DNA from: Bacteroidales bacterium
GTDB taxonomy: Bacteria > Bacteroidota > Bacteroidia > Bacteroidales > UBA932
NCBI GenBank assembly: GCA_030695025.1
Contig: JAUYTX010000026.1
Location: 1-50,317, forward strand
Length of the DNA: 50,317 nucleotides
Direction of reading: 5' to 3'
In this document: in pieces, positions 1 through 50,317 of the stretch
Position numbering within the stretch: the first letter of the stretch is position 1
Layout of the letters: each line of letters opens with the position of its first letter
Position numbers and translations under genes: made by a program
The notes under the pieces: model-generated
Told to the model about the DNA's origin: nothing
The model's database searches: none
The model's input: only the letters and a program-made list of their open reading frames with translations

Positions 1-1480
1 CTTTATTGAAAAATTTATTTTGAACAAAATCTCTTATTCCAATTCTTTTATCCAGCTGCTTATAAGAGTAGATAAGTGAGATCAAAGATGCTGATATTGA
101 AATTCCATAAGCTGTTATACCTTGTAAAAAAACAAAAGAAAGGTAAGCAATCGTCGTGCAAAGCAGTAAAACAGAAAACATCCCAATCAGCTCTTTACTC
201 ATGTAATAATTATATAATCGCCTGTTCATAACATTAATTAAAACAAGATATATAACGTGCAGAATAACAAAGCCATATCCAAGACCAGTTAAACCACCCA
301 GATAGTAGCCTGCTGAACAAAAAATAAGAAAACTTAAATTTGTATAACCTCCCTCCATAAGAAAAAAGACTTTTTTATCCCCTTTTGCGTAAGAAATTGC
401 ACCAATAGAGTATGATGCTGCCTTAAAGATCATACCGAAAGCCAGCACTCTTATAAGTCCTGAAATGTGAAGAAACTCTTCTGACAACAGCACTCGTATC
501 ATTAACGGAGAGGCTATTATAAGAAGAATCAGAATAGGCGCCGCAATAAGAAGTGTAATTTCTGCCTGATGGTTAACCATCTCTCTTACCTTTGAATTGT
601 CGTCACTCACAGCTGCAAGACGAGGTTGGTAATCAATAATAATGGCGGTAAAAATAAGCCCTATTGACTGATTTGTTATATTCATGGCTGCCTGATAAAA
701 CCCAAGATCGGCAACAGATCCTTTACTGCTTATAAAAATGTTTAAAAGATAGTGGACGAATGAAGCTATTGCAGTTGTGGCCATCATTGCGACTCCCAGT
801 TTTACCATATCTCCTCCTTCGGAAATAGATTGCCTGAATGACATCTTTACATCTGTTTTTTTGTATTTTGAGGTGTAATACAGACTGAAAAGATAGGTTA
901 CAAATGCCGAAAGTATCAAAGCAGGAACAATCGCTTTAATTCCAAAAAAGTAATACAAAGGTACAGATACTAAAAGCGATACAGCAGATCCTGTTAGAGT
1001 CAGCTTTGCATAACCTTTATTATCTCTTGCTCCCCGCAGTATTGATCCGTTACCGGTTGAAAGAGTGTTAAAAAGGACCATCAGAGAGAGAAACAAAAAT
1101 GCAACAGTGTATTTGTTGCTTCCAAAAGTGGTGCTGCTGAGAAGAGGAGAAAAGAGCAAAACAGCAATCATACCCAGCAAGGCTGTAATATTAAGCCACC
1201 GGGAGAATACATGAATAATCCTTGAAATTTTCTCTTTGTTTCCACTTTCGACCGCTTGAGAAATATCCCTCACCGAACTGAAGTTTAATCCCAAACCTGT
1301 TACATTACCTATTATGGTCACCGATGATACAAACAGACTGTTTATACCCATACCGGAAGCACCCAACAGTAAAGCTATAACTTTACCCCGTAACAGATTT
1401 AAAATAACCTGAATAATCTGCACCCCTCCAAAAAGCGATGTAGCTTTAAAAACTTTTTTATATGATGTGTTTGCCTCCAA
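1..1480 (-). CDS. Wzx-type polysaccharide flippase, partial (3' end outside window)
   Basis: The reading frame is open from 1480 to the left edge, 493 codons, so the C-terminus is missing. It encodes a very hydrophobic protein beginning with a TTG codon (LEANTSYKKVFKATS...) followed by a first membrane helix and the GASGMGINSL segment, which resembles the N-terminus of Bacteroidota MATE/Wzx lipid-linked oligosaccharide flippases. Such proteins move undecaprenyl-linked repeat units across the inner membrane. The TTG start is chosen because the in-frame codon just before it is the stop of the upstream acetyltransferase, and the next in-frame ATG lies about 34 residues inside the first helix region. 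It is the last visible gene of the exopolysaccharide operon. Confidence 0.8.
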   Translation of the reverse strand, partial: MEANTSYKKVFKATSLFGGVQIIQVILNLLRGKVIALLLGASGMGINSLFVSSVTIIGNVTGLGLNFSSVRDISQAVESGNKEKISRIIHVFSRWLNITALLGMIAVLLFSPLLSSTTFGSNKYTVAFLFLSLMVLFNTLSTGNGSILRGARDNKGYAKLTLTGSAVSLLVSVPLYYFFGIKAIVPALILSAFVTYLFSLYYTSKYKKTDVKMSFRQSISEGGDMVKLGVAMMATTAIASFVHYLLNIFISSKGSVADLGFYQAAMNITNQSIGLIFTAIIIDYQPRLAAVSDDNSKVREMVNHQAEITLLIAAPILILLIIASPLMIRVLLSEEFLHISGLIRVLAFGMIFKAASYSIGAISYAKGDKKVFFLMEGGYTNLSFLIFCSAGYYLGGLTGLGYGFVILHVIYLVLINVMNRRLYNYYMSKELIGMFSVLLLCTTIAYLSFVFLQGITAYGISISASLISLIYSYKQLDKRIGIRDFVQNKFFNK

Positions 1481-2110
1481 CTATTGAGTGCTTGAATTGT
1501 AACGCTCCCATTCACCACTTGAATGGTTGTATTGCTTTATCACCTTTGCCGGATTTCCTGCAACAATGCTAAATGGCGGAACATCTTTGTTAACAAGAGA
1601 GCAAGCGGCAATAATACTGTGTTTCCCGATTGTAACTCCTTTTGTTATTACAGCATTTGCTCCAATCCACACATCATCTTCTATATTAATTAATGATGTA
1701 GACACTCCTTGTTTACTGATGGTTATGTTGCACTCTTTGTAGTTATGATCAAGCCCTGACAGGACAACACCCTGAGCAATAATTACATTATTCCCTATTG
1801 ATACCGGACCAATGATCACATTTCCCAAACCTGCTCTTGACTCCTTGCCAATTATTACATCTCCAACCATATTATTTACAATAGAAAAATCCTCAATAAC
1901 AGATCTTTCACCAAGAGAGAACCGGTTAAACGGCACCAAATCTTTTCTTACACTTCTGTAAATGACCGACCCTCTGCCTCTGGATGTATAGAATCTCATA
2001 AAAAGTCTAAGCCAAACTCTGGGTCTGGTTTTTATGGGGTGAACCATGAGGTTTAATACAAGCTCTTTAAGCCTGGGATTGGATTTGACTCTATCTTTTA
2101 TATTGCTCAT
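1481..2110 (-). CDS. Left-handed beta-helix O-acetyltransferase
   Basis: A 209-residue protein whose C-terminal two thirds consist of hexapeptide repeats (for example the IIGPVSIGNNVIIAQG and IEDDVWIGANAVITKG segments) ending in the SIVAGNPAKVIK signature of the serine/colanic-acid acetyltransferase superfamily. Family members transfer acetyl from acetyl-CoA to sugars; the acceptor here is probably a sugar of the polysaccharide repeat unit, inferred only from context. The ATG at 2110 (MSNIKDRVKSN) is preferred over an in-frame ATG 40 codons upstream, because the extra residues lie wholly inside the previous gene and look like a shadow frame. It overlaps the upstream glycosyltransferase by 20 bp and its stop directly abuts the flippase start. 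Confidence 0.85.
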   Translation of the reverse strand: MSNIKDRVKSNPRLKELVLNLMVHPIKTRPRVWLRLFMRFYTSRGRGSVIYRSVRKDLVPFNRFSLGERSVIEDFSIVNNMVGDVIIGKESRAGLGNVIIGPVSIGNNVIIAQGVVLSGLDHNYKECNITISKQGVSTSLINIEDDVWIGANAVITKGVTIGKHSIIAACSLVNKDVPPFSIVAGNPAKVIKQYNHSSGEWERYNSSTQ

Positions 2111-3224
2111 TGTAAATAGTTTTATAAATATCCAGCAGACTTTGTGCACAGTTTTTCCATGAGAATGCTTTGATTCTCTCTTTTCCCCTGGCAACCATGA
2201 CCCTGTAAAAATCTGGGTTCTCAAGTTCAATTATTGCATTGGCAATCTGATAGGGCATTTCCGGAGAAACAAGAACTGCCGCATCTGATGCAACCTCCGG
2301 CATTGCTGAAACATTTGATGTGATAACCGGTGTTTCACATGCCATGGATTCAAGAATTGGTATCCCGAAACTCTCCCTTAATGATGGGTATAGGAACGCA
2401 AAAGCGCCTGAATATATCGCCGGCAGATGATTATTTGGGATATAACCCGGCGCATAAATGTAATCTTTGATGTGTGAAATACCCTCTTTTGCCAGAATCT
2501 TATTTATGTAGTCTTTATCAAGGTCAGCAACCAATAGTGGTAGTTTTTTTTCGGATTTTTCAAGATAGATACTGTACGCTTTAAAAACATTTTCAGTGTT
2601 TTTTTTAGGATCAGTATTGCCTAAAAAAAAGAGGTAGCTTGCATGGTTAATATATGCAGAGGTAATCTGATTGAAGTCATCAACTCTCTTAAAATGAGAG
2701 CCAAATCCGTTATAAACAGAAATAACTTTATCGTCATCAAGGTTTAGCCTCTTTTTTATTACCCCAGCTTCATAATTGGATACAGTTATGATCTTTTTAC
2801 ATTGAGGAATTATTGCCGGTACTACCAATTTACGATAATACCAACCCATTGTCTGATATAAAGAGGCGTTTGACTTTACTCTCTTTTCAAGAAAAATAAT
2901 GTCATGAAGCGTCAGCACAAGAGGTGTGCTGCAAAAGACAGGCGCAGTGTTAGATGTACAGTGCAGTATGTCTGGTTTTATCTTTTTTACAGCACGCAAA
3001 AGTGCCACCTGTTCCCAAAAAGGATAGAGCGGAGCTTTTACTCTTACAATATGAAAGTTGTCTGTCTCTTGCAAAACAGCCTCATCGTCTCCGGGAGATA
3101 CAATTATAAAGTATTCATTCTCTTTGTCAAGCTTTTGCAGCTCACGAACAGATTCCAGAGCAACAAAGTCCATCCCGTGCTTCTTTTTCCTGAAAATTCT
3201 CTGTGCCTCTATTGCTATTTTCAT
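2091..3224 (-). CDS. Glycosyltransferase family 4 (GT-B fold)
   Basis: A 377-residue cytoplasmic glycosyltransferase with two Rossmann halves. The C-terminal half has the nucleotide-sugar binding signature ESFGIPILESMACETPV (about residues 284-300) with the Glu-x7-Glu pair, and GNTDPKKN (about 202-209) supplies the conserved Lys of GT4 enzymes. The N-terminal half includes the PDILHCTSNTAP segment and a TLHD motif. It most likely adds one sugar with retention of configuration to the lipid-linked repeat unit; donor and linkage cannot be told. It starts 1 nt after the stop of the upstream membrane glycosyltransferase, so the two are likely translationally coupled. Confidence 0.88.
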   Translation of the reverse strand: MKIAIEAQRIFRKKKHGMDFVALESVRELQKLDKENEYFIIVSPGDDEAVLQETDNFHIVRVKAPLYPFWEQVALLRAVKKIKPDILHCTSNTAPVFCSTPLVLTLHDIIFLEKRVKSNASLYQTMGWYYRKLVVPAIIPQCKKIITVSNYEAGVIKKRLNLDDDKVISVYNGFGSHFKRVDDFNQITSAYINHASYLFFLGNTDPKKNTENVFKAYSIYLEKSEKKLPLLVADLDKDYINKILAKEGISHIKDYIYAPGYIPNNHLPAIYSGAFAFLYPSLRESFGIPILESMACETPVITSNVSAMPEVASDAAVLVSPEMPYQIANAIIELENPDFYRVMVARGKERIKAFSWKNCAQSLLDIYKTIYNEQYKR

Positions 3225-3225
3225 A

Positions 3226-4392
3226 TCACTCTCCTTTTGTAGTGTGAATAAATTTTTTGTTTACGCCCTTCAGGCGAAACATATTAATTGCCATAAGCAT
3301 AAATAGTAAAGGGACTCTTTTGATTGCTCTGATGCTCTCCTTTGTAACCAGATGGTCAGGAGTTGCCAGTGCAAAAGAGAGTGTTAATAGCATAAAAGAG
3401 AGCCACCATTTAATAGAAAGTCTCCAGTCATAAAGTGATGTAAAAATGGCAAATATGACAATCAACCCAAGCGTTACAACCCGTGGAAGCAAAGTCCACT
3501 GAAAAAGTTTATCAATATAATCTATCCTCCCATTCATAATCGCTCCGGGTAGATCTTTAATACCGGTAAAAAGAGATCCAAACTGAGCAGCAAGCCACCT
3601 GCGTCGTTGGTTGTAAAACACCACTTTATTCCTGGTCTTTTCGTCATAAACCGGCACATGGTCAAGATAGTCAATATATACCCCCTCTTTTAACAGCAAC
3701 AATTCAAGCTCTTTATCCTCGCCGGCAGTAGATAGCTTTGTGACATTTTTCGAGAACCATTTATAGCTGAAGGCCATCCCTGAACCTATGAGTGCAGACG
3801 AAAGTCCCATATTAACGTGCCCCTTTCTGAAAATTGAGTTGTTAATCTCCTCACTTATTGCATCCAGTAAGGCTATGTCTCCGTTAATGTTTTTTGCGGT
3901 TCTGTGAGCCTGAACTGCAGTTGAACCGGAATAGAATGCATTGTTAATTTCGTTAAAGAACTCTTTGCCAATAATATTATCGGAATCAAGTATTACTACA
4001 ATGTCAAATTTTTTGTCCTCTAAGTTATCAATCGCAAAGTTGAGTGCATAGGCTTTTGAGCTTTTTTCGGGGTTAATTGTAAAGAGGGTAATCGGTTGGT
4101 TTGATAGCCATTCGTTAGTCTCCTCTTCCATTTTGTCTGATATAACCACTGTCAACAGTTTATCTCCCGGATAGTCAGATGCCAGGACTGAATTAACTGA
4201 ATCCCTAATTACGCTGTCGTCTTTATAGGAGGGGATGAGAATCAGAAATCTCATTTTTTTTGCAGCAATCTTGTATTTGCGCCCACTTCTCATAGCAGAA
4301 GAGAGTGAGAAAATAAATATATAAAATACAGATATTGCTGTTATTATATGAACGACAACATCAATAATTTGTATAATTTTTATAATTCCCAT
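3226..4392 (-). CDS. Membrane-anchored family 2 glycosyltransferase
   Basis: A 388-residue processive-type GT2 protein. It has an N-terminal membrane helix (about 11-31), a GT-A domain with DSDN (136-139, metal/nucleotide binding), AGED (223-226, catalytic base region) and QRRRW (262-266, acceptor site), then about three C-terminal membrane helices (300-380). This arrangement resembles the cellulose synthase/hyaluronan/chitin synthase superfamily, although it is short for a synthase and may instead add a single sugar. It lies between another GT2 and a GT4 in the exopolysaccharide operon with spacings of 2 and 1 nt, so co-translation is likely. The sugar and acceptor are unknown. Confidence 0.86.
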   Translation of the reverse strand: MGIIKIIQIIDVVVHIITAISVFYIFIFSLSSAMRSGRKYKIAAKKMRFLILIPSYKDDSVIRDSVNSVLASDYPGDKLLTVVISDKMEEETNEWLSNQPITLFTINPEKSSKAYALNFAIDNLEDKKFDIVVILDSDNIIGKEFFNEINNAFYSGSTAVQAHRTAKNINGDIALLDAISEEINNSIFRKGHVNMGLSSALIGSGMAFSYKWFSKNVTKLSTAGEDKELELLLLKEGVYIDYLDHVPVYDEKTRNKVVFYNQRRRWLAAQFGSLFTGIKDLPGAIMNGRIDYIDKLFQWTLLPRVVTLGLIVIFAIFTSLYDWRLSIKWWLSFMLLTLSFALATPDHLVTKESIRAIKRVPLLFMLMAINMFRLKGVNKKFIHTTKGE

Positions 4393-4394
4393 TC

Positions 4395-5282
4395 TTACAT
4401 TTTAATAAAATCAGCCACGCCTTTAAAAACTGCTCCTGCAAGATCCAATCTTTTTTTGAAAAGTGATAGAATTATCTCCTTGGTACTAGCAATGGCAATA
4501 AGGTAAATATAAGATAAAATTCTGACAGCACCCCTTCTGTTTTTCTTTGCAAATAAGAGGCGGTTCCGGGCGAGATAATATCTTTTCAAAGGGCTGTCCA
4601 ATCCTGTGCTCATACTCTCTTTATGTACAATGAGTGACTGGGGTAAATACCAAAGTTTATACCCTTTTTCCCTAAATCTCATCCCCCAGTCAAGCTCTTC
4701 GTAGTAAAGAAAATAATCTTCAGACATTAGTCCCACCTGGTCAAGAGCCTCTCTGCTTATCATTATTGCGGCGCCATGGTTAAATGCTGTTTCATGAGGG
4801 GTATCAAACTGGCCATAGTCAGCCTGGGAGTATCCCTCTATATGATTTCTCAAGGTAATGGGAGTAAGATCGGAATACCCTGCAAACTGAATTGTTCGGG
4901 GAGGATTAAGAAAGTGTATCTTAGGTGAGACAGCACCCACATGAGGGTTTTTATCCATAAATTTGACAAGTTCCATAACAGAATCATCAGGAAGCAAAGT
5001 GTCATTATTAATAAGCATTACATAGCGCCCGTGTGAGCTTAAAATGCCTAAATTGTTGCCCCCGGCAAAACCAAGATTTTTCTCGCTTCTGATAAAATAA
5101 AATTCGGGAAATTCCTCTTTTAAAGCAGATGCCTCATCACTTTTAGATCCGTTATCTACAATTATCGCCTCATATCTTACATCACCAAGAAACATCTTCA
5201 TACTAAGAAGAAGCTCTCGTGTATGTTTTATGCCATTAAAATTGACAGTAACAAATGATATGTCAGGCAGAATATTGTTCAT
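4395..5282 (-). CDS. Family 2 glycosyltransferase, rhamnosyltransferase-like
   Basis: A 295-residue inverting GT-A glycosyltransferase. Visible motifs are VDNGS (42-46), NLGFAGGNN (69-77), the metal-binding INNDT (91-95), a GAAIMISREA acceptor segment (170-179) and YYEELDWGMR (193-202), the pattern of WbbL/RfbF-type rhamnosyltransferases. A hydrophobic C-terminal segment may lie on the membrane surface. It probably adds a deoxyhexose to the repeat unit, but donor specificity is an inference. Its 5' end overlaps the 3' end of the polymerase gene by 20 bp. Confidence 0.87.
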   Translation of the reverse strand: MNNILPDISFVTVNFNGIKHTRELLLSMKMFLGDVRYEAIIVDNGSKSDEASALKEEFPEFYFIRSEKNLGFAGGNNLGILSSHGRYVMLINNDTLLPDDSVMELVKFMDKNPHVGAVSPKIHFLNPPRTIQFAGYSDLTPITLRNHIEGYSQADYGQFDTPHETAFNHGAAIMISREALDQVGLMSEDYFLYYEELDWGMRFREKGYKLWYLPQSLIVHKESMSTGLDSPLKRYYLARNRLLFAKKNRRGAVRILSYIYLIAIASTKEIILSLFKKRLDLAGAVFKGVADFIKM

Positions 5283-6720
5283 TTATAAGTTCTTTTTCAA
5301 TTCTCGGGCTGATAAAGACTATGGTCATACAGATAAAAGTGATAAATGCAAAGGGAAACTGGCCCAAAATTTCAATTGAATAGGCTGCAGTATAAATACC
5401 CGAAATACCACATAATATTGCGGTCACAATCCCTTTTATTTCGGTTGTTTTCAATCTGAACATGACGAGAAATGAGCCGTGAAGGAGAATATACATGAGT
5501 ATCAGCAAATGTAAAATAAGACCTACAATTCCTGTCTCAACCCATATCATTACGTACCAGGAGTCACTTGGAATAATTGCCAGTACCGGATCGGGCATAT
5601 ATGATGTTGCACTGCCACGGCTCATTCCCAAGCCTGCCCCCAGTGGCTTATCCCTCATGTATATCTTTAAAATCCTTTGATTTTCAAACCTGACAAGCAA
5701 CGAAGGGTCTTCAGGGTTAAATGCAGATCTCATCCTTCGTATATATTGATTCCCTTGTCCGTAGCTTGTCTCACTCAAAAACCAGTAACCTCCCGCAACA
5801 AAGAGAGTTGTAATAATTATTATCTTAAAATTTTTTGAAAGAAACGCAAAAGCTACTAGTCCAATAAATGGTACAGCAAGAGAACCCCTCGTGCCTGAAA
5901 TTATCATTCCGTAAGCGCAAATCGCTGCAGTAACTGCCAGAAATATCCTAAGCTTGTACTCTTTAATATATATGGCAGCTATCCCGAATACCAGCATAGA
6001 AAAGGCTATTCCGGTACCAAAATTGGCTGCATCGGTAAATATTGAAAAGTATCTTATGCCTGAATAGATTATGTGAGTTGTTCTGCCTCCTGCGTCGAGC
6101 CACCTTTGCTCTGCAAAGTCAAACCCAAAGGTTTTCTGTATAAAGGCCTTCAAAACGGCAAAGATCGAGAGCAGAGCCCAAAGAATAAGTATCTTTCTTA
6201 TATGCTTGTACTTTGAAACAAACAGAGATGTTAATAGCACTATTATGAAGAAGTACATACCAACTCCTCTGACAGAGGTTGCCCATGCAACTATGCTTGA
6301 TGAACTTGGATTAAAGGCCTGCAATACACAGTAAATTAGCCAGATAAAAGAGAGGAGAGTGAGTAGATGAAGTGAATACTTAAAATTCAGAGGACCATCT
6401 TTTCTAAAAACCTGCAGAATAACAACAAGTATTACCACAATAAGAGTCATATCCATGAAGATACCCGGAGCTAAAGAGTGTATATATCTGGACAATCCCG
6501 ATATAAGGTAGTTGATGGTAAAGAGTGACAAAAATGCTAAAAAAGGTCTCTCAATAAGGAATAACAATATGAGCAACGATGCCGGAAGCAGATAAAGTAT
6601 CATCCCGGCAGAGGTCCCGAATTTGAGATTTACGATTGTTGCAAAAGCAGTAAGCAGCAGTACCGTTATATAAACCAGGGCTGCACCAAGGTTTGAGGAA
6701 ATATTTTTAAAGACCTCCAC
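5263..6720 (-). CDS. O-antigen polymerase/ligase-family membrane protein (Wzy-like)
   Basis: A 485-residue integral membrane protein with roughly eleven to twelve predicted helices and a larger extracytoplasmic loop (about 320-390), which contains RFENQRILKIYMRDKPLGAGLG, a pattern typical of the Wzy_C/O-antigen ligase domain. Members polymerise or ligate undecaprenyl-linked glycans in the periplasm. The position next to the Wzc-like chain-length gene and upstream of glycosyltransferases and a Wzx flippase favours the polymerase role, although a lipid-A ligase role cannot be excluded. It is separated from the upstream chain-length gene by 7 nt. Confidence 0.8.
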   Translation of the reverse strand: MEVFKNISSNLGAALVYITVLLLTAFATIVNLKFGTSAGMILYLLPASLLILLFLIERPFLAFLSLFTINYLISGLSRYIHSLAPGIFMDMTLIVVILVVILQVFRKDGPLNFKYSLHLLTLLSFIWLIYCVLQAFNPSSSSIVAWATSVRGVGMYFFIIVLLTSLFVSKYKHIRKILILWALLSIFAVLKAFIQKTFGFDFAEQRWLDAGGRTTHIIYSGIRYFSIFTDAANFGTGIAFSMLVFGIAAIYIKEYKLRIFLAVTAAICAYGMIISGTRGSLAVPFIGLVAFAFLSKNFKIIIITTLFVAGGYWFLSETSYGQGNQYIRRMRSAFNPEDPSLLVRFENQRILKIYMRDKPLGAGLGMSRGSATSYMPDPVLAIIPSDSWYVMIWVETGIVGLILHLLILMYILLHGSFLVMFRLKTTEIKGIVTAILCGISGIYTAAYSIEILGQFPFAFITFICMTIVFISPRIEKELINEQYSA

Positions 6721-6727
6721 CTCTTCA

Positions 6728-8881
6728 TTATTTTGAAGTTAAACCAAACTGCTTAAATCTGTAAAAGATACTGCGCCTCTTTGAAAGAGGAGGGAGCAGA
6801 CCCAGGAAGCTTTCGGCTGCTTCGCGTTTAGTATTGGTGAGATATAGCATCAACGGAGTCTCCTCTGCCTGTTCTTTAAGCCTTTCAAATGCGATTTTGT
6901 CTATATCTTTCCAAACTTTGTCTGCCCTTACTAATAATAGATTTAACGAGGCCTCTCTGAGCAAACCTACAGGAATTGCTGAATACTTGACAGGCTTATG
7001 CTCAACTATAATAATATCCTCGTTTTCATAATCATACAGTTGTGAAAGGTTGCTTGAAAGGATAAAGTCTCTCGATTCACTTGTTATGGTGTCGTGCCAT
7101 GATATAACCCTTACTCTCAATCCTCTTTCTGTCCAAAACTCCTGAAGAAACGAGATTAAAGTGCTTTTTCCGGCATCTTCATCAGTACTGATAAAATTAA
7201 TTATATCGGGCCTCATTACGGGATTAAGGTACGGGACAATAACATTTGCCAGATATGCGGTAGCTATCCTCTCGTACTCGCTATTGAATGCCCTGTATCT
7301 GAACGTTTGCTTCTGAGGGAAGGCACCAAGTACTTTTGCAGGGATAAGTCTCTCTGCGCGTCTTCTGTCTCTTACGGTGCGGTCCAGTAATTCAACAAGG
7401 ATAAAGAAAGCTAGCAACAAAAGAAATGTTCCGACAAAAGTAGACCCTACAATATATTTTCTTGCTGTTGGTATAGCTGATACCGGAAACAACGGAGGAT
7501 TTATCGGCTTTAAGTTAGCAGATGTCATCTGAAGTGTCTTCTGTCTCATCAATGCCGTGTTCAGACTTTGTAATGTAGAAAGGTATGAGTGCTCCAGAAA
7601 CCCTATATCACGTTCCATCCTTTTGAGGGTGGACCCTATGGGTGAGAATGTGACATATTGATCTTCCATCCCCTTCTTAACCTCCTCCATAACTTTAAGC
7701 TCAGCCAAAGCTTTTGTTTTGTTAATAGTCTCAGCTATCCATTGATCGACATATACTGTTGTTGCAATTCCGTCTTTAGTGTATCGCTTCTCACCAATCT
7801 CAGTGGAAATTCGTCTCAGATCATTTTCGGCAACTTTTAATCTCGCTTTATAATCTTCAAGAAGAGCAGAATAGCTGGAAATTGAATCCCTTTTATACAT
7901 CTCAATTCTGGCAATATGATTGGTTAGGGAATTGACAGTATTGAGTTTATCAATAAATATTGTGTTGTTTTCAATGAGTTGTGTCTGGTCTTTTATCTTA
8001 ATTTCTAACTCTTTGACAATATCTGTTGATCCAGAATATCTCAGAAGGGCATCATTATATAACAGATCATAATCTCTTGATTGAGCTGATATGATTTTAG
8101 TCTGCTCGTCGTAGTTAATTACTTTGTTTTCAATATAATATTCTGTAAGAGCGTCTTCTGTTTGTCGTAATTTTTTGCTGATTATCTCCAGTTCATTTTT
8201 GAAGTAATCTACCACATTATTTGTCTCTCCGTACCTTAGAAGTGCATATTGGTTTACAATCTCTTCATTAAGAATCAAGAGAGTGTTATATGCAATTCCG
8301 GGATCATTTGCAGCATATTTTATTTCGAGCATATCGCTGTTAAAAACCCTTTTAACCTCAATTCTACTTAGAGCGCTGTAGCTGTAGTGAATATGATACC
8401 AGTTAAAAAGACCATAAACAAAATTGTCGGGAGAGGCCTTTTCGTATGATTTTAAATTTTCAATTGTTTTCTCTGCAGATGTTGGGTCAATAAGAGCTTT
8501 AACCTCCCTTGGCGTAATTCGCAAAAGCTTTCTATAGTTTGCTGCAGTGATATAGTTGTTATCTTTAGTCGTGTCTCCCAAGATCATGTGCTGTGCGTAA
8601 AGTTTGAACGACACCTCTCTGAGAGTGCTTTTAGACTTTAATATACTGATAAGGTTATCCATCCCGTTATTAATGGCGAACCAGTCTGTTCTCGAAGACT
8701 CCAAACCGCTTTCAACAGAATATCCCGATGCAATGCCGGTATATAAAGTTGTGCTTACCTCATAATACCTTTCAAGGTTACTTGTCTTTTGAATGGCATA
8801 TATAGTGGTAAGAACAGGAATTGCTATCAGCCAAAACCTGATTCTGTAAAGCATTTTTATAACCTGAGAAACAACTTCCAT
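6728..8881 (-). CDS. Wzc/Wzz-like polysaccharide copolymerase with degenerate kinase domain
   Basis: A 717-residue inner-membrane protein. It has an N-terminal helix (FWLIAIPVLTTIYAI, about 15-30), a long periplasmic region rich in predicted coiled coil, a second helix (about 475-500) and a cytoplasmic C-terminal domain. The C-domain aligns by position with bacterial tyrosine kinases of the Wzc type, but the Walker A region reads STDEDAGKST (about 565-574), the Walker B-like strand is IIIVEHKP rather than a typical LIDTPP, and no tyrosine cluster is present at the C-terminus. It probably sets chain length or bridges polymerase and exporter without canonical autokinase cycling. The neighbouring TolC-like gene starts just upstream. 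Confidence 0.8.
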   Translation of the reverse strand: MEVVSQVIKMLYRIRFWLIAIPVLTTIYAIQKTSNLERYYEVSTTLYTGIASGYSVESGLESSRTDWFAINNGMDNLISILKSKSTLREVSFKLYAQHMILGDTTKDNNYITAANYRKLLRITPREVKALIDPTSAEKTIENLKSYEKASPDNFVYGLFNWYHIHYSYSALSRIEVKRVFNSDMLEIKYAANDPGIAYNTLLILNEEIVNQYALLRYGETNNVVDYFKNELEIISKKLRQTEDALTEYYIENKVINYDEQTKIISAQSRDYDLLYNDALLRYSGSTDIVKELEIKIKDQTQLIENNTIFIDKLNTVNSLTNHIARIEMYKRDSISSYSALLEDYKARLKVAENDLRRISTEIGEKRYTKDGIATTVYVDQWIAETINKTKALAELKVMEEVKKGMEDQYVTFSPIGSTLKRMERDIGFLEHSYLSTLQSLNTALMRQKTLQMTSANLKPINPPLFPVSAIPTARKYIVGSTFVGTFLLLLAFFILVELLDRTVRDRRRAERLIPAKVLGAFPQKQTFRYRAFNSEYERIATAYLANVIVPYLNPVMRPDIINFISTDEDAGKSTLISFLQEFWTERGLRVRVISWHDTITSESRDFILSSNLSQLYDYENEDIIIVEHKPVKYSAIPVGLLREASLNLLLVRADKVWKDIDKIAFERLKEQAEETPLMLYLTNTKREAAESFLGLLPPLSKRRSIFYRFKQFGLTSK

Positions 8882-8883
8882 AG

Positions 8884-9600
8884 TTACTTGCTTATTATCT
8901 TAATATTAGACAATATTTCGAGACTTAAAATGGAACTATACAATTGTGCTTTTATTCTTTCAAGCTGTAAAAAAGCCTGAGTTTGCTGACTTTTGGCTAC
9001 TCCAAGCATCTGAGCCGTAGCAGCCCCCATTATGTAATCTCTTTGTATAGATTCAAACTGAGCGGAAGCAAAAGAGTATTGTTCAATAGTAATTTTAAGG
9101 CTATTTCTCATCTCAATGGCAACTGTGTAACCCTGAATTATTTTGAGTTTCTGATCATTATGCCACATGTCCCTCTCTTTAAGAGTCTCCTGAATCTTCA
9201 GCTGCTGTCTTTTTATGCGGTTTCTTCTGTCAAAAAGCCTGTCGAGAGGTATTCTCGCAGAGGCACCTATGTTGTACCAAAGTTGCTCCCCGGCAGAATA
9301 CTGATAGACTAAAGGGTAGTCAGAGCCAATATCGGTGTAGGAGTTAATCCCAATTACTCCGTATTGATAAGTTCCTAATAGGTTTATATATTCCAGCCAC
9401 CTACGTCTCTCTGTTTTTAGTGAAAGTTCCTCACCCTCCATACGGTAGTTGTAAAATTCAACGGTAGGTCCCTTTTTTGCTCCCTCAAAAAGCTCATCAA
9501 GCGACGGTAGTTTAAGATTAACAAGATCCTCTGAGAGCTCCTGTGCCCTGAGAGTAGTTATCGAAAAAACTACCAATAGCGAAATAAGTAAAACCCTCAT
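8884..9600 (-). CDS. Short TolC-like outer-membrane protein
   Basis: A 238-residue protein with a signal peptide (MRVLLISLLVVFSITTLRAQ). It then shows a short beta-prone segment with many Tyr/Trp residues (about 65-110) between two long amphipathic helical stretches (about 40-65 and 115-230), as in one structural repeat of TolC. Typical TolC/OEP proteins have two such repeats in about 420-480 residues, so this one is about half size and could hexamerise instead of trimerise, or serve another role. It lies 2 nt from the Wzc-like gene, consistent with a part in polymer export across the outer membrane. Confidence 0.65.
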   Translation of the reverse strand: MRVLLISLLVVFSITTLRAQELSEDLVNLKLPSLDELFEGAKKGPTVEFYNYRMEGEELSLKTERRRWLEYINLLGTYQYGVIGINSYTDIGSDYPLVYQYSAGEQLWYNIGASARIPLDRLFDRRNRIKRQQLKIQETLKERDMWHNDQKLKIIQGYTVAIEMRNSLKITIEQYSFASAQFESIQRDYIMGAATAQMLGVAKSQQTQAFLQLERIKAQLYSSILSLEILSNIKIISK

Positions 9601-9606
9601 ATAATT

Positions 9607-10779
9607 TTATACATTTTCTTTTTGAACGAAAGCTGTAAATGTTTTTAGTATTACCCTTAAATCCATCCAAAAAGAGTAATTTTTAGCGTAATATATATCC
9701 AGTTGTTTCCTCTGCTCTGGAGATAATTTTCCGGAATCACCTCTTTTTTCCACCTGCCACAAACCTGTAAGTCCGCTTGGCCCCATGAATCTGTCAATGT
9801 AAAGGTCAGATGTGAGTTTCTCAGCTTCATATAATGGTAAAGGTCTGTTGCCGACTACCGACATATCCCCTTTAAGAATATTGATTAACTGAGGTAATTC
9901 GTCAATGCTGTACTTGCGGATTATCCTTCCTACTTTTGTTATTCGTGGGTCATTTTCGTATTTAACAAAGTTCTCTTTGTTTTTTATCCTTTTTTCACGT
10001 AGAAAATCACTCTCCTTTACTATTGTATCATCTGAGTAAAAACAACTTTCACAATCAGCCTCCTCTCCTGTAAGAGGAATGGTTACTTCATTGCTGTAAT
10101 CATAATAGCTGTCAACCTCTGCCTCTTTATACTGATTAAGCTCCATAAATTCTTTGAGCCTCTTATCAGCATCTTTATACATAGATCTGAATTTAAGAAA
10201 ATCAAACACAATATAGTTGCTCCCAACTCTTTTTGATTTGTAAACAATGGACCCTTTGCTCTCCAAAATAATTGCTGCAGAGACCAAAATCAGAAGTGGT
10301 GAGAGGAAAATTATTGCAGCCAGTGAAAAGAGAATATCAAAGCTCCTTTTCCATAGAGGACATTTGTATATTCCTAAAGGTTGCTGCACTCTGGATGCCG
10401 CAGTTATCAGGTCCTGATGTGTTGCAACAAATTCAATTCCATTAAGCAGTCGGGCTTCTGATACATAGGGATGAATTGTATCACTGATCCCAATTTTCTG
10501 ATATTTTGGGATCTCCTCTTTGTCAATCCTTTCGGTAACAAGTACTAGATAGGAATTTGGGAAATTTTTCTTAAGATATTCAATTCTGGACGAATCAAAC
10601 TTAATACCAGTTTTTTCGTACAGAATCAGCATAGGTAGTGACCCTGCATTCTCTTGCCTCTTAATTATCTGCTCAGCCTCGGCATGGTCACCCGCAAAAA
10701 TAATTTCATTTTTTAAAATTGACCGAAAATGGTTGATAATCTCGTCATTTTTACCTACATATATTGTAAAAACTGTCAC
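9607..10779 (-). CDS. Initiating sugar-phosphate transferase with N-terminal pseudo-receiver domain
   Basis: A 390-residue protein. The C-terminal two thirds form a polyprenyl-phosphate sugar-1-phosphate transferase: one hydrophobic membrane segment (about 147-171), DFLKFRSM (193-200), DPRITKVGR (277-285), DELPQLINILKGDMSVVGNR (293-312) and LTGLWQV (337-343). It loads the first sugar phosphate onto undecaprenyl phosphate. The first 120 residues look like a CheY-type receiver fold without its key acidic residues. A roughly 65-residue insertion between FRSM and DPRI carries a CESC motif (243-246). The start overlaps the stop of the stand-alone receiver gene by 3-4 bp, so the two are translationally coupled. 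Confidence 0.88.
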   Translation of the reverse strand: MTVFTIYVGKNDEIINHFRSILKNEIIFAGDHAEAEQIIKRQENAGSLPMLILYEKTGIKFDSSRIEYLKKNFPNSYLVLVTERIDKEEIPKYQKIGISDTIHPYVSEARLLNGIEFVATHQDLITAASRVQQPLGIYKCPLWKRSFDILFSLAAIIFLSPLLILVSAAIILESKGSIVYKSKRVGSNYIVFDFLKFRSMYKDADKRLKEFMELNQYKEAEVDSYYDYSNEVTIPLTGEEADCESCFYSDDTIVKESDFLREKRIKNKENFVKYENDPRITKVGRIIRKYSIDELPQLINILKGDMSVVGNRPLPLYEAEKLTSDLYIDRFMGPSGLTGLWQVEKRGDSGKLSPEQRKQLDIYYAKNYSFWMDLRVILKTFTAFVQKENV

Positions 10780-11168
10780 GATACTAGTTTTTTAAGCCTT
10801 ACTTTTAACTCCATCGGATTGAATGGTTTTGAAATATAATCATCAGCTCCTTTTTCCAAAAGCTCAATTTTCTGTGAGGTGCTGTCTTCACTGGATAGTA
10901 CTACAAACGGAATTGAGCGAAAAAGATCGTTTTTCTTAATGTAGTCCAAAAAATCAACCCCACTCATATTGGGCATATTTAAATCTGAAATAATTAAGTC
11001 AGGTAGATTTCCTTCGGTTAGCCATGCAATTGCCCTTATAGGATCTTCAAAATAGATACAATCAAAGATCTCTGAAATATACACTTGAATTACCTTGGCA
11101 ATTGTAGGCTTGTCATCTACAATCAATACTTTCTTTTTCACGGGATTCAACATTTTTTGGTTAGTCAT
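10776..11168 (-). CDS. Stand-alone response regulator receiver (CheY-like)
   Basis: A 130-residue single-domain receiver with the complete phosphorylation site: acidic pair D18-D19 (VLIVDD), phosphoacceptor D62 in IISDLNMP, S92/S93 in VVLSS and K114 in YISKPF. No output domain is present, so it acts by protein contact or as a phosphorelay intermediate. It is the first gene of the polysaccharide assembly block after the opposite-strand gene. Coupling by overlap to a sugar transferase that itself has a receiver-like domain suggests the phosphorylated form may control polymer initiation; this is inference. A receiver-histidine kinase lies nearby at 12279-13421. Confidence 0.92.
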   Translation of the reverse strand: MTNQKMLNPVKKKVLIVDDKPTIAKVIQVYISEIFDCIYFEDPIRAIAWLTEGNLPDLIISDLNMPNMSGVDFLDYIKKNDLFRSIPFVVLSSEDSTSQKIELLEKGADDYISKPFNPMELKVRLKKLVS

Positions 11169-11275
11169 TATATAATGTAAATATACTAAAAAGTAATGAA
11201 TTCGGGGTAATCGGAGAATTGTTTTTATAATTTGTTAATTTAGCACACTGAAATATCACAATAATTACAAAACAA

Positions 11276-12310
11276 ATGGGATTGAAAGCGGTAAAATTAT
11301 ACTTCAGATCGATTGTTTGTGCGATTTCTATGATAATATTGACTCTATCTGTTGCAGCCTTTTTTGCCTCCAAAACCGAGCCGGAAAAGACTCTGACATT
11401 ACAGTTTCTTAGTCTGTTAATTCCAATCGTTATCATTATAAACATCAGTCTGTTAATATGGTGGGCCGTAAGAAAAAAGATTTGGCTTCTTATTCCCCTT
11501 ATTGGACTGTTTTTTAATTACAAATTCATAACTGCGATTATCGGATTTCTCCCGGGCAGCTCTTTTTCGATAAATGATAATTCTATCGTAATTGCAACTT
11601 ATAACGTAAATTATTTCTTCTATAAAGAAGATTCGAATTTGGCAAGTATTGCGAAAATGGTTGAAAATTACACAACAGATATCTTATGTCTACAGGAGGT
11701 TCAACCCCATCCTCTTTTCAGTTTGGATGAAATTATGTCTGAGTTTAAAAGTTTACCATATTCATTTATACACATAGGTGACCATAATGAAATAGGTATG
11801 GCCCTATTCAGTAAATTCCCTATTATCCGTGCTCAAAAGGTAAAGTTCCCTGATAGCGGCAATGGATTTATGTGGGCAGATATTCTCTTTAAAGGAGATA
11901 CCATACGCGTTCTTAATAACCATTTTCAAACAACAAGTCTTTCAAAAGCCAGAGGAAAGAGAACTGCAACAGTAATCGAAGCAATGGGAGAAAATTATTT
12001 AAAAAGGGCCCAACAGGCCAGATTTGTAAGGAGCTTTACCGACACCACATTATACCCCATTATCTTGTGCGGTGATTTTAATGACACCCCACACAGTTAT
12101 GTATATTCAACAGTTAAGGGAGATGATTTAACTGATGGCTTTTCAATTAAGGGTTTGGGATTTGGAGGAACCTACCGTAATAAACTGGGGTTGGTTAGAA
12201 TAGACTATATTATGCACTCTGAGCATTTCAGAACAACTTTTTACAAAAGCGACCCGTCAAAATTAAGTGATCACCGGGCTATTTTTTCGGTGCTGGAATA
12301 TCAAAACTAA
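11276..12310 (+). CDS. Membrane-anchored endonuclease/exonuclease/phosphatase family protein
   Basis: A 344-residue protein with about three N-terminal membrane helices (roughly 10-30, 43-65, 69-90) followed by an EEP (DNase I-like) domain. Catalytic motifs are TYNVN (108-112), LQE (139-141, metal ligand Glu), GDFND (266-270), RIDYI (309-313) and SDHR (331-334, catalytic His). The domain probably faces the periplasm and could hydrolyse phosphodiesters in nucleic acids, lipids or sugar phosphates; substrate cannot be told. It lies on the opposite strand inside the polysaccharide locus, divergent from the receiver gene and overlapping the 3' end of the kinase gene by 32 bp. Confidence 0.85.
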   Translation: MGLKAVKLYFRSIVCAISMIILTLSVAAFFASKTEPEKTLTLQFLSLLIPIVIIINISLLIWWAVRKKIWLLIPLIGLFFNYKFITAIIGFLPGSSFSINDNSIVIATYNVNYFFYKEDSNLASIAKMVENYTTDILCLQEVQPHPLFSLDEIMSEFKSLPYSFIHIGDHNEIGMALFSKFPIIRAQKVKFPDSGNGFMWADILFKGDTIRVLNNHFQTTSLSKARGKRTATVIEAMGENYLKRAQQARFVRSFTDTTLYPIILCGDFNDTPHSYVYSTVKGDDLTDGFSIKGLGFGGTYRNKLGLVRIDYIMHSEHFRTTFYKSDPSKLSDHRAIFSVLEYQN

Positions 12311-13421
12311 AGGTTGATCCTTTGCCCTCTTCTGAAACAAACCAGAGATTACCTCCGTTTCTTTTTACAAACTCATCACATAGAAGCAATCCCAAGCCTG
12401 AGCCCTCTTCGTTTCCTGTTCCAAAGCTGGTAAAGTGGGTGTCTGTCTTAAACAATAGTTTTTGTTTCTCTTGGTTGATTCCTGCTCCGTAGTCCTTGAT
12501 ATCAATTATTACTCTGTTATCCTCCTCGGTAATTTTTATCTCAATCCTGGAGCCATCAAAGCTGAATTTTATTGCATTGCTCAATAGGTTTCTTAAGGCT
12601 GTTTTAGCCATGTCAATATCAATTCTGGCAATTCTATCTGTACCCCCCGAAAGTTCAATATCAATGTTTTTAAGCTTGGCTACTCCTCTAAGTACCTCTA
12701 CAACACCGTTAACCAGATTCATTATCTCCACATCATCCTGGAAAACGCTATTTAGTCTGCCGGTCTGGCTTTTTGTCCATTTAAGAAGGTTGTCAAGAAG
12801 CGTAAAGCTATCGTCTGTAAGACGATTTGCCATAATAAGAAGATCATACATGTCCGGATCGACACTCTCTTTAGTAATTCCGTTGATAAGCACCTCCATC
12901 ACCATTCTGATTGAAGCAATTGGAGACCTCAGGTCATGTGCAATAACAGAATATAATTTATCACGGCCGAGAATGGTCTTTCTTAACTCCTCTGTTTGTC
13001 TGGAAATTGTTCTTTTTGCTGCAATAAGTGAAATCTGGTGATTTATCCTTGTTAGAAGTTCGTCTTTGTTGAAGGGTTTGGAAACGTAGTCGGCAGCACC
13101 TAATTTGAAACCCTGCACTATATCGTCAGTTGAATTAAGAGCCGAGAGAAATATTATTGGAATCTCAGCCTTTTCGGGAATCTCTTTTAATTTTTTTGCA
13201 ACCTGATGGCCATCCATTACCGGCATCATAATGTCAAGAAGAATAAGGTCAGGACTTTGCTCCATAACAATCTCCAAAGCATCCTTTCCGTTAAATGCAG
13301 ATATGGTTTTATAACCTGCTTTTGAGATCAGAAGCTTTAGTAACAGCACATTTGCATCAACGTCATCTACAATAAGTACTGTAAAATCGGAGTTCTTAAA
13401 ATCCATCCCGTTCATTTTCAA
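12279..13421 (-). CDS. Receiver-histidine kinase (REC-HisKA-HATPase)
   Basis: A 380-residue cytoplasmic protein with an N-terminal receiver (D19/D20, phosphoacceptor D63 in LLDIMMP, K115 in YVSKPF). A HisKA dimerisation domain follows with H162 in VIAHDLRSP, and then an ATPase domain with LLSNAIKF (N box), KDYGAGI (G1) and GSGLGLLL (G2). It lacks membrane segments and a sensor domain, so the input probably arrives through phosphorylation of its own receiver. This architecture is common in Bacteroidota phosphorelays. The gene overlaps the upstream uxs gene by 26 bp, linking regulation to nucleotide-sugar supply. Alternative ATGs at codons 3 and 6 are possible. Confidence 0.9.
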
Positions 13422-14346
13422 GCTTTTTAAAATAGCTAATAGTTTTAATCAGCCCGTCATCCAATTTAACTACGGGACTCCAGCCAAGCAGTTGCATAGC
13501 ATAGCTGATATCAGGCTGTCTCTGTTTTGGATCGTCTTCAGGTAGCTTTTCATAAACAAAAGTCGATGATGAGCCGGTAAGGGCAACAATTTTTTCAGCC
13601 AGCTCTCTTATTGTAAACTCATCAGGATTACCAATGTTAACAGGGCCTATAACCGAATTATCAGTAGCCATCATTTTTATCAGCCCTTCTACAAGGTCGT
13701 CAATATACTGAAAACTTCTGGTTTGACAACCATTTCCGTAAAGCGTTATGTTTTTGTCTGACAGCGCCTGTGTTATAAAATTTGAGACAACCCGTCCGTC
13801 ATTCGGGTGCATGTTAGGGCCATAAGTATTAAATATCCTTGCGATTTTTATCCTGACTTTGTTTTGTCTGTGGTAATCCATAAAAAGCGCTTCGGCGCAT
13901 CTCTTTCCTTCGTCGTAACATGAGCGGATTCCTATTGGATTTACATTCCCCCAATAACTCTCGTCTTGTGGATGAATTGCAGGATCGCCATATACTTCGC
14001 TTGTTGAGGCCTGCAGAATTTTAGCATTAACCCTCTTTGCCAGGCCAAGCATATTTATTGCCCCCATCACAGAGGTTTTTATTGTCTTTATGGCATTGAA
14101 TTGGTAATGAATAGGCGAAGCAGGGCATGCAAGATTGTAAATTTCATCAACTTCGGCATGATACGGGTTTATAACATCGTGTCTGACAAGTTCGAATCGC
14201 GGGTTCCCAATCAGGTGAATTACATTAGCTTTGGAGCCCGTAAAAAAATTGTCAAGACATATTACGTCGTTTCCCTCATTTACAAGCCTTGTGCAAAGGT
14301 GTGAGCCTATGAATCCAGCGCCACCGGTGACCAGAATTCTTTTCAT
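13396..14346 (-). CDS. uxs: UDP-glucuronate decarboxylase (UDP-xylose synthase)
   Basis: A 316-residue extended short-chain dehydrogenase that decarboxylates UDP-glucuronate to UDP-xylose using bound NAD+. The NAD-binding GGAGFIG lies at 8-14, and the catalytic triad is in STSE (114-117) and YDEGK (144-148). Other family signatures are NLACPASP (71-78) and [17 protein letters not shown] (about 165-181). The start at 14346 (MKRILVTGG) is preferred over an ATG nine codons upstream because the glycine-rich strand normally begins at residue 3-5. It probably supplies xylose or a derived sugar for the polysaccharide made by the downstream genes. Confidence 0.92.
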
Positions 14347-14361
14347 AATTTTTGTATTAAA

Positions 14362-14369
14362 CAAAGATA
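14362..14369 (-). promoter_or_regulatory. Putative -7 promoter element of uxs operon
   Basis: On the minus strand this octamer reads TATCTTTG, an exact fit to the Bacteroidota -7 consensus TAnnTTTG. It lies 15 nt before the uxs start codon, which predicts a very short 5' leader of about 10 nt. A convincing -33 TTTG at the usual 19-21 nt spacing was not seen, so this is a partial match. Confidence 0.4.
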
Positions 14370-14391
14370 ACAAAATTTGACTTTTAGTATT

Positions 14392-14399
14392 TACCTTTG
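14392..14399 (+). promoter_or_regulatory. Putative -7 promoter element of the 14444-15904 gene
   Basis: The octamer TACCTTTG matches TAnnTTTG exactly and lies 44 nt before the ATG of the downstream membrane protein, predicting a leader of about 38 nt. Together with the minus-strand element at 14362-14369 it would form a compact divergent promoter pair. The -33 element is not convincing (a TTTG is present, but only 12 nt upstream). Confidence 0.4.
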
Positions 14400-14443
14400 G
14401 TATATAATGTTACTATTTACAAGAGTTACTTTGCAAAATTGGC

Positions 14444-15904
14444 ATGATAAATATTCAAACAAAGATACATGACAGATATTCGATAGAATTTAAAACCTGG
14501 TTAAAAACAGACACTAACCAGCTATTAAATAAATATGCCGTAAATATTTGGGTGTTCATCCCCTATAACCTGGATATCAACAGATCTACATATTCCAAGA
14601 ATATGTTCTACAGGGACATACGCACTAATATCAGGCTCATTACTCCTGTTTATCACATCGAAAATATTGCTAGCGAAAACTCAGAACCACTCACTTTTCT
14701 GAGGCAATCATTTCAAAAACTGGCAGAAAATCCAAATCCAGATAATATTGCCGATTTCGAGTACAACATAAAAATGTTCTCGGCAATCTTTAAAAGTTCT
14801 TTGCGAAATCAGGTTTTCCACATTATGGACGATCTAAACGCCCACTCCAGAAATGATGATTGTAAGGTTTTGATTACTGAGACCGAAAAAGTACTAAGGG
14901 AGTATAGAAAACTGTATACAATTATACAAAATGGAGGAATCCCCAAAGTGTGTTCTGACTACTTCCGTTTTGGCGATGAATTTTTGGGAAATATCATAAA
15001 CAGACAGTTTTTCAGACTTTTAAACTATATGAGGGTGAATGACCCAAATATGTATTCATCCCAAAAAGAGCTTTTACTGAACCTTCTTAAAGGAGAGATA
15101 CGTTACAGAAATGACAGGGGTTATCCCATAGTTGACAAAGAGAGTCAAAACATGAATCGTGATCTGGTTTACAGATCAGGAGCATTAAAAAAATATGCAG
15201 AGAGCGAGCTGTTTTTGAATGCGACAAAAAAAAGAGATGCAGTTCTTGTAGAACAAATATATCTAAGCATAGCTGCCGGGATATCAATGATATTTGCCAC
15301 TGCAATTGCATTTTCGTTTCAGCTGAGGTTTGGCAGTTTTACAATGCCTCTTTTTGTTGCTCTGGTTGTAAGCTATATGCTCAAGGACAGGATTAAAGAT
15401 CTTGTACGCTACTATTTTGCACACAAGCTTAAGGAGAAATACTTTGATAATGTGACCACTATAAGTCTCAATAACGTAAGAATTGGCTGGAGTCGTGAGG
15501 GGGTTGATTTTATTAAAGAGGAGAAGGTGTTGCCCCAGGCTATGAAGATTCGGGACAGAACTCCTCTTCTTGAGTCAGACAACAGAAGTTCGGAGGAGAA
15601 AATTCTGCTTTACCGCAAACTTTTGGAGATAGACCGTGAACAACTTGATAAAAATTCAGAGTATTACATATCAGGAGTAAACGATATTCTGCGATATAAC
15701 ATCTCAACATATCTGAATAAGATGGATGACCCTTATGTTCCTCTTTATGTCATAACTCCTGAGGGGGATTACGAGGAGGTTACCGGAGAGAAGATCTATT
15801 ATCTCAATTTTGTAATTCAGCTCAAATATGGAGAGAAAGAGGTTTTTAAAAGATATCGTCTGGTCTTTAACCGTACAGGTATAAACGAAATAGAGGAGTT
15901 GTAA
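14444..15904 (+). CDS. Uncharacterised membrane protein, 486 residues
   Basis: Family not recognised. The protein is mostly soluble with two adjacent membrane helices in the middle (about 271-292 and 297-313), making a hairpin with both large parts probably on the cytoplasmic side. The N-terminal part contains NIWVFIPYNLDINR (about 34-47) and a helical region with many charged residues. The C-terminal part (320-486) is rich in charged residues and ends in a beta-prone segment, KRYRLVFNRTGINEIEEL. No catalytic motif is evident. It is monocistronic, divergent from uxs and convergent with the sulfur operon. A structural or signalling role is possible but unsupported. Confidence 0.75.
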   Translation: MINIQTKIHDRYSIEFKTWLKTDTNQLLNKYAVNIWVFIPYNLDINRSTYSKNMFYRDIRTNIRLITPVYHIENIASENSEPLTFLRQSFQKLAENPNPDNIADFEYNIKMFSAIFKSSLRNQVFHIMDDLNAHSRNDDCKVLITETEKVLREYRKLYTIIQNGGIPKVCSDYFRFGDEFLGNIINRQFFRLLNYMRVNDPNMYSSQKELLLNLLKGEIRYRNDRGYPIVDKESQNMNRDLVYRSGALKKYAESELFLNATKKRDAVLVEQIYLSIAAGISMIFATAIAFSFQLRFGSFTMPLFVALVVSYMLKDRIKDLVRYYFAHKLKEKYFDNVTTISLNNVRIGWSREGVDFIKEEKVLPQAMKIRDRTPLLESDNRSSEEKILLYRKLLEIDREQLDKNSEYYISGVNDILRYNISTYLNKMDDPYVPLYVITPEGDYEEVTGEKIYYLNFVIQLKYGEKEVFKRYRLVFNRTGINEIEEL

Positions 15905-15905
15905 C

Positions 15906-15931
15906 CTCTCCTTTCAGAGAGTTTGGTTTTT
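15906..15931 (+). terminator. Weak candidate rho-independent terminator
   Basis: Just after the stop codon of the 486-residue membrane protein, CTCTC (15906-15910) and GAGAG (15917-15921) can form a 5-bp stem with a 6-nt loop, followed by TTTGGTTTTT. The stem is short and the T run is interrupted, so support is weak. The location between convergent genes fits. Confidence 0.3.
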
Positions 15932-17093
15932 AGTTTCTTATCTGAGAAATCTCTTTTATTGCTTCGATGGCTGCATCAATCTCCTCTTCTGTAGTAAACG
16001 CACCTATGCTCATTCTTACTGTTCCGTGCATGTCAAACGTTCCAATTTGTTCATGAACAAGTGGTGCGCACTGAAGACCGGTTCTGACAGCAATATTGTA
16101 ATCAACGTCCAGCATTGTACCAACATCTCCGGCCTCAAAGCCTGCAATATTGAACGATAGTACCGGATTATGGTTCTTTCTGCTGTTTGCGCAATAGGTT
16201 GTAACTCCCTTTATTTTACTTACCTCGTTGACCAGCTTCTCCCAAAGATCCATCTCTCTTTTGTGAATATTCATAATTCCCTCATGGGTAATCCATTTAA
16301 CTCCGGCATAGAGGCCTGCCACTCCAAGAAGATTAAGGGTTCCATACTCGAGACGGTAAGGATACTCCTCCAGATGACCTCTGTATGCCGACCTTACGCC
16401 GGTGCCTCCTGCTCTGGTGTGGTTAATATGAACCCCTTCCCTAACATAAGAGCCCCCGATCCCTGTAGGTCCCATAAGGCATTTGTGGCCTGTAAAGCAG
16501 TAAACATCTATGTCAGACTCCTGCATGTCAAGATCAACCGATCCTGCTCCCTGACTTCCGTCAACAACAAACAGAACACCCTTCTCCTTGCAAATTTTTC
16601 CTATCTCTGTTAGTGGCTGTATTGTTCCCAGTACATTTGAACAATGTGTAACAATCACAAATTTTGTGTTCTCTTTAATTGCGTTTTTAATGTCCTGAGG
16701 ATTTACATACCCGTCAAAATCAAAAGGGACATAGGTTACCTCAATTTCACCTTTCTGTTCCAAAACATAAAGTGGCCTTAATACAGAGTTATGCTCAAGC
16801 ATGGTAGTAACCACGTGGCAGCCCTTTTCGACAAGACCATTGATTATCAGATTGAGTGTGTCTGTAGCATTGTAACTAAAGGTAAGTCTGTTGTGATCTC
16901 CTCCTCCGTTAAAGAGTTTTGTCAGCATCTTTCTGGTGCCGTTTACAACCTCCTCTGCCTCAAGGGCTGCATCAAAGCCCGATCTTCCGGGACTAACCCC
17001 TTTGTCTCTGAAGAAGCTGTCCATAAATGTATAGACCTCTTCCGGTTTGGGATAGCTGGTTGCAGAGTTGTCCAGATAAATAAGTTTGGCCAT
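15930..17093 (-). CDS. Cysteine desulfurase-family aminotransferase class V
   Basis: A 387-residue fold-type I PLP enzyme. Motifs are YLDNSATSYPKP (6-17), HNSVLRP (101-107), VVDGSQGAGS (176-185, cofactor aspartate), the Schiff-base lysine K204 in FTGHKCLMG, and a C-terminal RTGLQCAP with C342 in the position of the persulfide-forming cysteine of desulfurases. It should take sulfur from cysteine as a protein persulfide. It most resembles the subgroup of cysteine desulfurase-like enzymes found outside isc/suf operons; no scaffold gene is adjacent. It is the last gene of the DsrC-DsrM-DsrK operon, 12 nt after dsrK, which suggests it supplies sulfane sulfur to that system. Selenocysteine lyase is an alternative. 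Confidence 0.85.
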   Translation of the reverse strand: MAKLIYLDNSATSYPKPEEVYTFMDSFFRDKGVSPGRSGFDAALEAEEVVNGTRKMLTKLFNGGGDHNRLTFSYNATDTLNLIINGLVEKGCHVVTTMLEHNSVLRPLYVLEQKGEIEVTYVPFDFDGYVNPQDIKNAIKENTKFVIVTHCSNVLGTIQPLTEIGKICKEKGVLFVVDGSQGAGSVDLDMQESDIDVYCFTGHKCLMGPTGIGGSYVREGVHINHTRAGGTGVRSAYRGHLEEYPYRLEYGTLNLLGVAGLYAGVKWITHEGIMNIHKREMDLWEKLVNEVSKIKGVTTYCANSRKNHNPVLSFNIAGFEAGDVGTMLDVDYNIAVRTGLQCAPLVHEQIGTFDMHGTVRMSIGAFTTEEEIDAAIEAIKEISQIRN

Positions 17094-17105
17094 ATTAAGT
17101 TTAGT

Positions 17106-18431
17106 TTATTGTTTGTTTATTACAAGGGCATCTGCCACGATTTCGGCAATTGTCATAATCTTAACCCCCAATTTATATGTATGATTCAATTGTTGTAGCT
17201 GATCGACACAGTTGTGACACGGAGTAATTACCACCTTTGCACCACTTTTTGCAATCTGCTGAGCCTTTATTGCTCCTATCTTTATTCGCCTTTCGTTGTA
17301 CTCGCTCATTGCAAGCGCACCACCTCCGCCTCCACAGCAGAAATTGTCCTCACCATAAGGATTCATCTCCTGAAGATCAGATACCGAGCTCTTTACCACA
17401 AATCTTATTTCGCTATAGAGTCCGCCATTTCTTACCAGGTTGCAAGGGTCATGAATAGTAACTTTACTGCTGTTTAATGATTTATCCAGTGTTATCTTCC
17501 CTTCACGAATGTATGAGGCAATGACCTCTACAACAGTGATTGTCTCAAAATCAAATTTTTTCTTCAAATAACCCGGACCCTCCCATCTTGTTGCCCTTGA
17601 ACCATGTCCGCACTCTCCGAGTACAAGTTTTTTGCCTCTTAACTTATGAATCTCATCGTGCAAATAACCGGCAATCTGTGCCGCCTGGTCATTATTACCG
17701 TTGAAAAAGCCGTAGTTGGTTACATCGTAGTATTTAGATGAAATTGTCCAACTCTCTTTGGCTGCATAAAAGACCTTGGCGATTGCGCTTATTGAAAGCG
17801 GGAAGAACTTAGGTTCTCTTGGATTTAAGGTGTAGAAAACACTTTTGTCTGTTTCGTCAAGAGGTATTCTTGCATTAACATCTTCCATCTCATCAATCAG
17901 CTCCTCCTCCATCCACTTTATTGTATCAATAAACTCCTCCTGAGGAATCGCCATATTGTTACCTGTATTCAAAGCTGCGTCCACAGTTGACTGAAGCGTA
18001 GCAGGAACCATATTCATGGCTGCAAGCATCTCCCTGCCCTTTCTTACAATATAGGGGATGTCAACCCCTATGGAACAGTGTTTCACACACCTTCCGCACA
18101 TGGTACAAGCTCCGAAAAGCATATCTACCATTTTTTCTGCCATCTCCTGGTTTAGCTCTTTTGCGTTAAAGAGCGCCGGGGCAACCTTTCCGGCAAGTGT
18201 ATTATATCTTCTGTATATCGAAGAGACAAGCTCTGCCTTGGCACCGGGTACATACTGCGCCTCTTTGAATGCCAGATAATACATACAGCTTTCTGCACAT
18301 AGTCCGCATTTAACACAAGCATTCATGTTTGTCTCCAGCTTGCTGTCATCACCTCTGCTAAGTATCTCCAGCGGCTTTTTTATATCAATCTTTTGTGTTA
18401 CCATCTCTAATTTTTCTTTATTGGCGGCCAT
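17106..18431 (-). CDS. dsrK: DsrK-like heterodisulfide reductase iron-sulfur subunit
   Basis: A 441-residue protein with two 4Fe-4S motifs, CVKCGLCAESC (C39-C49) and CTMCGRCVKHC (C109-C119), followed by an HdrD-type catalytic part. The noncanonical LGECGHG (C274) and a full CCG motif (C330, C365-C366, C405, C408) match the arrangement described for DsrK/HmeD, which carries a special [4Fe-4S] cluster that reduces the DsrC disulfide or trisulfide. The start at 18431 is supported by a strong GGAAGGAGGGG ribosome site 3 nt before it, although this overlaps dsrM by 25 bp; a second ATG at 18404 is possible. It should dock on the DsrM-like cytochrome b at the membrane. Confidence 0.88.
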   Translation of the reverse strand: MAANKEKLEMVTQKIDIKKPLEILSRGDDSKLETNMNACVKCGLCAESCMYYLAFKEAQYVPGAKAELVSSIYRRYNTLAGKVAPALFNAKELNQEMAEKMVDMLFGACTMCGRCVKHCSIGVDIPYIVRKGREMLAAMNMVPATLQSTVDAALNTGNNMAIPQEEFIDTIKWMEEELIDEMEDVNARIPLDETDKSVFYTLNPREPKFFPLSISAIAKVFYAAKESWTISSKYYDVTNYGFFNGNNDQAAQIAGYLHDEIHKLRGKKLVLGECGHGSRATRWEGPGYLKKKFDFETITVVEVIASYIREGKITLDKSLNSSKVTIHDPCNLVRNGGLYSEIRFVVKSSVSDLQEMNPYGEDNFCCGGGGGALAMSEYNERRIKIGAIKAQQIAKSGAKVVITPCHNCVDQLQQLNHTYKLGVKIMTIAEIVADALVINKQ

Positions 18432-19042
18432 GTACCCCTCCTTCCGTAAAAATAGCCCAGATTAACTCTTGCGAAAAAGAAGTAGAGCAGATGTTTGGTT
18501 TTACCAAAAGGCATCCACACAAAGAGAAGCGCAGCGGTTGTGTAATATAAAACAGGATCTACAGCATCAATCAGCATTAAGGCAGTAACTACCTGAATTG
18601 CAGTTGTAAGAATGTTCGAAATATAGTCGTCAGCAGAGGAAAAGTACCTCAAATTATCGGTCACAATCCTCTTAACCATTATCCCTGCTCCGGCCATGGA
18701 CGATATTGTCAATGCAGCAGCAGTTATATATAAAAACATGTCTGGAACTCTCTCAATTTTATCTGCCAGTAACAGTATAAAAGGAAAAAGAAGAAGTGAG
18801 ACAAACGTTCCAATATGATAAACAATACCTCCAAGATAGGTAGGCAGGTGCATATAGGCACTCTCTTTTGCTTTAGGGGACATAGCACCTGTAAAGGAGT
18901 AAATTATTCCCTCCTTTACGCTTCCGTTTGGTTGTGATAACTCTTTAGGTAAACCAAGTTTTATAAGATTTACCAGTTTTGCCGTTAAAAGAGTTATGCA
19001 AAGAAAGGCAGATATTACTGCCATTATTTGATACCACTCCAT
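18407..19042 (-). CDS. dsrM: DsrM-like membrane cytochrome b (NarI family), short
   Basis: A 211-residue integral membrane protein with about five helices. Candidate heme b ligands are H65 and H76 (in YMHLPTYLGGIVYHIG) and H184 (in FGKTKHLLYFF). This pattern fits the NarI/HdrE/DsrM group that exchanges electrons between menaquinone and an associated iron-sulfur subunit. Typical DsrM is over 300 residues and has two hemes with four histidines; only three obvious candidates are seen here, so the second heme is uncertain. It lies between dsrC and dsrK (24-nt gap and 25-bp overlap), which supports a DsrMK complex. An HdrE-like naming would be equally valid. Confidence 0.8.
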   Translation of the reverse strand: MEWYQIMAVISAFLCITLLTAKLVNLIKLGLPKELSQPNGSVKEGIIYSFTGAMSPKAKESAYMHLPTYLGGIVYHIGTFVSLLLFPFILLLADKIERVPDMFLYITAAALTISSMAGAGIMVKRIVTDNLRYFSSADDYISNILTTAIQVVTALMLIDAVDPVLYYTTAALLFVWMPFGKTKHLLYFFFARVNLGYFYGRRGTWPPIKKN

Positions 19043-19066
19043 TATAATACGATTGAAGCAGAACGG

Positions 19067-19384
19067 CTATACGCAACCATCAGGCTTGGGAAGACCGGCA
19101 ACTCTGCAGGCTCCTCTGGCAGGGCCCAACGGAAAGAGGTCATAAATTTCACGAAGTTTAATTCCGGTCTCCTGGCAAATTTTCCTGATCATAGGAGCAT
19201 TGCCCTCTTTTTCAAAATTATCCCTGATAATTTTAAGTATAGCCCAGTGTTTTTCGTTAAGTTGATCTATTCCGTCAGATTTTGCAATGAGAGCCGCAAC
19301 CTCTTCATTCCATTCAGATGGATCGGAAAGAAATCCGTCTCCATCTACGTCAAAAACTCTTCCTTCGATCTCAAGTTTCGCCAT
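19067..19384 (-). CDS. dsrC: DsrC sulfur-carrier protein
   Basis: A 105-residue protein of the DsrC/TusE family, ending in GPARGACRVAGLPKPDGCV. Both redox cysteines that define true DsrC are present: C93 and the penultimate C104, 11 residues apart, on the flexible C-terminal arm. TusE proteins of tRNA thiolation keep only the last one. Other family features are the central SEWNEEVAALIA and LNEKHWAILKIIRDNF segments. DsrC carries sulfur as a persulfide or trisulfide and is the substrate of DsrMK. It is the first gene of the operon, divergent from fhs. No dsrAB is present in the window, so the sulfur source must come from elsewhere, possibly the downstream desulfurase. Confidence 0.93.
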   Translation of the reverse strand: MAKLEIEGRVFDVDGDGFLSDPSEWNEEVAALIAKSDGIDQLNEKHWAILKIIRDNFEKEGNAPMIRKICQETGIKLREIYDLFPLGPARGACRVAGLPKPDGCV

Positions 19385-19441
19385 AGCAGTTTCAATGTTT
19401 CATTTTTGGTTAATTGCTGACGAAGTTAGAAAAATTATTAA

Positions 19442-19473
19442 TTTGCCACAAAAACATTATTGAGTTACATTTG
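19442..19473 (+). promoter_or_regulatory. Bacteroidota-type promoter of fhs (-33 and -7)
   Basis: A TTTG at 19442-19445 is followed, after exactly 20 nt, by TACATTTG at 19466-19473. Both elements and the spacing fit the Bacteroidota housekeeping promoter consensus TTTG-N19-21-TAnnTTTG. Transcription would start near 19480, giving a leader of about 37 nt before the fhs ATG at 19517. This is the best-formed promoter in the window and helps place the window in this phylum. Confidence 0.65.
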
Positions 19474-19516
19474 TTTTATAATAAAAAGTAATTGTTTTAC
19501 ATCAAATTTTATTAAA

Positions 19517-21178
19517 ATGACAGATTTGGAAATTGCCCGCACTATTAAAATGCAACCCATTGCAGATGTTGCGAAAAAGCTAGGTATAGATCCGGACGAT
19601 CTGGAACTCTACGGAAAATACAAGGCGAAATTGCCCTTAAAGTATATTGACAGAAATAAATTTGGCAAACTTGTGCTTGTTTCAGCAATTTCACCTACAC
19701 CTGCAGGTGAAGGTAAGACCACCGTTTCCATTGGCCTATCCCAAGGATTGAACAGAATCGGCAAAAAGTCGGTTGTTGTTCTAAGGGAGCCATCTCTTGG
19801 CCCTGTTTTCGGCATTAAAGGTGGTGCAACCGGCGGAGGTTATTCACAGGTTCTACCTATGGAGGATATTAACCTCCACTTTACCGGAGACTTTGCAGCA
19901 ATCGAAAAAGCCCACAATCTGCTTGCAGCACTTATTGATAATAACATCCAGAGTAAAACCCGTTCTCTGGGTCTTGACCCGAGAACTATCTCATGGAAGA
20001 GGGTTATGGATATGAACGATAGGTCGCTCAGGACAATAGTTGCAGGGCTTGGCGGCACAACCCACGGTATTCCGCGTGAAACCGGGTTTGATATCACCGC
20101 TGCATCGGAAGTGATGGCAATTCTGTGCCTGTCAAAGAACCTGGAGGATCTTAAAGAGAGGCTGGGTAAAATTTTCATTGGTTTTACCTTTGATAAGAAG
20201 CCAATTTTCGCAAAAGATTTAAAAGCACAAGGAGCAATGGCCGCTTTGCTGAAAGATGCAATTAAGCCAAATCTTGTTCAGACAATAGAGGGAACCCCGG
20301 CAATTATTCACGGAGGACCTTTTGCAAACATTGCCCAGGGAACAAACACAGTAATCGCCACACAGACCGCAATGTCTCTTACCGATTTTACAGTTACTGA
20401 GGCAGGTTTCGGCTTTGACCTAGGTGCCGAAAAGTTTCTTGACATAAAATGCCGCAGCGCAAAGTTATCGCCAAACGCAGCTGTTCTTGTTGCAACGGTG
20501 AGAGCACTAAAGTATCACGGCGGAATGTCTCTTAAAGATATAAAAACGCCTAACGTTGATGCTTTGGCTAAGGGAATTGTTAACCTTGAAAAGCATGTTG
20601 AAAATATCAGACTTTTCAGTCTTAACCCTGTTGTTGCAATAAATCGCTTTGTAACGGATTCTCAGGAAGAGCTGGATTTTATCCTCAATTTTTGCAAAAG
20701 CAAAAACATTCCTGCAACCGTTGCCGATGTATGGGCAAAAGGGGGCGAAGGCGCAGAAACCCTTGCAAAATTGGTAGTTGAGGCAACAAAAGACTGTTGT
20801 CCAAACTTTGCTCCGCTCTACCCTTTGACCGACACTGTTGAACAGAAAATTGAAACCATCTCCAAAAAGATTTACGGAGCCGAGGCGGTTGACTATACCG
20901 CAAAAGCAAAAAATGATCTTAAAAAGATAGAAAACCTGGGACTTGGAGGACTTGCAATATGTATGGCCAAAACTCAGAAGTCACTCTCCGACAATCCTGA
21001 CCTTTTAGGGCGACCAAAAGATTTTGTAATCACAGTAAGAGAGATAGAGATAGCCTCAGGTGCAGGTTTTCTTGTTCCTATAACCGGAGAGATTATGAGA
21101 ATGCCTGGATTGCCTGAAGAGCCATCATCAGAGAGGATAGATATAGATAATGATGGCAATATTTCAGGCCTCTTTTAG
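19517..21178 (+). CDS. fhs: Formate-tetrahydrofolate ligase
   Basis: A 553-residue enzyme, the full family length. It makes 10-formyl-THF from formate, THF and ATP, and can run in reverse in amino-acid fermenters to gain ATP. The ATP-binding loop reads TPAGEGKTT near the N-terminus, followed by LREPSLGPVFGIKGGATGGG, TRSLGLDPR, GGTTHGIPRETGFDIT and ends with GEIMRMPGLP. The start at 19517 (MTDLEIARTIKMQ) is chosen over an ATG 19 codons upstream, which precedes or overlaps the promoter element. Its 3' end lies 4 nt from hisIE on the other strand. It may serve purine/methionine C1 supply or histidine/glycine catabolism. Confidence 0.97.
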   Translation: MTDLEIARTIKMQPIADVAKKLGIDPDDLELYGKYKAKLPLKYIDRNKFGKLVLVSAISPTPAGEGKTTVSIGLSQGLNRIGKKSVVVLREPSLGPVFGIKGGATGGGYSQVLPMEDINLHFTGDFAAIEKAHNLLAALIDNNIQSKTRSLGLDPRTISWKRVMDMNDRSLRTIVAGLGGTTHGIPRETGFDITAASEVMAILCLSKNLEDLKERLGKIFIGFTFDKKPIFAKDLKAQGAMAALLKDAIKPNLVQTIEGTPAIIHGGPFANIAQGTNTVIATQTAMSLTDFTVTEAGFGFDLGAEKFLDIKCRSAKLSPNAAVLVATVRALKYHGGMSLKDIKTPNVDALAKGIVNLEKHVENIRLFSLNPVVAINRFVTDSQEELDFILNFCKSKNIPATVADVWAKGGEGAETLAKLVVEATKDCCPNFAPLYPLTDTVEQKIETISKKIYGAEAVDYTAKAKNDLKKIENLGLGGLAICMAKTQKSLSDNPDLLGRPKDFVITVREIEIASGAGFLVPITGEIMRMPGLPEEPSSERIDIDNDGNISGLF

Positions 21179-21182
21179 TGAA

Positions 21183-21797
21183 CTATTTCATTCTTGAGAA
21201 CAATTCATCCTCAATATCAGCAAGTGAAAGGTTGAAGTTCTCAAGCAAAACCAAAAGATGGTATATGAGATCACCGGTTTCATATACCAATCTTTTTTTA
21301 TCACCCTTTATAGCTTCGATTATTGTCTCAGCAGACTCCTCTCCCACCTTTTTAGATATTCTCTCAACCCCTTCTTCAAAAAGTTTTGTGGTATATGAGC
21401 CCTCTGGCATCTCTTCATGCCTCTTTCTGATAATCTCATTCAATTTCCCCAGAAAACCCTCGCCATCTCTTCCCTTAAAACAACTGACAGAGCCGGTATG
21501 ACAAACCACTCCTGTTGGATTTACCCTAATTAAAATCGTATCATTATCACAGTCTGCTTCATAGCTCACTATGTTAAGGTAGTTACCGCTGCTCTCTCCT
21601 TTAGTCCAGAGTCTCTGTTTTGAGCGGCTGAAAAATGTGACGAGGCACGTTTGAAGGCTTTTCTCCCACGACTCAAGATTCATATAGCCCAGCATAAGAA
21701 CCTTGAGAGTTTTGTCATCCTGAATTATAGCCGGAATAAGCTGAAGAGGATTTTGGAAAACACTTTCTGTTATGTTTGACCTAATATTATTGCTCAT
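21183..21797 (-). CDS. hisIE: Bifunctional phosphoribosyl-AMP cyclohydrolase/phosphoribosyl-ATP pyrophosphatase
   Basis: A 204-residue fusion catalysing steps 2 and 3 of histidine synthesis. The N-terminal HisI domain (about 1-115) has LIPAIIQDDKTLKVLMLGYM, GESSGNYLNI and the metal-binding CDNDTILIRVNPTGVVCHTG. The C-terminal HisE domain (about 118-204) has the MazG-like EEGVERISKKVGEESAETII and YETGDLIYHLLVLL helices. It is the last gene of the his operon, 100 nt after hisF; that gap holds no recognisable gene or terminator. It is convergent with fhs. Confidence 0.96.
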   Translation of the reverse strand: MSNNIRSNITESVFQNPLQLIPAIIQDDKTLKVLMLGYMNLESWEKSLQTCLVTFFSRSKQRLWTKGESSGNYLNIVSYEADCDNDTILIRVNPTGVVCHTGSVSCFKGRDGEGFLGKLNEIIRKRHEEMPEGSYTTKLFEEGVERISKKVGEESAETIIEAIKGDKKRLVYETGDLIYHLLVLLENFNLSLADIEDELFSRMK

Positions 21798-21897
21798 CTC
21801 TTTAAATTTTCGAATATTTATAACTTCTCTTTTTGTATATTATTAACTCTTTCTGCAACATATTCACCTGGTTAGTTAGATTTACCTATAGTTACTA

Positions 21898-22656
21898 TCA
21901 GACAATTCTAACCGGCACTCCGCAAGAAGAGAGATGTTTTTTTAGCGAAGAAATGGGCAGTGTTCCTTCATGAAATACTGAAGCAGCAAGGGCAGCGTCT
22001 GCACCACTATTTAAGAAAAGTTCACTAAAGTGCTCCATTTTACCCGCTCCTCCGGAGGCAATAACAGGTATACTCAGCTGATTACAGAGTTTAGCCAAAG
22101 TGTCAACTGCAAAACCCTTCTTTGTACCATCGTTGTCCATTGATGTAAAGAGAATCTCCCCGGCACCTCTTGATTCTGCCTCATTTGCCCATTCGAAAAG
22201 TTCTCTATGGGCACTATTTCTGCCTCCATTACTCATAACCCTCCAACTATTTTCCAACAGTTTTGCATCAATTGCCACCACAACAAATTGTGATCCGTAT
22301 CTTGCTGCCACCTTTTCAATCAAAGTGGGATCCTTTAATGCAGCGCTGTTTAAAGAAATTTTGTCCGCTCCTGAATCCAGCAATCTTGAAGCATCATCAG
22401 CTGTTGATATTCCACCGCCTACCGTAAAGGGGATATTCAGGGTATCGGCTACCTTTCTGACAAGTGACAGAAATGTTCCCCTCCCTTGGTTAGTGGCGCT
22501 GATATCAAGATAAACAAGCTCATCAGCTCCCTGCTGAGAGTACATTCTTCCCATCTCAACCGGATCACCCATAACTCTGAGATTAACAAAATTAACCCCT
22601 TTTACAGTCTCTCCTTCGTGCACATCAAGGCACGGTATTATCCTTTTTGCAACCAT
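21898..22656 (-). CDS. hisF: Imidazole glycerol phosphate synthase cyclase subunit
   Basis: A 252-residue TIM barrel that, with HisH, converts PRFAR plus ammonia to imidazole glycerol phosphate and AICAR. The catalytic aspartates are D11 (IIPCLDVHEG) and the one in FTSMDNDGTKKG (about 130). GGGIST and ASGGAGKMEHF form the phosphate-binding loops. It overlaps the 3' end of hisA by 19 bp, so translation is coupled. The length is the normal family length. Confidence 0.96.
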   Translation of the reverse strand: MVAKRIIPCLDVHEGETVKGVNFVNLRVMGDPVEMGRMYSQQGADELVYLDISATNQGRGTFLSLVRKVADTLNIPFTVGGGISTADDASRLLDSGADKISLNSAALKDPTLIEKVAARYGSQFVVVAIDAKLLENSWRVMSNGGRNSAHRELFEWANEAESRGAGEILFTSMDNDGTKKGFAVDTLAKLCNQLSIPVIASGGAGKMEHFSELFLNSGADAALAASVFHEGTLPISSLKKHLSSCGVPVRIV

Positions 22657-23402
22657 TTTATTAACTCCTCTGCATTAATTCTGCTTTCGTAAAAGGCCTT
22701 TCCAACAATAACACCATTTGAACCTGTTTCAATTACTCCGGAGATATCGTCAATTGAAGATATGCCTCCGCTTGCAATAAGGTATATTTGTGGGAACATT
22801 GCTCTGATTTTAGTGTATAACTTTAATGCCGGTCCTTCGAGCAGCCCATCCTTTGATATATCGGTGCATATAATTTTTGATATATCTAATTTAGTAACGC
22901 TTCCTATAACATCATATACTGTTTTATCTGTCTGCTCTTTCCATCCTTTTACCGAAACCTTTTCTTCCCTGACATCTGTACCTACAATAACTCTTTCTGA
23001 GCCAAACTCTTTCACTATAGATTCCAGTGTTTGAAAGCTTTCTGTTGCAATACTGCCACAAATTACCTCTGTGGCTCCTGCATCAAAGCATTTTTTTGCG
23101 CTTTCGAGACACTTTATCCCACCGCCGAACTGAATTACAACATCAACTTCAGATGCAATTCTTTTAAGAACATTAAGATTTACAGGAAAACTAGCCTTAG
23201 CACCTTCAAGATCTACTATATGTAATCTATTATAACCTGCTTTTTTAAAAGCTTTTGCAACCTCCACCGGATCCGGCGAATACTCTTTTACTGTATCATA
23301 ACACCCTTTGGTTAACCTGACGCATTTACCTTCATAAATGTCAATTGCCGGTATTACCTCAAATTTTATATTTTTTTGGATATCTCTCATTTTCATCTCC
23401 AA
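22638..23402 (-). CDS. hisA: ProFAR isomerase
   Basis: A 254-residue TIM barrel that isomerises ProFAR to PRFAR. Key features are PAIDIYEGKCVRLTKG with the catalytic Asp near residue 17, VDLEGAK, QFGGGIK and ICTDISKDG carrying the second catalytic Asp, and IASGGISS for phosphate binding. An ATG at codon 5 (MRDIQKN) is an alternative start; the tail before the barrel is slightly longer than usual. It sits between hisH and hisF in the operon. Confidence 0.95.
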   Translation of the reverse strand: MEMKMRDIQKNIKFEVIPAIDIYEGKCVRLTKGCYDTVKEYSPDPVEVAKAFKKAGYNRLHIVDLEGAKASFPVNLNVLKRIASEVDVVIQFGGGIKCLESAKKCFDAGATEVICGSIATESFQTLESIVKEFGSERVIVGTDVREEKVSVKGWKEQTDKTVYDVIGSVTKLDISKIICTDISKDGLLEGPALKLYTKIRAMFPQIYLIASGGISSIDDISGVIETGSNGVIVGKAFYESRINAEELIKWLQKG

Positions 23403-23442
23403 TCTTTAATATGTTTAGTTTACACTAGATTATTGTGTACTG

Positions 23443-24036
23443 TTATTTTAATGTATTCATGGTTAAGAAGTTCATCAAAAACCTCTCTCCGGCAACACCA
23501 CTTTTCTCGGGATGAAACTGTGTTCCGTAAAAATTGTCTTTGTTCAGAGTTGAGCTGAATTCAACCCCGTAATTAGTTGTAGATATTGTTGATACTCCCC
23601 TTTCGGGTGCAAATGAGTGTACAAAATAGAACCACTCGCCATTTTCCAACTCATTAAACAACGGATTATCTGTACCGTACACCCTGTTCCATCCCATATG
23701 TGGAATCTTTATATTGTCTCCTCTTAGTTTTATCACCCTCTCAGGAAAAACAGAAAGAGACTCAGTGTCACCCTCCTCACTGTAAGAACACAAAACCTGC
23801 ATTCCAATACAGATACCAAGCACCGGGACTTTAAGGCCTTTTATAACCTCCTCCAGCCCTCTCTTCTTTATCTCCCGCATAACAGCTGAGGCCTCCCCAA
23901 CTCCGGGAAGAATTACATGAGATGATTTTGTGATAATATCCTTATCAGATGTAACAGTGTAGTTGAGCCCCGCCCTCTTAACAGCATTGCAAAGAGAGAA
24001 GATGTTTCCTGTTCCGTAGTCTATTATTGTTACCAT
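23443..24036 (-). CDS. hisH: Imidazole glycerol phosphate synthase glutaminase subunit
   Basis: A 197-residue class I glutamine amidotransferase. Nucleophile C76 is in VLGICIGMQVL, with H175 and E177 in GTQFHPEKSG completing the triad. DYGTGNIFS opens the fold and LPGVGEA is the next family motif. It supplies ammonia from glutamine to HisF. It begins 10 nt after the hisCB stop and is followed by a 40-nt gap before hisA. Confidence 0.96.
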   Translation of the reverse strand: MVTIIDYGTGNIFSLCNAVKRAGLNYTVTSDKDIITKSSHVILPGVGEASAVMREIKKRGLEEVIKGLKVPVLGICIGMQVLCSYSEEGDTESLSVFPERVIKLRGDNIKIPHMGWNRVYGTDNPLFNELENGEWFYFVHSFAPERGVSTISTTNYGVEFSSTLNKDNFYGTQFHPEKSGVAGERFLMNFLTMNTLK

Positions 24037-24046
24037 ATCTATAAAT

Positions 24047-25693
24047 TCAAATTATGCCTTTACTGCTGGGAACCGATTGTAAATTGCCGGATGCCAGTGC
24101 CATTTTAAGTGCTCTTGCAAACGCTTTAAAAACGGCCTCTGCTTTGTGGTGGTCATTCTCTCCTTCTGCCTTGACATTAAGAGTGAATTTTCCTGCCGAA
24201 GCAAGGGTTGAAAAGAAGTGTGCAAACATTTCACAAGGAAATTCTCCAATTTTATCGCCTCTGAAATCTACCTTCCAGTTAAAGCCAGCTCTCCCTCCAA
24301 GATCTATCAGAACTGTTGCCTCTGATTCGTCCATAGGAAGAGAAAAGCCATATCTTTCATAGTTCCCGGCTGATGTGAAATATCTGTTGAGAGCATCTCC
24401 CAGTACTATTGCTACATCCTCTACGGTGTGGTGAAAATCTACCCAAAGATCTCCGGAGACATCAATATCAAGAGATATTCCCCCGTGTGTTGAGATCTGT
24501 TCAAGCATATGATCAAAAAAGCCTATGCCTGTATTCAAGCTTGAAAGTCCGGCTCCGGTGAAGTCTGCCTTAAGTGTGATTGCAGTCTCTCGCGTTATCC
24601 TTGACACCTCCACGAAGGGGTTCAGAGGAAAAATAAAGGGCTCTTTTCCAAAATTCGAAATGAGCATTATTAGCCTGTCGTTCTCTGCCGGCTTACCTAT
24701 TGTTATTCTTAAACATCCCTCACATCCAGATACTTTGCTTCTGTCTCTTACAATAACTCCGTTATTCAGCAACAGATTGTACATTTCTGTGGCATTCCTG
24801 AATTTTACAAGCAGAAAATTTGCGTTGCTGTCATATACCTTTACAACCTCTGAAAGCTCTCTAAGACTACTTGCAACTCTCTCCCTCTCTGAAAGAATTC
24901 CACCCAGGGTTTTACTCCCCTCTCTAATCCTTTTGATTGCTAACTCCTGGCTAATCCTATTTAAATTGTATGGATATTTAACTCTGTTAAGATATGTTAT
25001 CACCCTGGCGTTTCCAAAGGCAAATCCAACCCTCAGTGCTGCCATTCCCATTGATTTTGACATGGTCTGCAATACGATAAGATTAGGGTACTCACTCAGC
25101 AAAGGTATATAACCCTCGTCGCCCGAAAAATCACCATAAGCCTCGTCAACTACCACAATTCCCTTAAACTTTTTTACAATACCAAGTACTGCCTCTTTAT
25201 CCAGCAGGTTGCCTGTAGGGTTGTTTGGAGAACAAAGGAAAATAACCTTTGAATTATTATCAGACAAATTTACAAGCGCCTGAGTATCCAAGGTGAAATC
25301 AACTTTTAGCGGAGCCTCCCGGTATTCAATATCATTTATCGATGCTGCAACTTTATACATCCCGTATGTCGGAGAGATTGATACTATATTATCTCTACGC
25401 GGCTCACAAAAGACCCTCATAATAAGGTCAATAGCCTCATCACTTCCATTACCGGCAAAGATCATATCCTCGTTAACTCCTTTTTTTAAAGCCAGTTCAC
25501 GCTTTAATAACTTATGGTGTGGGTCGGGATATCTGTTGTACCCCATATTGTATGGGTTTTCGTTTGCATCAAGATAGGTTCCGTACCCTGCATTACTCTC
25601 ATCTCTTGCTGTTGAGTATGGGGTGAGCCTTTTTATATTTTCCCTGATTATTGATTCGGGAAAGTTTTCTGATCTTGCAGTTGTCATGGTCAT
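24047..25693 (-). CDS. hisCB: HisC-HisB fusion: histidinol-phosphate aminotransferase + imidazoleglycerol-phosphate dehydratase
   Basis: A 548-residue single reading frame. Residues 1-355 form a PLP aminotransferase (LDANENPYN 41-49, SPNNPTG 155-161, VVDEAYGDF 181-189, PLP lysine K213 in TMSKSMG, ALRVGF 219-224). Residues 361-548 form a complete IGP dehydratase (TGIGFFDHML 388-397, HHTVED 421-426, PMDESEA 453-459, DHHKAEAVFK 514-523), with the Mn-binding His/Glu residues kept in both halves. Thus one protein does steps 6 and 7 of the pathway, in the reverse order of its domains. The HAD histidinol-phosphatase domain that fronts many HisB proteins is absent. Joining adjacent genes hisC and hisB in the usual operon order explains the fusion. 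Confidence 0.93.
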   Translation of the reverse strand: MTMTTARSENFPESIIRENIKRLTPYSTARDESNAGYGTYLDANENPYNMGYNRYPDPHHKLLKRELALKKGVNEDMIFAGNGSDEAIDLIMRVFCEPRRDNIVSISPTYGMYKVAASINDIEYREAPLKVDFTLDTQALVNLSDNNSKVIFLCSPNNPTGNLLDKEAVLGIVKKFKGIVVVDEAYGDFSGDEGYIPLLSEYPNLIVLQTMSKSMGMAALRVGFAFGNARVITYLNRVKYPYNLNRISQELAIKRIREGSKTLGGILSERERVASSLRELSEVVKVYDSNANFLLVKFRNATEMYNLLLNNGVIVRDRSKVSGCEGCLRITIGKPAENDRLIMLISNFGKEPFIFPLNPFVEVSRITRETAITLKADFTGAGLSSLNTGIGFFDHMLEQISTHGGISLDIDVSGDLWVDFHHTVEDVAIVLGDALNRYFTSAGNYERYGFSLPMDESEATVLIDLGGRAGFNWKVDFRGDKIGEFPCEMFAHFFSTLASAGKFTLNVKAEGENDHHKAEAVFKAFARALKMALASGNLQSVPSSKGII

Positions 25694-25703
25694 TTTTTTA
25701 TTG

Positions 25704-26993
25704 TTATAATCGCTGACTAATTTGCCTAAGCCTTATTTCGCAGGCGTTTTTGTGTGCATCAAGCCCCTCGGCAGCTGCCATGTCCGAAATTACCGGCCCA
25801 AGGTTTTTAATGCCCTCGCTGCTTAATTCCTGAAAGGTAATTGTCTTCATGAAACTCTCAAGTGAGAGCGAACCCTGAGATCGCGCCCATCCGTTGGTTG
25901 GCAGAGTATGATTGGTTCCTGAGGCATAATCCCCTGCGCTTTCAGGTGACCAATTTCCGATAAACACACTCCCGGCCGCAGTTATCCTATTAGCTATCTT
26001 CCATGGATTCTTAAGAGCAATAATAAGGTGTTCCGGTGCATAAAAGTTTGAAAAAGCAACCATGCTCTCTCTGTTTGCAAACACTATCACCCTGCTTGTT
26101 TCCAGCGCCCCTTCAATCTCATTGTATCTTGGCAAAGAGGCCTTTTGCTCATTGACAGCATCAATACATTTTTGTGCCAACTGCACAGAGTTACATAACA
26201 AAATGACCTGAGAATCTGAACCGTGTTCTGCCTGTGAAAGCAGGTCTGCTGCTACAAAATCGGGCTCTGACGTCTCATCAGCCATTACCAGTAATTCCGA
26301 AGGACCAGCAACCATGTCTATCGAAACATATTTACTCACAAGTTGCTTGGCAACCGATACATACTGGTTTCCGGGGCCAAATATCTTGTCAACTTTTCTT
26401 ATGCTTTCCGTTCCAAAGGCCATTGCTGCAATTGCCTGCGCTCCTCCAACCGTTACCATATTGGTCACTCCGGCTTTATAAGCTGCATATGTAATAGCGG
26501 GGTTAATCGTTCCATCTTTTGAAGGAGGTGTAAAGAGAGTAATCTCACTGCAACCGGCAATCTTTGCAGGAAGAGCCAACATTAGAACGGTTGAAAAGAG
26601 TGGTGCTGAACCTCCGGGAATATAGAGGCCGACCCTCTCTACCGGAAGGCGCTTCATAATACATCTCACCCCTTCTGTTGTTGTCAGGTCAATATCTTCT
26701 CTAACCTGAGCCCTGTGAAATTTTTCAATGTTTTCACATGCGGTGTCAATTGATCTTTTAAGCTGATTATCAATGGCTGTTTCCGATTCTGTCAGAATAT
26801 TTTTATCTGAATAAAGAGATTTAAGTTCAACTCCGTCATATTTTTGGGTGAGATCGTACAGAGCCTTGTCACCCTCTTGTTTCACATAAGAGATAATCTC
26901 GGAAACCCTCAGTTCAACAACAGGGTTATCTCCCGATGGCCTGGATGCAAGCTCCTGCCATACTTCTCTTTGAGGTTCGATGAATAATTTCAT
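25704..26993 (-). CDS. hisD: Histidinol dehydrogenase
   Basis: A 429-residue, NAD- and zinc-dependent enzyme that oxidises histidinol to histidine in two steps. Recognisable motifs are VGLYIPGGSAPLFSTVLM, FGPGNQYVSVAK, AGPSELLV, SQAEHGSDSQV and YASGTNHTLPTNGWAR, which include zinc ligands and the catalytic Glu/His region. The length is normal. The start overlaps the last base of the hisG stop (TAATG arrangement), giving tight translational coupling. Confidence 0.97.
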   Translation of the reverse strand: MKLFIEPQREVWQELASRPSGDNPVVELRVSEIISYVKQEGDKALYDLTQKYDGVELKSLYSDKNILTESETAIDNQLKRSIDTACENIEKFHRAQVREDIDLTTTEGVRCIMKRLPVERVGLYIPGGSAPLFSTVLMLALPAKIAGCSEITLFTPPSKDGTINPAITYAAYKAGVTNMVTVGGAQAIAAMAFGTESIRKVDKIFGPGNQYVSVAKQLVSKYVSIDMVAGPSELLVMADETSEPDFVAADLLSQAEHGSDSQVILLCNSVQLAQKCIDAVNEQKASLPRYNEIEGALETSRVIVFANRESMVAFSNFYAPEHLIIALKNPWKIANRITAAGSVFIGNWSPESAGDYASGTNHTLPTNGWARSQGSLSLESFMKTITFQELSSEGIKNLGPVISDMAAAEGLDAHKNACEIRLRQISQRL

Positions 26994-27844
26994 TAGGGTA
27001 AAATTTTATCAAGTGAGAGGACAAGAATTCCCTCTGCGCCTATGGATTTTAACTTCTCAATTTTTGACCAGATATCTTTCTCCTCTACAACAACGTGCAT
27101 AGAACACCATCCCTTTTGTGCAAGTGGTAAAACTGTAGGACTTCTCATACCAGGAAGAATAACTATGGCATCTTCAATCTTCTCTTCAGGAAGGTTTAAA
27201 AGCATATACTTCATTCCGCGACTCCTTTCAACTGCTTCAAAACGGGCTATCAGCTGATTTACCTCTGCCCTCTTCTGCTGATCAAGGCTTCTGTTACTAA
27301 CCAATACAGCCTCTGAGAAGAAAACCTTTTCAACCTCTTTTAAACCATTGGTAATAAGGGTCCCTCCGGAACTTACAATAACAAATATTGCATCAGCCAT
27401 TCCGACAGAGGGAGCAACCTCAACAGAGCCGGCAATTTTATGAATCTCTGCTTTAATCCCCTTTTCAAGAAAATAGTTGGAAAGAATGGCCGGATATGAG
27501 GTAGCAACCCTTTTCCCGTTAAAATAGTCAAGGCCGCTGTACTCTGATGTCTTGGGTATTGCAAGTGATATTCTGCACTTGCTGAACCCCAGGTAGTGAG
27601 CAATATCAATGCTCAACCCCCTCTCCTCAACCTCATTTAGACCAACAATTCCAATATCGGCAACTCCCATTTCAACTGCTCCGGGTATGTCATCATCCCT
27701 TAGAAAAAGCACCTCCATGGGAAAATCCCCACATTTTGCCAGTAATTTTCTTTTGCCCTCTTCGATTAAGAGTCCTGATTCTGAGAGTAACTGCATACTC
27801 TCGTCGCTTAATCTTCCTTTTGCTTGTACCGCAATTCTTATCAT
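26993..27844 (-). CDS. hisG: ATP phosphoribosyltransferase (long form)
   Basis: A 283-residue first and committed enzyme of histidine synthesis, which joins ATP and PRPP. It has RIAVQAKGRLSDES at the N-terminus, DIGIVGLNEVEERG, the PRPP loop IVSSGGTLITNGL, and a C-terminal ACT-like domain (about 210-283) that mediates histidine feedback inhibition in the long form. No HisZ partner is needed. It is the first structural gene downstream of the attenuator at 27859-28006, so both enzyme activity and transcription appear to respond to histidine. Confidence 0.97.
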   Translation of the reverse strand: MIRIAVQAKGRLSDESMQLLSESGLLIEEGKRKLLAKCGDFPMEVLFLRDDDIPGAVEMGVADIGIVGLNEVEERGLSIDIAHYLGFSKCRISLAIPKTSEYSGLDYFNGKRVATSYPAILSNYFLEKGIKAEIHKIAGSVEVAPSVGMADAIFVIVSSGGTLITNGLKEVEKVFFSEAVLVSNRSLDQQKRAEVNQLIARFEAVERSRGMKYMLLNLPEEKIEDAIVILPGMRSPTVLPLAQKGWCSMHVVVEEKDIWSKIEKLKSIGAEGILVLSLDKILP

Positions 27845-27858
27845 AATAGATGTTTGTT

Positions 27859-27892
27859 AAAAAAAAGAGGGCTCACCTTTCGGTAAGCCCTC
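27859..27892 (-). terminator. Attenuator terminator of the histidine operon
   Basis: On the minus strand an 11-bp stem forms between GAGGGCTTACC (27892-27882) and GGTGAGCCCTC (27877-27867), with one G-U pair and a GAAA tetraloop, followed at once by eight T (27866-27859). It lies between the leader peptide and hisG. It is the strongest intrinsic terminator seen in the window and, placed before the first gene of the operon, must be regulated. Confidence 0.9.
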
Positions 27893-27916
27893 AAACTATA
27901 ATATATCTGATTTTGT

Positions 27917-28006
27917 TTATCTCATAGATACAAATAGCCATTCTTGCCTACCGTTTAACTGCAGGTGATGATGATGTAGTGAATGGATATTTGAAATAAT
28001 GTTCAT
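27917..28006 (-). CDS. hisL: Histidine operon leader peptide
   Basis: A 29-codon ORF with ATG at 28006 and TAA at 27919-27917. Codon 8 is His, and codons 11-14 are four consecutive His (CAT CAT CAT CAC, 27976-27965). A purine-rich AAAAAAGAGAG precedes the ATG. Just after the His run, GGTAGGC (27952-27946) can pair with GCTTACC in the 5' arm of the terminator (7 bp with one G-U), forming an antiterminator. It can also pair partly with CCTGC near the His codons. Low charged tRNA-His would stall the ribosome on the His run and favour antitermination. Too short for ordinary gene prediction. Confidence 0.88.
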   Translation of the reverse strand: MNIISNIHSLHHHHLQLNGRQEWLFVSMR

Positions 28007-28024
28007 CTCTCTTTTTTCAGGTTT

Positions 28025-28057
28025 CAAATGTAATGTAAATTTCTTTTTAATCACCAA
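28025..28057 (-). promoter_or_regulatory. Promoter of the histidine operon
   Basis: On the minus strand TACATTTG (28032-28025) matches the Bacteroidota -7 consensus, and a TTG at 28057-28055 lies 22 nt upstream, slightly more than the usual 19-21. Transcription would begin near 28018, about 12 nt before the leader-peptide ATG. The promoter begins only some 18 nt past the ccsA stop codon. Confidence 0.55.
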
Positions 28058-28074
28058 TTATTTTAAATAAATAT

Positions 28075-28851
28075 TTAGTAAACATGTATACTCCCTTGTG
28101 CAGCAGGGAGATAATTAACTCCTAGCCAGGTTATCATAAGCATTATAAATGCTAAGGGAAGTATCCACAGTATTATTCTGAGCGGATATTTTTGCGCCCT
28201 TGCATGAATATAGACTACATATACAGCTGCAGTGATAAATGCCCAGACCTCTTTTGGATCCCATGTCCAGTAATCTCCCCATGCCTCTTTAGCCCAAATA
28301 GCACCAAGCAACATTCCTGTCATTAAAAAACCAAGCCCTATGTAGATAAGATTATCAATTAGCGGCATAAGTCTTTCGCTTTTATTTTTTAACTCCCTGA
28401 TTGCAATAAACGATGCAATAGTTGCCGCACCAAACATGGCATAAGAGAGAATATAGACTGTTACATGGGGAACAAACCAGATACTTTGAAGTGCCGGCAT
28501 AAGGTTGGTAAAGTGTATTTCGGGCTTTAAAAGATTTACCATGATGAATACACCGGAAACAAGAACGCTGTACCCTGCCAACCATTTGTACCTCCAGCGT
28601 AACCAGGTTACAAAACCGACAAGAGTTATAAAAAAGGAGTACCAAAGCCTTGTCTCTCCCATTGTTCTGAGTGGTGGGTGTTTAAGATCACCCCACAAAA
28701 GGAGTATAAAGATTAAAAAAATTACCAGTCCGGCAGAAATAAGGATATTGCCGGTTAGAGAGGATTTTTTATTCATGTAAAGTGATGCCACTCCCAGAAT
28801 CCAAAGCAGCATAGAAGCTGCAGAAAACCATATAAAATTATCCCACATCAT
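28075..28851 (-). CDS. ccsA: Cytochrome c biogenesis protein CcsA (System II)
   Basis: A 258-residue membrane protein with about eight helices. It has the heme-handling WWD signature WGDYWTWDPKEVWAF (around residue 197) and conserved histidines in the flanking helices (HVTVYILSYAMFG; VYIHARAQ). With ResB/Ccs1 it carries heme across the inner membrane and attaches it to CxxCH motifs of periplasmic cytochromes c. It overlaps resB by 4 bp and belongs to the nrfHA operon, whose products carry nine c hemes in total. Confidence 0.88.
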   Translation of the reverse strand: MMWDNFIWFSAASMLLWILGVASLYMNKKSSLTGNILISAGLVIFLIFILLLWGDLKHPPLRTMGETRLWYSFFITLVGFVTWLRWRYKWLAGYSVLVSGVFIMVNLLKPEIHFTNLMPALQSIWFVPHVTVYILSYAMFGAATIASFIAIRELKNKSERLMPLIDNLIYIGLGFLMTGMLLGAIWAKEAWGDYWTWDPKEVWAFITAAVYVVYIHARAQKYPLRIILWILPLAFIMLMITWLGVNYLPAAQGSIHVY

Positions 28852-29978
28852 GATTTACCTCCCTTCCAGAATAGCGTTATAGCTCCAAAAATCATCATTA
28901 TCATACCAATGTAGGCAGGAATTATCCAAGGATCATAAACGAGTTCAAAAAGTGACCATACAGAATCTCTCCCCCTTGCGGAATCGTAAGAGTGCTGGTA
29001 AATTTTCCAACCTCCTATTGTCATTGGATGGTTTACCCTTACTACTCCGTTTTTAACTTTTCCGCTTTGGGTATAAACTTCAACCTTTGATCTGTACTCT
29101 TTGGGTTCAGGGAAGGTCATTGCTACACAGTAAGTACTGTCCAGACTGAGGGTTTTAAAGTGTTGAAAATAGTTGCCGCAACTCACCCAGCCCTCTGTGG
29201 GCACATCGGAATATTTATCCGTCACCCTCACAAAGGCTGCCGGGGCAAATCCTGGTTTATATAATACCGAATCGATAACTAAGTTCCATCTTTCAATGGT
29301 TGAAGCTGCATTCAAGATTGCCTCAAAATAGATTGGCCGCTTTTCAGGAAGGGCTATTCCGGTATTCCTTTCAATAATAGCAAGTTTGGGCGGATATTCA
29401 TCCATCTCAAAATCCTCCAGACTTATTGCAACCGGCAGCTCTACAGCCTCAGCACTCTCCTTACTTCCGCTCTTTTCAGCTCTCCATTCCACCTTACCCT
29501 CAAACACCCTCATAAAATATCTTGCCTTATCTGCAGAACCCGGGCCGGCAGAAAAAAGAAGAATCAGCAGACCAATATGATTCAACATAAAAGAGATATC
29601 TTTTCTGATTTTAAAAGTTCTGAGCCTCATTAGCACAGATGCTGTCAGGTTTATCAGCAGTGCCAAATAGATAAGGACAAATGGCCATGAGCTCTTTGCT
29701 GAGTTACCAGGAACCAGGCCCATGTAGAGCGCAATAATGGTAACAACGCTAATAAGGATTACAGAAAGGGACCCCGAAGCCAAATGCTTCGCAGCCCCTT
29801 TGAATAGAATCAGCAAAACCGGTATAGCTGTAACAAGAATAAGGTTTGCCGGAAAGGCAAGTATCTCTCTGTTAAAACCACCGGTTAATACCTGCAGAGC
29901 CACTCCTGCAACAGTAATGGCAGCTACAATAACGGCCTCTATAGCAATCTTTTGTTCTCTCTTGCCTTTGTCAGCCAT
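28848..29978 (-). CDS. resB: ResB/Ccs1-like cytochrome c biogenesis protein
   Basis: A 376-residue protein with about four membrane helices (roughly 12-35, 40-60, 72-90, 125-142), a periplasmic domain rich in beta strands (150-340), and a last helix near the C-terminus (WIIPAYIGMIMMIFGAITLF). The segments RVNHPMTIGGWKIYQHSYD and FELVYDPWIIPAYIG resemble the conserved ResB C-terminal region. It holds apocytochrome and heme for CcsA. Its start overlaps the 3' end of nrfA by 40 bp; the hydrophobic N-terminus supports this start, but a later one cannot be excluded. Confidence 0.82.
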   Translation of the reverse strand: MADKGKREQKIAIEAVIVAAITVAGVALQVLTGGFNREILAFPANLILVTAIPVLLILFKGAAKHLASGSLSVILISVVTIIALYMGLVPGNSAKSSWPFVLIYLALLINLTASVLMRLRTFKIRKDISFMLNHIGLLILLFSAGPGSADKARYFMRVFEGKVEWRAEKSGSKESAEAVELPVAISLEDFEMDEYPPKLAIIERNTGIALPEKRPIYFEAILNAASTIERWNLVIDSVLYKPGFAPAAFVRVTDKYSDVPTEGWVSCGNYFQHFKTLSLDSTYCVAMTFPEPKEYRSKVEVYTQSGKVKNGVVRVNHPMTIGGWKIYQHSYDSARGRDSVWSLFELVYDPWIIPAYIGMIMMIFGAITLFWKGGKS

Positions 29979-31429
29979 TCCGGTACCTTTTCTGCAATAA
30001 ATTTATCTTTGGCGCCCTTAAGTTTTGGCATATCAAGCCCTATGTACTTTTGAGCCTTCTCTTTTGTCGAGATATCAGGAACGGGGATCTCCTCTTTTAC
30101 ACCAAGTTGTGCAAGAACTTTGTTCACCTCAAGTTGTGCCTGATAGCTCTTATCCAAACTGTGAGAAAGTATTCTTTGTGTCTCAACCGGAGCATGGAAA
30201 GATGCTCCATGGGATGCAACTGCGAAATCCCATCTCCATTGTGCAGCCCTAAGCAGCTTAAGAACAGGCTCCATCTGTTTTTCGGTAGCACCTTTATCCC
30301 ATGCAAATTTTGCACCTACGTGTGCCTTCACAAGCTCCTCTTCAACCCTGTCTCTTGTCTCAAGAATTTTATCCTGATACTCATAAACATACTTTAAAAG
30401 GTTCTCTTTACTGTCTCTGTGGCATGTCTGGCAAGTACGGTCAATGTACATCAGGGGTGAAACCAGGTGGTGATCGCTGTATTTAATAGCTCCCTCTGAT
30501 TTATAAGGCATATGACAATCGGCACACGACAATCCTCTTTGAGCGTGAGGCCCCATCATGAAAAGCTCATAATCAGGGTGCTGAGCCTTAAGCATAGGTG
30601 CCTTACTAAGTGTATGAATCCAGTCTGTAAAGCCAACTTCGTCATAGTATTTTTCCATATTCTCAGCCGACATCCCTTTATCCCACGGGAATGTGAGGTA
30701 CTTGCCGTCTCCTTTAAAGTAATACTCCACATGGCACTGGGCACATGCTAGTGAACGACGCTCCTGAATTGTTGATTTGTGAATATCCTTGCCCATTCTG
30801 TCAAATGCTTCTGTGAGTGCAGGTCTTGATATGGCAATGTTCATGTTCTCCGGGTTGTGACAGTCTGCACAACCTATAGGATTAACTACCTCGTGTCCGA
30901 ATTCTGACCACTTTGACTTGTAAAAGTTCTCTATGCCAACCTCTGCCATTAATCTTGGAACATCGGGGCTTTTACATGCCCAGCAGGTTGCAGGTTGCAT
31001 ATTCTCTTCAATTGTCATTGGAGCTCCTGTTCTGAGGGTGTGGACTACATCTTCAACCGCATAAGCGTGACCTCTTGGTGCCGAATAGTCCCGCGAGAAT
31101 GCGTAGCCGGCCCAAAGCACAACCATATTTGGTCTCATCTCAAGAACGTCAACGAATTTATTTCCGTTGTGTTTACTCTCGAACTCCATCTCCTTTGTCT
31201 TAATCCAGGTTTCGAACTCACGAGGGTAGTTTTCGCCCCAGATTTCGCTTCTTGACTCTATACCTTTAATCTCAACCCTTTTATTGTTGAAAAGAGTTGC
31301 AATCTCTGCCCTTCTTTCTGTAACTGATGCTGCAAGCAGCCCCAGTAGAAACACGACCACTATTGTGCCGGCAAAGAGGGTCCACAAAAGTGCAACCCGG
31401 TGTTTTTCGAAGTATTGTTTAAGTTTCAT
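29939..31429 (-). CDS. nrfA: Ammonia-forming cytochrome c nitrite reductase
   Basis: A 496-residue pentaheme periplasmic enzyme that reduces nitrite to ammonium with six electrons. An N-terminal helix (about 13-33) acts as a signal or anchor. The catalytic heme site is CWACK (149-153), with the Lys ligand that defines NrfA. Four CxxCH sites follow: 187-191, 229-233, 302-306 and 333-337. Active-site neighbours VEYYFKG (234-240) and GPHAQRG (293-299) supply the catalytic Tyr and His. Electrons come from NrfH encoded just upstream. NrfA of other bacteria also reduces sulfite slowly, which is of interest given the DsrC module in this window. Confidence 0.96.
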   Translation of the reverse strand: MKLKQYFEKHRVALLWTLFAGTIVVVFLLGLLAASVTERRAEIATLFNNKRVEIKGIESRSEIWGENYPREFETWIKTKEMEFESKHNGNKFVDVLEMRPNMVVLWAGYAFSRDYSAPRGHAYAVEDVVHTLRTGAPMTIEENMQPATCWACKSPDVPRLMAEVGIENFYKSKWSEFGHEVVNPIGCADCHNPENMNIAISRPALTEAFDRMGKDIHKSTIQERRSLACAQCHVEYYFKGDGKYLTFPWDKGMSAENMEKYYDEVGFTDWIHTLSKAPMLKAQHPDYELFMMGPHAQRGLSCADCHMPYKSEGAIKYSDHHLVSPLMYIDRTCQTCHRDSKENLLKYVYEYQDKILETRDRVEEELVKAHVGAKFAWDKGATEKQMEPVLKLLRAAQWRWDFAVASHGASFHAPVETQRILSHSLDKSYQAQLEVNKVLAQLGVKEEIPVPDISTKEKAQKYIGLDMPKLKGAKDKFIAEKVPEWLTKARENKRLL

Positions 31430-31440
31430 AGAGGTAATTT

Positions 31441-32010
31441 TTATCTTTTCATCATTTTATTAAGCCACTGTGGTACAGGGGATGCAGGCAACGGAACAAT
31501 TGCATTGGGACTCATAGCCAGATTGGATATCCTCCCGTGGGGAACATCTCTGTGGCAATCCCAGCATGCACGTGCCTCGCCTCTCTCTACCTGGGCGTAC
31601 TTAACCATTCCGGTTTTGATAAACTCTGTATTGAGCTGAGTATGACATCTGATACAGTTCTCCATAATAGCTCCGTAACTCTCACTTCGCGGCCTTATCA
31701 CCTGAGGTTCCATCCTTAGGGTGAAAATGGCTGCGTGGTAAAGACCATCTTTTGCTTTAAATGCATAACCCCTTAAAAAATTGTCCTGAGGCACATGGCA
31801 ATCGTTACAGTTGGTCCATGGCTGATGCGAACTCTTTTGCCACGATTGGTAGTAAGGTGCCATTATGTGGCAATTTACGCAGGCAGAAGGGTCATCCGAA
31901 AGGTATGAAGCCATTCGGGAAACATATGCCAGATAAAATACGAGACCCACCGCTATCCCAAGCAGGATTACGGTAGGTACGATTAGTTGCCGGGGGAATA
32001 TTCTCTCCAT
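31441..32010 (-). CDS. nrfH: NrfH-type tetraheme menaquinol dehydrogenase
   Basis: A 189-residue NapC/NirT-family protein with one N-terminal membrane helix (about 9-31) and four CxxCH heme sites: CVNCH (44-48), CNDCH (68-72), CIRCH (119-123) and CWDCH (149-153). It oxidises menaquinol and passes electrons to NrfA. It is the first gene of nrfH-nrfA-resB-ccsA, 11 nt before nrfA. Confidence 0.95.
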   Translation of the reverse strand: MERIFPRQLIVPTVILLGIAVGLVFYLAYVSRMASYLSDDPSACVNCHIMAPYYQSWQKSSHQPWTNCNDCHVPQDNFLRGYAFKAKDGLYHAAIFTLRMEPQVIRPRSESYGAIMENCIRCHTQLNTEFIKTGMVKYAQVERGEARACWDCHRDVPHGRISNLAMSPNAIVPLPASPVPQWLNKMMKR

Positions 32011-32025
32011 AGGCTATTGATTATC

Positions 32026-32041
32026 TGTTATAACAAATATA
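32026..32041 (-). promoter_or_regulatory. nrfH promoter with overlapping palindrome
   Basis: The minus strand shows TATATTTG (32041-32034), an exact -7 match, 24 nt before the nrfH ATG. Overlapping its downstream edge is the perfect palindrome TGTTATAACA (32035-32026), placed where transcription should begin. Such a position suits a repressor or anaerobic/nitrosative-stress regulator site, but the regulator is unknown and the palindrome is short and AT-rich. Confidence 0.4.
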
Positions 32042-32051
32042 ACAAAATAAA

Positions 32052-34625
32052 TCAATAACCCATTCTGTAATCCAATTCAATAGCACTCAGCCCTTTTTCC
32101 ATCCATTCAGGCATAGGTTTACCCTTGAGATAATGGTCAAAGAACTGCATCATTCTTATCTGAAAATCAACCTTGTTCTTAAGCTTCTGCGGCCAATGCA
32201 CCTCACCGGTGTAGTTAAGCATCCATACAGGTTTTCTGAGTCTCTTAAGGGCAACAAAGTACTCTATACCCTGATACCATGGAACGTGGCCATCCTGATC
32301 ATTGTGCATAATGAGAATAGGGGTTGTAACCTTGTCCATCGTAAATATTGGAGAGTTCTCGATGTATCGTAAAGGCGATTCCCAAGGTGTTTTGCCGATT
32401 CTGCTCTGCTGATGCTCATACTGGAACGACCTGTTCAGGCCGGTACCCCATCTGATGCCTCCGTATGCACTAAACATATTCACAACAGGAGCGCCGGACT
32501 CAATTGCAGCAAAGAGATTAGTACGGGTAGCAAGGTATGCAACCTGATAACCTCCCCAACTGTGCCCCTGAGCCCCAATTCTTGCAGGATCTACAAATCC
32601 CATGTTAATTACTGCCGAAATACCCGGCATTATGCAGTTGTAGGCACTCTCACCCGGATAACCCTCTTTATAAACAATATCTGTATTAAGAACAATATAT
32701 CCATTGCTTGTATACATGTGATAATCAATTGTAGAACGGTGTGCTTCAGGAATTCTGTGAGAATGAAGAGCCGATGAGTTTTTATCGTAGAAATTGACAA
32801 TCATAGGGTACTTCTTGGAAGGGTCAAAATTTTCAGGTTTGTATAGAACCCCCTCCATTTTATGACCGTCAAGTGATATCCAGCTTATAAGCTGGGCATC
32901 TCCCCATATAAATTCACTCTGCTGTGGGTTGGCATTTGTAATTCTGACAGGTTTTTTAAATTTCGAATCACTTAGCCATATGTCGGGAAACTCCCTGAAT
33001 GTCTCTCTGGTAAAGATGAAAGTATCTGAATCTTTTGCTTTAGAAACATCTGATAACATAGCTTTACCCTCGTAAAGCAATACCGGCTCTTTACCCTTTT
33101 CGGGAACAAAGGAAAAATATGAGTTCTCTTTTGTTGTGTTGTCAAAGCCGGTTAGAATGATACTCTTTTTAAGATCTATCTCCTCTGAGTCATTAACCGA
33201 TGAATATCTGTATGTTATGTTTTTTACTTTACCGTTTAGTGTTAAATTGAGCGGAGCCTCTTTTGCAAGAGGGTCAACCCTCCAGATATCATATCTGTCG
33301 TAAACCAGAAAGTACTTGTCACCGGTACTCCAGCCTGCAGAAGAATAAGAGGATGGCCAGTCCGGCACATCATTCTCGTGATCATAAGCCTGAATGCTCT
33401 TTGGGCTGGTTATCTGTTTTACCTCCATCGTTTCGGGCGAAACAGCAAACCAGGCACTGTCGGGACCACTGTACCAGTAGATAAACTTCCCTCCCGGTGA
33501 TATTCTCGGTTGGCCCGTCGCCCCCTCTTTAAGCATAGAGGCTCGTTGCAAAACAGTATTCACAATATAGATATCTACCTTCGAACGACCCTCCCACATT
33601 CTTTCTATTGCATATCTGTTGTCCGAGATAGCAACTACAAAATCGGAATCTCCCTTATTTACCAGTCTTGTTTCTGTTATGTTTTCGTTGGAGATTTGAG
33701 ATGATTCGCCTGTTTTTGTGTTGTAAACATATAGGAAGCTTCTCTCAGAATCTCTCTTTTTGTCCACAACCTGCTGCGTAAACTGCTTGCCCTCATTCCA
33801 ATGCCAAATATGCACCTGAGGAAAATCCTCCTTTGATATTGTAGTATCTCTTTTTGGAGCTTCCGGAGCAATTCCGTAGTAAATTTTTGTTCCATCAGGT
33901 GAGATTACAACATCTCTTTTATCAGATACACCTTTTGCAACACTCTCGGCCTTTTGTCTATTGTCATATAGGAAGAGGTTCCCGGAAGCGATAAAAGCAG
34001 CCAAATCACCCTTGTCACTAATGTAGGTTTTAACACCCTTTGGTGCCTTTTTCATTACAGTATCGGGGTTGGATTGTCCCTGTTTGTGCAGGAGGATGTT
34101 ACCTTCTGAAACGTAAAGAATTCCCGTACCCTCTTTTGCGATTTTAAAATCATTTACCTTTCCAAGTGAGATTTTACTACCACCCTTAAGTGTCTCAATA
34201 ACCAAAGTTGAATCAGACAATCTGTAAATAACCTCAGAACTGTACCCTTTTGGAAGTGAAAACTCTTTAACTCCCTCTTTTTCGGCCCTAACCCCTGATT
34301 TTAGATTATAAACTATTAATGAGCTTTTTTTATCGCTTCCTCTTTTGAACAGCAGATATTCTGAGGATTTATCAAATGTCAGTGACGATGAAGAGTCTGC
34401 AGAGAGCAACTCTTTTCCCCTGTTATCATATAGCTTAACTGTAGTTGCTCCTTTCCAGGGTTCCAGCTTAACGGCTACAAATTTACCGTCCGGTGATATC
34501 TCCTTTTCGGTAATTCTGTTCCACTTAAGGACATCTTCAATTGTCATACTCTTTTTTGTTGTTTGAGAGACTGCTGTCAGGGCAGCTGTCAAAACAAGTA
34601 CAGATAAAACAACTCTTTTAATCAT
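32052..34625 (-). CDS. Secreted S9-family serine peptidase (prolyl oligopeptidase-like)
   Basis: An 857-residue protein with a signal peptide (MIKRVVLSVLVLTAALTAVSQ), a large N-terminal beta-propeller-like region (about 30-590) and a C-terminal alpha/beta-hydrolase domain. The nucleophile lies in GAQGHSWGGYQVAY, the Asp is likely in HNDQDGHVPW and the His in TGEVHWPQK, as in S9 dipeptidyl/acylaminoacyl peptidases. It probably cleaves oligopeptides in the periplasm. It is longer than typical DPP-IV-like enzymes and is cotranscribed after glutaminase with a 25-nt gap. Confidence 0.9.
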   Translation of the reverse strand: MIKRVVLSVLVLTAALTAVSQTTKKSMTIEDVLKWNRITEKEISPDGKFVAVKLEPWKGATTVKLYDNRGKELLSADSSSSLTFDKSSEYLLFKRGSDKKSSLIVYNLKSGVRAEKEGVKEFSLPKGYSSEVIYRLSDSTLVIETLKGGSKISLGKVNDFKIAKEGTGILYVSEGNILLHKQGQSNPDTVMKKAPKGVKTYISDKGDLAAFIASGNLFLYDNRQKAESVAKGVSDKRDVVISPDGTKIYYGIAPEAPKRDTTISKEDFPQVHIWHWNEGKQFTQQVVDKKRDSERSFLYVYNTKTGESSQISNENITETRLVNKGDSDFVVAISDNRYAIERMWEGRSKVDIYIVNTVLQRASMLKEGATGQPRISPGGKFIYWYSGPDSAWFAVSPETMEVKQITSPKSIQAYDHENDVPDWPSSYSSAGWSTGDKYFLVYDRYDIWRVDPLAKEAPLNLTLNGKVKNITYRYSSVNDSEEIDLKKSIILTGFDNTTKENSYFSFVPEKGKEPVLLYEGKAMLSDVSKAKDSDTFIFTRETFREFPDIWLSDSKFKKPVRITNANPQQSEFIWGDAQLISWISLDGHKMEGVLYKPENFDPSKKYPMIVNFYDKNSSALHSHRIPEAHRSTIDYHMYTSNGYIVLNTDIVYKEGYPGESAYNCIMPGISAVINMGFVDPARIGAQGHSWGGYQVAYLATRTNLFAAIESGAPVVNMFSAYGGIRWGTGLNRSFQYEHQQSRIGKTPWESPLRYIENSPIFTMDKVTTPILIMHNDQDGHVPWYQGIEYFVALKRLRKPVWMLNYTGEVHWPQKLKNKVDFQIRMMQFFDHYLKGKPMPEWMEKGLSAIELDYRMGY

Positions 34626-34650
34626 ATTAAATCTTGGTTAGTGTTAATCA

Positions 34651-35565
34651 TTAAAATACAGAAATGCCAATATCGGTTGTAAATTTCTCTAGAGTGGCAA
34701 TTCCTCTGTAAGAGTTGCCATTTTGATTTAGTTCTGGACTCCACACCGCGATAGATAGCTTTCCCGGAATTATTGCAACAACTCCTCCACCTACACCACT
34801 TTTACCGGGAAGGCCAACACGATATGCAAAGTCTCCTGATTCGTTGTAAAGCCCGCAGGTAAGTAAAAGTGCATTCATCCGCTTTGCGCTTCTGTGCCCG
34901 GTAACACGCCGTCCCGAAAGTGGGTTTACTCCCCCGTTTGCAAGAAAAAGAAAAGAGCGGGCAAGTTCGGCCGTATTCATACTTATGCTGCATTGATTGC
35001 AATAGATGTCAATTATTGTGTCAACATCATTTTTAATATTGCCAAAGCTTTTCATGAAATTTGCAAGGGCTATGTTGCGGTGAGAGTGCTCAAGCTCTGA
35101 CTGTGCAACCTCTTTGTCGTAGTAAATATCATCCTGCGAACTTATCTCTCTTACAAAATTCAAAATTGCCTGCTTTGGTTTTGGAAATACTTGAGTAATC
35201 ATGTCGGTAACTACGAGTGCCCCAGCGTTAATGAATGGATTTCTGGGAATACCTCTCTCCTGCTCAAGTTGGATAAGAGAGTTGAATGCAGTACCTGATG
35301 GCTCTCTCCCCACTCTCTCCCAGATTTTCTCCTCAAAATGGCTTATAGCCATGGCCAGAGAAAATACCTTGGAGATGCTTTGAATTGAAAATTTTGTTGT
35401 GGAATCGCCTATTGAAAACTCCCCGCCCTCAAGATCACATACCGATATTGCATATGAGTCGGGGTTTACTTTAGACAGCGCAGGAATATAATCTGCAACC
35501 TTTCCCTCTCCTCTGAAATTTTTAAGCTCTTTGTAAATGTTCTCAACAACCTCTTTATATAGCAT
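34651..35565 (-). CDS. glsA: Glutaminase (GlsA family)
   Basis: A 304-residue serine-dependent glutaminase that converts glutamine to glutamate and ammonia. The beta-lactamase-like SxxK is in SIQSISK; other family motifs are EPSGTAFNS, NPFINAGALVV and GKSGVGGGVVAI. The start at 35565 (MLYKEVVENIY) is chosen over an ATG seven codons upstream because it gives the usual length. It points to amino-acid use or acid tolerance. Confidence 0.95.
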   Translation of the reverse strand: MLYKEVVENIYKELKNFRGEGKVADYIPALSKVNPDSYAISVCDLEGGEFSIGDSTTKFSIQSISKVFSLAMAISHFEEKIWERVGREPSGTAFNSLIQLEQERGIPRNPFINAGALVVTDMITQVFPKPKQAILNFVREISSQDDIYYDKEVAQSELEHSHRNIALANFMKSFGNIKNDVDTIIDIYCNQCSISMNTAELARSFLFLANGGVNPLSGRRVTGHRSAKRMNALLLTCGLYNESGDFAYRVGLPGKSGVGGGVVAIIPGKLSIAVWSPELNQNGNSYRGIATLEKFTTDIGISVF

Positions 35566-35583
35566 ACAAAACAGTTTATTTAA

Positions 35584-35591
35584 CAAATATA
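35584..35591 (-). promoter_or_regulatory. Putative -7 element upstream of glsA
   Basis: The minus strand reads TATATTTG, an exact fit to TAnnTTTG, 18 nt before the glsA start. No clear -33 TTTG at correct spacing was found. The element sits in the 45-nt gap between trkA and glsA and would allow glsA-S9 peptidase expression apart from the potassium genes. Confidence 0.35.
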
Positions 35592-35610
35592 ACCAATTAT
35601 ACCGGCAGAA

Positions 35611-36291
35611 CTACCGTCCAAAACGGCTAAGATTTGCAAATGAGCCCAGGAGTATAATTATGTCCTCCTCATTGAGTTTTATATCCCCTTTCTCAACATC
35701 AACAACTCTCACCTCCTTATGTTTTGCTCCAAACATATTTGTAATTTCTACTTTTCTTTTAAGGCTTATGAATTTAACTTTATGGTCAGACTTGAAGTTA
35801 ATCATCGAAAGTTTAAGCCCTACAAATCTCTTTGGCAGGTACATCTGAACAATAAAGGTGTCGTCGTCAAGCTTATAAGAGCTAAGGTAGTTTTGCATCT
35901 CAAGGCTTAATGCATATTTTTGGGCAGCATCTTTTTCGGGAAAAATAATATGCTCTACTCCAAGAAAACTCAAAACCGTTGCATGAATTTCGCTCACAGC
36001 CCTAACAATCAACCTATTTACTCCATACTCCTTAAAAATAGCATAGGCCATTAGCGACTCTCCGAACTCTTTTCCAAGGGCAATAATAACACCGTCTGCA
36101 CTCTCAAGCGGAAGTACACTAAGGTTATTTTTATCGGTTACATTCAGGCAGACTGCAACAGAAATTTTTGATTTTATATCCTCCACCCGCTCTATGTTTC
36201 TGTCAACACCCACAACTTCGTAACCCATTTGGGTGAAGCGTTCGGCCAATACCGAACCAAAGTTTCCTAAACCAACAATAATGTATTTCAT
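35611..36291 (-). CDS. trkA: Potassium channel regulatory subunit TrkA/KtrA (RCK)
   Basis: A 226-residue cytoplasmic gating-ring protein. The N-terminal RCK_N Rossmann domain has GLGNFGS (7-13) and the acidic residue at the end of strand 2 (VGVDRN, D30) for NAD(H) or ATP binding. The C-terminal RCK_C domain (about 140-226) is the region that binds c-di-AMP in Firmicute KtrA. It has a single RCK unit, like KtrA rather than the tandem TrkA of E. coli. It starts 10 nt after trkH; a diadenylate cyclase gene is also in this window. Confidence 0.92.
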   Translation of the reverse strand: MKYIIVGLGNFGSVLAERFTQMGYEVVGVDRNIERVEDIKSKISVAVCLNVTDKNNLSVLPLESADGVIIALGKEFGESLMAYAIFKEYGVNRLIVRAVSEIHATVLSFLGVEHIIFPEKDAAQKYALSLEMQNYLSSYKLDDDTFIVQMYLPKRFVGLKLSMINFKSDHKVKFISLKRKVEITNMFGAKHKEVRVVDVEKGDIKLNEEDIIILLGSFANLSRFGR

Positions 36292-36301
36292 AAAATGAGT
36301 T

Positions 36302-38101
36302 TTAGTTAATTAATATGTCAGCTCCCGGGTACCGGTATCTGTTCTGTGTATGTGATCTGATAAAAGCACTAAGTAAAGTTACAACTCCTACTCTTCCAGC
36401 AAACATTAAAACAGTGATGACAATTTTTCCCGCCGGCAGTAACTCTTCTGTTACCCCCATACTTAAACCTACAGTTCCTATCGCCGAAACAGCTTCGAAA
36501 AACAGTTTTAACGGTTCGATATTCGGGTTTGTTATGACAAGAATAATTTGTGCAGCTATAATTGTCAGGAGAGAAAAAACGACAGTTGCAAAAGCTCTGG
36601 TTACCGATAGCGCCGATATCTCTCTTCCGTGAAATTCAACTCTGTCACTACCCCTCACCAATTGAGCTGCATTTCTGATCATAAGTGCAAATGTTGTAAC
36701 TTTAATCCCCCCTGCAGTAGATTGCGGAGCACCTCCTATCCACATAAATATCAGAACCATATAAAGGGTTGCCGCTTTAAGTGCAGAGGTATCTATTGAG
36801 TTAAATCCAGCAGTTCTGGGGGTAACCGAGTTAAAAAAAGCCTGTATGATTTTATCTTCCCCGCTAAATTGAGAAAGGATTCCATTCCACTCAAAAAGCA
36901 ATAAATAGGTCATTCCGGTTAAGATCATAATTGCCGTGGTTCTTAGCACAATAATCGAGTTCATGTCCCATTCCCTAACAAATCTTGTAAATTTTCCGTA
37001 TCTAATATACGTGTATGCTTGCAGTAAACGGTTACCCGTAATCCTGAGAATATTTGAAAAGATAGGAAATCCTATTCCACCAAAAATAATAAGCACCGAA
37101 ATTATAAGGTAAAGAGGCCCTATGTTAACAAGAGTAGGGTCGGCCAGATTTTGGGGCATTGTTGAAAAGCCCGCATTACAAAAAGCAGAAATTGAGTGAA
37201 ATACCGAAAAATAAATTTTTTCCCACTCTTCCATCTGAAGGTGAGGAGACGTATAAATATAAATAAGCACAGCACCGGAAAGTTCCATTATAAATGTAAC
37301 TGTGATTATTCTGGTAACCAGAGATCTCAGCTTTGAACTTCTGTTGCCGGAAATAATATCCTTTATGACATACTCGCTATTAACAGTAAAGCCCTGGGTA
37401 AAGAATACTGCAAAAAAAGTTGTAATGGTAATTACACCCAGACCTCCTGTCTGTATCAGAAAAAGAACAATAAGTTGTCCGCTCATTGTAAACGTTTCAG
37501 AAAACGGTACTGATACAAGACCAGTTACACAAGTTGCAGAGGTGGCAGTAAAGAGAGCATCAGTAAAAGCAATCCCGTTATAAGTAGAGTTTGGGAACAT
37601 CAGCAAAGCTGTACCGATGGTTATAATCGATAAAAAACTAACCACAAAAATCAGATTCGGGTGCACCGATTTGGACAAAATCTTGACAAGTGCTCCAGAT
37701 ATCTCCATTATTGAGACATAGAGAAGAACGGCAATAACAAAACGGTAGTTATAGAAAAAAGTCAAATTTACCGACTGTCCAAAAATGGTTATATCAAACG
37801 CAATGAAAATTGATACAGCAAGAAAAAATAGTGTAAACCACCCCTTTTTAGCAAAACCATCTTCTGAAATAAGTCCTGCAGTCACTCTTAAAATATTGAG
37901 GAAGAAAAAGAAGATTAAAGCCAGTTTATAGAGATCATAAAGGTGAGTTTTAATGATCTCTTCCTGTTCAAAGCCAATGCTGTAAACAACAAAAATAATG
38001 CTGGCGATACTAATAAAAAAGGCACCCCACGATGCTGTTGCCAGCAAGGGTGCCCTTATTTTTTTAAGTAACTCTCCTATTTTATAGAAAAGGTATCTCA
38101 C
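36302..38101 (-). CDS. trkH: Potassium uptake channel TrkH/KtrB
   Basis: A 599-residue membrane protein with four repeated pore loops: SATCVTGL (188-195), AFCNAGFS (306-313), TPRTAGFN (427-434) and AIGTVGLS (540-547), each with the single selectivity-filter glycine. About three or four extra helices precede the first pore repeat (1-140), making it longer than KtrB. It works with the adjacent TrkA. Its 5' end overlaps the C69 peptidase gene by 4 bp. Confidence 0.94.
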   Translation of the reverse strand: MRYLFYKIGELLKKIRAPLLATASWGAFFISIASIIFVVYSIGFEQEEIIKTHLYDLYKLALIFFFFLNILRVTAGLISEDGFAKKGWFTLFFLAVSIFIAFDITIFGQSVNLTFFYNYRFVIAVLLYVSIMEISGALVKILSKSVHPNLIFVVSFLSIITIGTALLMFPNSTYNGIAFTDALFTATSATCVTGLVSVPFSETFTMSGQLIVLFLIQTGGLGVITITTFFAVFFTQGFTVNSEYVIKDIISGNRSSKLRSLVTRIITVTFIMELSGAVLIYIYTSPHLQMEEWEKIYFSVFHSISAFCNAGFSTMPQNLADPTLVNIGPLYLIISVLIIFGGIGFPIFSNILRITGNRLLQAYTYIRYGKFTRFVREWDMNSIIVLRTTAIMILTGMTYLLLFEWNGILSQFSGEDKIIQAFFNSVTPRTAGFNSIDTSALKAATLYMVLIFMWIGGAPQSTAGGIKVTTFALMIRNAAQLVRGSDRVEFHGREISALSVTRAFATVVFSLLTIIAAQIILVITNPNIEPLKLFFEAVSAIGTVGLSMGVTEELLPAGKIVITVLMFAGRVGVVTLLSAFIRSHTQNRYRYPGADILIN

Positions 38102-39792
38102 TGTATTACTTTAAGTCTCTCTCCTGCATCTTCCTTAACAGCTCTTTTCCATTTTTCATTATAGCCCGGGAACAGTGGAGATGCAGGAATATTTTTACCG
38201 CTTCCGTTGTCAATAAAGCAACCCGGCTGATTCTCCTTTTTAACATTTCCGTCAATATATTTAATAAGGAGGTATCTGTCAAGTTCTACCCATTTTTCAA
38301 AAAGGTGCTGAGCTGTATTAACCGAATAGTCAGTCAAAAACTCTCTCGCTTTCTGCGGAGATTCCTTATAGATTGACATTGCCGCTGCATCAATTGCAGA
38401 GGTTCTTTCCAAAGCTGTAAGCTCGTGCTCATCGGCTGTACGTTTGATATCAGCAGACATCATGTCATACCTGAGATATGCAAAATTTGAAACCCTGCTG
38501 AAAATCCAGAATGCAGATGTAGGAGAATATTTGGTCATGTGACCGTTACCCTCTCTGAAACATTCAGGCACCCTTAATGAAGACGAGTAGATTGGGGTAA
38601 GTGCAGAGGTAGCTGCAGCATCAACGCCAAACCATAGAATTCCTCCAATTTCATCCGGTAGCCAGTTTCTTGCCTGACCTAACAGCCAGAAGCCCGTCTG
38701 CTGGGTTCCAATGGCTCTTTCGTTTGTATATCTCTGTCCGTCAACCTCAAAGTTCATTGGTCTCCATCTGTAAGGCAAAGCATGACCTCCGGCTCCGATA
38801 TCTTTAGTCATATCAAGAGCTGTACCCTCGTAATGATCTCTCATCACATCGGCAACCATTTTTACCGTCACCTTCTCCTTTGGCTTAATGTATAGAGGCA
38901 TTCTGTTCTGTGGATTGTGACCCATAGCATAGTCAAGGTATTCGGTATAAGCTTTGTTACCAATCATACCTCCTCCAAGAATATTGAAAGCAGACCATAC
39001 CCTTGCCTCGCAACCTCTCATTCCGCCGAATGTAAGGGGAGCATAGATGTCAGAGAAGCTGAAATCCTTATCGGCACCCTTGTACAACCCACTCTCCTTT
39101 GCAAAAGAGATTACATCAGGTGAATAGAGATAGTTAGCAGGATCGTTCAAAGGGAATGTGGTTATTCTTGCCTGGTTTGCGTGCGCAGATATGTATCCGT
39201 CAGGAATTCTTACCGCTACCCAAACAGCACCTTTATTCACATTTTTACCATTCACCATCTTTGTTCCCTTACCAATCATCTCCATTATCCAAACCTCATC
39301 TTTGTCTGCGATAGAGAAAGATTCGCCGGATGAGTAATATCCATAATCCTTTACAAGGTCTGCCATAACCTTTATGGCCTCTCTTGCTGTCTTTGCGCGC
39401 TGAAGGGTAACATATATAAGCGAGCCGTAATCCATAATCCCGGTAGTGTCTACAAGTTGCCTGAGGCCTCCGAATGTAGTTTCGGTAATTATAAGTTGAT
39501 GCTCATTCATGTTCCCAACAGTTGTGTATGTTTTTGCAATCTGAGGAATTTCACCCAGGTATTTACCTGTGTCCCATTCATAAATTCTAAGCATAGTGCC
39601 CGGTTTATGTTCTGCCCCTTTACGGAAATAGAGCTCTCCGTAGAGTTGATGTGAGTCGGCAGAATAAGTTACCATCACAGAACCATCTTTGCTGGCACCC
39701 TTGGTTATGAGTACATTTGTACACGATTCACCCTTGCTTGGAAGGGCAAGTATCAAAACCGCAATTAAAATTGTAGTTAAGCCTTTTTTCAT
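38098..39792 (-). CDS. C69-family dipeptidase
   Basis: A 564-residue Ntn-hydrolase. The signal peptide (MKKGLTTILIAVLILALPSKG) is followed by C24 in ESCTNVLIT, which becomes the catalytic N-terminal nucleophile after processing, as in dipeptidase PepD/DipM-type enzymes. Other features are DGSVMVTYSADSH, TTVGNMNEHQLIITETTFGG and FSIADKDEVWIMEM. It likely degrades dipeptides in the periplasm. It is oddly joined by overlap to a potassium channel gene, so the transcription unit is mixed. Confidence 0.9.
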   Translation of the reverse strand: MKKGLTTILIAVLILALPSKGESCTNVLITKGASKDGSVMVTYSADSHQLYGELYFRKGAEHKPGTMLRIYEWDTGKYLGEIPQIAKTYTTVGNMNEHQLIITETTFGGLRQLVDTTGIMDYGSLIYVTLQRAKTAREAIKVMADLVKDYGYYSSGESFSIADKDEVWIMEMIGKGTKMVNGKNVNKGAVWVAVRIPDGYISAHANQARITTFPLNDPANYLYSPDVISFAKESGLYKGADKDFSFSDIYAPLTFGGMRGCEARVWSAFNILGGGMIGNKAYTEYLDYAMGHNPQNRMPLYIKPKEKVTVKMVADVMRDHYEGTALDMTKDIGAGGHALPYRWRPMNFEVDGQRYTNERAIGTQQTGFWLLGQARNWLPDEIGGILWFGVDAAATSALTPIYSSSLRVPECFREGNGHMTKYSPTSAFWIFSRVSNFAYLRYDMMSADIKRTADEHELTALERTSAIDAAAMSIYKESPQKAREFLTDYSVNTAQHLFEKWVELDRYLLIKYIDGNVKKENQPGCFIDNGSGKNIPASPLFPGYNEKWKRAVKEDAGERLKVIQ

Positions 39793-39854
39793 TCGCTTTT
39801 GTTTTAATTAATAATATTACCGGTGTTTTATAAATAAAACTTATCCATATTTTA

Positions 39855-39862
39855 CAAATATA
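39855..39862 (-). promoter_or_regulatory. Putative -7 element of the C69 peptidase-trkHA unit
   Basis: The minus strand reads TATATTTG, an exact TAnnTTTG match, about 63 nt before the peptidase start codon. No good -33 was seen. It pairs divergently with the plus-strand element at 39867-39874. Confidence 0.4.
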
Positions 39863-39866
39863 ATAT

Positions 39867-39874
39867 TAATTTTG
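39867..39874 (+). promoter_or_regulatory. Putative -7 element of the 39918-40313 gene
   Basis: TAATTTTG matches TAnnTTTG and lies 44 nt before the ATG of the small secreted protein, predicting a leader of about 37 nt. The -33 element is not clear. Confidence 0.4.
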
Positions 39875-39917
39875 TTGGATGGCGGACTTAAAGTTACCTC
39901 GCTAAAAAATTACTGAT

Positions 39918-40313
39918 ATGACTTATAAGTATAAAATTCTCTCTCTTTTGACCTCAATGCTGATCTTTTCACCGGCATTTTCACAAAACAATCCTCCGCC
40001 CCAGAAAAGCCCTGTTGAAATTGCAGCACAACAAGCTGACCGCCTCCAGATTGACCTTAAGCTAAATGACTATCAAACCTTTCTTGCCGACTCAGTTCTT
40101 CAGGCCAACATAGCAGGAGTTACACAAGAGTTTGAGAGAATGAGGCTTGGAGGAATGCAAAACCCCGACAGCTACAGAGAAGTCCAGAATAAATGGAGAA
40201 TTAAGACCGAGGAGGCATTTGAAAAGTTTATGACCCCCGAGCAATTCGAAAGATATTTAAGAATCTCCGGAGTATCTGCAAAGGAGAGAAAGAAAAGAAT
40301 GGAGAAGAAATAG
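39918..40313 (+). CDS. Small secreted protein of unknown function
   Basis: A 131-residue protein with a clear signal peptide (cleavage after SPAFSQ, about residue 22), a proline-rich linker (NNPPPQKSP), and a helical body with charged residues ending in a lysine/arginine-rich tail (SAKERKKRMEKK). It contains LKLNDYQTFLADSV and FEKFMTPEQFERYLR, reminiscent of the paired helices of small Spy/CpxP-like periplasmic proteins, but without their LTxxQ motifs. Function unknown. It is monocistronic, ending 4 nt before the PHP phosphatase on the other strand. Confidence 0.8.
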   Translation: MTYKYKILSLLTSMLIFSPAFSQNNPPPQKSPVEIAAQQADRLQIDLKLNDYQTFLADSVLQANIAGVTQEFERMRLGGMQNPDSYREVQNKWRIKTEEAFEKFMTPEQFERYLRISGVSAKERKKRMEKK

Positions 40314-40317
40314 GGAG

Positions 40318-41121
40318 CTATATAGCTGTAAAGAGCGGCTTCCTGTTTTCATAGTTAACCACATATTTGTATCCCATATTTTTTAGAACGGCCCTGAAGT
40401 TTTCAAACTCCTCTCCCAGTCGCTCTTTTGAGTGAGCGTCAGATCCGAGGGTAATTATTTCACCACCAAGCTCACGGTATCTTAGAAGAATATCCCTATC
40501 AAGAACAGGTATTGCACCGTTTCTCAGCCTGTAGGTATTTGTATTTATCTCCAAAGATTTCCCGTTATATATCAGTGAACGAAATATAGTATCCAGAACA
40601 TCTGCATAATTCCGGTAGTGAATGATTCGTGTTTTATAGGGTGCATATCTGGCTATGTAGTCGTAATGCCCTAGTACGTCAAAATCAGGATATGCTACCA
40701 CCATTTCCGCCATAATTTCGAGGTATCGTCGGTAGGCCTCTTTCTCTGTTTTCCCTTCATAATATTGGCCCTCGTAAGGGTCAATGCCATCTACAAAGTG
40801 AATGGAGGCAATTATTGTATCAAAACTGAATTTTGACAAAAACTCTTTTATCTCAGTGAGATTACATGGCTGAAGACCTATTTCGATTCCGGTTAAAAGT
40901 TTAACGGGTGATTTTTTTGCAACTTCGTATATCTCTGCCTGCTGCTCTGCAGGGTCAAATGCAAACTTCAGATTGTCACCTGGAGCTTTAAGATCAAGGT
41001 GGTCAGTAAATGTAACCCCGGCCAAACCTATGTCCAAGGCATACTCAGCCGCTTCGGCTATACTCATCCGACTGTCGGGCGAGTAGCTGCTGTGTGTGTG
41101 AGTATCTACATATTTATTCAT
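40318..41121 (-). CDS. hisK: PHP-family histidinol-phosphatase candidate
   Basis: A 267-residue PHP-domain protein of the HisJ/HisK histidinol-phosphatase group. Metal ligands are DTHTH (6-10), TDHLD (39-43), E80 in GIEIG, H108 in SIHFVDG, H152 in GHYDY and D228/H230 in GSDAHS, covering the trinuclear site. It removes phosphate from histidinol phosphate in organisms that lack the HAD enzyme. No HAD histidinol phosphatase is found in the his operon here, making this a good candidate to complete the pathway, although PHP enzymes also act on other phosphoesters. It is the last gene of the ctpA-to-PHP unit. Confidence 0.8.
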   Translation of the reverse strand: MNKYVDTHTHSSYSPDSRMSIAEAAEYALDIGLAGVTFTDHLDLKAPGDNLKFAFDPAEQQAEIYEVAKKSPVKLLTGIEIGLQPCNLTEIKEFLSKFSFDTIIASIHFVDGIDPYEGQYYEGKTEKEAYRRYLEIMAEMVVAYPDFDVLGHYDYIARYAPYKTRIIHYRNYADVLDTIFRSLIYNGKSLEINTNTYRLRNGAIPVLDRDILLRYRELGGEIITLGSDAHSKERLGEEFENFRAVLKNMGYKYVVNYENRKPLFTAI

Positions 41122-41133
41122 ACCAGTACCGGG

Positions 41134-41547
41134 TTATCTGCCTAGCTCGACAACTTTCCACTCCTTATCAATTTTTGAGAGCGAAAGTGTATTTTCTATT
41201 CCGTTTGGAAAACTGGGAAGGATTACTCTATATGTGACAATTACAGTATCTTTCTTTGAATCGGTATCTACAGATTTTATCTGCGTCTTTACTTCAGATG
41301 TCTGCTTTATTACCATCTCCCTTACCCCAACGTCAAGAGATTCAATGCTTTTAAGTGATGCCGTGAGCTCCTGTGCAAGCTCCTCTGTACAGAGCAAAGC
41401 TGCAGCATTGTAATCTATTTTAAAAAATGCATCAAGGAACTCCTTAGCTTTCAGCTCAGCCGTCTTCTCTACCCTGTTGCAGGAAGCAACAAAGAAAACC
41501 GACAAAATAACCAATGATACAAATGTAAATGTCAAATACCTTTTCAT
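41134..41547 (-). CDS. Small lipoprotein, DUF4878-like
   Basis: A 137-residue lipoprotein: a signal peptide with lipobox VASC, lipidated C23, then a domain of about 110 residues (AKEFLDAFFKIDYNAAALLC...) with the NTF2-like cone-fold pattern of DUF4878 proteins. Function unknown. The start at 41547 (MKRYLTFTF) is preferred over an ATG eleven codons upstream that would spoil the signal peptide. It sits 13 nt after the mutS2 stop. Confidence 0.75.
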   Translation of the reverse strand: MKRYLTFTFVSLVILSVFFVASCNRVEKTAELKAKEFLDAFFKIDYNAAALLCTEELAQELTASLKSIESLDVGVREMVIKQTSEVKTQIKSVDTDSKKDTVIVTYRVILPSFPNGIENTLSLSKIDKEWKVVELGR

Positions 41548-41560
41548 AGTAATAAAGTTT

Positions 41561-44080
41561 TTAGTCTTCAAGTTTAACAATGGTTATTCCTGACCCTCCC
41601 ATCTGAATGTTTTCATCACGAAAAGAGCTTACTCCCCCCATTGTTTTTATATATTTTCTAATCTCTTCTCTGAGTATTCCATTGCCCTTTCCGTGTAAAA
41701 TTCTCACCTCTGAAACACCAACCATTATTGCATCATCAATAAACCTGGTTACAATTTCAAGTGCCTGTTCTAGCCTCTCCCCTCTGATATCAATAGATGG
41801 CTTAAACCCTAGCCTTCTGTTGGTTATCTCCTGACTCTCTCTTACCGAAAATGTTTTTTGAGAACCCTTTTTTGACACATCCGAATACTCGTTATTGGAT
41901 ATTCTTTCCACCTTATCGACCGCCAAACGACTTATAACAGAGCCTATTGCAATATTTACCGTCTTATCATCCGTACCAAGCACCTCACCAACCAGCTCTC
42001 CCCCCTTAATGCGAACCTTGTCACCCTTCTTAAGAGGTAATGTATCCTCTTTTCTTTTATCAACAACAATTTCAGGCCCCTTTTGTTTTGCCGTATTGTC
42101 TCTCTCCCTTCGTTTATTGTCTCTTCTCTCTCTTCTCTGCTTAAGGAGCTCCATCTTTCTGGCAATATTGTCATCCGAAATATCATGAGATATCTCTTTG
42201 GAATCCTTAATAAAATCGGTGAGAGATTTCCGTATGATTTTTGTTTTCTCTTTTTCGGCCTGACTTTCGCGAATCTCTTTTATTGTTGACTCTATTCGTT
42301 TGTTCGCTTCGGCCAGCAACTGATCTGCCTCTGCTTTGGCCTTGTTTATTATCGTTTTCTTTAGCTCCTGTATATCCGAGAGCTCTTTTTGGTACTTGTC
42401 TGTAATATTTTCAAGAGTTCTGTCGGTGCTTTTAATTTTTGCCAAACGCTCTTCCCATGCCCTGCGATTTTTTGCAATTTTTTTCAGGTGGCGTTCAAGG
42501 TCAACGAAGTCCGTTCCTGCTCTCTCCTCTGCCTTCTTGACAACATCTTCGGGCAAACCTATCTTTCTGGCAAGTTCGAATGCAAATGAGCTGCCCGGTG
42601 TACCGGTCTCAAGTTTAAAAAGAGGCTTAATATTCTGAACATCAAACTGCATACCTCCGTTTAAAACACCCCTGCTGCTGCTCGCGTAAAATTTTAGATT
42701 TGAATAGTGAGTGGTAATAATTCCGAAACAACCCCGCCTCTCAATCTCTCCGAGAATTGCCTCTGCAATTGCGCCTCCGGCAGTTGGTTCTGTTCCTGCT
42801 CCAAACTCGTCTATTAACACAAGGCTTCTCTCATCAGCTCCCTCCAGTATTGCCTTCATGTTAGTCAGATGGGAGCTGTATGTACTGAGGTCATTATCAA
42901 GAGACTGTTCATCACCAATATCTATGAATATGTTGTCAAAGAGAGTCATTTCTGAATTCTCGCCTGCAGGAATCAGAAAGCCGCATTGAAGCATATATTG
43001 TAAAAGGCCAACAGTTTTAAGGCATACCGATTTACCTCCTGCATTTGGCCCGGAGATAAGCAGAATGCGTTTATCTCCATTTAGTGAAAGAGTTAAGGGA
43101 ACAACCTCCTTACCCTCTTTTTTAAGCGCCTTCTCCAGCAGAGGGTGTCTTGCATTTCTTATGCTCAACTCTCTCTGGTCTGAAATAACCGGCATTCCTG
43201 CTCCCATAGATGCAGCCAGGCGTGCCTTTGCCCAAATAAAATCTATTTTTGCAATAATCTCGGCAGATAAAAGCAATTCAGGAGCGTAAGGCCTAAGAAA
43301 ATCCGAAAATTCTGCCAGGATTTTAATAATCTCCCTTTGCTCTGCAAAATGGAGCTCCTTAACTATATTGTTAAGCTCAACTATTTCAAGAGGCTCTATA
43401 TACAGGGTTTTACCGGTAGCAGATTCGTCAAGCACAAAGCCGGGAACCTTTCTTTTATTGGAGGCCGTTACAGGAAGTAACATTCTTCCGTCCCTTATCG
43501 AGACAGAGGCATCCATGTCAATTATACCCTCCTGCTGTGCATTTTTAAGAATTGAATTAATCTTTCTGGCAATTGAGCCCTCTTTCTCTTTAATAGCCTT
43601 TCTTATGGCAGCAAGATCTTCGCTGGCATTATCCTTAATTTCGCCGAATCTGTCAAGCAGAGAATCAATCCTTCTTGAAATTTCAGGAAAAAGGATAATT
43701 GGCTCAACCAGATTCTTTAGATATGGATATTGATTATCTTTTGTCTTTTTGAAAAAGAGCTGAATCTGTCTTAGCGTTTCAAGAGAGGTCCTGAGCTTAA
43801 TTATAGAGTTTAAATCAAGATAGTAGGATGTGTTTTCGAGTCTAGAAATAAATGCAGCAGTATCAACATAGCCGGAGTCAGGAAAGCCTTTCTCCAGCAA
43901 AGAGATCACTCTCATTTCGTCTGTCTGGTTCAGTCTTACTTTAAGCTCCAGAGTGTTGTTGCAGAAATCTGCCTCCTGAGCCATAATCTTTGCTGCTGAA
44001 GTAGAACACATAGACTCCGCGGCAGATCTTATTCTGTCGAATCCAAGTTTTTGTTCCGTTCTTTCAGCGTTAATTTTCAT
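41561..44080 (-). CDS. mutS2: MutS2 family ATPase/endonuclease
   Basis: An 839-residue protein with the MutS core ATPase (Walker A GPNAGGKS at 344-351; Walker B LVLIDEFGAGTEP near 420-432), a long central coiled-coil segment (about 510-630) rich in Lys/Glu, and a C-terminal Smr nuclease domain (about 760-839) with DIRGERLEQA and LHGKGNGILR. MutS2 suppresses recombination and in some bacteria rescues collided ribosomes. No mismatch-binding N-domain of MutS is present. It lies between cdaA and a small lipoprotein gene. Confidence 0.94.
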   Translation of the reverse strand: MKINAERTEQKLGFDRIRSAAESMCSTSAAKIMAQEADFCNNTLELKVRLNQTDEMRVISLLEKGFPDSGYVDTAAFISRLENTSYYLDLNSIIKLRTSLETLRQIQLFFKKTKDNQYPYLKNLVEPIILFPEISRRIDSLLDRFGEIKDNASEDLAAIRKAIKEKEGSIARKINSILKNAQQEGIIDMDASVSIRDGRMLLPVTASNKRKVPGFVLDESATGKTLYIEPLEIVELNNIVKELHFAEQREIIKILAEFSDFLRPYAPELLLSAEIIAKIDFIWAKARLAASMGAGMPVISDQRELSIRNARHPLLEKALKKEGKEVVPLTLSLNGDKRILLISGPNAGGKSVCLKTVGLLQYMLQCGFLIPAGENSEMTLFDNIFIDIGDEQSLDNDLSTYSSHLTNMKAILEGADERSLVLIDEFGAGTEPTAGGAIAEAILGEIERRGCFGIITTHYSNLKFYASSSRGVLNGGMQFDVQNIKPLFKLETGTPGSSFAFELARKIGLPEDVVKKAEERAGTDFVDLERHLKKIAKNRRAWEERLAKIKSTDRTLENITDKYQKELSDIQELKKTIINKAKAEADQLLAEANKRIESTIKEIRESQAEKEKTKIIRKSLTDFIKDSKEISHDISDDNIARKMELLKQRRERRDNKRRERDNTAKQKGPEIVVDKRKEDTLPLKKGDKVRIKGGELVGEVLGTDDKTVNIAIGSVISRLAVDKVERISNNEYSDVSKKGSQKTFSVRESQEITNRRLGFKPSIDIRGERLEQALEIVTRFIDDAIMVGVSEVRILHGKGNGILREEIRKYIKTMGGVSSFRDENIQMGGSGITIVKLED

Positions 44081-44089
44081 GAGTCAGCA

Positions 44090-44120
44090 CAAAGATAACT
44101 GTTGCTCTACTGATGTGCAA
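44090..44120 (-). promoter_or_regulatory. Promoter of mutS2 inside the 3' end of cdaA
   Basis: On the minus strand a TTG (44120-44118) is followed, after exactly 20 nt, by TATCTTTG (44097-44090). This is a full Bacteroidota promoter. The mutS2 ATG lies only 10 nt after the -7 element, so the transcript would be almost leaderless (about 4 nt). Confidence 0.55.
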
Positions 44121-44910
44121 CAATATGATTTTTATAGGAGGCTTCAATGGCTAACCTGAGCTCTGCAATACTATTAATTGTTTTTATTTCACCGTTGGTG
44201 ACAAAGGATATCTGCCCTGTCTCTTCTGAAACGACAATTACATTGGCATCACTTTGCTCCGAAATACCTGCAGCAGCCCTGTGTCTCATACCGTAAATTG
44301 CCGGAAGGTGGGGATTTTCTGTAATAGGCAATGTGCATCTTGCAGCAACAATCTTATCTGACGCCACAACCATAGCCCCGTCATGCATTGGAGCATTCTT
44401 GAAAAAGATATTTTCAATAAGTCTTCTGCTTATCCTGGCATCAAGTCTGTCCCCGCTCTCAATTACAAACTCCAAAGATGAGCTTTTTGCAAGAACTATG
44501 AGGGCCCCTGTTTTTGATTCTGACATTCTTCTGCAAGCCTGAGTGATTTCATTAAGAGCCTCTCCTGTAATAGATTTTCCCTGAGATCCCAGAAAGATAT
44601 TAAACAATTTCAGTTTGTGGCTTGAATCCATATATCTTGTTCCCAGTCTGAGAAAAAACCTTCTGATCTCCTGTTGAAAAAGAATTATGAGTGCAAGCAC
44701 ACCAACTCCCATGACCTGCCCTAAAATAGCACTCAACAACTCCATTCTTAACGCCTTAACAACAAGCCATATAAAATAGAAGACTATTATACCGGTGAAG
44801 ATATTTAGAGCAGCTGTGCCTCTAATAAGTTTATACGCTTGATAAATAAGAATTGCGACAAGAAATATGTCGATAATGTCAATAAGCTCTATTTTAATAA
44901 AATCCAGCAT
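44107..44910 (-). CDS. cdaA: Membrane diadenylate cyclase CdaA
   Basis: A 267-residue protein with three N-terminal membrane helices (about 12-29, 35-53, 60-78) and a DisA_N cyclase domain. Catalytic motifs are MHDGAM (175-180) and RHRAAAGISE (209-218). It makes c-di-AMP from two ATP, a messenger that controls potassium and osmotic balance in many bacteria. No CdaR gene is adjacent, unlike in Firmicutes. A Trk/Ktr potassium system lies nearby in this window. Confidence 0.95.
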   Translation of the reverse strand: MLDFIKIELIDIIDIFLVAILIYQAYKLIRGTAALNIFTGIIVFYFIWLVVKALRMELLSAILGQVMGVGVLALIILFQQEIRRFFLRLGTRYMDSSHKLKLFNIFLGSQGKSITGEALNEITQACRRMSESKTGALIVLAKSSSLEFVIESGDRLDARISRRLIENIFFKNAPMHDGAMVVASDKIVAARCTLPITENPHLPAIYGMRHRAAAGISEQSDANVIVVSEETGQISFVTNGEIKTINSIAELRLAIEASYKNHIVAHQ

Positions 44911-44937
44911 AATCGTATAACTACAAACTTAATCTTT

Positions 44938-45612
44938 TTATTCAACAAATGCTAATGCCGCAAAGCTCAATTTTACGCCATAAGCCTCAACCAATCTCAT
45001 TCCGCACTCTTTTGCCGTTGCCCCGGTTGTAAGGACATCATCCACTAATAAAACATGTTTTCCATCAATATTTTCGCCACGCTTTACGTAAAAAGCGCCA
45101 CTTACTCCCTTTGATCTTCCCTTTCTATCTTTGAGCGTCTGTGAAATTGAATATCTGCCACGCTTCAATATGTTTTCTGCAACGGGAATCTCCATTATTT
45201 TTGAGAGTTCATAAGCTATGACTGATGCTTGATTAAAGCCTCTTATCCATTTTTTCAGGGGGTGCAAAGGTACCGGAATAATTAATTCAATGTCATTAAA
45301 AAGACCCCCCTGAACCATCTTTTTTCCTAGAATTCCAGAAGTGTATCTTCCGATCGATTTATCACCTGAGTATTTAAAATCATACAATATGTTTTTCCAG
45401 TTACTCTCCTTTCTGTAAATCATCAATGTAGCAACACTCTCTACCGGAATTTTTTCTGCTAGAAGGGAGTGTGCCGGATTGCCTGCACAATTCCAAAAAT
45501 ATGAGTATGGGAGATCTGAAAGACACTCTGTACAGATATGTTTCTCTCCTCTCACCAACAATCTTTCGCACACCGGACAAATTTCCGGGAAAAACAGATC
45601 TTTCAGACCCAC
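44938..45612 (-). CDS. comF: ComF-family phosphoribosyltransferase-like protein
   Basis: A 224-residue protein with an N-terminal zinc-binding motif (C12, C15, C27, C30) and a C-terminal type I phosphoribosyltransferase fold carrying VLLVDDVLTTGATA (about 190-203), the PRPP-binding loop. In competent bacteria ComF aids uptake of single-stranded DNA; in others its role is not settled. Its ATG overlaps the ctpA stop by one base, so expression is linked to the protease gene. Confidence 0.88.
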   Translation of the reverse strand: MGLKDLFFPEICPVCERLLVRGEKHICTECLSDLPYSYFWNCAGNPAHSLLAEKIPVESVATLMIYRKESNWKNILYDFKYSGDKSIGRYTSGILGKKMVQGGLFNDIELIIPVPLHPLKKWIRGFNQASVIAYELSKIMEIPVAENILKRGRYSISQTLKDRKGRSKGVSGAFYVKRGENIDGKHVLLVDDVLTTGATAKECGMRLVEAYGVKLSFAALAFVE

Positions 45613-47228
45613 TATTCTATAAGTTTAATATTTAATGCCTTATGTAGTTGCTCATCGTTTCTTATCATACTCTCAGCACGACCTCTCTGATAGTAATATC
45701 TGGCAGAAATCTCCTCTTCAAGCAGTGCTTTAATTTCACTCTTGTTTTTCCTCAAGACTTCAGCTTTTCCGGGTTTAATTTTCTCTCCGAGCTTTGTCAG
45801 ATCTTCTTTTAATTCTGCATAAAGTCCCTCCCTTACTGCAAGGGATATCAGTTTGTCGTACTCCACTTCGGATGATGTCCTGTGGTCAAAATTCTTATTT
45901 GAGGCCCACTCAACAAATTTTTCATACTCATTGTCGCTCAGGAGAAATTTTGAAGGAGTATCTATAGTCAGATTATTTTTAAAGTACTCAACAGAATACT
46001 CTTGTAAGACCTCACCATAAATAAGAGCAAGTGCAGGCCTGCTATAGGTTTTAGGTTCGATATTAACATCAGGAGTTACTCCTCCGCCATCATAGACCGA
46101 CCTCCCTTTCAGTGTTTTAAACTCCTTGATTAAAGAGTCCGGAATATTGCCAAGACTTCCATCTTCGTTTCTTTGTGAGTAGTCAATAGCCTGGACACAT
46201 CTTCCGCTTGGAGTATAGTACTTTGCAGTGGTAAGTTTCAGCTTGTAGTTAAACCCTACATCTCTGATAGACTGAACAAGGCCCTTCCCAAATGTTCTTG
46301 TTCCTGCAATTGTTGCCCTGTCCAGGTCTTGAAGAGCCCCTGCGACAATCTCCGAAGAGGATGCTGATGAAGAGTTAACAAGTACTATTAGGGGAATTTT
46401 GGTATCAACCGGCTCTTCCCTTGTGTAGTAATCCATATCGGCCTGACGTATTTTTCCGATAGCCGAAACCACTTTTGTGCCCCTTGGAACAAATAGTGAG
46501 ACAATATCTACTGCTTCGTCAAGAATGCCACCTCCATTGCCTCTAAGGTCAAGTATTAACCTTTTTAAATTCGGGTTCCTCTTTAAGTCAAGGAGCGCTC
46601 TCTTTACGTCTTTTGAGCCGCCAATCGTGAACCCGGATATTCGAATGTAACCTGTTGTGTCTGTGATCATTCCACTGTAGGGAACATCCGGAAAATGTAT
46701 CTTTTCGCGGGTTATGGAAATTTTCTTTACCAAACCCTCTCTAAGAGTTTTTATAGTAAATTCCACCTGAGTTCCCGGTACCCCCTTCATTTTCGCACTA
46801 CACTCATCAACCTGCAATGGAGCAACTGATACACCATCTATTGTCAGAATTATATCTCCGGCAACAATACCTGCACGCGCAGCAGGAGAAAACTCATTCA
46901 CTTCAGTTATAACAATCCCCTCATTTGATTTTCTGATAATAGCCCCTATTCCTCCGTAGGAACCAGTTGTTAAAAGCTCCAGATTCTCTCTGTCTTCTTC
47001 AGGTATCAGAACCGTATAGGGATCAAGTCCTTCAAGCATGGCTTCGATGGCAGATAAAATCATTTTATCAGCCGCTACACTGTCAACATAAAGATATGAC
47101 AGCTCTCTTAATACATTTAACTGAATATCAAGATTTTTTCCAATTTTGAATGCAGCCGACTGACCTGTGGCTGCCACCGGCACCAGAAGTGCAATAAAAA
47201 TAAGTGCCCGTAATATTATCCTCTTCAT
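45612..47228 (-). CDS. ctpA: S41-family C-terminal processing protease
   Basis: A 538-residue periplasmic protease: signal peptide (MKRIILRALIFIALLVPVAA), a PDZ domain (about 90-170), and an S41 catalytic domain with NSSSASSSEIVAGAL (nucleophile Ser) and GTRTFGKGLVQ (Lys). The tail after residue 430 is long and charged. Such enzymes trim protein C-termini, often in cell-wall turnover. The start at 47228 is preferred over an ATG ten codons upstream because it places the signal peptide correctly. It is the first gene of a minus-strand set extending to the PHP phosphatase. Confidence 0.93.
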   Translation of the reverse strand: MKRIILRALIFIALLVPVAATGQSAAFKIGKNLDIQLNVLRELSYLYVDSVAADKMILSAIEAMLEGLDPYTVLIPEEDRENLELLTTGSYGGIGAIIRKSNEGIVITEVNEFSPAARAGIVAGDIILTIDGVSVAPLQVDECSAKMKGVPGTQVEFTIKTLREGLVKKISITREKIHFPDVPYSGMITDTTGYIRISGFTIGGSKDVKRALLDLKRNPNLKRLILDLRGNGGGILDEAVDIVSLFVPRGTKVVSAIGKIRQADMDYYTREEPVDTKIPLIVLVNSSSASSSEIVAGALQDLDRATIAGTRTFGKGLVQSIRDVGFNYKLKLTTAKYYTPSGRCVQAIDYSQRNEDGSLGNIPDSLIKEFKTLKGRSVYDGGGVTPDVNIEPKTYSRPALALIYGEVLQEYSVEYFKNNLTIDTPSKFLLSDNEYEKFVEWASNKNFDHRTSSEVEYDKLISLAVREGLYAELKEDLTKLGEKIKPGKAEVLRKNKSEIKALLEEEISARYYYQRGRAESMIRNDEQLHKALNIKLIE

Positions 47229-47255
47229 CACCGTCTTAGTTGTTAATAAATTATG

Positions 47256-47263
47256 CAAATTTA
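47256..47263 (-). promoter_or_regulatory. Putative -7 element of ctpA
   Basis: The minus strand reads TAAATTTG, an exact TAnnTTTG match, 28 nt before the ctpA start. No clear -33 was found. It is one half of a divergent pair with 47273-47280. Confidence 0.4.
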
Positions 47264-47272
47264 AAGTTTTAG

Positions 47273-47280
47273 TATCTTTG
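47273..47280 (+). promoter_or_regulatory. Putative -7 element of rdgB
   Basis: TATCTTTG matches TAnnTTTG, 19 nt before the rdgB ATG, predicting a leader of about 12 nt. The -33 element is not convincing. Confidence 0.4.
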
Positions 47281-47298
47281 ATGCAATTTTGATTTCAA

Positions 47299-47877
47299 AT
47301 GGAGATAATTTTTGCAACCTCAAACCGTCATAAACTTTCAGAAGCTAAAGGTATTATAGAGACAGAAGTTTTATTGATAACACCTGCCGATTTAGGCATT
47401 ACAGAATCAATCCCTGAAGATGCTCCTACATTGGAGGAGAACGCACTCTTTAAAGCCCGGTACCTTTGGGAGAAGACCGGGAGGAATGTATTTGCCGACG
47501 ACACCGGCCTCGAGGTTGAGGCTCTTAACGGTGCGCCCGGAGTTATGTCTGCCAGATATGCATCTGAGGAGTGTGACGCCGGTAAAAATATGCAAAAATT
47601 ACTCAAAGAACTTAAAGGCATCAGTAACAGAAAAGCAAGGTTCAGAACTGTTGTTGCCCTGATATTAAATGGGGAAACTCATCTTTTTGAGGGTATCGTT
47701 AAAGGAACCATACTTGAAGATCTCTCCGGAACAGGTGGATTTGGTTACGACCCGCTTTTCCTACCGGATGGTTACACCAAAACTCTTGCCGAAATCTCTT
47801 ACGAAGAGAAAAATTTAATTTCTCACCGGGGAATTGCTATGCGAAAGCTATCTGAATTTTTGAAATCAATAAAATGA
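47299..47877 (+). CDS. rdgB: Non-canonical purine NTP pyrophosphatase
   Basis: A 192-residue HAM1/RdgB enzyme that clears dITP and XTP from the nucleotide pool. Motifs are FATSNRHKL (4-12), DDTGLEVEALNGAPGV, SARYA, GGFGYDPLF and the C-terminal SHRGIAMRKL. It overlaps recO by 4 bp (ATGA), so the two repair-related genes are coupled. Confidence 0.95.
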   Translation: MEIIFATSNRHKLSEAKGIIETEVLLITPADLGITESIPEDAPTLEENALFKARYLWEKTGRNVFADDTGLEVEALNGAPGVMSARYASEECDAGKNMQKLLKELKGISNRKARFRTVVALILNGETHLFEGIVKGTILEDLSGTGGFGYDPLFLPDGYTKTLAEISYEEKNLISHRGIAMRKLSEFLKSIK

Positions 47878-48608
47878 CAAGCAACTCTTCATCTCTGCAG
47901 ATTATTGTGCTTCACACAATTAAGCACAAAGAAAACGGATTGGTCGTTCAGTGTTACACTGACAGAGGTGGCAGAGAGAGCCTTTTCATAAAATATTCAA
48001 ATAAATCAAAAGGAAAGATTAATCTCTCACAATTACACCCCCTGGCAATTCTTAATGTAGAACTCTCCGTCATGAAACTTGGCAGTATGCAGAGTATAAA
48101 GGAGGCTACGCCCGTTGTAAAACTGGCCTCGATAAGGGGAGATATATACAAATCATCAATTGCCCTTTTCATTAGCGAACTTATTTTGAGAAGCGTCAGA
48201 GAGATTGAAGAGAATGCTCAACTGTATTCATTTCTCAGCAATGCTGTTCTCACACTTGAAAACATTAAAGAGGGAGTATCAAATTTTCACCCCTGGTTTC
48301 TTGTAAATTTTTGCAGGCATTTAGGATACTCTCCAAAAATAGAGCATGCGCCCGAAGAAGAGTTATTTGATATTGTAACAGCAGAGTATATACGGACTCC
48401 TGATTCTGAAACCATCTGCTTTAACGAAACAGACAGTTTACTGCTCTACCTGTTTTTAAAATCAAGCGCTCAGGATCTGTACCAAATAAAAATAGACGGA
48501 AAAAAAAGGCACCAATTTATTGGTCAGATGATCAAATATTTAAGCTTTCACATCGGTTCAGAATTGAAAATCGAGTCCCTTGATGTCCTTCACGAAGTGT
48601 TTGAATAA
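47874..48608 (+). CDS. recO: DNA repair protein RecO
   Basis: A 244-residue protein with an N-terminal OB-like fold (IVLHTIKHKENGLVVQCYTDRGG) and a helical C-terminal part, as in RecO, which loads RecA on gapped DNA with RecR. The typical C-terminal zinc cysteines (CxxC pairs) of many RecO proteins are not seen here; only two scattered cysteines are present. The length fits Bacteroidota RecO. Confidence 0.85.
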   Translation: MTSNSSSLQIIVLHTIKHKENGLVVQCYTDRGGRESLFIKYSNKSKGKINLSQLHPLAILNVELSVMKLGSMQSIKEATPVVKLASIRGDIYKSSIALFISELILRSVREIEENAQLYSFLSNAVLTLENIKEGVSNFHPWFLVNFCRHLGYSPKIEHAPEEELFDIVTAEYIRTPDSETICFNETDSLLLYLFLKSSAQDLYQIKIDGKKRHQFIGQMIKYLSFHIGSELKIESLDVLHEVFE

Positions 48609-48624
48609 TGTCTATATTTGCAGC

Positions 48625-50172
48625 ATGTCACTTTTATCAAATATTTTCTCCCTGCTAACAAGCAAAATGCTCAACAGGCTTGAGGAAAACCGAAAAAATC
48701 CGGTTCACTTCCAACAGAAACTGTTCAGTAGTTTGACTGATTCACTCTGCCTTACCGAATTTGGCAAAGAGCACGGCGTTAAAAGAGGCATTTCGCTCAA
48801 TGAATTTCAAAATTCAATTCCTCTAAGAGACTACGATAATTTTGAGCCCTTTATTGAAAGAGTAAGAAGAGGAGAGGAAAAGGTGCTCTGGGACAAACCA
48901 ACTATTTGGTTTGCGAAGTCCAGCGGGACAAGTACAGCGCGCTCCAAGTTTATTCCTGTTTCATCAGAATCCCTCCACAGTTGTCACTTTTCCGGAATGA
49001 AGAAGATGATTGCCACTTATGTAAATAACAATCCGGATTCACGTATTTTTGATGGGGACACACTGACACTGGGTGGCAGTGTAACTGTTGACGAACTTGG
49101 CACAGGTAAAAGCCACTACGGCGACCTCTCTGCTATTTTACTAAGGAACTCACCAGTCTGGGTAGAGATGAGAAGAGTCCCCGGACAAAAAACAGCCCTT
49201 TTGAGTGATTTTGAGAAAAAGGTAGAAGAGATCTGCAAAAACGCTCACAAATATAATGTTACAAATTTTTCAGGTGTTCCATCTTGGAACCTTGTATTAA
49301 TGAGAAAGATACTGGAATACACCGGCAAAAAAACTCTTCCTGAGATATGGCCAAATCTTGAGCTATTTATGCACGGCGGAATAAATTTTGATCCATACAG
49401 AAGCGAGTTCAAAAAAATAATCCCATCTGAACAGATGAGATATATGGAGAACTACAACGCATCTGAAGGATACTTTGCATTCCAGGATAACCCGCAGGAC
49501 AAATCGATGCTTTTACTCACAGACAACGGAGTCTTTTATGAGTTTATTCCAATGTCGCGTTTAAACGAAGCACTCTCAGGAGCCTACACCAATTTTGAAA
49601 CAGCCGAAACTGTGAATACATCTGAAAACTATGCAGTTGTTATCACTACAAACGGTGGTCTTTGGAGGTACCTTTTAGGCGACTGTATCCGTTTCACCTC
49701 ATTATTCCCACACAAGATTATCATCTCAGGCCGTACACAGCTATTTATCAACACATTCGGCGAAGAGCTTATGATAAATAATGCCGAAAGAGCAATGACA
49801 GCTGTTTGCGAAAAACATTCGGCAAGTGTGGCAAACTACACTGTAGCCCCGCTTTTCATGGAAGAAAATTCAAAAGGTGCACATCAATGGTTAATAGAAT
49901 TCTCTTCAAAGCCTAATGATATAACCTCCTTTACTTTCGATTTGGACAAAGAGCTAAGGAGCCTAAATTCCGATTACGACGCAAAAAGAAACAACAATGT
50001 TACTATGTCTATGCCGGAGGTTGTTGTCCTTAACGAGGGTCTCTTTTACGAATGGATGAGGCAGAAAGGAAAACTTGGGGGTCAAAATAAGGTACCCCGA
50101 CTCTCCGGAGAGAGAACGTATGCTGATCAATTGCTTGAAATTCAAAATTCTTCTTTCGGCAAAGAGCTATGA
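48625..50172 (+). CDS. GH3-family acyl-adenylating enzyme
   Basis: A 515-residue protein of the GH3 superfamily, related to plant auxin-conjugating enzymes and common in Bacteroidota. Motifs are WFAKSSGTSTARSKFIPVS (ATP-binding P-loop-like region), MENYNASEGYFAFQD (motif 2) and NTNGGLWRYLLGD-like YAVVITTNGGLWRYLLGD (motif 3). It should activate a carboxylic acid as acyl-AMP and pass it to an amine or thiol acceptor; substrate unknown. The start at 48625 (MSLLSNIFS) is preferred over an ATG 15 codons upstream that lies within recO. It overlaps the next gene by 4 bp. Confidence 0.9.
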   Translation: MSLLSNIFSLLTSKMLNRLEENRKNPVHFQQKLFSSLTDSLCLTEFGKEHGVKRGISLNEFQNSIPLRDYDNFEPFIERVRRGEEKVLWDKPTIWFAKSSGTSTARSKFIPVSSESLHSCHFSGMKKMIATYVNNNPDSRIFDGDTLTLGGSVTVDELGTGKSHYGDLSAILLRNSPVWVEMRRVPGQKTALLSDFEKKVEEICKNAHKYNVTNFSGVPSWNLVLMRKILEYTGKKTLPEIWPNLELFMHGGINFDPYRSEFKKIIPSEQMRYMENYNASEGYFAFQDNPQDKSMLLLTDNGVFYEFIPMSRLNEALSGAYTNFETAETVNTSENYAVVITTNGGLWRYLLGDCIRFTSLFPHKIIISGRTQLFINTFGEELMINNAERAMTAVCEKHSASVANYTVAPLFMEENSKGAHQWLIEFSSKPNDITSFTFDLDKELRSLNSDYDAKRNNNVTMSMPEVVVLNEGLFYEWMRQKGKLGGQNKVPRLSGERTYADQLLEIQNSSFGKEL

Positions 50173-50317
50173 AAGAGAAAATATTCAATATAACTACCAA
50201 GGAGGAGTTTGAAAAGACAACTCTTGAAATCTTCAGAATTCAGAGTGAAAAATGCATACCCTACAGAGATTTTATCAATCTGGTGGGAATTAAAACATCG
50301 TCTGTTAATTCGATTGA
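50169..50317 (+). CDS. LuxE-like acyl transferase/synthetase, partial (3' end outside window)
   Basis: The first 49 codons are visible and open to the right edge. The N-terminus reads MKEKIFNITTKEEFEKTTLE, then FRIQSEKCIPYRDF, resembling the start of Bacteroidota acyl-protein synthetase/LuxE-like proteins, which activate acyl groups. The ATG overlaps the GH3 stop (ATGA), so the two enzymes likely act together. The call rests on the N-terminus only. Confidence 0.6.
   Translation, partial: MKEKIFNITTKEEFEKTTLEIFRIQSEKCIPYRDFINLVGIKTSSVNSI

Follow-up and report, generated by a model that had tools for sequence, protein, structure and literature searches.

A Bacteroidales genome with no match to the siroheme sulfite reductase profile carries a compact cluster encoding a two-Cys DsrC, a membrane cytochrome b-like subunit (M), a DsrK/HmcF/TmcB-like iron-sulfur protein (K), and a PLP desulfurase (CSD). 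The linkage of dsrC, M, K, and CSD is secure; the observation made in the preliminary description of this locus was confirmed and is much broader than stated there. The module resembles the final step of Dsr respiration without being a sulfite reduction pathway. It suggests an undescribed route from cysteine sulfur to hydrogen sulfide via the respiratory membrane.

The cluster lies on the minus strand at positions 15930-19384 of the window, which is the whole 50,317-nucleotide stretch analysed here, from an uncultured Bacteroidales bacterium. Four tightly packed genes had been proposed, and all four open reading frames were found where they had been placed, with operon-like spacing. The transcription order is dsrC (19384-19067, 105 aa), M (19042-18407, 211 aa), K (18431-17106, 441 aa), and CSD (17093-15930, 387 aa). 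dsrC and M are separated by 24 bp, M and K overlap by 25 bp, and K and CSD are separated by 12 bp; therefore, the four genes likely form a single operon. The 5' neighbour of dsrC is a divergent formate-THF ligase gene with a probable ATG near 19518. The intergenic region between them (19385-19517) presumably holds the promoter, and the promoter-like matches in it were not in excess over chance. At the 3' side, CSD faces a convergent gene (14444-15904) to which no family was assigned in profile searches. The stem-loop between the two (15905-15929) is a possible shared terminator; terminator-like matches in this region numbered 9, against 3.2 expected.

The dsrC product is a true DsrC with C93 and C104, as had been claimed. 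It scored 97.4 bits against TIGR03342 (cut-off 53.5), which places it in the DsrC/TusE/DsvC family, and 117 bits against PF04358 (cut-off 24.9, E 5e-34). Its C-terminal arm (...GACRVAGLPKPDGCV) carries the redox cysteines C93 and C104, 11 residues apart and with C104 penultimate, as in DsrC sensu stricto. Against the TusE equivalog it reached 65.5 bits (cut-off 191). Both cysteines are retained in 57 of the 58 DsrC homologs adjoining K. A second DsrC, encoded elsewhere in the window genome beside a type III SQR and DsrE2, is of the one-Cys TusE type. Since one-Cys DsrC occurs in this SQR/DsrE2 cluster, away from K, the second Cys of DsrC tracks K.

CSD belongs to the TIGR01977 family of PLP cysteine desulfurase/selenocysteine lyase-like enzymes (435 bits, cut-off 377). 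Its PLP lysine K204 and catalytic-loop C342 are invariant, which agrees with the proposed PLP cysteine desulfurase-family enzyme with C342. In profile comparison, CSD failed the SufS and IscS models, and it scored 312 bits against the selenocysteine lyase SclA (NF040779, cut-off 525). A housekeeping desulfurase role for CSD was considered and rejected because the window genome encodes its own SufS beside SufE-like genes.

K contains two CX2CX2CX3C motifs (C39/42/45/49 and C109/112/115/119) and a CCG-type cysteine-rich region (C274, C330, C365-366, C405, and C408). All fourteen cluster cysteines are invariant across 20 aligned sequences. The earlier name DsrK thus holds for the two 4Fe-4S motifs and the CCG region but not for the profile score, which was 217 bits against DsrK (NF045796, cut-off 400); five K homologs from other phyla scored 241 to 275 bits against the same model. 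The scores against HmcF (288 bits, cut-off 750) and TmcB (282 bits, cut-off 735) were likewise below threshold. Because the scores lie far under the cut-offs and each of the 20 family members tested matches these three models as well, we place K in a family that is sister to DsrK, HmcF, and TmcB; it is DsrK-like, not DsrK by the curated cut-off. The only PDB match to K by sequence at E<=1e-5 was EtfD (9ojn). EtfD serves electron-transfer flavoprotein, which means that disulfides are not necessarily the substrates of a CCG quinone enzyme. K-DsrC fusions were found in Chloroflexota, indicating that K and DsrC belong together.

M had no Pfam match, no PDB match by sequence, and a score of 32 bits against HmcE (cut-off 275). 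Its AlphaFold model (pLDDT 93) had E. coli NarI as the best structural match (VIA Z 10.4 over 168 residues). NarI entries were the top eight fold matches (Foldseek E 0.025), and EtfD stood behind NarI at Z 8.2. Because a Z of 10.4 is middling for helical bundles, the NarI-like call is based on how clearly these entries stand ahead of unrelated ones. The model therefore gives M a NarI-like fold, the DsrM/NarI type. The claim of a DsrM/NarI-like cytochrome b is borne out in this predicted fold, whereas DsrM is a loose name. At the haem-ligand positions, M has His 65, 76, and 184, and the fourth is N194 (His-His-His-Asn). In the family, His 76 and 184 are near-invariant and all four His, including those at 65 and 194, occur in 35 of 60 members; it is therefore safest to regard only one haem b as secure. 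In the window genome, no MenD was found at the cut-off and a UbiA-family, MqnP-like prenyltransferase is present, which gives no more than a partial view of the quinone route.

Siroheme sulfite reductases were searched for with the PF01077 profile, which we take to cover DsrAB, AsrC, Fsr, CysI, and NirB; octahaem MccA and molybdenum sulfur reductases are outside its coverage. No match was obtained in the window genome (MAG, 2.25 Mb, 91% complete) or in any of the 21 order relatives with K, and the profile was missing from 36 of 38 further K genomes reached through named loci. PF01077 is thus missing from 57 of the 59 K genomes other than the window's, and MAG incompleteness cannot account for an absence in so many genomes. 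The two positive genomes, a Chloroflexota (L124) and a Dehalococcoidia (L126), have no CSD ortholog at K, and in both of them K is fused to a DsrC-like domain that lacks the terminal cysteine. The preliminary description had noted that no sulfite reductase gene is adjacent and had proposed a check for dsrAB or other sulfite reductases elsewhere; for PF01077, the absence extends to the whole genome. Ordinary Dsr metabolism with dsrAB elsewhere was ruled out by this absence in the window genome and in the 57 others, which leaves DsrC without its usual partner. According to PMC3397948, a two-Cys DsrC is taken as a DsrAB companion, and the second cysteine occurs solely together with DsrAB, apart from a few named cases. 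The genomes described here, as a set, break this rule, and in them the second cysteine follows K.

Co-inheritance was assessed in 198 genomes of the same order, each searched with K, PF04358, and CSD. K was present in 22 genomes spanning 17 families. All 22 also had a CSD ortholog and a two-Cys DsrC, even where the genes were scattered. One further genome (G073), in which K is absent, has dsrC-CSD at a contig end, bringing the CSD ortholog to 23 of 198. CSD orthologs in relatives showed 59 to 71% identity, and the next best sequence 44%. The high-scoring DsrC class occurs in the same 23 genomes as CSD, and every member read has two cysteines. Fisher's test on the co-occurrence of K and CSD gave p 2.6e-28 (198 genomes, relatedness uncorrected). 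The K-CSD pairwise-distance correlation of 0.93 was computed without a control gene, so it was not counted as evidence.

Synteny of the desulfurase, which had been named as a point to check, is kept: CSD adjoins K in 17 of the 21 order relatives, lies elsewhere in the genome in 3, and is unassignable on broken contigs in 1. dsrC-M, K, and CSD are on separate contigs in G001 and G120; in G122, CSD is on another contig than dsrC-M-K. A chance neighbourhood was ruled out by the co-occurrence and by the linkage kept despite rearrangement. The absence of PF01077 together with the kept synteny strongly supports a functional link among the desulfurase, DsrC, and MK.

A survey for the conserved four-gene neighbourhood, also proposed earlier, showed that the cluster recurs within the order and in roughly six further phyla. 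Named genomes yielded 80 loci in the scan, of which 62 have K plus M or DsrC. CSD is present at 48 of these 62 (36 co-directional downstream, 8 convergent, and 4 upstream), and several of the remaining 14 end at contig edges. Carriers include Bacteroidales bacterium CF (complete genome, CP006772) and Ca. Butyricimonas faecavium, as well as members of Planctomycetota, Zixibacteria, Eisenbacteria, Aminicenantes, Acidobacteriota, and CSSED10-310. On a quick tree of K, the four-gene label takes 9 changes, compared with 24.6 when shuffled. In a rumen and horse-gut clade, K stands alone at the locus; the two such genomes checked, G001 and G120, hold the other genes elsewhere. The phyletic spread of the module may reflect lateral transfer. 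Judged from sequence-record titles, many of the carriers are MAGs from gut, rumen, digesters, and sediment; hence, the habitats are mostly anoxic. A second class-V PLP enzyme and DsrE2 accompany the cluster at certain lake and marine loci. A fifth conserved gene, of about 80 aa with five invariant Cys, lies upstream of dsrC at a minority of the loci. It had no credible Pfam or NCBIfam match and gave a poor structure model (pLDDT 66). No copy was detected in the genome of the window, so this gene is not essential.

For these genes we propose a quinol-linked sulfur-carrier module in which CSD loads sulfane sulfur on DsrC, MK reduces DsrC, and sulfide is released; we put its chances at about even. 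CSD would remove sulfane sulfur from L-cysteine, leaving alanine, and the sulfur would move from C342 of CSD to the penultimate C104 of DsrC. C93 would then attack, either freeing sulfide and leaving DsrC as a disulfide or forming an internal trisulfide. The CCG cluster of K would reduce DsrC with electrons drawn by M from the quinone pool. The net reaction would be cysteine + quinol -> alanine + H2S + quinone, and its role could be a small respiratory electron sink or the disposal of excess sulfane sulfur. With menaquinol, little energy is estimated to be gained. We infer both the transfers and their direction, as well as the use of quinol and of cysteine as substrate; the circuit is backed by gene content, motifs, the NarI-like M, strict DsrC-K-CSD co-inheritance, and the absence of a siroheme sulfite reductase. 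Against it stand the scores of K under the DsrK, HmcF, and TmcB cut-offs, the Asn at the fourth haem-ligand position of M, the example of EtfD, the partly visible quinone route, the small energy gain, and the proposal that TIGR01977 enzymes act on selenocysteine. The respiratory sulfur-carrier circuit of the preliminary description is partly supported. Of the three findings named as refuting it, the two that were checked, dsrAB elsewhere in the genome and lost synteny of the desulfurase, were not observed, which strongly backs its desulfurase-DsrC-MK link; its DsrK and DsrM are loose names.

Each half of the proposed circuit has a precedent. A. vinosum DsrC is persulfurated in vitro by IscS and cysteine, or by sulfide, at the penultimate Cys only, and DsrK interacts with DsrC (PMC3397948). 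In sulfate reducers, DsrMK(JOP) reduces the trisulfide of DsrC and frees sulfide (PMC10504309), the electrons coming from menaquinol (PMC13232883). By analogy with IscS persulfuration and trisulfide reduction, the desulfurase could stand in for DsrAB as the loader of DsrC.

The electrons might instead run from a DsrC dithiol or persulfide through K and M to the quinone pool, with CSD or sulfurtransferases loading or unloading DsrC in sulfide or persulfide oxidation. EtfD, the nearest solved relative, presumably feeds electrons to menaquinone, the window genome has the separate SQR/TusE/DsrE2 cluster, and DsrMK homologs operate in reverse in sulfur oxidisers (PMC10504309). This oxidative direction is nevertheless unlikely: neither rDsrAB nor another PF01077 enzyme was found to carry the sulfur further, CSD is not an oxidative enzyme, and the carriers come mostly from anoxic habitats. 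The reductive direction of MK-DsrC electron flow is favoured, since the searches found no enzyme that would oxidise the sulfur further.

In an assimilatory relay, CSD and DsrC would supply sulfur for the thiolation of tRNA or for making iron-sulfur clusters or cofactors, with MK just keeping the two-Cys DsrC reduced. A parallel is TusE, a homolog of DsrC to which cysteine sulfur is passed for tRNA 2-thiouridine (PMC3397948). We consider this relay improbable, as a presence in 22 of 198 genomes is odd for housekeeping, the window DsrC falls below the TusE cut-off, both a separate one-Cys DsrC and a SufS with SufE-like neighbours are encoded in the genome, and such a transfer has no need of a membrane quinone complex. 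TIGR01977 members, including the founding member, have been proposed as selenocysteine lyases (PMC2276186), and SelD and MnmH are present in the window genome; CSD might then be a selenocysteine lyase and DsrC a carrier of selenium or selenide. The score of CSD below the SclA cut-off, the exact tracking of DsrC and K by its orthologs, and the sulfur-transfer genes (DsrE2 and the second class-V PLP enzyme) adjoining several loci make selenium handling very unlikely.

We advance with some reserve, as a reading slightly short of even, the wider proposal of a widespread respiratory circuit in Bacteroidales and several phyla, in which a dedicated PLP desulfurase loads DsrC in place of a sulfite reductase, cysteine or other sulfane sulfur serves as the acceptor for the quinone pool, and H2S is released. 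If true, uncultured gut, rumen, sediment, and digester bacteria would have a membrane-coupled route from cysteine to sulfide that dsrAB marker-gene surveys would miss, and the module would be a simple system for studying energy conservation by DsrMK-type complexes. The supposition that no described system has exactly this gene set agrees with our literature search, which found no description of dsrC-M-K-CSD; most subscription papers were outside the search. The relevant passages of PMC3397948 and PMC10504309 describe no desulfurase partner; the latter study dealt with genomes in which DsrABCMK is complete and notes a few DsrK or DsrM sequences unaccompanied by DsrAB.

Among known systems, DsrC/DsrMK(JOP) shares with the module a two-Cys DsrC, a NarI-like cytochrome b, a protein with a CCG region and two 4Fe-4S motifs, and a presumed quinol-to-DsrC flow. 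Distinct from it, the module has a PLP desulfurase instead of a PF01077 enzyme, no JOP genes in the window operon, and a K under the DsrK cut-off. TmcBC and HmcEF of sulfate reducers are the best-scoring NCBIfam relatives of K and M, but the scores are far under the cut-offs, DsrC and CSD are adjacent here, and the window operon has no multihaem cytochrome c gene. EtfD has a NarI-like membrane part and a CCG iron-sulfur part related to M and K, although it is a single fused protein for electron-transfer flavoprotein, without DsrC. IscS-TusABCD-TusE likewise pairs a cysteine desulfurase with a DsrC-family carrier, the feeding of which is presumed here; unlike that relay, the present module has a two-Cys DsrC rather than a one-Cys TusE, a TIGR01977 enzyme rather than IscS, and a quinone-linked membrane complex.

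The gene set dsrC-M-K-CSD (M, NarI-like cytochrome b subunit; K, DsrK/HmcF/TmcB-like CCG/4Fe-4S protein; CSD, TIGR01977-family PLP enzyme) was also found in dispersed or reduced form. K stands alone at its locus in a rumen/horse-gut Bacteroidales clade (L064-L075, L077, L078, L080, L085, L106, and L111). Two such genomes, G001 and G120, carry dsrC-M and CSD on other contigs. In G073, dsrC is followed directly by CSD, with no intervening M or K, at a contig end (L169:7323-8853); K was not found in a search of this genome.

Upstream of dsrC, a conserved protein of approximately 80 aa is encoded at L090:4544-4792 and 13 further loci; it contains five invariant cysteines and a CPDFVLPD motif, and no family was assigned to it by Pfam or NCBIfam. 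A second class-V PLP enzyme of approximately 495 aa, SufS-like with a score below the cut-off, adjoins the operon in L036, L076, L088, L095, L099, and L102, and is accompanied by DsrE2 in L036, L076, L099, and L102.

The window's genome (G000) encodes a second DsrC, a one-Cys, TusE-type protein flanked by type III SQR and DsrE2 (contig C47, L025:9496-11715). This SQR scored 640 bits against NF049943, a selenoprotein-subtype model. SQR and DsrC are separated by a DUF1641-type gene in most of the other Bacteroidales loci that were read (L170-L178, except L174). On contig C77, G000 encodes SelD and MnmH (tRNA selenouridine) in neighbouring genes (L194:3042-5499).

In Chloroflexota, two K-family proteins carry a C-terminal DsrC/TusE-like domain, without the terminal cysteine, as a fusion (L124:5929-7638 and L126:5904-7559).

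Follow-up and report, generated by a model that had tools for sequence, protein, structure and literature searches.

The his operons of Escherichia coli and Salmonella are controlled by a classical attenuator (RF00514), in which a short leader peptide upstream of hisG contains a run of His codons and the leader RNA can fold into protector, antiterminator and terminator hairpins that exclude one another. For the textbook trp attenuator, a ribosome terminating on the leader covers the antiterminator arm. A 2004 comparative survey of leader-peptide attenuators by Vitreschak et al. reportedly reached Bacteroidetes/Chlorobi, and the Bacteroid-trp motif is read as a Trp leader attenuator. This motif (RF01692) is listed among the putative cis-regulatory RNAs in Bacteroidetes (PMC2864571). 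In Flavobacterium psychrophilum, amino-acid operons are reported to carry leader-peptide attenuators (PMC9723704), and Bacteroides thetaiotaomicron has leader-like small open reading frames (ORFs) with suspected attenuation (PMC7366714). In a survey of his genes across the phylum, the word ‘leader’ does not occur (PMC8305728), and the open literature searched contained no account of a leader upstream of hisG in Bacteroidota.

Locus and promoter

We analyzed a window of 50,317 nucleotides representing one contig of a 2.25-Mb draft genome, which is a Rikenellaceae-like member of the Bacteroidales, with Rikenellaceae and Bacteroidales metagenome bins as its nearest named relatives. According to Pfam assignments, the minus strand carries a his cluster in the order hisG-hisD-hisCB-hisH-hisA-hisF-hisIE (27844 to 21183), with hisG as the first gene. 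Between hisG and an upstream gene on the same strand, we delineated the leader elements listed in Table 1. A preliminary description of this region had proposed ribosome-mediated attenuation on the basis of a −7 element, a 29-codon ORF with five His codons, four of them consecutive, a GGTAGGC segment pairing with the terminator arm, and a terminator with an 11-bp stem, GAAA loop and eight U. All of these elements proved correct to the base on the minus strand.

Table 1 Coordinates of the leader elements and flanking genes in the window
Feature	Position	Strand	Evidence
Cytochrome c assembly protein gene, upstream of hisG leader	28075-28851	minus	Pfam
Probable −33 element TTG, Bacteroidetes-type promoter	28055..28057	minus	Sequence
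−7 element TACATTTG (TAnnTTTG)	28025..28032	minus	Sequence and relatives
Leader peptide ORF MNIISNIHSLHHHHLQLNGRQEWLFVSMR, 29 codons, ATG 28006 to TAA 27917	27917..28006	minus	Sequence
Outer protector helix, 5′ arm CAAATATCCATTC, codons 5-9	27981..27993	minus	MFE and arm-swap test
Four His codons in a row, CAT CAT CAT CAC	27965..27976	minus	Sequence
Segment 1 CCTGC, inner protector, pairs with GTAGG of segment 2	27961..27965	minus	Alignment
Segment 2 GGTAGGC, antiterminator 5′ arm	27946..27952	minus	Pairing with segment 3, UA/CG covariation
Outer protector helix, 3′ arm GAATGGCTATTTG, codons 22-26	27931..27943	minus	MFE and arm-swap test
Antiterminator helix P2, 5′ arm (last leader codons)	27926..27939	minus	Folding and alignment
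Antiterminator helix P2, 3′ arm (spacer)	27894..27908	minus	Folding and alignment
Intrinsic terminator stem-loop (segments 3 and 4), 11 bp, GAAA loop	27867..27892	minus	Sequence and alignment
Segment 3 GCTTACC, common to antiterminator and terminator	27882..27888	minus	Folding and alignment
Eight-U tract directly after terminator stem	27859..27866	minus	Sequence
hisG	26993..27844	minus	PF01634 and PF08029 (Pfam)

In 21 of 22 relatives, the TAnnTTTG form of the −7 element lay 25–29 nt 5′ of the leader start codon, and 68 of 92 other leaders contained it within 60 nt; among shuffled 60-nt stretches, 3.6% contained the motif anywhere. By eye, a TTG or TTTG at a spacing similar to that of the −33 element is present in most relatives. 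Transcription would start a short way before the leader ATG, probably 10–20 nt.

Within the operon, HisC is fused to the HisB IGPD domain in a 548-amino-acid frame (24047-25693, minus strand) without a HisN phosphatase domain. This fusion occurs across the genus, and the two genes are mostly separate in other families of the order. All Bacteroidetes covered by a published survey have a bifunctional hisNB (PMC8305728). About 12 kb upstream of this operon (40318-41121, minus strand) lies a gene for a PHP-type histidinol-phosphatase family protein, which scored above the TIGR01856 cut-off and may provide the phosphatase activity that the HisC–HisB fusion lacks.

Conservation of the leader peptide

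To place the leader in a phylogenetic context, hisG upstream regions were gathered at genus, family, order, class and phylum level, and a His leader was scored as a short ORF upstream of hisG containing a stretch of seven codons of which three or more encode His. Of the 152 Bacteroidota hisG genes sampled, 114 were preceded by such a leader, compared to 8/152 for the reverse strand and 12/760 for shuffles; the 152 regions include close relatives and are not independent. Leaders were present in all 22 congeners, 18 of 23 other members of the family, 12 of 14 genomes belonging to different families within the order, all 29 sampled members of other orders of the class and, for HisG proteins ~37% identical or more, 12 of 19 representatives of other classes. 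None was detected in the 12 upstream regions associated with distant HisG (≤34% identity; L150–L161), so that the His leader seems to follow a single HisG lineage in Bacteroidota. The window has a short leader ORF rich in codons for the amino acid made by the operon that follows it. One region from another family of the order (L027, genome G047) encodes two serial His leader peptides upstream of hisG, MRQQKAHSIIHHHHHTSGMGK and MKIINRHSLHHHHHWEKPPEWKCCSMS. A separate terminator-like hairpin follows each of them, and the region is an apparent tandem attenuator.

These data also bear on the reading that the hairpin merely terminates the upstream cytochrome c assembly gene, with the His ORF being incidental. 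That gene does share the strand of the hairpin, which begins ~180 nt after its end, but a promoter intervenes, the reverse strand yields few His ORFs, and both the His leader and the sequence pairing with the terminator arm are retained throughout the genus and outside it, making this explanation highly improbable.

Across much of the genus, the leader peptide can be recognized as conserved along its 29 residues, including SNIHS and LFVYM, as might be expected if the nascent peptide arrested the ribosome on a ligand in a TnaC-like manner or acted as a functional His-rich small protein. Among ten representatives, however, the His run (codons 11–14) was free of amino-acid changes; pN/pS elsewhere was 0.4–1.0, with 0.41 for codons 5–9, which are under mild constraint, 0.98 for codons 15–23 and 0.68 for codons 24–29. 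Outside the His run, where pN/pS is not low and the conserved codons fall within the arms of RNA helices, base pairing accounts for the conservation better than the peptide does, and we set aside a peptide-level explanation for the conserved leader ends. Moreover, more distant leaders, with a median of 18 residues usually shorter than those of the genus, have only the His run in common. We, therefore, regard ligand-dependent arrest by the peptide, or a role for it as a small protein, as scarcely credible.

Alternative RNA structures

Pairing and covariation were counted in an alignment of 21 sequences. The GGUAGGC:GCUUACC helix between segments 2 and 3 was paired in all 147 cells, and folding segment 2 to segment 3 alone gave a seven-pair helix in 21/21. 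Together with the leaders found in 22/22 congeners, this 100% pairing shows that close relatives retain both the His codons and the pairing, a conservation on which the preliminary description had made its reading depend. Seven sequences have GGC/GCC in place of GGU/ACC, a compensatory U-A to C-G change in the antiterminator helix, which the terminator 3′ arm accompanies with a matching change. Such covariation of three segments is what pairing of segment 3 with two alternative partners would predict. Within segment 2, the swapped base occupies the third position of a Gly codon and leaves the peptide unchanged. The seven carriers comprise one clade of four and three separate sequences and, thus, do not represent seven independent events.

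In the window, the terminator stem has 7 G-C among its 11 pairs and is separated from the hisG start by 22 nt, providing an intrinsic terminator ahead of the first structural gene. Four of its pairs changed on both sides in the alignment, and its observed percentage paired was reached by 0 of 500 shuffles; misalignment of four longer-loop sequences in the 3′ arm lowered the terminator count. In a simple scan, no terminator-like hairpin accompanied the His leader of some more distant relatives, as would fit control at hisG translation rather than at transcription termination. Given the G-C-rich window stem followed by eight U at this distance from hisG, we consider control of hisG translation very unlikely.

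Folding placed a second helix, P2, enclosed by the segment 2:3 helix in nearly all sequences, with 77% of cells paired in its main part. P2 alone folded no better than shuffles in most sequences, and its support, therefore, consists of its shared position and paired cells. A protector hairpin comprises an inner and an outer helix. The inner 1:2 helix, CCUGC:GUAGG, was paired in 97% of cells (21 sequences). Evidence for the outer helix comes from folding and an arm-swap test: when the leader was folded without segment 3, the protector formed, with codons 5–9 pairing with approximately codons 22–26 in most sequences, and native arms paired more strongly than 88–100% of cross-species pairings in each of six lineages. 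Covariation of the outer protector did not exceed that of column shuffles in the 21-sequence alignment because pairing registers differ between clades. The leader region as a whole had a fold z of −4.5. Applied to the alignment, RNAalifold recovered the terminator and, of the remaining helices, just the inner 1:2 helix, as expected for structures that are alternatives.

Folding with a masked ribosome

We modeled translation by masking 15 nt both 5′ and 3′ of the P site. When the masked ribosome sat on the His codons, the antiterminator was favored at 0.88–1.00 in 21/21 sequences, whereas with a ribosome at the stop codon it dropped to 0.18 in the window. With the mask in the latter position, the relatives L009–L017 and L022 still favored or half-favored the antiterminator (0.53–0.99) in this crude model, which omits the steric cost of a ribosome within the antiterminator loop. 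The stop-codon mask extends to 27937 and leaves GGUAGGC free; a terminating ribosome would, thus, act on P2. For the window without a ribosome, equilibrium folding gave an antiterminator value of 0.92; termination of an untranslated leader would, therefore, require that the protector fold first as the RNA is transcribed. By covariation and masked folding, antiterminator and terminator are predicted to be mutually exclusive, with the former freed by stalling. Anatomy, conservation and the response to a ribosome on the His codons, a simulation that the preliminary description had proposed, together support its attenuation reading. It was also right that all parts are present, although its list lacked the protector hairpin and P2, the helix between segments 2 and 3.

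Proposed mechanism and significance

We conclude that the his operon is very probably controlled by a histidyl-tRNA-responsive, ribosome-mediated transcription attenuator. From the sequence elements and their conservation, covariation and thermodynamics, we infer ribosome stalling, termination and a histidine response as follows. When charged His-tRNA is scarce, a ribosome would stall at the four His codons, covering segment 1 and part of the upstream protector arm. GGUAGGC would then be free to pair with GCUUACC, reinforced by P2, and the blocked terminator would allow transcription from hisG onward. With plentiful His-tRNA, the ribosome would reach the stop codon and cover the P2 5′ arm rather than GGUAGGC, weakening the antiterminator so that the terminator could form. 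If the leader remained untranslated, the protector (codons 5–9 with 22–26, and CCUGC:GUAGG) should form first, likewise favoring termination. A more specific proposal, which we advance tentatively and at somewhat below even credence, is that the genus leader is a longer switch, in which RNA pairing in the protector and a two-tier antiterminator holds the non-His codons, and a terminating ribosome melts the second tier instead of covering the antiterminator arm in the manner of textbook trp.

The comparative evidence indicates that histidine attenuation through a translated leader is frequent in Bacteroidia and extends into further classes of Bacteroidota. The hisG leader ORF would escape ordinary gene calling. 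Attenuation requires RNA polymerase to be followed closely by a ribosome, and this attenuator, therefore, provides indirect evidence of transcription–translation coupling in a phylum that initiates translation largely without Shine–Dalgarno pairing.

Comparison with known systems

The leader gave no Rfam match at the gathering score, including to the RF00514 His_leader covariance model, and at E ≤ 10 nothing relevant was returned, with His_leader absent. It, nevertheless, resembles the E. coli and Salmonella his attenuator in combining a His-run leader with mutually exclusive hairpins upstream of hisG. It differs from that system in having four rather than seven consecutive His codons, in a leader of 29 codons, in a Bacteroidetes-type promoter and in the absence of a covariance-model relationship. 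Furthermore, a ribosome at the stop codon would here cover P2, not the antiterminator arm. Bacteroid-trp (RF01692) is a different family without a match at the hisG leader. The F. psychrophilum (PMC9723704) and B. thetaiotaomicron (PMC7366714) leaders belong to the same phylum and the same proposed mechanism class, and the portions of these accounts considered here mention neither hisG nor the structures described above. With leader-peptide attenuation already reported in Bacteroidota, the hisG leader is a new, well-supported case of a known mechanism.
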